Positions 1 to 64,000 of a stretch of 64,000 nt of DNA are shown here, in pieces. Each line of letters opens with the position of its first letter. Within the stretch, counting starts at the first letter, position 1. The stretch covers positions 248,001 to 312,000 of the forward strand of contig JAQJVL010000082.1 of the NCBI GenBank assembly GCA_035578905.1. The letters are read 5' to 3'. A program made the translations under genes and the position numbers. The notes below the pieces were generated by a model. It was not told the origin of the DNA. It was given only the letters and a program-made list of their open reading frames with translations, and did no database searches. Origin of the DNA: Stictocephala bisonia. Taxonomy: Eukaryota; Arthropoda; Insecta; Hemiptera; Membracidae.

Positions 1-1620
1 GATAAAAAAATCCTTCTAAAGTGTCTACAATCCATACGAGATGATTTATTTAAAACATACGCACAGTGAACTTAGGCAGAGTTCACTACCTACTCTTAGT
101 CCCTACATTTTACACCCCATTTCAATAATTTAAAGTGAAAAACTAATATCCTGTGGGGATAAATATATGGCTGAAAATGGTAGTTTCCAGTCTGGATGCA
201 AATTACTGGCCGACATGAAAAAAATAGGAGTTGCTGGTGATGTAAATACAATATATCATACAGAAGCACATAAAAACTCTTTACAAGAAAAATCTCACTA
301 ACAAGAGATTTCTACGTCAATTTAGGCCAAAATGGATTTTTCATAAAATCTTTAATAAAAATATAATACAAACACTTTTTAAGTTAGTAACTTTACTTGA
401 AGATAGCTTACCTTTTGACTTATTAAGAATAATACTAAAATGTATACTTTCAGTAGTTGAATGAAAAAGCATTATATATTTATATGTATGTTTGGGATCA
501 AATGCTTAATAGAGGAGGGCTGATAAATATAAAATAATAATTTAACATAAGTAAATGTGAACTAAATTTTGTATGACTATGAGTTATGACTTTGAGTTAA
601 GATACCATGACATATATATGTATAATTTTTTTTTTTATTTCAAGAGTATAGTTAACAAAAATTACTAACACATAACACAACCTGGTGTAAAGGAAAACTT
701 TAAAATAACCATTTTGTTTTAATGTAACCAAAATCTTTTCTATAAATGACATCAGTAGGCCTACACAATTTAAGTTGAAATTTTAAAATTGTCTTTGCCT
801 TATAGAGTATATGAATAATATGTAAAAATCCACCGATAGAATTTAGTATAAATGAAGTGTAGAAATAAGCCAACTGTAACAGTTAAAAGCGTCATTTTGT
901 CACTAATAAATAACTGTTATTTTATTTTTAACACCGTCCACGTTTTGAAGAAGTCGCAAGTGACTGTACTTGATGGTGTAGCATTAAACGAGCGGAAGAA
1001 TTTAATGATAATCATAAGGGTCATTATCAGATAGTGAAGAGGAGGTTTTACACTAAAAGTGTAAAAAACCCCTTTCTTCAGTTTACTGACATGATCCATA
1101 CCTGAGAGTGCTTGCTTTGAATTTTTTCTGGAGGTTTTCATTATGTAGAGTAAATAGAAATATCAAAGGACATAAACAAATATGTTTCGTTTACGCCTTG
1201 AAATATTTATCAATTTAAAATATACTTAATACAAGTGATAATATAAAAACTAGTCATATAAGTGAATGCATACAGAATTTAAATCAGATTTATTTATAAT
1301 GCTTTTTCAGTGACTATAAAATTTTTATCTTGAATATATGTAGTGTACTATTCATTTATAATAGTATATTTTAATAGCATTTAGATATTATAAATATTTA
1401 AATAATATTTAAATATTATTTTAAATATTAAATATAAAATGGCACACTTTAAATATTATAGTGTGCCATTTTATTAGACATAAACAAAATATGATCAATC
1501 CTTATTATTATAAACAAAATGGTCCTTTAAATATAAGGTGAAATAATTTTTTTATGAATTAGTAAAAAAACTATATATTTTGAAAAGTTATTACTTAAAT
1601 AAATGTATTGCAATAGATCA
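1..1620. other. AT-rich DNA without genes
   Basis: I see no coding region, RNA gene or recognisable element here apart from the hairpin at 1434-1474. The 60- and 74-codon open frames near 0.9-1.1 kb overlap on opposite strands and look like chance. Confidence 0.6.
1434..1474. repeat. short perfect hairpin
   Basis: ATAAAATGGCACACT at 1434-1448 is the exact reverse complement of 1460-1474, with an 11-base AT loop. It may be the relic of a small inverted-repeat element. No duplicated flank is evident. Confidence 0.6.
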
Positions 1621-1624
1621 CATA

Positions 1625-1810
1625 GAAAAAAACAGAGAGAGGTCGCATCCAGTCCTCATGCGGTGAATGAGAGTCCAGTTTGCCGGGCCAGCACATTGTC
1701 AGTTCCTACCTCAAGGATAAATCTGTTGTAATCATTATTACAACAGATGTACGCTCGTCGTATGTCATTGCCAACTGAGGCCATCAGAAAGTGACCTCAG
1801 TTTCTTTTTC
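1625..1810 (+). repeat. dispersed repeat family F, copy 1
   Basis: The stretch with AACAGAGAGAGGTCGCAT followed by CCAGTTTGCCGGGC and TTGTCAGTTCC recurs, diverged, near 23.72 kb, 42.04 kb and, inverted, 43.65 kb. This copy also carries two small hairpins, ATCTGTTGTAAT (1721-1732) with 1737-1748, and an ACTGAGG/CCTCAGT pair near 1773-1800. It is probably a short interspersed element. No RNA polymerase III box or coding content was recognised. Confidence 0.45.
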
Positions 1811-2489
1811 TGTGTGAACAGGTACTTTTAGTAAATTATATAATGAAAGAAATAATTATATATGATTTACATTGAACAAATTTCGATTTTAAAATACTTT
1901 TAATTAATACGTCATTTAAGATGAATTTCAGGAAGCAGTTTTTTAGTTATATGTGAGTTCAATATATTTTGTACATCCGTTAGTTCATAGAGGGGGGTTA
2001 ATGACAATGATATGTTTATTAAATTTCGTGATAAGAATTTTCTAAAATAAAATAAAATTAATACTACTCAAAAAGTGAGAGTAAACACGTAATAAGCAAG
2101 CTTTTAAAGGGAGTTAAACATTACGTTATAGTCCTACTAGAATGTCGGTGATTTTTGATGTGAGTTTCCCAGAAAAGCAATTTTCCCTGAATGTAACCCC
2201 GAGAAACATTTTCATTCATTTTTGAAGTCAGAGATTGCTTATTTTAATATGAGCTGAATTTCCAATATTTTCAGATAATTGAATCTGAAAAGTACATGTT
2301 CATAATATTCTTGTTTAAGACCTAAACAATATTCCTTAAAATCGTTGACATATAACCATTTTGAAAGTAAGCAACAGTGGCCTTATAAAATAAATAAATA
2401 TTAACATATTATAACATAAAGTCAGTTAAAATCTAAGACGCTATCGGCACTAGTAACCCAGCTACTTGGAGTCAAAGTTTTGTGGAGAT
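1811..2489. other. AT-rich DNA, nothing recognised
   Basis: No open frame, repeat or element could be supported in this stretch. Confidence 0.6.
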
Positions 2490-2870
2490 TATAGGCGATA
2501 GGTTCTATTCTTACTCTACTTAATGGTGATATGGAATACGCTCAATGGTTATCATCGACGTGGATTAAGAACCAACCTCGATCAGTAACATAAGTCTTTC
2601 TGAGGTGATGTAAAGTGAAAACTCCCATGTACATGTTTTTTTATCTTGTACAGTGCTTTTTTCTACTCCTAGTTCTGAAGCGGTCGTTTTTTTTCAGATC
2701 TTCTAGAATCTAATAATCCAACTACATGGATAACGGTCACCCGTAAACAAGCACTAGAGAAGTATGGGGTGTGGATGTTGGGTGGTAGTCAAGATTCAGA
2801 TGTTGTTTAAGGAAGATAACTGACTTGTCAGTTAGCTGAACATCAGTCCAATACTAATTTGTCAATATTA
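2490..2870 (+). repeat. dispersed repeat family A, interrupted copy
   Basis: The family A core, CTCAATGGTTATCATCGACG near 2540-2560, is followed after about 190 bases of unrelated DNA by the next family segment, GGATGTTGGGTGGTAGTCA near 2772-2790, and then GATAACTGACTTGTCAGTTAGC. Uninterrupted relatives are at 12.77-12.99 kb (+) and, on the minus strand, 33.06-33.37 and 42.86-43.17 kb. The split suggests an insertion or rearrangement after the copy arrived. Confidence 0.5.
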
Positions 2871-2924
2871 TTAATTGTTATTTAAATACAAAATAGTAAT
2901 ATAATTAAATTGTTGACAGCTTGA

Positions 2925-3125
2925 TAATTAGTGTTAATCATACTAACTAAATATCGCTGCTGCTAATAACGTAGTAGGCGGGGCTTGTTACTGCAAGCCT
3001 GTGGCCTACCACATTCCTTGTTAGTATTAAAATGTTTAAATCAAATAACAATGTAGGGAAGAGTATTTCTCCATCTCACTTTCACTATTCTATGCATCTC
3101 TCTTGTCAATCAGTATATCACTTTT
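2925..3125 (-). repeat. dispersed repeat family B, inverted copy
   Basis: Read on the minus strand this contains GTGGTAGGCCACAGGCTTGC, AACAAGCCCCGCC and, at its other end, GAGAGATGCATAGAATAGTG. The same order of blocks occurs at 3430-3665, 19085-19345 and 30180-30395 on the plus strand. With the 3430-3665 copy it forms an inverted pair around about 300 bases. Confidence 0.55.
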
Positions 3126-3194
3126 TAAGTGACTTATCTATTTACATATAATTAAATCCATGTATTTTCAGTCTGAAGGAAGCGACGTTAAAGG

Positions 3195-3310
3195 ATAATG
3201 TTGGGGAAGAGTAATAGGTTACTGCCGGGAAAAGATACAGAGCTGAAGGCAAACATATTTGTTAGGCATAGGTTTTCGTCAGGCATTTACCCACTCCTCT
3301 CTTCCCTTCT
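3195..3310 (-). repeat. family D repeat, strongly decayed copy
   Basis: CAAACATATTTGTTAGGCATAGG near 3249-3271 matches the core seen inverted at 13.7 kb and directly at 17.66-17.69 kb. It lies between the two inverted family B copies. The match is short and the boundaries are uncertain. Confidence 0.35.
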
Positions 3311-3429
3311 CCTCATCTCCTCATGTCCTCTCACTCAACATACAGGACTGCTTTTGCTCTCATATTTCAAGAGAACTCTGACGTTATTAATTTATTGCAA
3401 TGTTATGTATTTTTAAGAAGAAGTTATTT

Positions 3430-3665
3430 AGTTGTTTATATGGATGGGCCACTTAGAAAGTAGCCTACTGAATGAACCTGTGCGAGAGAGATGCAATGAA
3501 GGGTGGAAGTGATATAGAGAACTACTCTTCCTCAATGTGTCTTTCCATTTAAAACATGTAATGGCAACTAGGAAGATGGTAGGCCACGGGCTGCAGCGCA
3601 GAACCAAGCCCCGCCACTATCACTACCACTACCACTACCACTACCACTGGGTTAGTTTGATTAAC
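3430..3665 (+). repeat. dispersed repeat family B
   Basis: This copy contains GGGCCACTTAGAAAGTAGCC, GAGAGAGATGCAATGAAGGG, GTGATATAGAGAACTACTC, GGCAACTAGGAAGATGGTAG and AAGCCCCGCC in order. All are shared with the copies at 19.1 and 30.2 kb. A (CACTAC)n microsatellite has grown near its end (3615-3649). It is non-coding in all frames. It is probably a SINE or MITE; terminal repeats could not be defined. Confidence 0.55.
3615..3649 (+). repeat. (CACTAC)n microsatellite
   Basis: About five copies of a six-base unit occur within the end of a family B repeat. Confidence 0.8.
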
Positions 3666-4887
3666 AGAAACGAATCATGCTTAGGACAATTAAATTAAAC
3701 CATTATTTAGCATTCAAATAAAAATTAAAACTAATTATAACACAAAGAATAATGATTTAAATATCAAATAGCAACTAAAAAAATAATTAAAATATCCACC
3801 TCTTACATAAATGTGTCATGTCTAGGGTTCGTCATATCAACGATTAATGCAGAACCTGCTGGCTAAAGCCAGTAAAGGTCATCAAGTAAAACTATTTTAT
3901 ACTAAATAGGCAAAGAACGAAATATTGATAGTTTTTTTTTAAATTTAAGAATAAGGGGATTTGCCTTATAAACAATGTGTTTATGTGAGACCCTGCCTAC
4001 CGACTAGTGCATAAAATCTCCCTCATGTTATATTGGTGAGATTTTACAGGACAGTGTTTTCTCAATGAAATATTGAGAAAACACTGTGCTTATTACATTA
4101 AATTTTGGAAGTATAAAGGCATCCAGTAAAAACAGATTATACTTTACATAAATATTATCAAACGAACTTTAATCACACTACACTATTGAAAAGATTAAAA
4201 AATTTAATAATTTGTCAATTTAAAAAAAACAGATAAGGACTACCATAGTTTTTTTCTTAGTGTTCAATCCAGTGACAGTTTTACTTGCTCCATTTTCATG
4301 TCTCAACATAGTTTCAATGTTCTTTACATTACAGTCATAAATAAACTTGCATGTAGTACTTGTAATACATCTTTTACGTAATTCTAACGATACGTAAATT
4401 AAAAGTTTTAATCTGAACGATCAGTTCCGGAAATTGTTTCCATACATGAAATACGTAATTTAACTGTTGGCCCATGTCAAATATCTGTAACTGTACATGG
4501 TAATGTAATACTCCAGACAAGTGTATTGTCTTGTGGTTCCAGAATTGCTTATTGCTACTGTTATAACCTCACCCCGAACACGTTTAGTTTTCCCCTTCAG
4601 CTACATTCACTTATCTCCCTGTAAGGAATCTTACTGAAAATGTTTTGACGTGACTTGAAACTACATGAAAACGTCTTTATTAACAAGGCCAAAGTTAGGA
4701 CTATAAAGTCCTCTATTCCATAACACCAAAACAGTAGTTGTAATGGAAATTATTCGTACGTTTATTTTGTACTTTTTCCATTATTATCATTATTTTTCAG
4801 TCCAAGCTAGCTTCAGTGGTTTAAATATTTTTTTTTAATTTGTATTACGGTTTGTGAACAAATCATTACATCAAGGGTGTTCTGCCC
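3666..4887. other. AT-rich DNA without genes
   Basis: Nothing was recognised except the hairpin at 4051-4087. Confidence 0.6.
4051..4087. repeat. perfect 16-bp hairpin
   Basis: ACAGTGTTTTCTCAAT (4051-4066) is followed by a five-base loop and its exact reverse complement (4072-4087). It could be a small inverted-repeat relic. It is too short to argue for a microRNA precursor. Confidence 0.6.
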
Positions 4888-5262
4888 TCAGACAGGTTTT
4901 GCTGCAGCCGTACACCAAATCTCTCTGTTTTTAGCAAGTCTATTCGTTGTTCCATACTTCCTTACAATATTTACACTGTCCACTGTCTGATACAATTTTC
5001 TTCCTTTTCCTCTCTTTCTTGAAATTTATAACTCTCAAAACAAGCTCTTTTCTCTTAACATATGTCTTAGCCGATTAATTTGTATTTTTCTTAAAGCTTT
5101 AAGTATTTCCCTCTCTTCGTCCATTATCCTCAGTACTTCTTCATTTCACATCTTCTCATCCTATTTTCCCTATTATTCTCCAAATCCACATCGCCATTGC
5201 TTCCAATATATATCCACCTTCTTTTCTAAGAGTCCACGTTTCCCCTCCACGTAATAAAAAAT
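4888..5262 (-). mobile_element. LINE reverse transcriptase C-terminus, decayed
   Basis: Minus-strand translation in broken frames gives the usual order of motifs found after the catalytic core of LINE reverse transcriptases. Near 5240-5155 it reads GETWTLRK then LEAMAMWIW. Near 5120 down to 5020 it reads NEEVLR, DEEREIL and RHMLRE. It ends in NRLAKNREIW and AAAKPV with a stop at 4888-4890. At least two frameshifts and several stops show that it is dead. Only the last 120 or so codons remain, as expected for a 5'-truncated insertion. The clade cannot be fixed from this fragment; the SETWTL / EAMEMWIWRR type of tail is common in insect LINEs. Confidence 0.8.
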
Positions 5263-6669
5263 CCAAAATATGATACCAAAAATGCCCGACTAAATACATG
5301 TTTTATTTTAGTTAAATAAACCGCCTCGTGTGAACATATAATTAGTTTAGAACCACCCCGTTAATTGCATATAAAAGTTAGACAGTTGTATTACATATTG
5401 TGAGGCATAACTTTCTCGTCTCATAATATTTAAAAAACTAAACAGCTGAATATTTGTTGAATATTAACAATTGTCATACAACGTTTCTTAATAAGAATAC
5501 AAAATTAAACATTCATAACAAAGTTCATATTTATAATAAATACAGCTAAGGAAAAGTAAAATCCAATATTTATTGCAACTATTTGTTTATATTTATTTCA
5601 ATTTGTCAGGCATGAATTGAGATATCGAAAAATAGCCTTTTTAAGTACTTAATTTAAAGATCATTCACCATTTAAAGAGTTTAAAGCATTTTTCACCACC
5701 TAATAATCATATTTCTGATGCAGAAACTTTTTTACGTTGGTATCAAAAGTGGGTTTTGTAATGTGATATAGTAATATTAGTTTTTAAGTTTATTAAACAG
5801 AATAAACTACAAAATAACCTGGTTACACATGAGATTCACTGTCCCGTCGATTTAAACTGGTTATTTATAAATTAAATTATGTCACGTTCAGATTCAATAC
5901 GTTTTTATAAGTTTATAACACAACTATTACTTTGGTTGCTCTATTTGTAATTATTAATTATTTAATAAAATGTTTGTTATTGGGATCATATGATCGTGAA
6001 CTTTGATTTATGTTTAGTCCTAATGTTCCACATATTTTGTTTTCTTAATATTAACCATTCATTTAAATTCACTATTGAAATTAGTAATGGCTGTACTACA
6101 ACATTAGTTTAACAATATAATAGTTTATTTTAAACCAACAATCACTGACATCAAACTTTCGTTAAGCGCTTCTCCCCTGTCACTCCCCCGTTCCTCCCCG
6201 TTAACTACCCCTCAAATCCCCCCTCCTCATAAAGCTGAGAGCTATTGTTGCTGTGTCGGCCAACGTGGCCTTCAGACAAGCGTGATGATTTGATCCTACC
6301 CCTCTCCATCCTCCATTAGGGAAGGAGAAAACACTATTGTGTCCCTAACGCACTGTTATCTCGTTTGATTTAAGGAAAACAGCTGTCTACAAATTGCAGT
6401 ACTTATCCAACTATTTAATTTGTTATGATATTTAAAATATTTATAGTTATTTTTATTGTTATCTAATTATTGTGATACTGTTTTTAATTAAAACGTTTAA
6501 ACAGATTTAAATAGTTATTTATCGCTAAATATTATAATATTGATGTTCAAATATATATTATAAAATAATTAATTGTACAAATAATTGTAAATAAATTACT
6601 ACAGTTTTTTTCTCAATTAGCCTCGAGGTGGAGAGATAAATAGGAACTGCTTGTATAAATTATTTTTTG
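5263..6669. other. AT-rich DNA with a pyrimidine-rich island
   Basis: No gene was seen. Between about 6165 and 6330 composition shifts to C-rich, with many runs of four to six C on the plus strand. I cannot assign a role to it. Confidence 0.55.
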
Positions 6670-6800
6670 GAAGTAATAAATATACTTGAATGTTTTCAAT
6701 TGAAGCAAGAAAAAATACTAATGTTCAATCCCTTTTAGTAATGTTCAATTAGTGTTTTTCTTGCTTAAATTGAACAAATTCAAGTATATTTATAACTTGT
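6670..6800. repeat. foldback repeat, ~55-bp imperfect arms
   Basis: TAATAAATATACTTGAATG near 6673 is mirrored by CAAGTATATTTATA near 6781-6795. The inner parts, AAGCAAGAAAAA and TTTTTCTTGCTT, also pair. The centre is a short spacer containing a repeated ATGTTCAAT. This is probably a small MITE-like element; no target duplication was found. Confidence 0.6.
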
Positions 6801-8110
6801 GTTCAAAAAATAGTAATGCTCTTACATTGCAATCAGTTTTTAACTAAAAATAAGATCTCCAAGTTAAATATCAATTTTTGTTGTTGTCTTTTTTCAATAA
6901 ATAGAATATAAAGCACATACTTAAATATTCAAGTACAATTACATATGAGGGTTATTTATACTAACAGTTTTCTCGTATAAAAACAAAGATTCTGTATGAA
7001 AGAAGTTAAGGTGTAGTTTGTAGTTTTGTGTTAATAAAAAAGCGAAAAAACAAATTAAAAAACAACATAGTTGTTTTTGATAATTCAAAAACTATTTTTC
7101 ACTCATTCTCAATACTTTGTGATTAGTAGAATTTCTCATATTCGTTTCTCAATTGAATATAATTTTAATGTGCCTATAAACATGTCCTTTTATGACATTC
7201 TACAAATTAAGTGTCAATTTATTAAAGGAATTCCGATTTATTGAACTTTTAATGCTAGAAGTTCATTTACCAATCAATGTACTGCTATTTATAGAACTTG
7301 CGGAACTATTCTCGTTACTACATAATGACAATCAATTGACTGAGTCAAACTAATCAGGTCTAGAGACGGTGCTCAAATTGCCAATTATAGACATGCCAAA
7401 CCATGCGTATTATATTGCAAGCGGGATAGGGAAGGAAGTACGTAAGTATAGATAGATATAACTAGTCATTATAAGTAAATAAAAGTAAATGTTAAAAGTA
7501 ACTGAACATTTACTAGGACAATCATAATAACAGTTTTCTCAATAACTTTCAGATTCCTTTAAATATAAAGAATTTGCTGAAAAGAAGTTGTTTTTACTAC
7601 TAGTAACCCTTTCAAATTTAATTATTCTGACTAAGCCTTTGGAGGCTTCCAAGCTTATGATGTTGTATATATGTCGATACCTTTAATGGGTTAAAAAAAA
7701 TATAAGAAGTAGTCACAAACTTGATATGTTTTTCAGAGGTGTTCTGCTGATATTTTACAGTAAATATACATAACATAGAAGGTTTTGTTTTTTTTAAATA
7801 TCATTCGTATACATTTCAATAAGCATTATTATTGTCTGTAGAGTTCCGTAAAAGTAGGGTTAGGAGGAAGGGCTGAGTACGATGAATTACGCCCATCTTT
7901 GTATAGGTAGGGCTATAGCGTAAATCATTTCATTGACAATTAATAAACACAAAATGTCCTTTCAAGTTAATAATCCTTATAAAATGTTAGTTAAAAACAC
8001 ATAAATTCAAATTATATGTATGAAAAGGAGCTCGTATTGGATTTATATTAATAGACACAGTTCTACGACCAAGCTGATTGGAGAAAAAGTACTGTGGAGA
8101 TTGTACGTCA
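6801..8110. other. AT-rich DNA, nothing recognised
   Basis: No open frame with coding character and no element boundary could be supported. Confidence 0.55.
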
Positions 8111-8111
8111 G

Positions 8112-8300
8112 AGAATTCTATGCTCGGTTCTCTTATTTAAGGTTAAGTGTAAGAAAGGGCCATGAGGCACTAATTTCGCCTTTTTGTAAAAATCTTAGAA
8201 ATAAAGACAATTCGATCAATCTATCTATCTATACCTCAATGGCGACTTTTCAATGGTTGACATCGACGTGGACACTCCCTAGAAAAGTCTACATCTAGAG
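8112..8300 (+). repeat. dispersed repeat family A, interrupted copy
   Basis: It starts with TTCTATGCTCGGTTCTCTTA (8118-8137), the family start seen inverted at 33.37 and 43.16 kb. After about 90 unrelated bases it resumes with CAATGGTTGACATCGACGTGG near 8251-8271. The 92-codon open frame over this region is a by-product and not a gene. Confidence 0.5.
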
Positions 8301-8530
8301 AAAATTACACTTATAACAATATTCGTCTGTCATTTTTGCCTATATCTCTAGGATCAGCATCTAAGTAAAGAATAATGAATGAATAATAATAATAATGAAT
8401 ATGTTGTAAACTATTCATTATTGATATGTAAATCTTCAAGATATGGAATTTTATTCTAGCTTCCATGCGCATTAATCGCAAACGCAGTGGACTTAAGGAC
8501 TATTTTGACCCTATGACAATTAAATTGTCT

Positions 8531-8538
<8 letters not shown>

Positions 8539-8577
<39 letters not shown>
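8539..8577 (+). repeat. (TG)n microsatellite
   Basis: An uninterrupted TG dinucleotide run. Confidence 0.95.
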
Positions 8578-8580
<3 letters not shown>

Positions 8581-9060
8581 TTTAAGCAAGAAATAGCTAT
8601 TAAAATTAATAGTGTAAATGCCTTAAACAGTAGTTAATGTAAATTTATGATAAATAACTTACCCTATATCAATAACGTAATTTTCAATTGGTAAAAAATT
8701 TCATTTTTTAACAATAGTCTTTTAGACAATGTATTGTATTGTTGCTATAAATGAACATTTGATATATCTTACCTTTTAAGGCTGTATTTTGTTACCTGTA
8801 TATATATGATTAGTATTTACAGTAGTAATGTTTTATGAGGTAATTGTATGTACTTACGATTCATTGGGTGTACTATTAACATATACAGTAAAAGATGAAA
8901 TGGTTAACATAATGTTAAGATAAAACGTCAGTTTCCTAATAAGATAATAAGCTATCTTTATTCATACATTAACTATTCACTGCCGTTCTTAATGAACATA
9001 AAGTTAATTATAAAATAAATAGTTTTTTAATTAGCATAATACGTGTTGGTATATATATAT
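8578..9060. other. AT-rich DNA, nothing recognised
   Basis: No feature is supported. A short (AT)n run at 9051-9060 directly precedes the palindromic element. Confidence 0.6.
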
Positions 9061-9347
9061 AGTACAAATAAAACGTCACACAACACAAAATGTATTACAA
9101 TATAAGCACAACATGCACAAATATATTACAATACAAGTACAAACTGCACAAATATTATGGTGATCGATTTCGGTGAACAACGCTCACCTTCCTCAGAATA
9201 GAGGGATTCACAAAAGAATGGAAAATAGTGAATCCCTCTGGTCTGAGGAAGGTGAGCGTGGTTCACCGAAATCGATCACCATAATATTTGTGCATTTTGT
9301 ACTTATATTGTAATGCATTTTGTGTTGTGTGACGTTTTATTTGTACT
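9061..9347. mobile_element. palindromic element family P, intact copy
   Basis: The outer left sequence AGTACAAATAAAACGTCACA (9061-9080) is the exact reverse complement of the right end (9328-9347). The two arms stay largely complementary for about 130 bases each around a centre near 9215. The left arm carries an extra tandem duplication of about 35 bases (two copies of ATTACAATA-like sequence, 9092-9150). Each arm contains, in opposite orientation, a core resembling a hammerhead ribozyme. Decayed relatives lie at 29,688-29,880 and 37,868-37,995. No protein is encoded, so it is non-autonomous. Penelope-like retroelements are known to carry hammerheads and to form inverted arrangements, which makes them one candidate source; a foldback DNA transposon is the alternative. 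Confidence 0.75.
9239..9281 (+). ncRNA. hammerhead-ribozyme-like core (right arm of P element)
   Basis: CTGAGGA (9243-9249) fits the conserved CUGANGA box. It is followed by a stem II of GGTGA (9251-9255) with TCACC (9263-9267), and then GAAA (9268-9271). A one-pair stem III with loop TCGA leads to U-C at 9276-9277, the expected cleavage position. TGGT (9239-9242) can pair with ACCA (9278-9281) as stem I. The stem III region ATCGAT is self-complementary, as in minimal hammerheads thought to work as dimers. The motif is short and activity is inferred, not shown. The left arm has the same boxes on the minus strand (9168-9196) but its stem I pairing is lost. Confidence 0.5.
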
Positions 9348-10346
9348 GTAAAATAAATAGTTATACGCTCAAATTCACTTTTTATAACAGTTATGTAAAA
9401 TGACATAATTTAACCTCTTCAAATTACTCGTAAATATAACATCTATGTACACTTATGTAATTGTTTCTAAAACTTCAGCATAAACATCTGACTGTACTTA
9501 ACGTACTAAATAACTCACCATTCTATCAAAACTTAAATCGACATTGTCATATTTGAATTTAGTATCAAATTTGAATAAAAAAAACCTGTAAAATTAAATT
9601 TATATAACACACTAATACAAAAAAATCATTCTTTAGTCAAATTAGGAAAGATCTAAGAAAGAATTTAAGAATAAATAAACATATAAAACAACTATCTATC
9701 AGAAAACCACAAGCTATTTATCAAAACACGACTCTCTTACTTTGTAACCTGGTCATTCGTATGTATAACGGAACTGAAAGGAAAATCTTGTTTTTCAGCT
9801 TGATTTTCCCCTATGTAAAGAAAACCTGAGGAGAATACCAACTCCTGACTCACTTTTGAACTTGACAGTTATCTTAGATCCACATCTATCAATATGATAT
9901 TGATTATATCTTATATCAGTATATGTTTCAATATACGTATATCCAACTGTAACTGTGTTGTACTGTTACTAATGTCTTACGGCAGTCAAAAGTATCGTAA
10001 TGCAAACTCCAGTAGAGCTTTTTTGATTATTTAAAAAGTTGCCAAACTACACAAACCATTATACTTTTTATCTGCAGTTCAGGCGTATATAATTGTTTGC
10101 CTACCAATCTTATGATAACTACCAGGAATGCTTTTGGGTCGGTTGATAATATTTCAATTAGATTTCTGGTAGATACTTTACTTGCAACATTTCCCATAAT
10201 CTTTGTATTTTAAATTTATTTTAGTCATATTGTACATTTTATACTATAAGGAAATCAGGTAATACTCATCCTTTTTAGATAATTTGTATTCCTCTATCTT
10301 TTTCAGATTTTCGGCCCATAAGTATTATTTCTGATCTGTCTAAATA
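9348..10346. other. AT-rich DNA, nothing recognised
   Basis: No coding frame or element boundary could be supported. Confidence 0.55.
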
Positions 10347-10805
10347 CAGGGTGTTTGTTTCTTTTAAAACGCAACTCTATTTACAAGTCCAGGAAATGAA
10401 GGTTTAAGATAATTACAAGTTCATAGGATGGTAGCCCTGGTTCTACTTCTTCCTTGGCTATCAGCTGATTTACATTGTTGCATTTTTGTTCACTTTATTT
10501 AGGTTTCATGCAATATCATTAAGTTGAGGTTAGAAACATGGGTTTGAGCAAAGACCACAGAGTGTTAATTTCGGAGGAATATTTTTAAATAAGATAGTTA
10601 GTTTTATGTGTAGATGCATTAAACAACGTCATTAAAATCATGTAAATAGTAGTGATAAGTTAACACTTATATCTATAGCGTAAAACGTATATCTATAACG
10701 CATTTTACTATTAAATAACTTTAATAATAAAATGCGTTATTGATATACGTTTTGTTTGTCATTTTTATTTCAAATGATGAGTTGCGTTTTAGAAGAGGGG
10801 AGTAG
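10347..10805 (+). mobile_element. internally deleted CAGGGTGT-type DNA transposon
   Basis: TA (10345-10346) is followed by CAGGGTGTTTGTTTCTTTTA. AAAACGCAACTC near 10367-10378 is mirrored by GAGTTGCGTTTT near 10779-10790, giving imperfect terminal inverted repeats. At 10538-10588 a short frame reads MGLSKDHRVLISEEYF and stops. It resembles the start of the helix-turn-helix protein found in related insect transposons, so the internal part has probably been lost. The element also contains a 32-bp-arm inverted repeat at about 10681-10752. The remnant at 45.4-46.1 kb has a similar terminus. Confidence 0.55.
10681..10752. repeat. inverted repeat inside the 10.35 kb transposon
   Basis: AAAACGTATATCTATAACGC near 10682 pairs with GCGTTATTGATATACGTTTT ending near 10752, with a TA-rich loop. 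Only a few mismatches are seen over about 30 bases per arm. Confidence 0.65.
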
Positions 10806-12197
10806 GAAATCACCATAATACTCTTAATATAGAGTATTATTGGAGTCATATTATACCTTAATGACGGTATGATTACACTTACAGGCTAGCCAGGTCATGT
10901 TACACACGACATATATCATACATTACATGGACATACTAAGGGTGGTCACACATGGTGGAACATGCTATAGCGACTGTTTCCCAACCTGAAACCTGACTGA
11001 ATATCTGTCGCACTATCGCAGTCATAAGTGACCATGTCTGAGGAAAATTTATTGTTTATATGGATAAAAAAGAAATAGCCATAACAATTTACCTGAAAAA
11101 GTAGTTATTTACAGAATTATATTCTGATGATGCTAAATGTTTGCGTTCAATTATATACCGTACAAAAATATTGATAAGGTAATATTTTGAAGCTTTAAAT
11201 ATTCAACATTAAAAATCCACGTAAAGCTTTAGAAAATTAACAGATCGAAATGATATTTCGATATGATCAGATGATATTGATAAACGTGGACCAGGCTTAT
11301 AAATAAATATAATAAAGAGATAGACAGGAATTTATGCAGAAATAAATCACCTATTGGTTTTATAATTTGACGCCAAAACTTTATATGAAAATTATAGTTA
11401 TAAAAGAATTGTGTCGAAATATTCAAAGAATACGGATATCTTTAACACTCTGTACATATACAGTGGTAAACTAACTCACTACTTCTTAAAACATATGTCA
11501 AAAATATTGTTTTGTTTAACACTAGCACACAACCTGTCCTCCGTACCGGGTTTACGTTGATTTATATTGTGCTTAATTGTGTTCAGTAATACAAAAGGTA
11601 TATCTGCATCTTTACAATGCAACAGTGCGTTGTGGTCACGGTGTCCCTAGGAAAGAAGACGGTAGATATCACGTGCATCTCCTATGACGTCACATGGGCG
11701 AAATAGTAACAACAAACACAACAATACTGTTCTAATTCCCGTAGTTTACAATACCAGCTGATTTGTGGTGAATAACTTACCTACTATTTAGCTGAATGCT
11801 TCCATTTGATTGGAAGATTAAGTTTTCAGTATTTTATAGAATAATCAAACCAGGTGATTTCCCCCTTGAGACGTCACATCTACTGCGCAGCCTCGTCTTG
11901 ATACCGTGTTTTCTAGTTGCCGTAGTTGTGGTTACTGGCTAGTTTTCCGTATTTACTTCAGAATATGAGTAATATTAGTTGTTTGTTTATTCCAACAGAT
12001 GATTAATACAACTACTATAAACAATTATTTGTCAAATTGGTATTGCCATAGAGGTTTACATTGAAAATTTCTTTCAATGGATGGCTCTCTAATTGAATTT
12101 ACAAATAAAGAAAAACCTGTGTTAACCCAGATACCCTAAGAATGTCCATGCAAAACTTCAGATGAATAGGTTTAGCAGTTTTTGCATGATTGAGTAC

Positions 12198-12198
<1 letters not shown>
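10806..12198. other. mostly unannotated, with one segment shared with the hAT element
   Basis: No gene was seen. About 65 bases at 11,990-12,054, including TTGTCAAATTGGTATTGCCA, recur at 40,083-40,146 inside the hAT element. This region may therefore contain an old relative of that element, though no hAT ends were found here. Confidence 0.5.

Positions 12199-12287
<89 letters not shown>
12199..12287 (+). repeat. (AC)n microsatellite
   Basis: About 44 AC units. The cysteine-valine open frames on the minus strand across it are artefacts. Confidence 0.97.
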
Positions 12288-12291
<4 letters not shown>

Positions 12292-12584
12292 TTAGTAGAT
12301 TGTTAGATAATAGTAAGATATATGATAAAATAATTTGAACAAATTCATAAAAATTATATTCAGAAATCATTTTCAGGCCGTGTGCTCGTACAAGATATTA
12401 AGTATTGTCAAACTTACTGTAACAAAAATGTTACCAAATTGTGTAAAATAAAAATGCGGTATTGTGAAATAATTACACTTAAATAATAACAGAGACCAAA
12501 AATATTCAAACTATTTCTTTGTTTGGAATTTGATTTCTTTCGTTAATTAAATATATGTTGATTCACACTTCGCACCGCTGTTAT

Positions 12585-12748
12585 ATACCATTCATTCACT
12601 TCGAAACTCGTTAATTTAATTCCAACTAATGAACTTGCCGTGTTTTGTAAACACCTCTTGTCTGAAGTGCGAAAGGGTTGCGTTCGTCCCCACTGGAAGG
12701 GGACTAATGACTCATCACTATTCATCACCAGTGAGTTGTCATTCATTT
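12585..12748 (-). repeat. dispersed repeat family E, inverted copy
   Basis: On the minus strand it contains GTGATGAATAGTGATGAGTC, CAACCCTTTC, a GTGTTTAC/AAACACG block and TTGGAATTAA. The same order occurs on the plus strand at 19,822-19,955. Divergence is substantial and no termini are defined. Confidence 0.5.
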
Positions 12749-12764
12749 TTCATTCATACTACTA

Positions 12765-12985
12765 CCATGGCCTGCGCTCAATGCTTACCATCGACGTAGA
12801 AAACACTATATAAGTCTAGGGTGTCCATGTTGGGTGGTGGTCAGAGTCTATAAGTTGTGTAAGGATGATAACTGAGTATCTCGCTTGACAATTAGTTCAA
12901 AATCAGATCACTATAGTATGTGCTTTGGATTCCACGTAAAACTGCATGTCCCTTTGATTCCCTGGCTATTGTGGTATTTATTTAT
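12765..12985 (+). repeat. dispersed repeat family A
   Basis: It contains GCTCAATGCTTACCATCGAC, then GTCCATGTTGGGTGGTGGTC, GATAACTGAGTATC, CAGATCACTATAGT and CTGGCTATTG in the family order. It lacks the family start seen at 8.1, 33.4 and 43.2 kb. No coding capacity is evident. Confidence 0.6.
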
Positions 12986-13650
12986 TTCATTCATATTACA
13001 TTGTTGGTTTTTTTAGTTCCAAAATTTGTCAGCAGAGTCCATATATTCTACGTCATTTTAAACTTAATTACAGTCATATACTGTAATTAAATAATATGTT
13101 TATGTTCCGAAGCGGTATCCATTCTGTAACTTCAAAATTTTAATAAATGTCTCTTTCTTACGAATAGACGGTCTTAGTTGGTAACAAATATTGACTAAAC
13201 TCGTTCATCTACACTCATCACACTAATTGCCTCTAATATTCGCATACTCTACGATCCGTGTCTTAACGATAAATGATGAATAATTATAATGAATAGTTTG
13301 AAGCAATATAAATTCTCAATTAAAAGAAGCGTGTTGTTACAAAATTCTTTTTACATTCAATATTTCAATTTACAACCAATGTGTTTTACTTGTGTAGGGA
13401 ATCAAGGTGCACCCTGCAGTGTTAGTTGCTATACTGGCTGACTTAAGATGAGTATTTTGATTGATTATTATTTATTTAATTAAAAATAAAATAGGCTTCT
13501 TTAGTAGTCATATTTATAAATACAAATTTCACTATTTCATAGTAGTAACGGACAAGAATAAAGTTAACGTAACATCAAAATAATGTAAAAAATAACACTA
13601 TTAAAATATGTCATTAAAATCAATAGAAGATAACCATTAAAGAAAGCGAA
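12986..13650. other. AT-rich DNA, nothing recognised
   Basis: No feature could be supported. Confidence 0.6.
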
Positions 13651-13651
13651 A

Positions 13652-13888
13652 TTGATGGAGAGATTGTTCAGGCATGAGAGTGGAGGTGGAATTGTCGTAT
13701 CTTTGACAAAACCAACCTATGCCTACCAAACATGTTTTCTCACGGCACACTCCTCTTACCTTGTAAAGAATTCCCCAAGCTTATCCACTGACGTCACACC
13801 CTTAGTACTCTTACGTACGTTTAGGGGTGTTTTAGTTCTGGGCTACGTTACTATTATAATTCAAATTTATACATTTTTAAAATACTGA
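13652..13888 (+). repeat. family D repeat with a conserved open frame
   Basis: The core AAAACCAACCTATGCCTACC (13,710-13,729) and following bases recur inverted at 17,518-17,748. The same frame is open in both copies (78 and 76 codons). The peptides share KPTYAYQTCFLTA and end in similar LG-x-V blocks. This may be a remnant of a transposon protein, or DNA-level similarity with a frame that happens to be open. No domain was recognised. A third, broken copy is near 3.25 kb. Confidence 0.45.
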
Positions 13889-14799
13889 TACCATTCTGTG
13901 ACATATAAAATAAATATGTTGAACTACACTCTGCTTGATCATACTATAATTTTACAAATAGTTACGTATGTTTTCTATTTGTAAAGCTATAAACCACATA
14001 AATTAGTTACCTTTTAACTAATAGGACCAGTTCAAATTATTGGCAACGTTTATTGCCCATTATTATTATGTTCTAGGAAATTCATAAACCTTAATCTATA
14101 AATACTGCTTTCTTTTTAATTTATACCTATACATATACGAACTTTCAATTAAAAATATTTAATTTTACTGTACCGTAAGTAAGTTTAAAATTTGTAAAAC
14201 ATTTAAATATACTGAATTCCATAAACAATAGCTACCCCCAACATTCATTCAATCTTAATCAAGTACAAGTGAAGGGATTGTAAGGATATTTGCTAAATGA
14301 TAATAAAATAACGAAATTTGCCATCTTTATGTTTATGTAGTATCACCGTAATGCATGTGCTAATGTTGTTCAGAAATACAGTCGTTAAAACTATCGCTTG
14401 AGTAAACAACCAACTAAAGTCAAAATTACTCTGATATTTTTTCCAATAAAGTTTCCAAATTTCATAGACATTTTTTAAAAAGTGGCGGTCCTTTGGTAAA
14501 AGACATTACATTTGTAGTAATGTATGAAATAATTTGTAGTATATTTTATGAAAGGTTGAAGTTAATCAAGATGGCAAATAGAAATTAAGTGTTCTGTAAA
14601 TTTTCACATACTGTTTTTTTAAAGTAATTACACTGTAATTATAGCCTACCTAGTGGGATTTTAAGCTGAATAAAGTATTTTAAATTACCATTCTACCCGT
14701 AAAATAATTTATTGTTAAGAAATATTACATTCTCAGACAAGACTTTTGTAAAATAAAGTCTAGTTATTGAACAAAAGTTAAAACTTATTCTATCTGTTC
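13889..14799. other. AT-rich DNA, nothing recognised
   Basis: No feature could be supported. Confidence 0.6.
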
Positions 14800-14890
14800 A
14801 ATCGTGCAGTACACGTACGGTGCTGGGGAACCAGCGGTGGTGACTTGCCACGCAGCGTGTACAGGTTCGATTCCGATGTGACCTTATCAG
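14800..14890 (+). repeat. tRNA-derived SINE-like sequence
   Basis: GGTTCGATTCC near 14,866-14,876 is a perfect RNA polymerase III B box, and AACCAGCGGTGG upstream resembles an A box. No full cloverleaf forms, so this is a SINE head or tRNA pseudogene and not a working tRNA. The body downstream was not matched elsewhere in the window. Confidence 0.45.
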
Positions 14891-15246
14891 CTTTTCTCTT
14901 GAACCACTCCCGTGATTTAGAATTCACGTTAAGGTGGTGGTCTAACGATATTTTAAAACAAAATGGGCTTTTCTAACCAGGATAGGTGAACTGTTAGACA
15001 AGCCTTCGGTTATATAATTGAGCACCCCTTCTCTGTAAAATCCGTACAAAATATTAACTGTTGTTTGAAACTGGAGCAACACTTGAAGCATTGGATATAT
15101 CCAATTATTTTCTAAAAATCATGAAATGTTACTTACTTGTTAGTTAAAAATACCAGCTATCAATAATTAAGAATTAGCAATTTATTTAGAACTTAGTTAT
15201 TTGATGAAAATAATATTGTAGTTCCACTGTAAACAGTCTTTGTTTA

Positions 15247-15478
15247 TATCAGTGGTGCAAGTTGTGGGAGTGTGTTGCCCCACACACCCAGTGGAATGGT
15301 CCCAAACAGGTGTAGCCAGGGTTAGTTGTCGGAACGGAAACATTCTTTGCTTATCACAACAAGGGTTCCTGGGGGGGGGGGGGCGTTCTTGTTCTTTAAC
15401 AATCACACAGTTACTTTGTATGAATAGGTCGAGTTTGTGTCGTAGATCGATTGATAGAAAGAAAACAGCTGAGTAATT
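15247..15478 (+). repeat. dispersed repeat family C, copy 1
   Basis: Blocks GTGCAAGTTGTGGG, CACACACCCA, TTTGCTTATCACAACAAGGG and GAAAACAGCT occur in the same order at 21,880-22,112 (+) and, inverted, at 16,205-16,432. A run of 13 G (15,371-15,383) has expanded in this copy. The 139-codon minus-strand open frame across it is not conserved in the other copies and is rejected as a gene. Confidence 0.6.
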
Positions 15479-15497
15479 TGTCGGTTTGAATAAAAGT

Positions 15498-15538
15498 GAT
15501 AATACCACCCCCACAATATGGATGGGCGGTATTATCAA
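15498..15538. repeat. hairpin, 13 of 14 bp paired
   Basis: TGATAATACCACCC near 15,498 pairs with GGGCGGTATTATCA ending near 15,538. It immediately follows the family C copy. Confidence 0.6.
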
Positions 15539-15539
15539 C

Positions 15540-16204
15540 TTCTCCCTATAAAAATTTAAATTATTTGAGTTCATTTTTAACAAAATACTCATTAATGCCT
15601 CTACAGGAGTGGACAATACAAAATTATTAGTCTTCTTTAGCGAGACAGTCTAGGGATCTTCATTCCTCTTATTTGTAATACCAAGGGATACGATCGAAAA
15701 TTCCATCCAAATTACATTTAAGTCTTTTATATATTTAAATGTACTCTTTATATTTTTAGAACTATAATACTTATTTATGCAAGTCCTTAGTAACTCTTGT
15801 ATTGTAAAACCTACTTAGTAAAGTATACAGTACACAATACATAAACTACTTATATTTTTATGTCTTCTTGCAATACAGTTTACTTTACTAAAACTCAACA
15901 TTTAAGAACCATTTGTATTGATAATTGAAGGACCTTAATATATTAAATTCCTTCGATGTTTTGATAAGTTGTTTTCGTCTCATATCAGTTCAAGAATTCA
16001 TGGATGTTATCAAATGAATAAACGTCATAAAATGAAAACAATAAACAATTTTTTTTAAAATAAAAAAACAACTTTTGAATGTACACTACCAACGGATACT
16101 TTGTAGAAGAGTAAACTCAAGTAGTTGTAATTTGTATGGCATAAAACCGATTTTCCTCTCGTCTATATTGTGCAACTGTATCACTTGTATTAAAGCCTGT
16201 AAAT
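15540..16204. other. AT-rich DNA, nothing recognised
   Basis: It lies between two inverted family C copies. No internal feature was seen. Confidence 0.6.
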
Positions 16205-16432
16205 AACTCAGATGTTTTGTTTCTATTAAAGGATCTACATCACCCACTCACCTCATTTTAATAAAATAATTGTTTGAATGCCAAATAACAATGGCGTTAC
16301 TCCAGGCACCCTTGTTGTGATAAGCAAAGGATGTTTCTGCACAACTACCCCAGGCTACTCGTTGTTTGGGTAACATTTCATTGGGTGTGTGTAGGCAGGG
16401 GGTAATACACCCACAACTTGCACCAGTTCGAC
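16205..16432 (-). repeat. dispersed repeat family C, inverted copy
   Basis: On the minus strand this reads TGGTGCAAGTTGTGGGTG, then AGTAGCCTGGGGTAGTTGTG and TTTGCTTATCACAACAAGGG. It is clearly closer to the 21.9 kb copy than to the 15.25 kb copy in the AGTTGTGCAGAAACATCC segment. Confidence 0.6.
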
Positions 16433-17055
16433 TTTGAAAGAAAAACCGTTTGAAATGGGACTAAAATATTTTTTCATTGAACCACGAAGTTTTAAACAAA
16501 GTATTAAATATTAATAGTTAATATTTTTAATAAACAGATAAGCAAATACCACAAAGAAGTTTCGAATTATTGTTCTAGAGGATTATTCTACAAATGTCGT
16601 GGATAACAATGTTAATTTTCCTATCAATCAATAATTTTACTACTAGATATTGAACGACATTTTCTCCTCTTACAAGGTTTATTCAACTGTAAATACTTAA
16701 AAATTGTTGACCTTAATTTTGGTAAAGTGGTAAATAGACATTTAATGTATATTTAATACCCAGAATAGCTTGAACTTTACATTAAAAGGATTTTTTTTTA
16801 AATTGAAATATTTTACGAAAGGGCCGTATTTCTGTTTCTAATGTGTATGAAAATTTACTCTTGTAATTTAGTGAGCCAAGACTCTTTTAGCACATTGGTA
16901 GTTTATTTTTAGTTGGCTGTTTGGATTTTTAACTTGTTGTTAACTCCAATTTAACAACAAATTGGATAACTTAAATTGCTGTAAGTACGAGTTGTAGCAA
17001 ATGCACCACAGATATACTGAATTATCGCGAAAATTTCCTATTTGGAAAATCCTGA
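16433..17055. other. AT-rich DNA, nothing recognised
   Basis: No feature could be supported. Confidence 0.6.
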
Positions 17056-17087
17056 ATTATCTATTTGACGATCGTCAAATAGATAAT
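17056..17087. repeat. perfect 32-bp palindrome without loop
   Basis: The 16 bases ending in GACGA at 17,071 are exactly complementary to the following 16 bases. The centre is CGATCG. Confidence 0.9.
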
Positions 17088-17517
17088 ATTTATCTAATTC
17101 ATACAGTTATATTCGATTATGTTCCAATGAATGTTTGAAGTGTCTTGCATTATAAATAATTCAATATTTATTCTATATCTTTATTCTAACATATTTTAAT
17201 TTATTTACTGAAAATCTAATTATTTTTCACTGAGAATTAACTATCTCATATGATACAGAATATAATTATATAATAATTGTAATTATGAATATCCTGTAAC
17301 TTTAAAATGATAGTTAATAAAGTAGGATTTTTAACCTTATTAATGATTTGAATGAGCTCATATAAATTAAAGATTTATCAATCAATTCATATGGTGTATA
17401 TATCTACAAATGACAAAAAACATGTAAAATATAGTATATTCAGGCAGAGTAGAGTTAAACATATTTAAATTATGATTCACGTTAAAATATCAATGTTTTG
17501 CCTTAAAATGTATAAAA
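17088..17517. other. AT-rich DNA, nothing recognised
   Basis: No feature could be supported. Confidence 0.6.
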
Positions 17518-17748
17518 TTAAAACACAACTGTATCCCAGCCCAGAACTGAATCATCCATAACCTTATGCACTGGGAATATTACAGATGTGTCAACGGTGG
17601 ATAATATTTGGGGGGAAATAGTTAACGGTTCCTTTAAATGGTAAGGAGAGAGTGCTGTGAGAAAACATGTTTGGTAGGCATAGGTTGGTTTTGAGAACGA
17701 CACAACGTTTTCCCCCTTCTTCAGCGGACAGTATTCAACCCCCTTCAT
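17518..17748 (-). repeat. family D repeat, inverted copy with open frame
   Basis: This is the reverse of the 13.65 kb copy. The minus-strand peptide shares KPTYAYQTCFLTA with it and stays open for 76 codons. The 5' parts of the two copies diverge, so the shared unit probably begins just before the VVS residues. Function unknown. Confidence 0.45.
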
Positions 17749-18364
17749 TCAACCCTCTTCTCCTACCCTGTACGAGGAACATCTTGTCAGGATACTCTTA
17801 TGATTCAACACCATATATGAATAGTGTTAATTGTTATGTTATTTTTAACCATTATTGTATCTTAATTTTATTATAAAATAATGGTATGATATTCTTATTC
17901 TTTAATTAGTTTTTATGAATCTTAGCAAGCAAGATATCTGATAGGTAGAATGTTTATTCAATTCAATTCAAAATAATTTATTATTTCTTAAATTTATTTT
18001 TACATTGCAGTGTATTTTTTAATCTTTCTAGCATATAGCTATTTGAGAGATCAACTAATTTGCTCATAATAAAATATCTTTAATATATAGATTATCTTAA
18101 AGTAAAAACAAACAAAACAAAAATAAATAAACAAATCAATACGCACCAAGGAAACATAGTCAAAGGAAATCGAATAACATTCGTTATTTACTATATACAC
18201 AAATGTTTTTCAAAAATGTAAATTTTTTAATATCAGTAGTCCCAATGTTCATTTTATTTTGGAATTCATATCAATAGATTGTTTTATTGTTTAAAACTTC
18301 CTCCTGGATAACGACTGGCATTCCTAACTACATATAAGCCTCAAAGCACTAAACACTAACACAA
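17749..18364. other. AT-rich DNA, nothing recognised
   Basis: No feature could be supported. Confidence 0.6.
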
Positions 18365-18815
18365 TGGAAACAAATAAATAAACAATATACATAACTATAT
18401 AATATAAATATACAATAAACCGGCAGTAAATAAGTAACATTAAATACTATATAGACTATGAAAAATTCAACAAACAAATCAATAAAAACAAAACAAATTA
18501 AATCAATTATGTGCATGTAACATTTGTATAATCCAAATAAATAACGATACAAATAACAACAAATAAAATCTAACTGCAATAAACACAGTGGAACAAATAA
18601 ATAAATAATATACATAACTATAATAAACTATAATATACATAACAAATATACTATAAATCGGCAATAAATAAACAATACTAAATACTATAAGACTATGAAA
18701 AATTTAACTAACAAAAACAAAAAACAAATGAAATCAACGATATGCATGTAACATATGTATTATACAAAGAAATAACGATACAAATAACAACAAATAAAAT
18801 CGAAAAGTAATAAGA
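18365..18815 (+). repeat. tandem duplication with 231-bp offset
   Basis: Two diverged copies of an AT-rich A/C-biased unit lie head to tail. ATAACGATACAAATAACAAC recurs at 18,541 and 18,772, and AATACTATA-GACTATGAAAAAT recurs with similar spacing. The minus-strand open frame over it is a composition effect. Confidence 0.75.
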
Positions 18816-19084
18816 AACATGATATTCTAACTATAAACTTATTTGCTAATAAACGACAGTGAAAATTAGTCTCACTGTTGTTCACTAACAACCTTTTTCA
18901 TTATAGCTGCAAAGAATGCACTCAGATATTGAGCCAAACAGGTATGTCATTCTTTGTTCCCGTGTTCAGCAGCAAGACCCGGCTGGTAGGAGACTTTACA
19001 TTGCAGCTGTATCAAATAATTTATTATAACCATGGCCTATATATTTTTAATTAAGTGAATAGTTAAAAAAAATAGTCACTCAAT
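18816..19084. other. unannotated
   Basis: No feature could be supported. Confidence 0.6.
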
Positions 19085-19345
19085 TCTCACTCATCTTTAA
19101 TGGGCCAGTGTACAAATAGCAGACTGATACTCCAAGAATATGAATAAACATATTATAAGTAGCCTTATTAGAAAGATACCTGCTGAAAGTTCAGGTGTGA
19201 GAGAGAGATACGAAGTGGTTAAAGAGATATAGAGCACTACTCTTTCCCCCTTGTGTCACTCAGTGTATTGTTGTTGTGGCAACTAGGAAGTTGGTAGGCC
19301 ACGGGCTGGCAGTGCAGTAACAAGCCACGCCCAGTACGTCATCAG
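19085..19345 (+). repeat. dispersed repeat family B
   Basis: It contains GAGAGAGATACGAAGTGG, AGATATAGAGCACTACTCTT, GGCAACTAGGAAGTTGGTAG, GCCACGGGCTGGCAG and AACAAGCC. The order matches the 3.43 kb copy. A (TTTA)n run follows at 19,365-19,388. Confidence 0.6.
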
Positions 19346-19364
19346 CAGCAGTCACTATTATTGT

Positions 19365-19388
19365 TTTATTTATTTATTTATTTATTTT
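19365..19388 (+). repeat. (TTTA)n microsatellite
   Basis: A short tetranucleotide run directly after the family B copy. Confidence 0.85.
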
Positions 19389-19599
19389 TTATTGGCACTA
19401 ACGAATCAAGATTAGACAATAAAGTTAAACCATTATTCAGTTTTAATACAACAATTAATAATAAAAGTAACACTATGTATTGAATTGTAAACGGTCAATA
19501 GCAATCAAAGAAACTTTTAGGGTTCATTACAGTTATTTCTTTTAAAATAAAGACTCTTGCGGAAATTAAACACTTAAAGACGGAAGTTAGTCACGCCCG

Positions 19600-19665
19600 T
19601 GATTTACGGCAGCTCAGCGGTGGAATGACTCCACCGTTGCTGGAACCACTATATGCGCTACATAT
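19600..19665 (+). repeat. tRNA-like SINE fragment
   Basis: GGCAGCTCAGCGGTGG resembles a pol III A box and matches the AGCGGTGG of the 14.8 kb sequence. No clear B box follows. This is a weak call. Confidence 0.25.
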
Positions 19666-19821
19666 AACACGCAGGTCTATTATTGTCCCTTTTATAGTTG
19701 GACATTTAAATGTTCAGTGTTTGAAAAATCCTTGTAGCCTCTGTTCTTTTTGTTGTTGAACATTTGAACAGCTTCAAACTAAAATGTGTTAGTATTTGAA
19801 TGAGTTCAACACTCTCTAAAA

Positions 19822-19955
19822 CCCAGTGTGATGAATAGTGATGAGTCATCTGCCCCCTCCCCCACACGTAATCAACCCTTTCCGGCCTCAGACCGGGTGT
19901 GTTTACTAAACACGTGAAATCCATTACTTGGAATCAAACTAATGAACAAATGACA
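19822..19955 (+). repeat. dispersed repeat family E
   Basis: It contains GTGATGAATAGTGATGAGTC, CAACCCTTTCCGG, CAGACCGGGTGTGTTTAC and TTGGAATCAAACTAATG. This is the direct counterpart of the inverted copy at 12.6 kb. Confidence 0.5.
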
Positions 19956-21019
19956 TTTAACAGGGCAACGAAGTGTTTAATAAAGTAGAATATGTTTATT
20001 TTACGAAGTTCATAAAATAAAATATAAGTGAATAGATATAAATATTTTTGGTACTGTCTCTTAGTTAAGTATAATTTCTTTGCAATACAAATCGGGTTAC
20101 ATTTTTGTTACAGTAAGTCTACGAGTACTTTTAGTTCATAAGTAACTCGGAACTTGTCTTACTGTATTAAAATAAAGTTTAATAATTATTTTCCGATCGT
20201 TTTAATATTTATTTTAAAACGATATAACGTTTTACATATATTTAAAAGTAATACGTTACTTTACCAAGGTGTTGGGAAAGAGCATATAGCAGATCTCCGT
20301 ATTTTATCAATATTTAGACACAACTATTTTAATATTATAATATTACTTAAAAACTTTATTGTCATTTTATAAACCTAATAGGCCATTTATTTCTAAATAC
20401 TTGCATGCTAAATTGGTTATTATTATCAATGTTATTGGCCTTGTTGTTGTGTTGTACAATTATAAATAAATATTATACTACTTGGATATATGTTTAGTAT
20501 ATTAGTTTATTGATTTATAAATCTGGAATATGGTTTTTATAATTTCGACCTGAGGAAATTAGATTACGTAAAGATAACTTTTTCATGTTACATTTCATAT
20601 GGTTGAAAATAGTACCATAATAATAATTTTAAATAGTTTATGATTAAATATTTACTATCAACATAATATAATTCTATAAATAACTACTTTGTTGGTTAAA
20701 TCTCTATAGTAAACTACCTAAAACTGGACACTCTTAGTTTGATAATAATTAGTCTTTATTTTTCATTTTAATTGTTAGAAAAATAAACGTTGACTGTTTA
20801 ATTTATCTTAAATAAATTAACTTACAGTTGTTTTCGTAAATAAACAATAATCTGGTCACAAGAATAAACTTACAGGATATGATCAGTTTGTAGGCCTACA
20901 TACAATAAACAAAATGCATTAATAATTTACCTAGAAAAATTTAGGATATGATAAATTAATTTTAAAATAGTTTCCATTAAATATCTCTATATTTACAGGA
21001 GAGTACAACTACTCAGTAA
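19956..21019. other. AT-rich DNA, nothing recognised
   Basis: No feature could be supported. Confidence 0.6.
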
Positions 21020-21672
21020 TGTTTATTATTTTATTTATTTATATTTTTATTTCCAACGACAGTGTCATTTACAATTGTGTGGATACACATAAAAACAATA
21101 TCTTACAGTAAACATACGATTGCAATAGATACATTATATAACAGATTAATACTTATATTATAGTATACATTAATAGATATAACATTCAATAATCAATACA
21201 AAACATGCAGATATCTACAGATAATGAACTTGATACAGTGGTTGCATTACAGGTGTATAGAGAAGGTGGAGTAGAAATGGGGCTCAGAGGAACCAATTAT
21301 TTGTGTGGTAGGGTAAAGAGGAGGGAGAAGATTTAGAAGGAAAAGAATGGATTGATTTATTGTCAAAGTAGACGAGGTTGAAGTGTGAATAGTTTTTTCT
21401 TGAATGATCTAAGAGAATCGTGGAAAAAGTCCACATTGCAGGCGACAAGATTGCCCATCTCCTGTAATCTACTCATTGAGGCATTTTTGAGGTAGTTTGT
21501 TCTGTGGTGTTGATGGGCAAATATATCCTGTGATCTTGTTCTGACAGGAGTCCTCAGGTTGACTTTTACCATTAATTCTGGGCAGCATTAATCGACAGTT
21601 CCTCTAATGAGTTTGAAAAGAAATACCAAGTCAACAACGTGTCGACGAAGTTGATATTGTTCTGCTAAATAA
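21020..21672 (-). mobile_element. LINE 3' end: reverse transcriptase C-terminus, 3'UTR and tail
   Basis: The minus-strand frame reads EQYQLRRH, then DLVFLFKLIRGTVD, an in-frame stop, CCPELMVKVNLR, RTRSQDIFAHQHHRTNY and finally NVDFFHDSLRSFKKKL, stopping at 21,363-21,365. This is the typical end of an insect LINE ORF2 after the reverse transcriptase core. Only one in-frame stop (near residue 20 of the fragment) breaks it, so it is younger than the 4.9 kb remnant. About 320 bases of 3'UTR follow, ending in AATGACACTGTCGTTGGAAA and a TAAA-rich tail near 21,020-21,050. The 5' end is truncated near 21,672. Confidence 0.85.
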
Positions 21673-21879
21673 ATCGTTAGATATTAAGTTTTTACTACAA
21701 AAGGACGGTTTTATACTATAGTATATTATCCTAGGTTTAAAACAATTTTTTTTAAAGAGACGTGTAACTGTCTTAAACCTTATTTATGTGATATTATCCT
21801 AAACAATGATTATGCACTTACCCTGGCTAAGGATATTGCCCAAGATAACGTGTAACTAGTCTTGGGTTTACAATTAAAT
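21673..21879. other. unannotated
   Basis: No feature could be supported between the LINE and the family C copy. Confidence 0.6.
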
Positions 21880-22112
21880 CCATGCAAGTTGTGGGTTTAT
21901 TGCCCCCCCACACACCCAATGAAATGTTTCCCAAACAATGAGTAGCCCGGGGTAGTTGTGCAGAAACATCCTTTGCTTATCACAACAAGGGTGCCTGGGG
22001 GGAACGTCCTTGTTCTTTGGCATTCACACAATTACTTTGTATGAAGGGATGGGGTGAGTTTGAGTCGTAGATTGTTTGATTGAAAGAAAACAGCTTGTCA
22101 GTTTGATCAAAG
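21880..22112 (+). repeat. dispersed repeat family C, copy 3
   Basis: It contains ATGCAAGTTGTGGG, CACACACCCAATGAAATG, TTTGCTTATCACAACAAGGG, CACACAATTACTTTGTATGA and GAAAACAGCT. The order is that of the 15.25 kb copy. Confidence 0.6.
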
Positions 22113-23711
22113 CAGATAACATTCCAATGTTATAAAATGTAAGGAATGCTAACTACGTTATACTAACTAAAATTGTTCATTAATACATTCGATAATAATC
22201 ACAAATTAAATCTTTAAGCCTAACCTTTTCACCCAACGATGATGAGGGCGATTAAAGAACTTGATTCTAACATACCGTTTATATCATTACATAAAATAAT
22301 TAATTGTTTTAAAATATGTTATCTATAATTAATTATTAAATCTTCATCAAAAATTTAGGTTTATTGATAAACGTAACAATATCACTAATTGCGGTTTTTT
22401 ATTTTTGTTTTTTTTTAAGTTAGTAGGCTGATAAAAGTAACGAATCTTTTGAGATGTGATGATTCATAATCTTTAATATGTTAATTTCATTCTGTTGTCT
22501 ATAGTTGCCCTATTTTCAGTATCTGATTTAAAATTTTAATATGTTATTTTTGGGAAGGTAATATTCAATCTACTTGGGTAGGTACATTGGGGATAACCCT
22601 TCCACTCATCCATACAAATACGGTGGTGTTAGAGTAAAACTGATAGAAATATAAAAAAATGCTCATAACAATGTTTGTTGAAAAATATACCAATATTTTA
22701 AACTGCTTTCTTTGAATATTAAAAAATGTTATATATCATAACAAAATTTAATTTAAGTATTTAAATTGAAAGCAACGACCTAAGGTTATTTACTTTTGCA
22801 ACGAAAATGTTTATATAATATATGAGCAATAATAATTGTATATGTAAAAACTTGATTACTCAGCCTTCAATTAGCCAATGTTATGTGCAGTTCATTACTG
22901 TTAGGTTTGTGTAGAAATACACTTTGAAGGCGCGAGTTAATATTCAAACAACGCTGATCTTTGAGCCAAACAACCTTAGTGCTACCGAATTCTAGAGTGA
23001 GCATTTATGTAGGAACTGAACGTATATTTATCATGCATTTGTGACATTTATTAACAAAATATATTTTAAACGTGAATATTTCTTTAGATTTAACTTACGA
23101 CTGATATATGTAGAAGTTAGTGTGTTTACAAATTAACGAACACGAAACATCAACGAACCCTACACCATATATAAAAGAAATAGGTAAATAAAATAACATA
23201 AATCCTGTATCATTTTACAATAATACACATATGCATGGCTATGTAAAAAAAGGTATTTTGTTAAATTGTACTATTTAACATACAACAAACACGTTGAATC
23301 GATCCTGGACTTCATATAAAAATGTTAGTTAAATAATATTTTAACATAAAAATAAAGAAAGAAGAAATCAAAACAATGCATTATATTGTTTTATCACTAA
23401 TGTGTTTCTAAGCTACTATTGTAAGATGTTATTATTCTGAACATACAAAATTACAAAGAGTAATTGGACGACTTTATAATGTATTTTCATAAGCAAAAAC
23501 TAATTATATAGCTATTCTCTTATGAATTTTTGCTAAATATTTACAAAATACTCTTGAAAAATACCTATAAAACTCACATTCACTTTTTTTCTTAGCATTT
23601 GATTTTCAAAGTTGAAAGATGTACAATTATATTAGAAGCTGTGAAGACGCATTACATTCAAGAACATTTGACTTACATTTATATATTTATGTTTTTCACA
23701 CCCATTATCAC
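22113..23711. other. AT-rich DNA, nothing recognised
   Basis: No gene, array or element ends could be supported. Confidence 0.55.
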
Positions 23712-23830
23712 AGAGAAGAAAGAAACACAGGTTGCATCTAGTTGTATGGTGACTGAGTGTCGGGAGTTCTCCAGATCTTTGTGCAGACGTACCGGGCAGC
23801 ACCGTTGTCAGCTCTTCGCCTAATATCCCC
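23712..23830 (+). repeat. dispersed repeat family F, copy 2
   Basis: AAACACAGGTTGCATCTAGT, CGGGCAGCACC and TTGTCAGCTC match the 1.63 kb copy in order. The overlapping 74- and 90-codon open frames on both strands are not supported as genes. Confidence 0.45.
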
Positions 23831-24056
23831 TCAAAATCCCGAGGATCAAACGTAATTATAATTATAACGTTGTTTTTAATATTTACATTAGTGGCAACTA
23901 TCACTTAGGCATTTGCTGCAAACATAATAAAGGGACCTCTGTTTAGTTTTTCTAAGTGCCATACTTAATAAATTTTACGAAAATACTAAAGATACTTAGA
24001 TATTTCCTTACCATCAAAACATTAGAATAAATAGCACTATTCAAGTAAAACTAAAA

Positions 24057-24745
24057 TGCTTGGAAATACTTCAGGAGGTTGTTCTTGGGCTCAACACAAA
24101 CCATAAAGTTCTTATAAAAGTCATACAATATGACATAATATGCAGTTTTCTGTCTGTCTGATTTTACATCATAATGGTTGCTGAATTTTACATTAAAAGT
24201 TTTCTCATTAATCATTAAAGACAAAGTTTTGAAATTTGATGCATATGCTATACTGTTAATACTCTATTACAGAAAAAAAATTTAAAAATACTTCGTCGGC
24301 AAATTTCAAAATAAGAATGTTACTTCAAGTGCAACTGTATTAAACAAAATACCAAAAATATGCAATTTGCATTTCTTGTTAGTTTTCAATAAATAAGGTA
24401 TCGTTAGTTTTATAATTAATTAAATTTCCTACAACTTGTTATATTTCTGTGTGTGTTTTTTTACGGAATTTAACGTCAAAGTTTTTAAGTAGCTGCTATT
24501 TCGAAATTTGCCAACGAATTTTTTCAATAATTTTGCATATAATAGAATAATAGTAATTTAATATATGTGCAAAAATTTTACACACTACCTTTTATGATTG
24601 CTGAGAAAAAAATTATAATGTAAAAAACACAAACGGACAGACAGACATAAAACTGTGCATATTAGGACATATGTTTACAAGAAGTATCTGGTTTGTTTTG
24701 ACCCCAAGAACAACTTACTGAAGTTAGTCCAAGTATTTCAATTAC
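24057..24745. mobile_element. long-inverted-repeat (foldback) element
   Basis: ACTTCAGGAGGTTGTTCTTG near 24,068 is mirrored by CAAGAACAACTTACTGAAGT near 24,705-24,724. Pairing continues inward through AAACAAACC-like, TAATATGCA and TCTGTCTGTCTG / CAGACAGACA blocks for about 130 bases. Deeper blocks such as GGCAAATTTC and GAAATTTGCC also pair, so nearly the whole 690 bases is an imperfect palindrome. No coding frame is present. The outermost bases and target duplication are unclear. Confidence 0.75.
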
Positions 24746-25158
24746 ACTCTGTATTAAATATAATTAAGAGAAATCTTAATTACATTTATTGTAATGTGGA
24801 GTAGATGGTTAATTAACTGTGATATCTAAAAAAATCGTAATTTTATTGATAATTTGACAGGAATAGAACATTTTTTTAATAAAGTTAAAACAATTATTAC
24901 CGGAACTAAACAACATTAAATCAAAACTGATTATACAATTCTATTTTATCTAGTCATGTATCATTTAATTCGTTTAAAGGGAAATAAATTTTGGAGTGAC
25001 AAATCGAGAGAGCGTTTAGGTCAGAAGGGGGTGTGTTTTTGGGACATAAAACACTTTGAGAAGCCCCTGGGTGAAATACATGTGACCGGCCACTCCTTGG
25101 GTTTACAGTCTTCTTCTGTGTTTCAATTACTGTTTTTTGTCTAAAATTGTTTATTAAA
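24746..25158. other. unannotated
   Basis: A 62-codon open frame at 24,956-25,144 has no recognisable motif and is treated as chance. Confidence 0.5.

Positions 25159-25225
<67 letters not shown>
25159..25225 (+). repeat. (AT)n microsatellite
   Basis: An almost pure AT dinucleotide run with one AC interruption. Confidence 0.95.
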
Positions 25226-25228
<3 letters not shown>

Positions 25229-26072
25229 GTGAAATGCTATATGTACTGTTTTATGTAAATAAAATTACCAAAATCAAATTAATACAATCTTTGCACATTA
25301 AAGCCGTGCTAAAATCTTCCTATTTATTAACATTTATATGAAGTTTCCTAGAAGCATAATATGTTGATAATGTTTAAAACATAGTATTTTGGGTAAAGTA
25401 GGGAAAGATGCCGAATGTATTGTATTTTACGTATAAAATCCGATCGGAATTAATAAAACAGATTACTGTATTAATGGTATAAGTTTCCAATAGTTTTTCT
25501 TCTATTCAAACTATACTTAACCTAAATATGATCAATCTTTTTGCTGATTTATCTATAGTTTTGTAGCCCTTGCATTTAAATAGACAGTTAAGTGCTGAGC
25601 AAGATGAATCATTGACTGTGGGTAAGATGGCTTATGGATAAATAAATAAACTGGGTTCAAAAAATAAATAGATAAATACCTTACTAAACATATGACACAA
25701 GTACAGAATCACACAGAGGCATAGCCTTTTATTTAAAAACATATATAGTAATATTAAAAAAGCATTTTTATCTTAAATAACTTGATATGTATTATATTTT
25801 TAATAAGAATAATAAAATAACAAATGATTTTATGAATTAGAGTAGAATCTAAATAAAGTGGTTGACTTTTTCTAATAGATAAAGTAAAATTTAAATGAAA
25901 TAAATAACAGGATACAAACAATATTAATTATTTTATTAATTATTATAACAAAATTAATTATATTAATTATTAGTTTAAATATTTTGAATTGTTCTCTTAA
26001 GTTGGGAATAGTGATGTATTTGGTTTGTTTTACGTTCACTTTGTCCATACAAATATAAATCTAAAGAAGAAT
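25226..26072. other. AT-rich DNA, nothing recognised
   Basis: No feature could be supported. Confidence 0.6.
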
Positions 26073-27024
26073 ACCATACTTCATGTCTAGAAGATATAAT
26101 GTATAGACTTCGTTATTCCTATACTTTGACCATACTTCATATCTAGAAGATATAATGTATAGACTTCGTTATTCCTATACTTTGACCATACTTCATGTCT
26201 AGAAGATATAATGTATAGACTTCGTTATTCCTATACTTTGACCATACTTCATGTCTAGACGATATAATGTATAGACTTCGTTATTCCTATACTTTGACCA
26301 TACTTCATGTCTAGAAGATATATTGTATAGACTTCGTTATTCCTATACGTTGACCATACTTCATGTCTAGAAGATATAATGTATAGACTTCGTTATTCCT
26401 ATACTTTGACCATACTTCATGTCTAGAAGATATAATGTATAGACTTCGTTATTCCTATACTTTGACCATACTTCATGTCTAGACGATATAATGTATAGAC
26501 TTCGTTATTCCTATACTTTGACCATACTTCATGTCTAGAAGATATAATGTATAGACTTCGTTATTCCTATACTTTGACCATACTTCATGTCTAGAAGATA
26601 TAATGTATAAACTTCGTTATTCCTATACGTTGACCATACTTCATGTCTAGAAGATATAATGTATAAACTTCGTTATTCCTATACGTTGACCATACTTCAT
26701 GTCTAGAAGATATAATGTATAAACTTCGTTATTCCTATACGTTGACCATACTTCATGTCTAGAAGATATAATGTATAAACTTCGTTATTCCTATACGTTG
26801 ACCATACTTCATGTCTAGAAGATATAATGTATAAACTTCGTTATTCCTATACGTTGACCATACTTCATGTCTAGAAGATATAATGTATAAACTTCGTTAT
26901 TCCTATACGTTGACCATACTTCATGTCTAGAAGATATAATGTATAAACTTCGTTATTCCTATACGTTGACCATACTTCATGTCTAGAAGATATAATGTAT
27001 AAACTTCGTTATTCCTATACTTTG
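26073..27024 (+). repeat. 56-bp satellite, 17 copies
   Basis: Exactly 17 head-to-tail units of 56 bp (952 bp) start with ACCATACTTCATGTCTAGAA. Copies 1-9 carry TATAGACTT and mostly ACTTTG. From copy 10 (26,577) onward they carry TATAAACTT, with ACGTTG in all but the last. Copies 4 and 8 share a private TAGACGAT variant, suggesting a four-unit duplication step. Units are nearly identical, so expansion is recent. No frame is open across the array. Confidence 0.97.
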
Positions 27025-28543
27025 GCCGTTTTAAATAATGCATAAAGTGTTGAATGCTTCGTTATCAAATATAACTGTGTTTGGATACTTGGTTATTAAA
27101 CCATAATTGGTGGCTTACAACGTAAAACGTGGAAAGCTATACATGAAATTTATATGAAACGTATCACACAATAAGTGCGAATTTTTATAACTGTGGACAA
27201 ATTAAATGATTCAAATTAAATTAATAAAATAACACCATAAGATCTTTGAAATAGGTACTGAACAGTACCTGAAGAAACGGTCATTTCCTCCTAATAGCAA
27301 TAGCAACAGTTTAATAAATAGATATACAAGTTACACGCGTGTTTCAGACGAAGTTCGATAAAAAACAAATTAAAATATTCAACGAAGGAATGCATTCTGG
27401 TTTTTAATGAAATACACTCATTGATTTCTTCTGTTGATGAACAAAATTAACTATTTAATTTATAGTTCCATACACTTAACATTTTCAATTACAGCTCTTT
27501 GCTAATTATTTGTTCTTTATTTGAGCAGGAAAACTAATTGTTTAGGTTCTATTTTTTTTGTATAAACAGGTATTGTTTTCATATTGGGGATTAGTGAAGT
27601 TATATTTTGTATTGTTTTTTTCAATAGCAGTTACTAATTTTACATTTATTAACATGTTACATTTGAATAAAAAAAATACATAGTTAAATTATCTTACATA
27701 TATACGTGTATTATATACACGTACTTTGTTAATAAATGTCATAGATATTTATAAATATGTGACGATAAACTCTCAAAGTACGAACTGGTGACGAGAACTG
27801 AATAAACCACAAACCTATGCATACATTTTTCACACGATTTTAGGTTTACTGAAAAATAATTCCTAGTACATAATTTGGTAACGTACCCAAAAATATTAGA
27901 TTTTTTAAAGAATATTTATATTCCAATTTTCTTTATTTTATACGTTTAAATATAATAATTGTTTTACTCAATGCTATCCAATATAGAACACTAAACCTTA
28001 GATGCTGGCATTTTGATTATTCCGAAATTCTAATACATTAATAATTGAAATCTATTAATGCTAGTAATAGGCACATTTTCAATTCAGTTGCTTTAAAAAC
28101 TTACTAACTAACGTAGGATTAATAAATATCAGAATTTAAATTGAACTTGTTTGCGTAAGATTATATCAGCCTTCAAATCGTGAATGTGTTTTGTTAGCCA
28201 AGAATTACTAGAAAATGTCTATGGTGAGCTTGAAGGCACTAACTAATATTCAAAACCCCACAACATTAAAATAACAAAACCCCACAAGTAACAATTCTAA
28301 ACATATTTATTATAAATTTTACTTATGGATGCTTGTCAATAGAACGTTTCAACACGTTAACTACTGTAAGGAAAAAATCTGATGGAATTAAAATGTAAGT
28401 TATACCTTGTAACTTATTTCAAATTTACAAAATTACATTTTTTTTAAATTGTATATGTTTACCTTTATAAAGAAACATAATCATAAACGCTCAGTAGTTG
28501 AATAAAACACATTACTGAATAGTACATTTATTTCAAATCACCT

Positions 28544-28544
<1 letters not shown>
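27025..28544. other. AT-rich DNA, nothing recognised
   Basis: Only a small palindrome (TACGTGTA/TACACGTA near 27.71 kb) stands out. Confidence 0.55.

Positions 28545-28580
<36 letters not shown>
28545..28580 (+). repeat. A36 homopolymer
   Basis: Thirty-six uninterrupted A. It could be a retrotransposon tail, but no body was recognised upstream. Confidence 0.9.
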
Positions 28581-28582
<2 letters not shown>

Positions 28583-28649
28583 TGATGAAACTTTTACTAT
28601 CTATATTTATAAAAATACTATGAGTTCAAACAAGGTTATTATGGTCACA

Positions 28650-28725
28650 GAACGGTGGTTAAGTGGCTTAGCAATTGTACTATGGTACTCAAGGTCCAAG
28701 GTTCCAGTCCCCAACTTGACGAGAA
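28650..28725 (+). repeat. tRNA-derived SINE-like sequence
   Basis: TGGTTAAGTGGCTTAGCAAT resembles an A box and AAGGTTCCAGTCCCC resembles a B box, spaced as in a tRNA gene. No stable full cloverleaf is evident. It lies 70 bases beyond an A36 tract. Confidence 0.4.
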
Positions 28726-29687
28726 GTTCTTCACTCGTCGAATAAGTTCACACACATGCCTACAGTGCAAATTTAACAAAAACAGTTATGAAAAAAATTA
28801 AGAAAAAAACTAAAACCTTTTTCATTTAAGAAGAGGATGGATTAGGAAAGAAACTGTGTCTGTTTGGTGTCTGTTTGAATTTCCATTTTCAGGTATGGGG
28901 TGTAATTTTCTACCAATAGTATTAAAGAATGCTATTAGTTCATTTTGTATTATAAAATATAAGAATTCCATGGAACTGAATTGGAACTATTATGTTTCAA
29001 TATATACTATTAAATAACAAGACATATATTTTTCTATTCACTCCTCAGGGAAAAAGGATGGTTAAATGTGTAGAAATCTATAATACGTGAAGGAAAATTG
29101 TTTACAGTAGGTTCTCAGACGCTATTTATTTATTTTTTTTATATTTGAGACACCCCTCAATATTTACAAAACATATTAAGTAAGATAATTTATAGTAACA
29201 GTTTCAAACACAGAGCCTCACTAGAACAATTACTCATCCACAGAGTAAAGACAACATTTGAACTCAGAGTATTATTATATACTCTTTGATTTAATTATAC
29301 AGTTAGTCTTAAATTATTTTTAACTTTATTATATCAATTGAATTGTTGGTAAGTGAATAAAATACAAACAGAAACTTTAAATGGAATGTGTCTAGTTGAC
29401 TGTAATTTTTTTTTCTTTTTTAATGCTATTTTTGTACTCTTTGCCGACGGAATTTTTAGTTATGGTACAAACGTTGTTAATGAACAAAGGTCCAAACCCA
29501 TTAACCTAATCGTAACTACCAAATAATTTACACTTATTAGCTTATTTCATTGTTTTATAATATTATTGTACCTTATTTTACCACACATAACGTTATTTAT
29601 GAGACTTTGCGAATGGTTTGTAAGCAATTAAAAGTATACATAATTAGTGTGATTCAATAAATTGTATAGTTAGTTTCTTGATAAACT
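28726..29687. other. AT-rich DNA, nothing recognised
   Basis: No feature could be supported. Confidence 0.6.
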
Positions 29688-29880
29688 GAACGTAACCCAA
29701 AATAAATATGTTGCATTAAAAGTATGAAATGTACAAATATTATGGTGATCTATGACTCATTTGTGAATCCTTGAGGTCTGTGGAAGGTCTACGTGGAGGA
29801 AATCGATTAACATAATATTTGTAAGTTTGTTAATTATTCTATTATATATTTGTGTTGTGTTACGTTCCCTTTTATTGTAT
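29688..29880. mobile_element. palindromic element family P, decayed copy
   Basis: The left arm ending in GTACAAATATTATGGTGATC (29,731-29,750) and the right arm GATTAACATAATATTTGTAA (near 29,804) are opposed, as in the 9.06 kb element. GTGTTGTGTTACGTT near the right end also matches. The left arm lacks the ribozyme part. The right arm retains a degraded core (CTGTGGA in place of CTGAGGA, then GGAAATCGAT). Confidence 0.65.
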
Positions 29881-30179
29881 AATATACTTATTACACAATT
29901 ATATAAATATGGCACAATTATCTTACATACGATAGTATAATTTGAATGTAACAAAACCAAACCATGTTATATCGAGACATATAACATTGCAATGTTCTTT
30001 CTTTATTATTCTTAATAAATATTTATTAAGCCATCCATCCCCCCAATTATTTCCACTATTCTTCTTCTATCAGGCCCCAAAACACTTTCACATTCAATTT
30101 AGTATTAATCCAATTATACTTAAAAGTACTACTTTTAGGTTCATGTTACATATTTAAATAGCTTAGGTTTTTTGTTGAT
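29881..30179. other. unannotated
   Basis: No feature could be supported. Confidence 0.6.
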
Positions 30180-30395
30180 ACGTGGGCCACTTATAAAACG
30201 GCCTTTTTGACGCACTGGTGCGACTACGATGCAAAGACTGGTGTAAGTGAGACAGAGAACTGATCTTTCCCCACTTTGTAGTTCCAATTAAAAGTTGTCT
30301 TGACAACCAGAGTGGTAGGCCACGTGATCATGGCGCAATAGCAAGCCCTGCATATTTTACGTCATTAGTTGACTTACCGCTGGTTAGTTTTATTA
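30180..30395 (+). repeat. dispersed repeat family B
   Basis: It contains GTGGGCCACTTATAAAACGG, GATGCAAAGACTGGTGTAAG, AGACAGAGAACTGATCTTTC, GGTAGGCCACGTGATC and AAGCCCTGC, in the family order. It is more diverged than the 3.4 and 19.1 kb copies. Confidence 0.55.
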
Positions 30396-31149
30396 AAATC
30401 AACAAATCAACCTTAGTCGTTGATGCCAATCGGTAGTAAGTGTCACTCGCTACGCTCGGTATGTGACTGTCTATTACAAATACTTTAAGTAATACAAATA
30501 CAAGTACTTTAACTTTTACCCTATATTTGATACAATAATATATTTTTTAAAATATTTAACTTTAATATTTATTTAAAGTAAAATCATATTATGTAAATTC
30601 ATTTATGGTAGCTCACTTGCTACCATTGCGTTGCTACCGTTTTATTAAATATAACACCCATTGTTATTATTTAGCCTGTTTCTGTAGCGAAATTTGTATT
30701 TATATATAAGATTTTGTAAATATTATAAAATTGTAATTACTTAAATTACAAAACCTGTTAACATTTAATAAACATTATTGATTACATTTGAGGATTTAAT
30801 ATGATAATTTAAATCTCTCTCCGTGTTATTTACTCCCCCCCCCACTCTCTCTCCCTCCCTCAACCCTTCCTCCCACTCTCCATGATACTTTAGGGCCGAA
30901 AGACGTAGATTGCGGTCTTTCCATGACATTCAGGATAACAATATTTAATAATGAACACTCTTAAGCACATCTTTGAATAGAGAGTATGATTTGTTAACAT
31001 CTAAACTGTTAAAATTGGTCAAGAAATAAGGAGGCTTCACGTATTACATGACAGAAGACAGGAGGATGAGCTTTCTAACGTTATGTTTACTGTTATATGT
31101 ATAATTTTAAAGTACGCGTATGGACCATAGAACTATAAATATAGTTCAT
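30396..31149. other. AT-rich DNA with one pyrimidine-rich patch
   Basis: A C/T-rich stretch lies at about 30,826-30,890. No gene was seen. Confidence 0.55.
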
Positions 31150-31285
31150 AGTTCTATGTTATGGGCGGGTGGGTAGGCTAATACCACCGTGGGAAGGACG
31201 CGAAGGTGTGGGAATACAACGTACATGTTTGGGTAGGTGGTAGGGTCAATAAAAATGTACGTTGATGGATGGGTGAGTAAAAATA
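31150..31285 (+). repeat. degenerate copies of the 36-bp GTATGGG minisatellite
   Basis: TATGGGCGGGTGGGT near 31,159, followed by AATACCACCGTG, and GTACGTTGATGGATGGGTGA near 31,257 match the unit of the 54.7-56.3 kb array. Only two to three poorly kept units remain. Confidence 0.5.
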
Positions 31286-32599
31286 ATGTAATATACTGGG
31301 AAATATAGAGCGCCTGCTAGTTACCAATGGTTTGATTACACTTGTTAAAAGAGGGCCAACAATATTAAACCAATTTATACTTTAAATCACCGTAATTATT
31401 TATATGAAAATATTATATTCCTAAGACGATTAAATATAAAAATACGCTTTAAAGAGAATTAAATAATAGTTTAACAAAGAAATTTGTGAAATATTGATAG
31501 CCTAATTAATAAGAGGGGTCTCATTTGTATGGTGCGTTGTTTGTTTTAGTTGTCGTTTACAGAAGTTAGTGTACATAAAGGACAGATACAAATTTACCAT
31601 ACATATTGTTCCGTGTCCCAGGGAGACGTCACAGGGAGGGGGTCACAGACAAACTGTTTAACCCTTTATCTGGGGTCACAGAACACGTGGTAGAGGGGTT
31701 ACTGCTGACACTGTGCTGACAGTCAAATATTTGTTTTAATTTGATAGGGGAGAAAATCATTTAACTACAACCACCCCAACAATTATGGGGTGAGTTAATT
31801 AAATTATGCTTCTCGAATGTAAAAACATGGTTTTTATGTCTTATGTATCAATATATTAACTGATCAAGATCTAGTGTGTGTTTTGAGTATAATTAAAAAT
31901 TAACTGAAATTAAATGAAGTTCCTTAATATTACATAGTGGAAAATCTGTGTGTATTAACGAATTTAAGTACCAAAGAAATGGGATCTTTTCCGTTAATTC
32001 ACTACCACTATTTCTTCCGTTAATTTACTAGTTCTATTTGATAGTATTCTATTGCTCTAAAAAATTTTCCCAACTCATTTTTACGTCCACTGTGGTATTC
32101 CTTATCCGATATCGCTTGCCTTATCTTTCGCTTTCCAAGAACTTACACACGGAGAGCGCATTCGGCGGTAAGTCAATAATTGGATTTACCAGTTTGTGAT
32201 CAACTTTAGTAGCCACCTAACCTGACCTAAATTAACCTAACCGTAATGGCAACAACACAAATAGTGGTAGTGAAGTAACGGAGAAAGTCCAAGAAATGAT
32301 GTGTAACAGTTACACATGCCAAACAATAAAAGCATTGTTGTATTATTCTAATATTAATAATACAAAAGTAAACATATTAATTTAATAGTAATATTATTTT
32401 AGCAATGCGTGAGGAAAAATTTACAAATTTAAATATTAATCTACACATTTATTAAAAGCTATTAATTTTTTAATAGTTTCAAATATCTGCATTCTGAATC
32501 ATACTTATCCTAATAGTATTAATAATTGATTCATTGTTATTTTTTCTATAATTATCAAAGTATAACCAACAAAGTTCAATGTTAGTAGGCTAATATTGT
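31286..32599. other. unannotated, partly G-rich
   Basis: A GC-richer patch at about 31,610-31,720 carries two GGGGTCACAGA-type blocks. No gene was recognised. Confidence 0.5.
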
Positions 32600-32660
32600 T
32601 CGGTAGCGTAGTTGGTAAAAGTCAAGCGTCATAAACGAAAGTTTCTAATCAGAATCATAA
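32598..32660 (+). repeat. possible tRNA-like fragment
   Basis: GGTAGCGTAGTTGGTAAAAG resembles a pol III A box. A degenerate B-box-like AGTTTCTAATCAG follows about 30 bases later. This is a weak call. Confidence 0.25.
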
Positions 32661-33059
32661 CAAATTTTGATAGGAATAAACTGATAACCACCGACTGCTC
32701 ATTTATCATTGGCTATTAATTATTTACACTTTATAAGAATAGAATAGTGGACCTTAACTTATAAGAAAAATGCTCATCTATAGACCTACTCATAACACTC
32801 ATTCGAAATGCATATTCGCCTATATATTGGAGTCATTAGATGAAATGCATAATTTTTTTTTCCAAAAATAATAAATTGGTAATTTTTAAATATGATATGC
32901 ATCATTTTATTGTTAATACATTTGCTTTTCACTGTAACAAGATGTAAATAGGATTGCATTTGTAACAAAAATAAGTTATTCTAATTAAGATTTCACTTTC
33001 ACATATGAGCCGCCGACACAACTTTTTGTGTATGTTAAAGGAAATGGAATGATTATATG
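32661..33059. other. unannotated
   Basis: Two overlapping minus-strand open frames (60 and 66 codons) have no recognisable motif. Confidence 0.55.
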
Positions 33060-33372
33060 TGTATTGGATGAGTGTGGATCTCTTTTTTTGTCTGGTTACT
33101 AACTGAGTTCCACTGTCTTTCAGAAACAACCATTTATTAATAGCCTAAAAACCAGGCCAACTAAGGGCCCTACAGATTTACGTAGAGTCCTAACCACGTC
33201 GTATTGGTCTAATTGTCAACTAATTGACAAGCCAGATACTCAATTCCCTACACAACATCTAGACAATGAGTACCACCCAACATGGTCACCCCAGATTTCT
33301 TAAGTACCATCCACGCCGATAGCAACCATTGAGAGGACGCCATGTCAGTATTAAGAGGACCGAGTATAGTAT
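33060..33372 (-). repeat. dispersed repeat family A, full-length-like inverted copy
   Basis: Read on the minus strand it starts CTCGGTCCTCTTAATACTG. It continues through CTCAATGGTTGCTATCGGCG, CCATGTTGGGTGGTACTCA and GGCTTGTCAATTAG, and ends near ACTCAGTTAGTAACC. It is collinear over about 310 bases with the 42.86-43.17 kb copy. The palindromic element at 33.38 kb starts a few bases from its 5' end. Confidence 0.65.
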
Positions 33373-33374
33373 AG

Positions 33375-33802
33375 CATTTTTCAAAATGGCGGCCATTTTA
33401 AACTTTTAAAGCCAAATATCTTAATAACCTTAAATTTTACAAAAAACTTGTAAGTTACAAAAACGTTTAAGAATTTATTTCTATAAATATAAATAATTAT
33501 ATAAAAATTTTTAAGATTGAACAACTATTAACTGAGAAATTATAATTTTTATCAAATAAAACATGCTTGATATTAATAAAATTGAAAACTTTAGTTTACA
33601 ATTTTGATAAAAATTGTAATTTCTCAGTTAATAGTTGTTCAATCTTAAAACTGTTTATATAATTATTTATAGAAATAAATTCTTAAACTTTTTTGTAACT
33701 TACAAGTTTTTTTTAAATTTAAGGTTATTAAGATATTTGGCTTTAAAAGTTTAAAATGGCCGCCATTTTGAAAAAGATTGTTGTAAAAAAATGAAATTTA
33801 AA
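33375..33802. mobile_element. palindromic MITE, ~178-bp arms
   Basis: The left arm begins TTTTCAAAATGGCGGCCATT near 33,379 and runs to about 33,556. The right arm at about 33,602-33,778 is its near-perfect reverse complement and ends GGCCGCCATTTTGAAAA. A 45-base loop separates them. TAGTATAG occurs at 33,367-33,374 and 33,803-33,810 and could be an 8-bp target duplication. The right side then carries about 24 unpaired bases, so that boundary is uncertain. No coding frame is present. Confidence 0.8.
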
Positions 33803-33810
33803 TAGTATAG

Positions 33811-35174
33811 GGATACTGTAAAGATCAACATTCATACCAATTTTCATGGTTTTATCTTAAATAACCTTTGAGATATTTATAGTACAGTACAGTATTGCCT
33901 TCAATCTCATAACATAAATGATACGAAAACATATCTTGGTGCATGACATTCATTTGTAAATTAATCTTCCTTTTGTTTATCAACAATTTATAATTGTTTT
34001 TAAATAATAAGAGAAAATGAACTTCTAAGAGAACAAAACAACATCACGTTATGGACTTCATTTCAACAATTCCATTGTGTCCATGGGTTATCTGACTGTT
34101 GTAATTCTGTAATTTAAAATTAAATAAAAGTGCTTCAATTCATCTGAGTTTCGTGGCATATTTAATATAAGGAGATAGGATTTATCTAATAACATATTTT
34201 CCCTACTGTAAAAGATCTTTTTACATTTGAACTAGCTAGTACTTACCAATATATATATAAAGGAATATGTTTGAACCTGTCCAACTAATAATATTCTTCC
34301 AACATCTCTTGTTTAGAATATAAGTTACTAATATCTCTAGATTACGTAAACCGTTGAAACGTAAATGATTAAGTGGAGGGAGATAAAACATTTATTGTTT
34401 GGTATCTATAGTGTATACAGCACAAGCTATACCTACCCTTTTAGGGCAAATTTTACCATTTGATACATAAATTAATTGGGTATAATGTTATATATATTCC
34501 TTAGGATCAGCAATGTTATTCTTCTATCCAAACCACCCAAAAATGTAACGTCGAAAAAAACTCAAAATATAATATCAACTGGTATTATACAAGGAAAAAA
34601 TAGCAGCTACTCCACAGTAACCCCTCTACAAGTCAAAACCAGATGATTCATAAGCATTTGAAGGGGAGGGGGTTGAATTACATTCGTGGGACCGGAAGGA
34701 TATCCATTTATCAAATAATGGAATGCAAGATTCTGGATGGAATCAGATTATAGCGTCTTCCAAATGAGCAGTTGAGGCCCGAGAGCCAAATGGGGGATGC
34801 GTGGGGAGGAAATGGAACGGAAAGCCTGCAGAGGAACATGAGATGTGGAACGTTGGAAGAGGTAGTGGGGGCAGGCAGTAACGAGTGTAGACTACTATGT
34901 TTATAATTGCTAAACCCTTACATTACGATTTTCCAGTTTTAGGCATAAATAAATAAATGGTGGCTTTATTACTAACAGGCTTAAGTGACTGGTGACGTAA
35001 AACCTCTAACTTTTGACTTTATTGCGTCAGATTACTTTAAACATGTTTTACTCTTTTACTAAATGATTTTTCACATGCGTTATTACGACCATATCTGAAA
35101 ACGTGACCGTATGCTTTTATTAGCGACAAATAATAAAGTGAGTAAGGAGATACTAAATAAAGCAAATAGACATT
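33811..35174. other. unannotated
   Basis: No gene was seen. A G-rich patch lies at 34,655-34,880 without recognisable content. Confidence 0.5.
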
Positions 35175-35686
35175 CAATTACGTGAGGGAATTTTCAGTGA
35201 TGTGAGGAGATCCCAAATTATAGGAGGAAATACCCAAATAATGGAATATATATAGTTAAGAGATACCCATTTATGCAATGAGATATTCAAGTACGTTAGG
35301 AGATACGAATTACGTAAGGAGATATCCAATTAAGAGAATAGATACCCTCTTACGTGAATAGATACTCAATTACGTAAGGAGATATCCAATTAAAGGAATA
35401 GATACCCTCTTACGCGAATAAATACTCAATTACGTAAGGAGATATCCAATTAAGAGAATAGATACCCTCTTACGCGAATAGATACTCAATTACGTAAGGA
35501 GATGTCCAATTAAGGGAATAGATACCCTCTTACGTGAATAGATACTCAATTACGTAAGGAGATATCCAATTACGTGAACAGATATCCAATTACGTAAGGA
35601 GATACCTATTAGGTGAGGGAATCGTAATTAAGTAAAAAGATCCCAAATTACGTGAGGAGAGAACAAATTTCGTGATTGGATATCAA
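35175..35686 (+). repeat. 60-bp minisatellite built from three 20-bp subunits
   Basis: The core at 35,311-35,590 repeats exactly every 60 bases. Each 60-mer is three diverged 20-mers of the type TACGTAAGGAGATATCCAAT. Flanking sequence to 35,175 and 35,686 keeps only the 20-base periodicity, in degenerate form. This shows a simple repeat that was later amplified as a trimer. Confidence 0.93.
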
Positions 35687-36494
35687 TTTTTTTATTGTTT
35701 TTATTTATTCAGAAGACTTCGATCGTCAAGAAATGGGCGAATATGGAATATGGAAAATCGGAATAGGAAATTGATCGGAACTGAACGGATATCAATTATT
35801 TGCATATAAATAATAAATTTACAACTGTATTACATGTGCAGCTTAGGAGATTATATAAGACCAAGATCGATAAAGATAGGATATGAATGTCACATATAAC
35901 ATTTACTGATACTAACACAATTATTTTAGCTCATTGGAACAAGGAATTTATATAAGACTACACTTTATAAACTAGTTCCCTAACCCCTGTGCGAAAAATT
36001 CCGTTTGGTTAAAAGATTCTAAAGATGATAAACAACTCTTGGCTTTTAAATAAAATAAAATATATACATACACTAACGTTAATTAAAATCTTTTACCCAA
36101 TTAGTACTTATGTATATGATTTTTTAAACCAGTTATTTTTTTACAATAGCCTTGTTCGATAAAACACTGTTTTGGACAGTTAACTTTTCATAAAATGTCA
36201 CTGAAGAAACGATTTTAGATTTTAGCTGCTGCATACATTACACGCGTACTTTAGCAATCTCCCCCCCCCCCCGCAGGGAAGTAACGGACCGTCCTGTGAA
36301 TGGTTAATTATTTATCCTTTAATGATTCCCTTCCTAATGGGCCATGCCTATTCATGAAGTGGATTGACACTGTACGGTTTGGGGGGGAGGGGGGAGTCTA
36401 CTTTTACATGATTCACTCAACGCACATTCTAGTATTCACTTGAGAAACAATCTAATATTAACACGAAGAAAATAACAAAAGTGACCCAATAGTT
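35687..36494. other. unannotated, with C12 and G-rich runs
   Basis: A C12 run lies at 36,261-36,272 and a G-rich run near 36,380-36,394. No gene was seen. Confidence 0.5.
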
Positions 36495-37135
36495 TTCTAA
36501 TAATGACACAATAAACATATCAATGATCACACAGTAAGCATTTTAATATTTTCACGAAAAACCTTAAAACCGTTACACACAAAAATAATAATAATCATAC
36601 AATGAACATTCTGATGACAAGAACATGACAAAACATCATATACGTAATGTTCATGCAGCATAATTCTGATAATCAGACGATGAGTATCCCAATATTCACA
36701 AACACATTCTGTAATATTTACACAGTGAACATTCAAATACTTGCACAAAAAAGTTCTAATATTTTCATGACGAAAAGTCCACACAACAAAAATTCTAATA
36801 ATCATACGATAAATATTCTAATAGTCACAGCAACAATTGTAATATTTACACAATAAACATTCAAATACTTGCACAAAAAACGTTCTAATATTTTCATGAC
36901 AAAACAGCATTCCGTCCACACAACAATTCTAATAATCACACGATGAATATTCCAATATTCACAAAACAAAAATTCTGTAATATTTACACAGTGAATATTC
37001 AAATACTTGCACAAAAAACGTTCTAATATTTTCATGACAAAACAGCATTTCGTCCACACAACAACAATTCTAATAATCACACAATGAATATTCAAATAGT
37101 CAAACCAAACATACTAAAACATTTACACGACGAAC
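36495..37135 (+). repeat. AT-rich degenerate tandem array (~130-bp period)
   Basis: CAAATACTTGCACAAAAAA recurs at 36,734, 36,862 and 37,000. Each is followed by GTTCTAATATTTTCATGAC. Inside these units smaller AT-rich motifs (TCTAATAATCACAC, AATATTTACACA) recur. The 92- and 97-codon minus-strand open frames are products of this repeat. Confidence 0.75.
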
Positions 37136-37530
37136 GTTTCAAAAAATTATGAAAAAATTCAGTGGTGTTTCAAAGTTTATATCAATTATGTAATGAATTA
37201 TTTTTTTCCCACTTCCAATAATATATTATTATATTTGTTATTATTGGTGCTTTTCCGATGTCAGCCTAAAAGTTACCTGAATAATTTGACTTAAGACATT
37301 TCATTCTAATTTAAACCTGGTTAACTACGTTTTAAGCACGTTATTTTTGTTTCATAATTAATGCTGCATTGTAATTGGATTTGTTCTGTTGTGTAGCATA
37401 AATAAATAGTGGAAAGAGACGTTTTTTAATCTGCGAGGACGATGCTCTAGACGTCTCAGCCGATAAAGAAGGCCGTATCCACTTACCCTCTCTCTCTTTA
37501 CTTGTCATAACACATCACACCTCTCTTTGT
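37136..37530. other. AT-rich DNA, nothing recognised
   Basis: No feature could be supported. Confidence 0.6.
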
Positions 37531-37719
37531 CTAAGCGGCTTTTGTCCCTTCATCCACTCCGAAAACCATAAAGATGATGAAAGTTGACAACTGTTTATAA
37601 CTCCTTGTCTCTTCTTTGTCGGGTTTCCGGTTATATCCGGATGTTCTTGTCATATCTTCAATTCGTTTTCCATTCTTCAGAAAGGAAGTAGAAGGTTCAG
37701 TTGTTGATACTTCTGGCAC
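37531..37719 (-). pseudogene. possible coding remnant, unknown
   Basis: A 62-codon minus-strand frame starts MPEVSTTEPSTSFLKNGKRI and is less AT-biased and more hydrophilic than chance frames nearby. No domain was recognised. It could be a fragment of a transposon protein or chance. Neighbouring DNA gives no splice context that I could confirm. Confidence 0.2.
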
Positions 37720-37867
37720 GTCCTAATGTTTTACAATTCAATCCTGGTTTTTGTCCTTACCACATATTGTACTGATGAATAAGGAAATTTAAATATATTT
37801 TAATAGTTAAGAAAAGTTTTGCGTATGTAAATAAAATCGACTTGATTATATCCTGTTTTTTAAGCCG

Positions 37868-37995
37868 TTCATTTGTGAATCCCTTTGGTATGGAGACATT
37901 AAGGGTTGTTAACCGAAATCAATCACCATAAAATTTGTAAATGTGTACTTAAATTGTAATAATTGTTTGTTTAGTGACGTTAAATTGTATTGTAT
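37868..37995 (+). mobile_element. palindromic element family P, right-arm fragment
   Basis: TTTGTGAATCCCTTTGGTAT, then AACCGAAATCAATCACCATA and TTAGTGACGTTAAATTGTA align without gaps to the right arm of the 9.06 kb element. The CTGAGGA box and stem II have mutated beyond function (ATGGAGA, with most pairs lost), while GAAA and the ATCACC block remain. The left arm is absent. Confidence 0.65.
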
Positions 37996-38186
37996 ATTCA
38001 CCATCATGTAATAGGGTAACTAACAAACTAATTTAGTAGTACAATTTTGTAACGCCAAATATTATTATGCATTTACAAAACTAAACGAATTATAATGGCA
38101 CAGCGAGTAATTTAGATTAAATTTTTTAACTAATTTGACACAGAGGAACAAGAAATAGAGGTCTCGTTCTTACGGCATCAGCGAAA

Positions 38187-38319
38187 GCCTAAGTGGCAGC
38201 TACTAATAGCGTAAATGCTTAAAAATCTGTAGAAATAATTATTACGTTTGCCACCCATTATTTGGAGGAAGTAAAAGTAGAAACCTAAGTGGCAGTTACC
38301 AGCAGCGTAAATGCTTAAA
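38187..38319 (+). repeat. direct duplication, ~36-bp unit
   Basis: CCTAAGTGGCAG followed by AGCGTAAATGCTTAAA occurs at about 38,187-38,222 and again at 38,284-38,319. Confidence 0.75.
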
Positions 38320-38699
38320 CGTTTGCAAAATGATAATAAGTTAGGGCATAGTAGGCCTAACATTTTCTACAAATAAGGTGGTATTTAATTAGACTTGGAA
38401 ACATATTCAATTATAAGAACCATTTAATAAATTATTTTAGTATCAGCGTTCGTTTTATGAAGAAATCTATATTTTCAATTACAAGTGTATCTACACAAAA
38501 CAAACGTAATGTTTGTAGTAATAAAATTTGTATTTAGGATTATTTAACAACTTTATGGTTTGTCAAGCTTTGATTCTGACAACAAATGTAATAAAAGTAT
38601 CTCAAATAACAGTTATTTGTTTCTTATATTGTAACAATGATAATTATTTACCATTTACAGAGGTAACTTTTGTCTAATGATACTTGAAATAACGTAACT
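38320..38699. other. AT-rich DNA, nothing recognised
   Basis: No feature could be supported. Confidence 0.6.
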
Positions 38700-39700
<1,001 letters not shown>

Positions 39701-39851
39701 CTTGAATAGACACACTATATAGAGAGACGCTAATTTCTGAAGACCTACGTTAGAAATTCCACACTATGAATATGATATGAGTGCATAATTTTGTTGACTT
39801 TTTTTTAATTCATAACTGTGTTAAACTCATCTTCTGGTCCCATACTTAAAA

Positions 39852-40756
39852 CAGGCATGGATCCAGAGCAGTGAATCCGGGAGGGGTGAACCTGCCGGGG
39901 GGTCTAGGGGGTATGGAATACCCCCCAGTAAGGCGGGGGGTCCGGGGGTCCTCCCCCGGAAAATGTTTGCTATTTTAACGTCCTAGAAGTACTGTTGTTA
40001 GCAGTTTGGGGGGTGTTTTTAGGGTTTAAATATAGAAGAATACCTAAGTTCTGTAATCGAAAATAAGTTTGGCATAAATTTATTCCAACAGCTGATTAAT
40101 GACACTAGTATAAACGATTAATTGTCAAATTGGTATTGCCATAGGTATTGCCTTTGATACTTCTTAGAATCCCTGGGGTAGTTTCCTGATGTAATTTCAA
40201 AATAAATTGTACAACTTCGAAATAGCATTTAAGTATATACATTTAATATCACAACTATTAAATAATAAAATGGATTCCATTGGAATGTTGTATTGTTAAA
40301 ATTTTATGGAAACAGTTCAATGAGCAACAACTTAAACATAGTTTGGACATAGTTAAACATAGTTAACTGTGTAGAGTTACATTTAACACATTCATTATAC
40401 AACCATTAATATAATAACTCAACTATCAAATCAATGTCGTCTGTCAATCAGTGTCTCGGCGTCTCGCCACTACGTAGGCGCTAGACACGCAGTGTTGCCG
40501 GCGAAAATATATAGGCCTACCAATTACCAACCGACGACTCGGAAATTCTCCTTTCTACAAACTCAGACTACACATCCGAATATTATATATACTGTTATAT
40601 TATTAAGACGGTAACAATTACTAATGTTATTTTCATGACGGTAAATCAAATATTTTATTAACATTTTATCCTAAGCGTGTAGGTACATTTTTTGCTTTTT
40701 TCCGTTTGGGGGAGGCGATCGCCCCATTCACCCCCCCCCCCTTAAATCCGTGCCTG
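39852..40756. mobile_element. non-autonomous hAT element
   Basis: The ends are CAGGCATGGATCCA (39,852) and, on the right read inverted, CAGGCACGGATTTA (40,756). The element is flanked by a perfect 8-bp duplication, ACTTAAAA, at 39,844-39,851 and 40,757-40,764. CAGG-type ends and 8-bp target duplications are typical of hAT transposons. The subterminal DNA is unusually rich in G runs (39,885-39,960). No transposase frame survives in the 905 bases, so it depended on an enzyme made elsewhere. Its inner segment at 40,083-40,146 recurs at 11,990 bp. Confidence 0.9.
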
Positions 40757-40818
40757 ACTTAAAACTGTCTAAGTTGTAGAGTTAATCCTCATATCATTAT
40801 TGTTAATTAAGTTCTTAA

Positions 40819-41680
40819 CCCTCAAGTACAACAGAGGGGTCCATTGGACCCCACTCAACTTTTTAATGCATATCTTTTGGATTGAAAATGTTTGTATTCA
40901 TACTTAGCACACATGTAAATTTAGTTTAATCTTTTACTAACATTTTGCAATGGTTCAGTAATGTTTAAATAATCTGATTTTTTCATAATAAATATAATAA
41001 GTTATAGTGGGGTCCTGTGGACCACAGTGTTATATTTATGTGTGTAATTTGTCTTACTATTTCAATGGGAAACAATAGCTAAATAGCTGTGAAGCAAAGC
41101 TTTATTGAATCTTTATTTATTATTGTATGATATTGTGATTGGTAAAAATGGTCTTTTGTGATTATGCAAGCAAGACCATAAAGGACAATTATTTTTGTTG
41201 TTAACTTTTCCTTCGAGTTTTATAGCATATTACGTGTATACTTCAAATTTTTCGCCATAATTATCTTATAGTACATTTATTCCTGATTTCTAATATGCAA
41301 TATACTTATTTAATTTTTTAAGTCAAATAAGTATATTAAAATTAATTATAATATATATTAAATAAGTTAAAAAGTTTAAAGTTTTCTTATTTAAATTTTT
41401 ATTAAATCACATATTTTGTTTAATGTTGTGAAACATATTTTTATTGTTAAAACATATTATTATTTTTTTTTTATTTTTCTTATATTACTACATTATGTAT
41501 TGAGATGATGCACACTAAAGTATTTCGAGAACATAGAGGAAAACCAAAAAAACAATAAACACATAATTTAAAATAATAAAAAAACCAAAAACTATATATT
41601 TTTAAAAATATACTAATTGGGGTCTGGTAGACCGCACCGTTATAATTTGTGGTACTAAAATTAGGTGTTATACTTGAAGG
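40819..41680. mobile_element. non-autonomous piggyBac-like element
   Basis: TTAA at 40,815-40,818 and 41,681-41,684 flank ends CCCTCAAGTACAACA and, on the right read inverted, CCTTCAAGTATAACA (13 of 15 identical). TTAA targets with CC ends are the mark of piggyBac transposons. GGGGTCC...GGACC-type blocks occur three times (40,837, 41,009 and 41,621). No transposase frame is present in the 862 bases. It sits 58 bases beyond the hAT target duplication midpoint. Confidence 0.85.
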
Positions 41681-41684
41681 TTAA

Positions 41685-42030
41685 TTACCATATTAGGCCA
41701 ACGGGGTTCAAATTAAGGCCATAAGAAAGCCGTACTTGTAAGCAGCTAGTAACCGAGTGGTAGTAATGAGCGGGTCAAGTAGACGGTGAGTCATCCAATG
41801 TCTTAACAGGCTCCTTCCGGGACACTTAAACACACATCCTCTGTTTAACAAGGCAGGTGTGACGCCAGTAGCTGTCCTTTGTTCTCACGGCCTGTGGACG
41901 GACACTCCTTCATTTACCGTAACACAGGTGTATCACTGTTTTTTGCTTTAGATAGATAGTTGTTCAATCTGCTCAGATTTTCTTATAACGAAAAAAAATA
42001 TAAATATATATTCTTACAATGTGACAATAC
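41685..42030. other. unannotated
   Basis: Composition is less AT-rich than the surroundings at about 41,740-41,930. No coding frame or known element was recognised. Confidence 0.5.
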
Positions 42031-42034
42031 AGAC

Positions 42035-42178
42035 AAGAAATAAACAGAGGTCGCATATAACAGTATAACAGCATATAACATCTGTCGAGTTAGTGTTTCG
42101 AGTAATTATATGTCCAGTTTGCCACCTTGTCAGTCACTCCCTGTTTCCCCCAAATCCATAATGATACAGTAGTAAATA
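42035..42178 (+). repeat. dispersed repeat family F, copy 3
   Basis: AAATAAACAGAGGTCGCAT, GTCCAGTTTGCC and CCTTGTCAGTCACTCCC match the 1.63 and 23.7 kb copies. The Helitron below begins directly at its end. Confidence 0.45.
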
Positions 42179-42762
42179 TCCTATGTATTAAAACAACTGG
42201 GCTATTTAGTTCACTTACTTTCTAAACTTATTGCATGACCGATTTTGATAAATACTGTTTTATTCTATAGATAATTTTGATTTCTCAGTCATAACGGAGC
42301 TAGATTTTTTAAATTCCCATAGATGTTTGCTCTATACGACGCCAAAGTTGCAATGTTATTTTTATGGAGATTAATTTTAATTGACCAGCTGCAGGGATAT
42401 ACAAATGTTAAATAGTCAAAATAATTTGTTAGGTTAAATATAGAGAGCAGCACAGTAGAATATCAAATTAATTATAAAAGAGTGATATAAAAGAGTCTGT
42501 GTGTATATTATCATCAGCTGTTAAATAAAATGGAAACATTTGAAATAGGCTTAGTTATAACAGTGGTTGTTTATAAAATTATTATACTATAAATAAAATG
42601 CAAACCAAGTGCAGTGAGTGAGATATTGTAAATGCATTTAATTAATACAGTTATAATACTGATATTTGAAATCAAAAGTTACATGCCGAGGCCGAAGGCC
42701 GGATGTCACGAGCGCAGCGAGTAACAGGGTTGGCACGTGAAGCGTGCAGGGGTATCCCCTAG
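42179..42762 (+). mobile_element. non-autonomous Helitron
   Basis: It begins TCCTATGTATTAAAACA after an A (42,178) and ends CTAG (42,759-42,762) before a T, the A|T insertion rule of Helitrons. The hairpin GCACG-TGAAG-CGTGC (42,733-42,747) lies 11 bases before CTAG, where the terminal hairpin is expected. Upstream, GGCCGAAGGCC and GAGCGCAGCGAG add further small hairpins, and GACCGATTTTGATAAA near the 5' side is a sequence type common in insect Helitrons. No Rep-helicase is encoded. There is no target duplication, as expected. Confidence 0.8.
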
Positions 42763-42854
42763 TTTCTTCAGTTTTATAAAGATGTAAATTTGTTGTAAAC
42801 CAGATTATTTGCAGATATGAGATGCCAATACATATTTGTGAGTGTTTTAATAAC

Positions 42855-43165
42855 CATATGAGTGTGTATGACTTGTGTAGTCTTGTTACTAACTGAGTTT
42901 GACTTTCCCTCAGAAATGGCCATTTATTAATATCTCAATAGCCAGGAAACTAATGGACCTACATCCTTACGTGAAATCCGAACCACATAGTGCTGGTCTG
43001 ATTTTCAGCTAATTGACAAGCCTGATACTCAGTTCTCTTCCCCACTCGACATCCGGACACTGACCACCATCCAACACGGTCACCCAAAACCTCTTTGTAG
43101 TGTCCACGCCGATGGCAAACATTGAGGAAACGTCATGTTGGTATTAAGAGGACCGAGCATAGAAT
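42855..43165 (-). repeat. dispersed repeat family A, full-length-like inverted copy
   Basis: On the minus strand it starts near TCTATGCTCGGTCCTCTTAA. It runs through TTTGCCATCGGCGTGGACAC and GTTGGATGGTGGTCAGTGTC and ends past CTCAGTTAGTAACAAG. It is collinear with the 33.06-33.37 kb copy. Only 92 bases separate it from the Helitron. Confidence 0.65.
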
Positions 43166-43639
43166 ATATCGCTTACGATATACACTAGACAATATATTTG
43201 TAACTGCCACTGAGGTGTTTACGTCTGTTTCTTTTTCTCAGTGGTGATAGGTAGTTGATGTTTATAGATGTGTGTTTTATGTTTACTGGCAAGTCATGTC
43301 ACAGTATCATTATCAGTTTGATTTTTTTTTTTTTTACAGAATCCTGATCTATATCTCTAGCAACACAGCACAAGCTTTCTAATTATTTCTTATTATAGTG
43401 ATATGTCCTTTATGAATAATCATATTTACATTATGAGCTCATAGAAAATAGAAACAGAGGTATCTCTCTTGTGGATACAACGAACGGCCCAGTGGAAGTT
43501 ATAAATAGATGTAAACTTATAGAGATAGATAAAAATGTTAGTAATGGTACCTACATTTATCCTTGGGAGTAAGGAAGGGACTGGAATTGTAGTGGCCCTA
43601 CCATACGCAAGGAAAATGGAGAAATAATTATTCGACATA
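43166..43639. other. unannotated
   Basis: A 70-codon minus-strand frame at 43,426-43,638 has no recognisable motif and is treated as chance. Confidence 0.5.
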
Positions 43640-43695
43640 CGCCCAGCACACTATAGGATGCAACCTCTGTTAATCTATTTTCTGTGATTATATGT
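43640..43695 (-). repeat. family F fragment, inverted
   Basis: Read on the minus strand it contains ATTAACAGAGGTTGCATCC, the family F core. Only about 50 bases match. Confidence 0.35.
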
Positions 43696-44493
43696 TACTA
43701 ACTGTTATACGTCAGACCAGTAGGAATTATTTTGAAAATGAGGTGGTTTTAAATATTTTATTTGTTATTTATTACGTAATCAGGTCATATATATATATAT
43801 TAATAACACAGATATTTTTTATTTCAACCATTATGAAATAAGTTAGTCGTGAGGTCTTTATTACGCTACACTCAAAGATATATATGACAGTGAGAACAAA
43901 ATAATTTGTAAATGTAAATCTTTAATTATATAAGCTTTATTTGTAAACAAATATTTTCAGTCTGAAGATTTTCTAAGTGATAAAAATAAATTTAAACATT
44001 CTTAATTATATTTAGTAAGATTTCGAATACGATTTATTTTAAATTAAATATTTCATAAATACAGTAAGATCTTTAAAAATGTGTAACACATACGTCTGTT
44101 TGACATATCGTGTATTACACATTTGCCATACGGTACATTAGTGCATTAGCAGTTGAAACAAACCAAATACACATTAATTCCAAACAAATATTGGAATATT
44201 AAGCACTCAACAGCGTTGTGAATGATATTGGTTAGCTCATACAACTAATCAGAAAGTTGCTAAAGTTGAAAGGACGACCAGTACGTCACAACAGAGGAAA
44301 TGTGTTTCCAGACTTGACAACTTGTAACGACCCAACTTGTGTTATGGCTAATATATGAAACTATTAGCCACAACATTCGCCAACTTTGACAGTACGAAAA
44401 GTGTGTCTGCTTTGTTAGAAGAAGAATACATTTATTTCAAAACCATAAATTAAATATGAAACTTATCTACATTACTGTTAAGTTGTATAAAAC
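43696..44493. other. AT-rich DNA, nothing recognised
   Basis: No feature could be supported. Confidence 0.6.
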
Positions 44494-44603
44494 TGTTTAT
44501 TATCATGCAATAGCATGTTTATTATCATGCAAGGCCATGTTTATTATCGTGCAAGGCCATGTTTATTATCATGTGAGAACATGTTTATTATCATGCAAGG
44601 GCA
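44494..44603 (+). repeat. 22-bp minisatellite, 5 copies
   Basis: The unit GTTTATTATCATGCAAGGCC plus two bases repeats five times with a few substitutions. Confidence 0.9.
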
Positions 44604-45418
44604 TGATAACGTGAAATTTATTAAACAAGATTTTTTGCTGTCACAAGTTTAATTTCGTTTTACTGAATCTTACTGGATTTTCATAAAAATTATCTTTTAA
44701 AAGGCTATACAATTTTGAAACATAATTTATTTTGAACATAGTATCACTTTAAATGTTTAATTTTTATACAGAAGAGATAGTACTGCATCTAAATTTTGAA
44801 TATATTTTAAAAAAATAACTTAATATTCTTTGTGGTATATAAGCAGGATTGTAAAAGTATATATATAACAATAGTATTTTTATATAAAATATGTTGTGTT
44901 AAGTTCAATCTGTATTTAATGTTGTTAACAAAATTATTTGCATTTTATTTTTCGACTCTATTAATTTATATTTTTTAATAAATCCAAAGAACGTGAAACT
45001 ATCAAAAAATAATATATTTATTTCAATAAATTAAATCTTCAACATTACTAAAACAACCAATAAACAGACTACATGGGCTAATAGGAGGTTGGTATCAAGT
45101 TACATATTCTGTTTGTTAACGAAAAAAGTGTTTACTGATATCGGCTGGTGACCTTATTTATGTTATGGGGCTTTTAACCGATGACATTTACTGAGGAGAA
45201 GCTGGTCTTAGTTCGAAACACACGGCTACGTAAATCCATCATACTTATTATTAATCTTTATTGGTATTATTAATATTATTACACAGTGAATGCACTCTAA
45301 AACGTATAATGTAAACAAGATTTTTTTTGTGCTACAATTGGGATCCTGCAAACTATGAAGTTAGCAGGAAAATTTAAAAGGGAAAAATACCCTTGTTTTA
45401 GGAGAGGATTAAAATATA
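44604..45418. other. AT-rich DNA, nothing recognised
   Basis: No feature could be supported. Confidence 0.6.
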
Positions 45419-46134
45419 CAGGGTGTTCAAAAAAAACTTCGGGATTTTGAGGTTAAGCAATTTAGAGTAATAACAAAATTAATCTAATAATTTATACATA
45501 TTATAAAACTCAGAAGTATAGAGGAAATATAATCAACATTTTTACAACTCAGTAAATGTCAATAATCCATCTTCTGTCATGTCCTGGCCAGCTCGTCTGT
45601 GGTGATAGTTACCATGTAAGTTACTATCCATTTCTGCGATGGTACAAATTTCGAATTTTCTCAGCATGAACAAAAAATCCCCAATTGGAGACTACGTCGT
45701 GCCAAGGGTTTTTAGGGCTTCGTTGGCATGAAGTTCTGATTCTATTCACATCTCCTCTGACACACGTCTATAAGGTTCTCTAAATGCAATTTGTCATTTC
45801 CGTATGATTTTATCCGTAGGAGCATTACCACCATAATCAGGCCGAAGGTTCCTCTGTACCACTACAACTGAACCAGTTTCTGTAAACCAAATAAATAACA
45901 CTGTGATCCTTTTCCTGAGGCGTCACCATTGCACTACGCTGAGTGAGCGTCTAGCGTCTGCTTTGCTAATTTTTAAGGTTAACACTACAGCGCTGACAAA
46001 TATTGAAGAAAAAGATTATGGTTAAAGCTTTATGAGCTACTTGTTTCAGATAAATTAAATAACTTTAGCTAGCTTTAGCCACTTACAAAATATGATTTTT
46101 TTTAAAGCCCCAGATTCCTTTTGTGGACACTTTG
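45419..46134 (-). mobile_element. TA-flanked DNA transposon remnant with transposase traces
   Basis: The left end CAGGGTGTTCAAAAAAAACT (45,419) and the right end, read inverted, CAAAGTGTCCACAAAAGGAA (46,134) form imperfect terminal inverted repeats. They are flanked by TA at 45,417-45,418 and 46,135-46,136. On the minus strand at about 45,893-45,800 the peptide TETGSVVVVQRN...GGNAPTDKIIRK is visible. It is like the N-terminal helix-turn-helix region of proteins from insect mariner-like and related elements. EPYRRVSEEM follows near 45,778-45,749 in another frame. Several frameshifts and stops show that it is dead. The precise superfamily is inferred only from TA target and ends. Confidence 0.7.
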
Positions 46135-46136
46135 TA

Positions 46137-47043
46137 CCTGGATGTATTTTATGTAAACAAAATGACACAACAATCGTTAGGTGTATTTTTCTGGCCTACA
46201 TTAATACAAGGAGGAAGTTCGTCCTGTACATTGCAAAAATAACCCATGGTGTTCATGTAAGTCCATAAATCCGTTCATCTTCCCTTTCTCAGGACTGTGC
46301 GGGGATCCCAATTCAGATGTATAGCGCCGTTTTACTACGTTGCTTATGGTAATCTTTATCAGTGTTAAATACCAGTTTAGTGAGAATCATTCGTGTTTTC
46401 TTTAATTTTGTACATTGCTCAACTAAACTATTATTAGGCTACTCAAGGTCACAGTCAATGAGGTATTTCATTAAGAAGGAAACAGTTACTATTCAAGTAA
46501 TTTATTTATAATTAGGTTTTTCAATTAATAACACTAAAACAAATATACTATGGGATTAAATCATTGTCATAAAATCATAAGATTTTAAAAATAATTGCTA
46601 TTAAATGTGTATTTATTACCATTGTTATATTTATCGTTCGTCAAAACTCAAGTAAAATTTAATTTAAGGTATAAATAAGGTATTAAAAGAGCTATAAATA
46701 CATACTTTTTTGTCGAAAAAGATCCTCCGTAAGTTGAATAAAGTGACTGAAACTACACAGCCTAGAATTATTCGGACTTATTTAAAATTCTAAATATACT
46801 TTTATTTCAAATCCCACTACTATTTTATGGCTTCCACAGGAAGTAAAATAATAAGAATTAATTAAATACAAACTTAAGAAACGTTACTTTTTAAATTAAA
46901 ATACAAGTTATATTAGCATAATAAATATAAACCTACATAAAACGACTTGTATAACAAAACGTAATTATAAAAATTATATATCATAAAAGAAGAAAAACTG
47001 TATCAAAACTATGCTAAATGATTTACATTTTCATCGAAGACAA
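46137..47043. other. AT-rich DNA, nothing recognised
   Basis: No feature could be supported. Confidence 0.6.
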
Positions 47044-47051
47044 CAATGTGC

Positions 47052-47196
47052 GGGTCTGTTTCAGAAGAGGACCCCCACGCTTGGTTAGGTTAGGTTAGGT
47101 TAGGTTAGGTTAGGTTAGGTTAGGTTAGGTTAGGTTAGGTTAGGTTAGGTTATAGTAAATTTTTCAAGCGTGGGGGTCCTCTTCTGAAACAGACCC
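47052..47196. mobile_element. 145-bp MITE carrying a TTAGG telomere-repeat array
   Basis: Two perfect 32-bp terminal inverted repeats (47,052-47,083 and 47,165-47,196, left one starting GGGTCTGTTTCAGAAGAGG) surround about 13.6 uninterrupted TTAGG units (47,085-47,152) and 12 AT-rich bases. The element is bounded by a perfect 8-bp direct repeat, CAATGTGC, at 47,044-47,051 and 47,197-47,204, abutting both ends exactly. Perfect arms, perfect flank duplication and a pure array all point to a recent insertion. An 8-bp duplication fits hAT, P and Merlin-type transposases; GG-starting ends are not the usual hAT form, so the superfamily is open. TTAGG is the ancestral insect telomere motif. Confidence 0.92.
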
Positions 47197-47204
47197 CAAT
47201 GTGC

Positions 47205-50073
47205 AATCGTTCTTTCAAGTATTAATCCTAGAGAAGTAAGTTGAGATGTAGGCCTACTATTTTCATTAGTCTTCTTACATGTTAACTTATATGTGATTTG
47301 GAATGTTTAAACTAGGAGATTATAATTATCATATTTCTTTCATATCTAGGATCATAATTGACCGAGAGATATGTAAAATATAAATATTGATTAATTAACA
47401 CTAACAATTAGCAATTATACTCGTTATATGCACTTTGTAAGTTATTCTCTCACCAACCATAAAACACTTCACAATACAGTTCCACCCAACTTTGCTTTAG
47501 TGGATGATCTTAAATTAACATAAACGTGTTGATAGATATAAAATCTAGCTTTCATGTAGTCAATCAATAAAACCCACTGTAAAAACAATGTTTGAAATAA
47601 AATATTTTATCAACATGCTTCAAACTGTGGACGTGTAAAACTATATTATACATCAGTATACAAATTTTCTTTAAAAAATACTTAAAAAGATATCATATAA
47701 GTTAAATAGTAATTTATAAATTTATTATAAATTTAAAAAAAGAACATACATTTTGTTTTTATTTCATTTTTTCTGTATTTAGTCAACCATCTTTTATACC
47801 ATGGTAAGAATTATTTAGAATGGGACTACTGATTATGCTACTATGTTATTTTATTCAAACAAATTAATATACTTAAAAATACAAACATTTATTATGAACT
47901 CTTCAAACATTTTTATAAATTATATTATAGTACATATTAATGTTAATGTTTGTTGCTATTTATGATATTCAAATTTAAATTTTTCATATCTTGCTATTTA
48001 TATGTCCTTTATTCCATTGTGTACCTATAGATAGTCTGAATAAACATTATAAAATAAAATTTAAAAAAAACACGCTATATAACTATATAAACCAGGTGTA
48101 GTCTTTTCCGTTAACTACCAAGACCTGCTATGCCATCATTACGCACCGAAAAGTTAATATAAATAAAGATATTTGTATATGCATTTAAATGATATTTTAA
48201 TTTAGATAAAACAGGCTCATGTGTAGTATGTCCCTGGGGAACTGTTCCATCTGATATGCTGATTACCAAAGGCTCACCCGGGTACATTTTATAGAACCCA
48301 GAGAGCCTCGGTTTGTAAAAGCTCGTATGTATTCGGTACTCTTTTGTCCAAAATGTTTGCTGAAACCATCATTTCCATCACTGACACAAAAAACAGTACT
48401 TCTACTTTTTATTCCATATATGCAAATCACGAACATAACTGTTTTTATTTTTTTTTTTTTTTTTAGTAAGTTCTTCCATGTATAATCTGAGCGTATAATT
48501 TCACTCAATAATTTGTATTTTTATGTAATTGGTAAGGTTTTTTTTTATTTCATATTTTTTTATATTAATAGCTTCTAAGATTTGATGATTTTTTTTCAGT
48601 TCATATATGAACATTTCTAAGCTATTCTATGACAAAGCAATTTCCAATATGTAAGTTTGTAAGGAATAGACTTTAGCCGCAGACGAAGACGCTTTGAGCA
48701 CAAGTTGCACATAACATTTATCCTACAGTTGAAATACAGTAGACTATATAAAAAGTAACAAGTAATAAAAACATAACTAGTAGGCGAACGCGTGAGAACT
48801 TTTATTAAAAATGATCATAAACATCTTCCTATTTTACAAACATGACACTTAATTTTACGGTTTAAGCAACATTTCAACGCTACATCAGCTGTTTTGTTTA
48901 CACCGAGCGTTGCCAACTTAATTCTTTCAAGCTTACACGACGTTGATTGGCTATGGCTAATATGTGTATTACCTATATTATGAAGTTAAAAACTTGGAGT
49001 GTGGTGAAGTAAAACGAGTGCAGTAAAGTATTTAAATGCAGGAGTCACCTACTTCGCGACTTCTTTTGAGTGCAGGAAGAACCACTTTGTTATGCAAATG
49101 TAGGAAAATAACTATTTCCGAGTAGACATTTTAATTCTTGAATGTAGCTACACACTACATTTAAATCCACAAGTCCCTACATGCATTCTGACTTTATGCA
49201 CTAAAGTTGATAGCTAAAGCTTACGGATATTTACAGGATTTATACTTTATTTCCATATTCTATTCCATGTATGTTTCTAACTTTACTCCCCAAAAATATT
49301 TCCGAATATGTAATTTCTGTAATTAAAATATTCGAAAATTTTTAATGCAATGTAAAGTTTACAAAAATTATTTTGGTTTACTAAACCACATAGAAAACCA
49401 ATGGGACAAAATATATGCATTCCGAGTTTAGGCATTACTGGTGATAGTTTAATATTTTGATATTTAGTTAGATATTTTTATCATTTATACTGGATACTGT
49501 TTTAGATTTTCGTATACTTGTTTTATTCACATAAATATTGAAGAACAATACATTAACTTGTTAAACTACCGTACACGGGCAGAGTTGGTCCAGCCTAAAG
49601 GACCAACCTTGAGGAGAGGTTAATAGAAGCAGAGTGGGGTTACTTCTCTAAAAACGTCATTCTGATCAAGTGATTGAAAATAATAAAACATTAATTACCA
49701 GTGTAATATAAATTTAATTTCTTAATATTGCCTGTCTCTCTAATTCATCGTTACTAGTTAATAACTATTTCTGAATCTTCTGTTTATCAACTTTTATTGT
49801 ACGGTAAACTTGAAAGTTGAAGACAGGTCTAATAAACACTAATGATTGTTTACTAATAGTACAATTTAAATAATGTTAATTTAATAAATATCTTATTTAC
49901 GTAAATGATCTCAATAAAATGAACTGAAAATATTCTCTTTTTGTAACATCTGAGTGATCATAGCATAATAATATTAAATAATAAAAACTGAAACTTTAAT
50001 ATTTGTTTAGGGAAGTGTAAATGTATATTAGTCTTTGGACGCAAAACTTAACTAGTCGTAAGTAGTTACAACA
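47205..50073. other. AT-rich DNA without genes
   Basis: No gene was seen. A small hairpin, GTTGGTCC/GGACCAAC, lies near 49,583-49,606. The 81-codon minus-strand frame near 48.4 kb has a lysine run from a poly-T tract and is rejected. Confidence 0.55.
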
Positions 50074-53000
50074 GATAGTAGTCGAGCTCGCGAGCACGGT
50101 TAAGCTAGGCCGTCTGTACAATACCCGGGTTACATCAGTAAGCTGGCACAACGCAGTAATCCTCCTAAAGGCTAAATGTTAGACCAGTTAGTAGTAGAGC
50201 TCGTGAGCACGTTTAGGCTAGGACGTCTGTACAACACCCGGGTTACATCAGTAAGCTGGCACTTCGCAGTAATACTACTAAAGGCTAAATGTTAGACCAG
50301 TTAGTAGTAGAGCTCGTGAGCACGTTTAGGCTAGGACGTCTGTACAACTACCGGATTACATCAGTAAGCTGGCACTTCACAGTAATCCTACTAGAGGCTA
50401 AATGTTAGACCAGTTAGTAGTAGAGCTCGTGAGCACGTTTAGGCTAGGACGTCTGTACAACTACCGGGTTACATCAGTAAGCTGGTACTTCACAGTAATC
50501 CTATTAGAGGCTAAATGTTAGACCAGTTAGTAGTGAAGCTCGCGAACACGGTTAGGCTAGGACGTCTGTACAACTACCGGGTTACATCAGTAAGCTGGCA
50601 CTTCACAGTAATCCTACTAGAGGCTAAATGTTAGACCAGTTAATAGTAGAGCTCGTGAGCACGTTTAGGCTAGGACGTCTGTACAACACCCAGGTTACAT
50701 CAGTAAGCTGGCACTTCAGAGTAATCCTACTAGAGGCTAAATGTTAGACCTGTTAGTAGTAGAGCTCGTGAGCACGTTTAGGCTAGGCCGTCTGTACAAC
50801 TTCCGCGTTACATCAGTAAGATGGCACATCGCAGTAATCCTACTAGAGGCTAAATGTTAGACCAGTTAATAGTCAAGCTCACGAGCACGGTTAGGCTAGG
50901 TCGTCTGTACAACACCCGCGTTACATCAGTAAGCTGGCACTTCACAGTAATCCTACTAGAGGCTAAATGTTAGACTAGTTAATAGTCAAGCTCGCGAGCA
51001 CGGTTAGGCTAGGCCGTCTGTACAACTTCCGGGTTACATCAGTAAGCTGGCACTTCACAGTAATCCTACTAGAGGCTAAATATTAGACCAGTTAATAGTC
51101 AAGCTCGCGAGCATGGTTAGGCTAGGCCGTCTGTACAACTTCCGGGTTACATCAGTAAGATGGCACATCGCAGTAAATCTACTAGAGGCTAAATGTTAGA
51201 CCAGTTATTAGTCAAGCTCGCGAGCACGGTTAGGCTAGGCCGTCTGTACAACACCCGGGTTACATCAGTAAGCTGGCACTTCACAGTAATCCTACTAGAG
51301 GCTAAATGTTAGACCAGTTAGTAGTCGAGCTCGCCAGCACGGTTAAGATAGGCCGTCTGTACAACTACCAGAATACATTAGTAAGCTGGCACTTCACAGT
51401 AATCCTACTAGAGGCTAAATTTTAGACCAGTTAGTAGTCAAGCTCACGAGCACGGTTAGGCTAGGCCGTCTGTACAACTCCCGGGTTACATCAGTAAGCT
51501 GGCACTTCACAGTAATCCTACTAGAGGCTAAATGTTAGACCAGTTAGTAGTCAAGCTCGCGAGCACGGTTAGGCTAGGCCGTCTGTACAACTACCGGGTT
51601 ACATCAGTAAGCTGGCACTTCACAGTAATCCTACTAGAGGCTAAATGTTAGACCAGTTAGTAGTCAAGCTCGCGAGCACGGTTAGGCTAGGCCGTCTGTA
51701 CAACACCCGGGTTACATCAGTAAGCTGGCACTTCACAGTAATCCTACTAGAGGCTAAATGTTAGACCAGTTAGTAGTCAAGCTCGCGAGCACGGTTAGGC
51801 TAGGACGTCTGTACAACTACCAGGTTACATCAGTAAGATGGCACATCGCAGTAATACTACTAGAGGCTAAATGTTAGACCAGTTAATAGTAGAGCTCGTG
51901 AGCACGTTTAGGCTAGGACGTCTGTACAACACCCAGGTTACATCAGTAAGCTGGCACTTCAGAGTAATCCTACTAGAGGCTAAATGTTAGACCTGTTAGT
52001 AGTAGAGCTCGTGAGCACGTTTAGGCTAGGCCGTCTGTACAACTTCCGCGTTACATCAGTAAGATGGCACATCGCAGTAATCCTACTAGAGGCTAAATGT
52101 TAGACCAGTTAATAGTCAAGCTCACGAGCACGGTTAGGCTAGGACGTCTGTACCACAACCGGGTTACATCAGTAAGCTGGCACTTCACAGTAATCCTACT
52201 AGAGGCTAAATGTTAGACTAGTTAATAGTCAAGCTCGCGAGCACGGTTAGGCTAGGCCGTCTGTACAACTACCGGGTTACATCAGTAAGCTGGCACTTCA
52301 CAGTAATCCTACTAGAGGCTAAATATTAGACCAGTTAATAGTCAAGCTCGCGAGCATGGTTAGGCTAGGCCGTCTGTACAACTTCCGGGTTACATCAGTA
52401 AGATGGCACATCGCAGTAAATCTACTAGAGGCTAAATGTTAGACCAGTTATTAGTCAAGCTCGCGAGCACGGTTAGGCTAGGCCGTCTGTACAACACCCG
52501 GGTTACATCAGTAAGCTGGCACTTCACAGTAATCCTACTAGAGGCTAAATGTTAGACCAGTTAGTTAGTAGTCGAGCTCGCCAGCACGGTTAGGCTAGGC
52601 CGTCTGTACAACTACCAGAATACATTAGTAAGCTGGCACTTCACAGTAATCCTACTAGAGGCTAAATTTTAGACCAGTTAGTAGTCAAGCTCACGATCAC
52701 GGTTAGGCTAGGCCGTCTGTACAACACCCGGGTTACATCAGTAAGCTGGCACTTCACAGTAATCCTACTAGAGGCTAAATGTTAGACCAGTTAGTAGTCA
52801 AGCTCGCGAGCACGGTTAGGCTAGGCCGTCTGTACAACACCCGGGTTACATCAGTAAGCTGGCACTTCACAGTAATCCTACTAGAGGCTAAATGTTAGAC
52901 CAGTTAGTAGTCAAGCTCGCGAGCACGGTTAGGCTAGGCCGTCTGTACAACTACCGGGTTACATCAGTAAGCTGGCACTTCACAGTAATCCTACTAGAGG

Positions 53001-54466
53001 CTAAATGTTAGACCAGTTAGTAGTCAAGCTCACGATCACGGTTAAGCTAGGCCGTCTGTACAACACCCGGGTTACATCAGTAAGCTGGCACTTCACAGTA
53101 ATCCTACTAGAGGCTAAATGTTAGACCAGTTAATAGTCAAGCTCGCGAGCACGGTTAGGCTAGGACGTCTGTACAACTACCGGGTTACATCAGTAAGCTG
53201 GCACATCGCAGTAATCCTACTAGAGGCTAAATGTTAGACCAGTTAATAGTCAAGCTCACGAGCACGGTTAGGCTAGGCCGTCTGTACAACTACCGGGTTA
53301 CATCAGTAAGCTGGCACATCGCAGTAATCCTACTAGAGGCTAAATGTTAGACCAGTTAATAGTCAAGCTCGCGAGCACGGTTAGGCTAGGACGTCTGTAC
53401 AACTACCGGGTTACATCAGTAAGCTGGCACTTCGCAGTAATCCTACTAGAGGCTAAATGTTAGACCAGTTAGTAGTCGAGCTTGCGAGCACGGTTAGGCT
53501 AGGCCGTCTGTACAACACCCGGGTTACATCAGTAAGCTGGCACATCGCAGTAATCCTACTAGAGGCTAAATGTTAGACCAGTTAATAGTCAAGCTCGCAA
53601 GCATGGTTAGGCTAGGCCGTCTGTACAACACCCGGGTTACATCAGTAAGCTGGCACATCGCAGTAATCCTACTAGAGGCTAAATGTTAGACCAGTTAATA
53701 GTCAAGCTCGCAAGCACGGTTAGGCTAGGCCGTCTGTACAACACCCGGGTTACATCAGTAAGCTGGCACATCGCAGTAATCCTACTAGAGGCTAAATGTT
53801 AGACCAGTTAATAGTCAAGCTCGCAAGCATGGTTAGGCTAGGCCGTCTGTACAACACCCGGGTTACATCAGTAAGCTGGCACATCGCAGTAATCCTACTA
53901 GAGGCTAAATGTTAGACCAGTTAATAGTCAAGCTCGCAAGCACGGTTAGGCTAGGCCGTCTGTACAACACCCGGGTTACATCAGTAAGCTGGCACATCGC
54001 AGTAATCCTACTAGAGGCTAAATGTTAGACCAGTTAATAGTCAAGCTCGTGAGCACGTTTAGGCTAGGACGTCTGTACAACTACCGGGTTACATCAGTAA
54101 GCCGGCACTTCCCAGTAATCCTACTAGAGGCTAAATGTTAGACCAGTTAATAGTTAAGCTCGTGATCACGTTTAGGCTAGGACGTCTGTACAACTACCAG
54201 GTTATATCAGTAAGCTAGCACATCGCAGTAATCCTACTAGAGGCTAAATGTTAGACCAGTTAATAGTTAAGCTCGTGATCACGTTTAGGCTAGGACGTCT
54301 GTACAACACCCGGGTTACATCAGTAAGCTGGCACTTCCCAGTAATCCTACTAGAGGCTAAATGTTAGACCAGTAAGTAGTCGAGCTCGCGAGCATGGTTA
54401 GGCTAGGCTGTCTGTACAACACCCGGGTTACATCAGTAAGCTGGCACTTCACAGTAATCCTACTAG
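50074..54466 (+). repeat. 113-bp satellite, ~39 copies
   Basis: The monomer includes GGGTTACATCAGTAAGCTGG, CACAGTAATCCTACTAGAGG and AGCTCGCGAGCACGGTTAGG, and repeats every 113 bp. Main variants are GAGCACGTTTAGGCTAGGAC versus GAGCACGGTTAGGCTAGGCC. There is higher-order structure: a block of about seven monomers at 50,641-51,440 recurs with its private variants at 51,884-52,690, an offset of 1243 = 11 x 113 bases. Near 53.56-54.02 kb GCAAGCATGG and GCAAGCACGG monomers alternate as a 226-bp dimer. The array is non-coding in all frames and less AT-rich than its surroundings. Confidence 0.97.
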
Positions 54467-54689
54467 GTCACATTTTTTTTTAGACAGGGGATGGACAGAA
54501 CTGTTATTTATTGTACAATTGGTTTGAGTAGGTTTCCTGAAAATTCTGTATGAAAGTTTGTTATGATCACAAGTTGGTTCGATATATATAAAATCGAAAA
54601 TAATATCTAATGAATTACTGTAATACAGCCTTCTCATAGGTACTTACATACACAGTGGTATTGACTTCAAAGTATTGTAGTTTTTCAAA

Positions 54690-55180
54690 ACCCATACACC
54701 CCAAACACACCCATACACGTGCATTGGTAAATGCCCACACACCCACCCATACATATGCAGTGTTATTAACCCACCAGCCCACTCATACATGCACTGTGGT
54801 ATTGACCCACTCGCCCACCCATACATGCACTGTGGTATTAACCCACCCACCCACCCATACATGCACTGTGGTATTAACCCACCAGCCCACACATACACGT
54901 ACTGTGGTATTGACCCACCCGCCCACCCATACATGCACTGTGGTATTAATACCAAAATACCAAAATGCGTGTATGGGTGGGTGGGTGGGTCAATACCAAA
55001 GTGCGTGTATGGGTGGGTCAGTACCAAAGTGCGTGTATGGGTGGGTCAATACCAAAGTGCGTGTATGGGTGGGTCAGTACCAAAGTGCATGTATGGGTGA
55101 GCGGGTGGGTCAATGCCACTACGTGTATGGGTGAGCGGGTGGGTTGTGCCACTACTTGTTTTGGTGAGCGGGTGGATCAA
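54690..55180. repeat. 36-bp minisatellite in head-to-head inversion
   Basis: The left half (54,690-54,947) carries the unit as ACCCACCCGCCCACCCATAC and the right half (54,948-55,180) as its complement, GTATGGGTGGGTGGGTCA. The switch point is the perfect 12-bp palindrome GGTATTAATACC at 54,942-54,953. The unit has no stop in several frames and its full length is a multiple of three. The many overlapping 60-160-codon open frames here are therefore artefacts. Confidence 0.93.
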
Positions 55181-55447
55181 TATCAAAGTGATGACAATGG
55201 TGCCTCTTTATTTTCTCTCCAAACAAAAATCCTTTATAGTTAATATTGTCTTCAACGAGGTAATTTTCATAATATATCAATCCGCGTTGTTTCATAAGTC
55301 AATGTGTATGCATTCTCAAATAGTGAGAATTTATTTTAGTATAGTTTGGTCGCTTATCGTAAATAACTGTTAAATACTTGACAATAGTTACATTTACTTA
55401 ATCGTTTAGATAAATTATTAATCAATGTTACACCCGAATACTACTGT

Positions 55448-56285
55448 AAGTGTATGGGTGGGTGGGTCATTACCACTCATTACCACTGTACATGTATTGG
55501 CGGGAGGGTGGGTCATTACCACTGTACATGTATGGGCGGGAGGGTGGGTCAATACCACTGTATGTGTATGGGTGGGTGGGGGGGTCAATACTCCTGTACG
55601 TGTATGGGCGGGCGGGTGGGTCAGTGCCACTGAACGTGCATGGGCGGGCAGGTGGGTCAATGCCACTGAACGTGTATGGGCGGGCGGGTAGTTCAGTGCC
55701 GCTGAACGTGTATGGGCGGTTAGACAATCAATAACACTACGTGTATGGGTGGGTCAATACCACTGTACGTGTATGGGTGGGTCAATACCACTGTACGTGT
55801 ATTGGTGGGTGGGTTGGTCATTAACACTGTACGTGTATGGGTGGGTCAATACCACTGTACGTGTATGGGTGGGTGGGTGGGTCATTAACACTGTACGTGT
55901 ATGGGTGGGTCATTACCACAGTACTGTATTGGTGGGCGGGTGGGTCATTACCATACCACTGCACGTGTATGGGTGGGCAGGTGGGTCATCACCACTGTAC
56001 GTGTATGGGTGAACGGGTGGGTCATCACCACTGTACGTGTACGATTGGGCGGGTGTGTCATCACCACTGTACGTGTATGTATTTGTTAATAACTTGATAA
56101 CCATTACCACTATAACAGTACCACTGAACGTATATGAGCGGGTGGGTGGGTCAGTGCCAATGTACATGTATGGGTGGGCGGGTCAGTGCCACTGAACGTA
56201 TATGGGTGGGCGGGTGGGTTAGTGCCAATGTACGTGTATGGGCGGGCGGATGGGTCAGTGCCACTGAAAGTGTATGGCCAGAAAT
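55448..56285 (+). repeat. 36-bp GTATGGGTGGG minisatellite, direct block
   Basis: About 23 units of the type GTGTATGGGTGGGTGGGTCA plus AATACCACTGTAC occur with length variants that lack one or two GGGT steps. At 55,867-55,881 four GGG runs are separated by single T, an ideal quadruplex sequence. Confidence 0.93.
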
Positions 56286-56289
56286 GCTT

Positions 56290-56710
56290 AGGTTAGGCTA
56301 GGCTGTCTGTACAACACCCAGGTTACATCAGTAAGCTGGCACTTCACAGTAATCCTACTAGAGGCTAAATGTTAGACCAGTTAGTAGTCGAGCTCGCGAG
56401 CATGGTTAGGCTAGGCTGTCTGTACAACACCCGGGTTACATCAGTAAGCTGGCACTTCCCAGTAATCCTACTAGAGGCTAAATGTTAGACCAGTTAATAG
56501 TCAAGCTCGCGAGCACGGTTAGGCTAGGACGTCTGTACAACTACCGGGTTACATCAGTAAGCTGGCCCTTCCCAGTAATCCTACTAGAGGCTAAATGTTA
56601 GACCAGTTAATAGTCAAGCTCGCGAGCACGGTTAGGCTAGGACGTCTGTACAACACCCGGGTTACATCAGTAAGCTGGCACTTCGCAGTAATCCTACTAG
56701 AGGCTAAATG
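56290..56710 (+). repeat. 113-bp satellite, 3.7 further copies
   Basis: Same monomer and orientation as the main array. It ends mid-monomer at AGAGGCTAAATG, directly before the sequence resembling family A. Confidence 0.95.
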
Positions 56711-56890
56711 ATGGGGAGAATGTAGGCGATGGGTTCTGCTCTCAGTCCTCCTGGTAACTCCTCGTAATACATGGTATCCATGGTGAGTGGTGGCCAACAG
56801 TGTCTAATGAATTAGCTAAGTTAATGCTTGTCATCTAGCCTGAATTCAAACCAATGTAACGTGGTTTAGATTCCACTCAAATTATAGGTT
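56708..56890 (+). repeat. possible family A-related fragment
   Basis: GTAGGCGATGGGTTCTGCTC here resembles ATAGGCGATAGGTTCTATTC just before the family A copy at 2.49 kb. GTGAGTGGTGGCCAACAGTG and TTGTCATCTAGCCTGAATTC have the order of the family A blocks. It is strongly diverged. It forms the right edge of the satellite. Confidence 0.4.
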
Positions 56891-57903
56891 ACTAGTAGCC
56901 ATATATGTTTGGTATTGATATATAAGAATTTTTCAAATTATTCCCTCCAAAACATATAAGAAATTTCAGCCAAATATATTTTACAAAATAATATTTGTAC
57001 TACATAATATAACGAGTTGCAAGCAGAAGATGCAGAATACATACTTGAGGTAATCCGTACTGAAAATCTCGTGTATTAATATTCGCAACTTTCCTCTCTA
57101 TACAACAAGTATGTTCGTAGAGTGTTAGCTTCGGTATCATCATTCATTGTATTACAAGTATTAATGTTTCAGGGAATTTATTTGTAGAATAATGAATAAT
57201 TCTATTGAATTGAATTTTGAATTCTATTGAAAAGTTAGTTGCGTATCAAATGTAAGTATTTGAAAATTAAGGGGGAAACGTTAATTATTAAGGCACAATC
57301 ATTCATAACACGTCTCTAATGAACTAAGAGAAAATAGACAATAATTAACCATTGTTGACTACTCTTAAAAACTACTTTAAAACATGTCAATGAGAAAGAT
57401 TAATTAGCAACTCAGTTTATGACTAATTAAAGTTTTCTTGCAATGGTTTATCTCAAGATGACTCCTTAGAGACTCCTTTGTCCTGCAAGCATTAGAAGAT
57501 AGCAATTCACTCTTGGCCAGGTTGAAATTTGCTAAAAAAAACTCCTACCATGAAATTTGGAGTGGAGGACTAAAGACAATATAAATCACTATAAGAGTCT
57601 CTTACCCATGAGTCTCTTACCGTGAAACACTTACAAGATGGTAAGTGTTTCTATGTATAATATAACTTACATAGCCCTTGATTGTAAAACCACTTAAGAA
57701 CAAAGGAAGGGATTTAGGTTAACAATCAGTTTGATGTCGTTCTCGAGCTAATTTGACCTCACAAAGGTTAATAATTAGAGAGTTTTCATTAATCCAGCTT
57801 CATCACTTGCTTGGAAAACATACGTTGTTACAGATGATATAAAATGTCACTTATAATCAATTTATCTGTTACTTTGGTACATGTAAAAAAATCTTGTCAA
57901 ACA
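56891..57903. other. unannotated
   Basis: No gene or element could be supported. Confidence 0.55.
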
Positions 57904-58353
57904 TTGTAAATAAACAAGCCTTATAAAATGTAAATTGATACACATTTTACCGTTATAAATAAACAAGCCTTATAACAATGTAAATTGATACACATTTTAC
58001 CGTTATAAATAAACAAGCCTTATAACAATGTAAATTGATACACATTTTATTGTTATAAATAAACAAGCCTTATAACAATGTAAATTGATACACATTTTAC
58101 CGTTATAAATAAACAAGCCCTATAACAATGTAAATTGATACACATTTTACCGTAATAAATAAACAAGCCTTATAACAATGCAAATTTATACACATTTTAC
58201 CGTTATAAATAAACAAGCCTTATAACAATGTAAATTGATACACATTTTACCGTTATAAATAAACAAGCCTTATAACAATGTAAATTGATACACATTTTAC
58301 CGTTATAAATAAAAAAAACCTTATAACAATGTAAATTGATACACATTTTACCA
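57904..58353 (+). repeat. 50-bp satellite, 9 copies
   Basis: The unit TTATAAATAAACAAGCCTTA followed by ACAATGTAAATTGATACACA and TTTTACCG repeats every 50 bp with few substitutions. Confidence 0.96.
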
Positions 58354-60158
58354 TTAGATTTATTTATTTACTTGCGGTTTTGACGAATTTTCCGCTCTTA
58401 CAACTTACGTCGGAACTGAAAAACTGTACATATCCAGTGTATTTTTATGGTAGGTGGCTATTTTTTATGATTACGGAAAAAGAAACTTTTCATGATGACC
58501 AAAAACCGATATTAAAGTTAGATAATTTTAGGCTTTTACTGAAGAACGAAAATACTAAAAATATACCTTTTTAACTTAGTCTTAAAATCCAAAATAAATA
58601 TTTGACTTTATTTTTGGTCATATGTATACGAAACTAAGTAAATACAAAATAATTATATAGGCTATAAATATTAGATTGACTCTTCTTTAATTGAAATTCT
58701 TTTTGTTTTAATGAATTAAGAACGTTTGTTTTTACTCAATAATAGAGCAGATTTAAACATATGTCTTTGTTATTTTTTAAATGGTAATATGTTTTATTTA
58801 AAATAGTCTTTGGCTAGAAAGATCACATATATTCAACTTCTCAACAGCTTTATGTAATAACAAAGTAAATGTGTAAATAAAAAAAAAATACACACCACAC
58901 ATAAATTCACCCACTGAAAAATACTTCTATGAGCAGCATTTAGATCACATTTAATATTCTTAAATTGATAGAAAATATGAACGATGGATGAAAACTGCAA
59001 GCAAGGACGTTAGTAATGGGCGTGTTCAACGAGAACAGATCCGCAAAACTATTGCTCAAAACTGCCCAAAAGGATTTTAAAAACCCAAGGAACGACCTCT
59101 TTCAAAAATTTCCAAATCAGTTGAGTCCATGACGGAAATTGTGAAGGAAATAATTAATACATTTTAATAGAAAACTTTTTTATTTACGATTGCCACAAGA
59201 CGTATGGTTTAGCACTATTCCAGATAAGCAATCCTTTTTTATCTCCAGCGGTTATTATTTGTAGAAAACACTTTTTATACACTAGGAATATTTAAATAAA
59301 CTATATTCTTCACTTTAACTTTTATAAAGATTAAAATTTAATTTATATGTTAAAACATTATGTATGCAAGTTACATTTGACCAGGAAACATTGCAAGAGA
59401 ACGTGTGAGTGCGAATAAAAATGACAGGTTTGTATGGAGCCAGCCCAGTGGACAATTTTACAGACAATGTCACAGCAGGCATCGGGTTGTAAAACTCCCA
59501 ATATATGACGCTTTTTATGAGGGAGATATTTGAATATGTGCCAGCATGTTTCTCCCTCAGACAATCACATTTAATATGCATGGTGCTACAAACATTTTTT
59601 ATTTCTACAAACTTGCACGACGATAAACTATTGGTAGTAATTATTGTACGGATAAGTAATAGTACTTGATAAAAAATTTATTTTGATCGAAATGTTGCCA
59701 ATGTTATTAATTTACAACAGGCTACAATTAAAAACATACATGTTAAAAATGTTACAGAACAGTAAAATAATTAACATATGTTAGTATAACAACAATTAAA
59801 ATAGCAAAGTTTGTTGTAATATTCTTTTCGTTTTTTTATTTTAAAATGTATCACAATATACTAACCAGAGAAGTTATTTCTTATAGTATAATAATTCTTA
59901 TAGTATAACAGTTTTAAATTTTAACTTATTAGAACAAAAATATTCAACTTCATAAAAATGCATTTTTATATTGCTTGCTCTTGTTAATATGAACAGGATA
60001 AAAGTAATTTAACACATCCTACAGTAATTACCAGGAGTGCCACCCAGGTAATTGCACCCCCCCCGCCTTGCAGTCAATCCAGTTATCCTAAAAGTTGCTA
60101 GGATAAACGTTAATTTATCCATACCCTGAAATGGTGCCCTGAACAACCTAAATTCTTA
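58354..60158. other. unannotated, one weak coding-like patch
   Basis: At 58,977-59,080 a plus-strand frame reads ERWMKTASKDVSNGRVQREQ and ends after IAQNCPKGF. It is polar and codon-like, but no domain was recognised and no splice sites were confirmed. The 88-codon minus-strand frame at 59.3-59.6 kb has no motif. Confidence 0.4.
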
Positions 60159-60246
60159 TTCCAGAACCATCTAGAAAGTTCCGGAACCTTCTAGACTGAC
60201 AATGGCACCTAATATAAAGGCACCCCCTAACCAAGAGGTAGTCAGT
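60159..60246 (+). promoter_or_regulatory. heat-shock-type promoter: HSE, TATA, initiator
   Basis: Heat-shock factor half-sites occur in strict 5-bp phase: TTC 60,159, GAA 60,164, ATC (imperfect) 60,169, GAA 60,174, TTC 60,179, GAA 60,184, TTC 60,189. The continuous perfect part is GAAAGTTCCGGAACCTTC. TATAAAG follows at 60,213-60,219. The arthropod initiator TCAGT lies at 60,242-60,246, with its A 31 bases from the TATA start. This is the architecture of an inducible hsp promoter. No heat-shock protein frame follows; the first ATG downstream (60,313) opens only 16 codons. It may drive a non-coding RNA, or be the promoter of a solo LTR: AATAAA lies at 60,461, followed by TTAGTGGCCACAAAGTGGGA, which only loosely resembles a primer-binding site. 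Confidence 0.75.
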
Positions 60247-61384
60247 GGCATTTGAATATTTAGTCTGAAGTGGAAATGACAATCAACTGATAATGTTTAA
60301 CAGTGACAGTTCATGAGTAGTGAGAGATATTGTGTGATAAGTGTCATTAATTATTATAAATAATAGTTGTTTGACTTTCATCGTTAAATTAGTGTATGTA
60401 TAGTAATAAAAATCATAAAATATATTGTATAGCGTAATTTAATTAATGAGTGAGTGTGAATAAAAGTAACAGTTAGTGGCCACAAAGTGGGATCACCTTA
60501 TTATTTCAGACCCAAAGTAATGTTACAAAACAATAAAGAATAACTAATCGGGTAAACAAAATTCACCATTCAACAATAAAACGATACTTACGTGTCATAG
60601 AATATCTTAAAGAAGTTTCATATTTCATAAATAGTCTTTATTAGCAATAATTAGAACTTCCAGCACTAAAAAAATATTTAAAAAAACAAACGGTTCGTTA
60701 TCTGGGAGGCTTTTATCAACTGAACTAATTGCTTTGAACACTGAGAGGCTAATTAGGAACTAGCCTAATTAGCCTAATTAGCCTAATTAGGAATCCCCTA
60801 TTGTTATTGAGGGAAATTATGTTTATTTATTTAACTAATATATTTCAGTTAAATAAATAAAAATTTCAGAATATTTCAGAAAAATATTTAACTAATATTC
60901 ATTTAAGTAGAGTAACAGCTATTCATTTCCTCTATTTTTATTGCACAAGTGCAATCTTATATGTGAACAGTTTAGTTATGTTTTTTCTATGAAAATAAGC
61001 ATACGTAGAGAATTAAAACGTGCAATTTACATAGAGCAATTATAAGTGGAGGGGAATGAAGGAGGTGGGGAAGGGAGACTGTATCCCTCAAGACAAATCA
61101 GTGCTAAGGATTGACTTGGTTTAACGACAGGAGTCAATCAAGTCTTGGTGACTTGGTGGGAACAGTTTTTTTGTGCTAAATAGGAGTATTCTCATATAAT
61201 TCAAGATTCAACAACATAATCAAATAAAGTCGAAATTTCTTATAATTATGCTAATAATAATTTAGTAACACGTTTAAAAAATAATTTAATAAAATATTAA
61301 ACATTAATTTTTATTTTATTTATTTTAAACTTCACTTGCCAGTTCACATGGGCCTGCATACCTGTACGTGTATTTAACTCAACG
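60247..61384. other. possible transcript of the heat-shock promoter; no gene
   Basis: No frame of note. A nine-base repeat, AGCCTAATT x4, sits at about 60,762-60,790 with an inverted partner just before it. Confidence 0.45.
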
Positions 61385-61478
61385 AGTAAATTACAGACCA
61401 TTCGCTCAGTTGGGGGGTTAAAACCTTAGAACTTGGACTTAACAGTTCACAGCCTTAGTTATTGAGCTACCAGGTTGG
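61385..61478 (-). repeat. tRNA-derived SINE-like sequence
   Basis: On the minus strand GGTAGCTCAATAACTAAGGC resembles a pol III A box. GGTTTTAACCCCCC, about 35 bases on, resembles a B box. It is not a full tRNA. Confidence 0.4.
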
Positions 61479-61884
61479 CTTTGAAATTGATTACCTACGT
61501 AACATGCAATTAGTCAACCAAAGACAACCTACGTGTAAATATGCAATGTAATAGGAATAGTCGAGACAGTAATTGAAATAGTCAGGCAAGTATGCTACTA
61601 CTTCTGGTTGAAACTGTAGCACTCCACCACTGGACCACAAAACAGCTGATAATTAGAGACGCAACATTTAAACTTGGATAAGATATAACTGTTTTTGTGT
61701 AATATTAATGGCAATACTTTGTTAATTTGTTACTTCAAACAATGTTTAGCTAGACATTCAGAAGCAATCAATCTTAGTCATTGAACTTTTAGTGATGTTT
61801 GTAAAGTTCGTATTTAAGTTTCGTTATTAAAATTAAGAATAAACCACCACCGCAACATAGAGTACATAATATAAAGTGCCCATA
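61479..61884. other. unannotated
   Basis: No feature could be supported. Confidence 0.6.
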
Positions 61885-62155
61885 ATACACGAACATTGGT
61901 ATTGACCCATTCGCCCACCCATACACAAACATTGGTATTGACCCACCCGTCCGCCCATACACGAACATTGGTATTGACCCACCCGCCCGCCCATACACGA
62001 ACATTGGTATTGACCCACCCGCCCGCCCATACACGTACAGAGGTATTGAAGTGACCTGCCCACCCATACACGTACAGTGGTATTGACCCACCCGCCCACC
62101 CATACACGTACAGTGTTATTGACCCACCCGCCCACCCATACACGTACAGTGGTAT
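61885..62155 (-). repeat. 36-bp GTATGGG minisatellite, inverted block
   Basis: About seven and a half units of ACCCACCCGCCCGCCCATAC plus ACGAACATTGGTATTG, the same 36-bp unit as at 54.7-56.3 kb but in reverse. The 100-128-codon minus-strand frames here are repeat artefacts. Confidence 0.93.
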
Positions 62156-62493
62156 TGTATACTGTAGTGTTATAAAGTGTTTTTCTAATTCATGGGACAC
62201 GATTCAATGGTGAAAGTTTACAATTGGTTGAAGTTGCATTTATAAATCAGTAACGTTTCGTCAATATGAATTTTTGCAAATGCTCATCATTACTTATTAC
62301 ATTACGACAAAATGATTCATGTTCAATGTTATATATATTGTGGAAGCTGCTCTGTATCTAAGAGAAACATAGTTAGGTTAGGTTACATATGTTTTAAATG
62401 TTTAGTTTAGTTTGGTGAGGGGAAGGAAATCTCTGAGGGCATTCCTAGATTGCACTTCAACCTTAGGTTTATTTTGTTCCCCTGTTGCCTACT
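62156..62493. other. unannotated
   Basis: No feature could be supported. A single GGTTAGGTTA occurs near 62,375. Confidence 0.55.
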
Positions 62494-63235
62494 AGAATAA
62501 TAATAATAAATGTTTTATTGCATATTTTAACATTCGTATAATGCATTGCAATCGTCATTTCTATGAAAAATTTTAACTAAACTAAAATTATTCATCCACG
62601 CTTACATCCAGATCCACATTCATACGTACAATAAGCATGCATTCACACACCCATTCTTTCAAAAAAGAAAAACAATGTTTCCCACTAAGCCAGCCTACTC
62701 GTGCAATTTTACTAGATCTCACAGTTATGTGCCAAAAACTCGTCTGAACTGTAGAATGCCTCTGCAATCAACACTTGCTTCAGACGAGATTTGAACGCCT
62801 TCAGCGTAGGAGCACATTTGATTGAATTTGGCAGTTTGATGACAAATTGAACACCTGCCTGTGCGGGCTATCGTTCGTAAGCTACCGTCCTGTGTCTCCA
62901 AATTCGGTAGTTACTCCTGCCTCTAGTCTCATAAGAGTGTATGTCGCAACCTCTTATGGACTCGCATTTTGATTTAAAAAAGAGAAATGTTTCAAGAATG
63001 TAGAGGCAGGGTAATGTCAACAAGTTCAGGTTTTTGACTGCTGCTCTGCACGACTCTCTCTGCCTAAGTTTTGCGATTATTCGAACCGCTCTTTTTTGAA
63101 GAACAAAAATTCTTGAGAGATTCGCGTTGGAGCAACCTCCCCACACCACCAGTCCGTAGGAGAGATGTGGGTAAATTACTCCGTAGTACGCCGTCATCAG
63201 TACCTGAGTTGGGCAATACTCTGACATGGGGTATC
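62494..63235 (-). mobile_element. LINE 3' end: reverse transcriptase C-terminus, 3'UTR and (ATT)n tail
   Basis: The minus-strand frame opens near 63,227 with YCPTQVLMTAYYGVIYPHLS, then VWGGCSNANLSRIFVLQKRA and RIIAKLRQRESCR. This is the part of LINE reverse transcriptases just after the catalytic core. A TAG at 62,868-62,870 stops it, but the same frame continues with AGVQFVIKLPNSIKCAPTLK and FKSRLKQVLI to the natural stop at 62,712-62,714, so only one nonsense change breaks it. The 3'UTR holds AATAAA near 62,515 and ends in (ATT)n at about 62,494-62,510. The 5' end is truncated. Jockey/CR1-type LINEs are likely. Confidence 0.9.
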
Positions 63236-63278
63236 TATTCCAAGCGGCTTAGCCAGCTCTAAAATCTTTTTCCTCTGA

Positions 63279-63687
63279 CTAGCTACCATTATTTCTTCTG
63301 AGAGCTCGTCCCCGAATTACCATTCTCCTTCTTCTGAGCTCCAGAGCTTCAGACTCAGTTAATAGATGTTCGGCAGACTCAAGAGCCTCACCACAAACTC
63401 GGCAACTGGTGTCTTCACTGTAGAGACCAATCTTTGCCAGATGTTTCCTGAAGTGGCTGCGTCCAGTAATGTATGCAATCACCATCTTGATGTCATTCTG
63501 ATTCATGGCGGTAAATGAGTTGGTCAGCGTAGGGTTAGATCCCCTCACCAGAGATTTTGTAAAGATGTGGCCGTGAAACCACTGCCATCTATTGTGGTGG
63601 CGATTTCTAGCCAAGTTCAGTATTTCAGCCTTGGCAAGTACTTACAAATGGGAGTCCTTGCTCCAAACTTGGCTAGGAGATCAGCCT
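63279..63687 (-). mobile_element. LINE with RNase H domain: C-terminal remnant
   Basis: On the minus strand ADLLAKFGARTP (63,685-63,650) is the end of an RNase H domain. After a frameshift the frame reads through ITGRSHFRKHLAKIGL and CRVCGEALESAEHLLTE to a stop at 63,279-63,281. This is the RNase H plus C-terminal zinc-knuckle order of I/R1-type non-LTR elements. The last cysteine of the CCHC knuckle is replaced by serine (CX2CX8HX4S). It differs from the adjoining LINE fragment, which has no RNase H, so two elements lie one after the other. Upstream sequence is lost near 63,690. Confidence 0.85.
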
Positions 63688-64000
63688 AGATGAACCTTAT
63701 ATAAATATATAAGTTATATTGAACACAGTATTATGGCTTATGCTACAAATACTGTTTCAAAATAAGTTTCTGTACATAACGTATTACAGCTAATACAGTA
63801 ATTCCAAATGAACTGTTGCACGATAACAAACATTGCAACTTGTTATGTAATCTTCACTTAAACTTTCATAAAATATTCTCTGACTTGTTAGTTAATTTAT
63901 TCTAACCAAAGCGTTCGTATTACATTAACACACACACAGGTAATTACGGTTGAATGACAAATTCGTGCACTTTCGTAATTAGTGACTATTGTTTCAAGCC
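63688..64000. other. AT-rich DNA, nothing recognised
   Basis: A short (CA)n run lies near 63,930-63,940. No other feature was seen. Confidence 0.6.

What the first reader, a model, noticed from the sequence alone, without database searches (positions are those of the whole stretch)
47044..47204. A recent MITE that carries a telomeric TTAGG array between perfect inverted repeats
The sequence shows two identical 32-bp inverted arms, a pure (TTAGG)13.6 array in the loop and a perfect 8-bp target duplication abutting both ends. Interstitial telomere repeats are usually explained by break repair or fusion. Here the array is cargo of a mobile element, which would give a transposition route for seeding telomere repeats inside chromosomes. 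The unit would also fold into a hairpin with a telomeric loop.
Basis: partly seen in the sequence, partly recalled or inferred. Interest (0 to 1): 0.85.

Follow-up and report, generated by a model that had tools for sequence, protein, structure and literature searches.

The report
Mini-transposon carrying telomere-type TTAGG repeats
In what looks like leafhopper-type insect DNA, a short transposon with no genes of its own carries a pure run of the insect telomere repeat and appears to have jumped in recently, and an older element of the same build nearby also holds TTAGG-like repeats, so jumping elements may help scatter telomere sequence inside chromosomes.

Summary
Element E1 (47052-47196, 145 bp) has perfect 32-bp inverted ends, an exact 8-bp target duplication (CAATGTGC) and 14.0 pure GGTTA/TTAGG units inside. 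A scan of the window for an exact 8-bp duplication plus 20-nt inverted ends (at least 16 of 20) found two elements. The second, E2 (31982-32290, duplication AAGAAATG), also has GG ends, 28 of 32 matching arm bases and a decayed TTAGG tract. These tracts are the best two of four in the window. Simulated windows gave 0.01 to 0.015 such elements each. GG ends plus 8-bp duplications fit the Merlin superfamily; no transposase was seen, and hardly any search for one was possible. The decisive test, copies in the host genome, could not be run: the genome search failed in 14 of 14 tries, and exact-pattern scans of viral and prokaryotic contigs found none. A MITE with the array as internal cargo is well supported. 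Spread of telomere repeats by a family of such elements is plausible, not shown. Slippage growth of a short internal motif explains the array at least as well as capture from a telomere. Reviews already propose transposon origin for some interstitial telomere repeats.

The parts
47044..47051 (.). left 8-bp target site duplication CAATGTGC of E1
47052..47083 (+). E1 left terminal inverted repeat, 32 bp, begins GGGTCTG
   Evidence: 100% complementary to 47165-47196
47083..47152 (+). pure (GGTTA/TTAGG) x 14.0 array, G-rich strand on +, abutting the left arm
   Evidence: TRF; best TTAGG tract in the window, score 70
47153..47164 (+). A+T-rich 12-bp spacer TAGTAAATTTTT between array and right arm
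   Evidence: sequence
47165..47196 (-). E1 right terminal inverted repeat, 32 bp
47197..47204 (.). right 8-bp target site duplication CAATGTGC of E1
31974..31981 (.). left 8-bp target site duplication AAGAAATG of second element E2
31982..32013 (+). E2 left terminal inverted repeat, begins GGATCT
   Evidence: 32 nt, 88% complementary to 32259-32290
32215..32242 (-). E2 internal decayed TTAGG tract (28 nt, 3 mismatches to a perfect array), 16 nt from the right arm
   Evidence: second-best TTAGG tract in the window, score 19
32259..32290 (-). E2 right terminal inverted repeat, begins GGACTT on the minus strand
32291..32298 (.). right 8-bp target site duplication AAGAAATG of E2

Best explanation
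E1 is a young non-autonomous cut-and-paste DNA transposon (a MITE), most likely moved in trans by a Merlin-type transposase that recognises the GG-ended 32-bp inverted repeats and makes an 8-bp staggered cut. The TTAGG array lies inside the element and entered this site with it, at least as a seed. It is passive cargo. Shown: ends, duplication, array, and a second element of the same build with a TTAGG tract. Inferred: the transposase superfamily, the presence of the array at insertion, and movement of other copies. For the array's origin I favour slippage growth of a short subterminal GGTTA/TTAGG-like motif (about 0.45) over telomerase-assisted filling of an internal break when the MITE was born (about 0.35); the two are listed as rivals for the origin only.
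For: Perfect 32-bp arms and exact 8-bp duplication. Strict scan: 2 elements with exact 8-bp duplication in the window (lengths 60-1500, duplications of fewer than three different letters left out; to 3000 bp, leaving out starts in satellite regions 50065-56800 and 61800-62200 and ends with fewer than 4 G/C in 20), against 2 hits in 200 first-order and 3 in 200 third-order simulated windows and 0 in an earlier 40. Both elements hold a TTAGG tract, and these are the two best of the four tracts that score at least 11. Two intervals of these lengths placed at random 200000 times cover both tracts with frequency 1.5e-5; the second tract falls in either with frequency 0.64% (done after the fact). 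In both elements the G-rich strand runs inward from the nearer end. Decay fits cargo: E2 arms differ at 4 of 32 positions, its tract at 3 of 28. GG ends, TIRs of 24-462 bp and 8- or 9-bp duplications are given as traits of Merlin (PMC8101967, passages).
Against: No second copy of E1 is known (the host genome was not searchable). No transposase was seen. E2 passes the scan exactly at its threshold (16 of 20) and is missed by a 13-of-16 version, which instead lists 33505-33654 inside a long palindrome as its only other exact 8-bp hit. E2 was noticed through its TTAGG tract before the scan. TIR similarity of E1 to E2 is weak: 17 of 32 to the left arm, 14 of 32 to the right; letter shuffles of the E1 arm reach these with frequency 0.00016 and 0.009, but real GG-starting 32-mers of the window do so more often: 25 of 3828 reach 17 before masking, 7 of 2911 reach 17 and 101 reach 14 after masking tandem arrays and both elements. 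A third tract (62372-62385) lies in no element found by the scans, so short TTAGG runs also occur outside such elements.
Confidence: 0.72

Rival explanations
1. Origin of the array: a microsatellite grown by replication slippage from a short internal GGTTA motif of an ordinary MITE, before or after insertion; the match to the telomere unit is incidental to telomere biology.
For: The array abuts the arm through CTTGGTTA, one base off the unit, and ends in GGTTATAG, so a short seed is easy to imagine. The window is rich in other simple repeats, and a 14-bp TTAGG run exists outside the elements found.
Against: A second element carries the same motif, and these two tracts are the best in the window. 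Purity of 14 units suits recent expansion equally well, so this does not decide.
Confidence: 0.45
2. Origin of the array: telomerase (or reverse-transcribed telomeric RNA) filled a double-strand break inside a longer parent element; the repaired, internally deleted derivative became a MITE with a telomere core.
For: Telomerase-linked insertion of telomere repeats at breaks is proposed for mammals, including nucleotides in register at the break (PMC7215372, passages). The G-rich strand continues inward from the nearer end in both E1 and E2, as telomerase addition to that side would give (agreement has a chance of 1 in 2).
Against: Needs the same rare event in two elements, or one event in a common ancestor; TIR similarity is weak.
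Confidence: 0.35
3. One-off rearrangement: an inverted duplication around an interstitial telomere repeat, not a transposon.
For: Only one copy of the arm pair is known.
Against: Exact 8-bp duplications at both E1 and E2; simulated windows give 0.01 to 0.015 such structures each.
Confidence: 0.08

Closest known systems
Merlin superfamily MITEs (insect MITEs, iMITEdb)
   Same: GG termini, 8-bp duplications, TIR length in the 24-462-bp range (PMC8101967 passages); no coding capacity
   Different: No transposase or parent seen; 145 bp against an average of about 383 bp for insect Merlin MITEs (PMC5199201 passages); a telomere-type array makes up about half the element
Short interstitial telomeric sequences (s-ITS)
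   Same: A short run of the common arthropod telomere unit with no telomere shown nearby
   Different: Bounded by transposon ends and a target duplication; reviews list transposon remnants as one proposed origin beside break repair and slippage (PMC9693754 passages; PMC6410037 passages)
MITEs with internal microsatellites, for example in flies and moths (recalled, from no call)
   Same: Simple repeat inside a short non-autonomous element
   Different: Here the unit is the common arthropod telomere unit
Telomere-bearing elements of ciliates (recalled, from no call)
   Same: Transposon with telomere-type repeats and inverted ends
   Different: There the repeats sit at the very ends; here they are internal

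Membership tests
MITE | Short, with terminal inverted repeats and a target site duplication | tested here: met
   145 bp, 32-bp perfect TIR, exact 8-bp duplication
MITE | No coding capacity | tested here: met
   Longest open stretch in six frames: E1 22 aa, E2 55 aa
MITE | Many copies in the genome | not testable with these tools
   Genome search unreachable in 14 of 14 tries; exact patterns found no copy in viral contigs or in genome contigs, which holds bacteria and archaea
Merlin superfamily | Termini begin with GG | tested here: met
   E1 GGGTCTG at both ends, E2 GGATCT and GGACTT
Merlin superfamily | 8- or 9-bp target duplication | tested here: met
   8 bp in both; no 9-bp duplication
Merlin superfamily | TIR of 24 to 462 bp | tested here: met
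   32 bp in both
Merlin superfamily | Mobilised by a DDE_Tnp_IS1595-type transposase | not tested
   No parent element available; 5 of 37 listed ORFs of the window were scanned against Pfam and none matched a transposase
hAT superfamily | 8-bp duplication of type nTnnnnAn and ends of type CA (both recalled) | tested here: not met
   CAATGTGC and AAGAAATG do not fit, ends are GG
Interstitial telomeric sequence | Array of the host's telomere unit | tested here: inconclusive
   TTAGG array shown. Host telomere unit inferred: TTAGG at chromosome ends in nine Issidae species, same suborder (PMC5088349 passages); host placed by hits of one ORF to leafhoppers

The most novel reading that the evidence does not exclude
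A lineage of Merlin-type MITEs in leafhopper-like insects regularly carries telomere repeats next to one end, born by telomerase-assisted repair of internally broken parents, and has distributed many interstitial TTAGG arrays by transposition.
Probability: 0.25. Interest if true: 0.78.

Novelty: new variant of a known kind. Interest (0 to 1): 0.52.

Why it matters
Transposon origin of interstitial telomere repeats is listed in reviews as a proposal, supported there by transposons lying beside such repeats (PMC6410037, PMC9693754, passages). An element with intact ends, an exact duplication and the array as its core would be direct anatomical evidence. If copies exist, it would make the proposal testable, and it bears on reading interstitial TTAGG signals as relics of chromosome fusion.

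Tried and rejected
Copies elsewhere: the 23-nt arm in viral contigs and genome contigs; a gapped arm pair in viral contigs and genome contigs; arm-array junction and E2 arm in viral contigs. All were exact patterns, and these collections are viral or prokaryotic, so absence says little. Control: 17 stretches of viral contigs with at least 22 bases of the array; 0 of 17 lie between inverted ends with an exact 8-bp duplication, by the same test that finds E1 and E2. By eye several share flanks (L001, L006, L007, L014; L005, L015; L008, L013), so about 12 are distinct, and in L001, L002, L006, L010 and L014 the array lies within about 250 bases of an end of the stored stretch, which cuts the test short.

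Rejected: a plain rearrangement (duplications at two elements); hAT (ends and duplication pattern, both recalled). An element around 62372: arms 62226-62247 and 62441-62462 enclose the tract and begin with GG, but are only 73% complementary and their 8-bp flanks agree at 5 of 8 by eye. A looser scan (13 of 16 end bases, low-complexity ends dropped) gave 13 rows with at most one mismatch in an 8-bp duplication and 6 in a 9-bp one: E1, parts of three long palindromes near 9.1, 33.5 and 39.3 kb, and a minisatellite region from 54.7 kb. With an exact 8-bp duplication it gave 2 rows, E1 and 33505-33654. E2 was not among them and, by coordinates, no row but E1 spans a TTAGG tract. Five other hairpin-like regions that I picked (2996-3592, 9056-9354, 33377-33775, 38768-39631, and 39237-39483 inside the fourth) hold 1 TTAGG pentamer in all and none of the four tracts. 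Scans with 3- to 6-bp duplications listed many nested or chance pairs; among them two shorter registers of E1, and one 2614-bp pair with a 4-bp duplication that encloses E2's tract and is taken as chance.

Papers: the arm's first 13 bases occur in 0 papers. No title or abstract that I saw describes a TTAGG-carrying MITE in the listings (6 of 6; 2 of 2; 12 of 12; 4 of 4; 20 of 58 listed; 6 of 6; 12 of 308 listed). Only searches had MITE or its full name among the terms. Passages only were read of PMC6191289, PMC6410037, PMC9693754, PMC7215372, PMC8101967, PMC5199201, PMC2884549 and PMC5088349. The library lacks most subscription papers, so prior description cannot be excluded.

Full report
Observation. 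The arms 47052-47083 and 47165-47196 are 32 nt and perfectly complementary, with 81 nt between them. The array is 47083-47152, 14.0 copies of a 5-bp unit at 100%. CAATGTGC flanks both ends exactly. The duplication is 8 bp and cannot be lengthened, since the preceding bases are A on the left and C on the right. The first 23 nt of the arm match nowhere else in the window at up to 3 mismatches. Folded as single-stranded DNA the element forms the hairpin with an unpaired TTAGG loop; this is expected of any perfect inverted repeat and says nothing on function.

A second element. Comparing E1 with the window led to a decayed TTAGG tract at 32215-32242 on the minus strand. An inverted-repeat search around it gave arms 31982-32013 and 32259-32290, 88% complementary. 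The flanks, not used to choose the arms, are an exact 8-bp duplication, AAGAAATG. E2 is 309 bp and begins with GG at both ends. Its left arm seems to have a partial second copy next to it, 32016-32040. A scan of the window for exact 8-bp duplications with inverted ends (20 nt, at least 16 matching, 60-1500 bp, duplications of fewer than three different letters left out) returns these two elements only, and none at 7, 9 or 10 bp. A repeat to 3000 bp, leaving out starts in the large satellite regions and ends with fewer than 4 G/C in 20, agrees and finds none at 7, 9, 10 or 11 bp. Simulated windows give 2 hits in 200 (first-order) and 3 in 200 (third-order), and 0 in an earlier 40. E2 sits exactly at the threshold, and a 13-of-16 version of the scan misses it and finds 33505-33654, within a long palindrome, as the only other exact 8-bp case.

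TTAGG and the two elements. An ungapped score against a perfect array finds four tracts of score 11 or more in the window: E1's (70), E2's (19), 62372-62385 (14) and one at the edge of a 113-bp satellite, 56288-56302 (12). The best two are inside the two elements. Random placement of intervals of these lengths, 200000 times, covers both with frequency 1.5e-5, and covers the second tract with frequency 0.64%. The second figure is the fairer one, since E1 was given, but E2 was noticed through its tract. The scan that finds E2 does not use the tract. In both elements the G-rich strand points inward from the nearer end; agreement has a chance of one half. E2's arms differ at 4 of 32 positions and its tract departs from a perfect array at 3 of 28, so arms and tract may have decayed together; the numbers are small.

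What kind of element. Merlin elements have GG ends, TIRs of 24 to 462 bp and 8- or 9-bp duplications (PMC8101967, passages). Both elements meet these. Insect MITEs have been sorted into superfamilies by ends and duplications (PMC5199201, passages). The hAT pattern (recalled) is not met. Whether E1 and E2 are relatives is unsettled: 17 of 32 bases agree with E2's left arm and 14 of 32 with its right. Letter shuffles reach these with frequency 0.00016 and 0.009. Against GG-starting 32-mers of the window, 25 of 3828 reach 17 without masking, and 7 and 101 of 2911 reach 17 and 14 after masking tandem arrays and both elements. No transposase search of the genome was possible; 5 of the 37 ORFs of at least 80 aa listed in the window were scanned against Pfam, with one weak zf-RVT match and no transposase.

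Host. The 126-aa ORF at 62868-63248 has 31 database relatives; 15 carry a species name, 1 Graphocephala atropunctata (a reverse transcriptase domain protein) and 14 Homalodisca vitripennis, the other 16 none. Both species are leafhoppers of Cicadellidae. The host is probably an auchenorrhynchan; this is an inference from one mobile-element fragment. TTAGG marks chromosome ends in nine Issidae species of the same suborder (PMC5088349, passages).

Mechanism. Shown: an insertion with precise ends and target duplication, with the array between the ends. Inferred: cut-and-paste movement by a transposase supplied in trans; presence of the array, or its seed, in the moving unit. Origin of the array: slippage from a short motif (the left junction reads CTTGGTTA, one base off the unit) or telomerase-linked filling of a break inside a parent element. 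The latter is proposed for mammalian interstitial repeats (PMC7215372, passages). I put slippage at about 0.45 and break filling at about 0.35. Perfect arms and duplication argue that the insertion is young, but a pure array may also have grown after it.

Known or new. Reviews name transposon insertion among proposed origins of interstitial telomere repeats and note that such repeats are often flanked by transposons (PMC9693754 and PMC6410037, passages). I saw no description of a TTAGG-carrying MITE in the listings; the lists of 46 and 54 were capped (20 of 58, 12 of 308). The element is best called a new variant of a known kind: a probable Merlin-type MITE with a telomere-type core.

Limits. 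The collections that were scanned are viral or prokaryotic, with exact patterns. In 17 viral-contig stretches with TTAGG arrays, about 12 of them distinct by eye, 0 of 17 arrays sit in such an element.

Noticed in passing
62372-62385: A third short TTAGG run (GTTAGGTTAGGTTA) between weak GG-starting inverted stretches (73%); no exact duplication at their flanks.
   Followed up: partly
50065-54466 and 56291-56710: 113-bp satellite, 38.9 and 3.7 copies, whose unit holds GGTTAGGCTAGG, a telomere-like motif.
   Followed up: no
33377-33775: Long nested palindrome, 399 bp, outer arms 97% complementary over 69 nt, another pair of 69-nt arms inside at 96%; looks like a foldback element without TTAGG.
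   Followed up: partly
38768-39631 and 39237-39483: Long inverted-repeat element whose outer flanks remain complementary beyond the scanned ends, with a second hairpin inside; no TTAGG.
   Followed up: partly
62868-63641: Probable remains of a reverse transcriptase element, relatives in sharpshooter leafhoppers; the piece 63279-63641 weakly matches zf-RVT below its cut-off.
   Followed up: partly
54734-56277 and 61885-62157: G+C-rich minisatellites built on CCCACCCGCCCACCCATACA-like units, in both orientations.
   Followed up: no
26073-27024: 56-bp tandem repeat, 17 copies at 98%.
   Followed up: no
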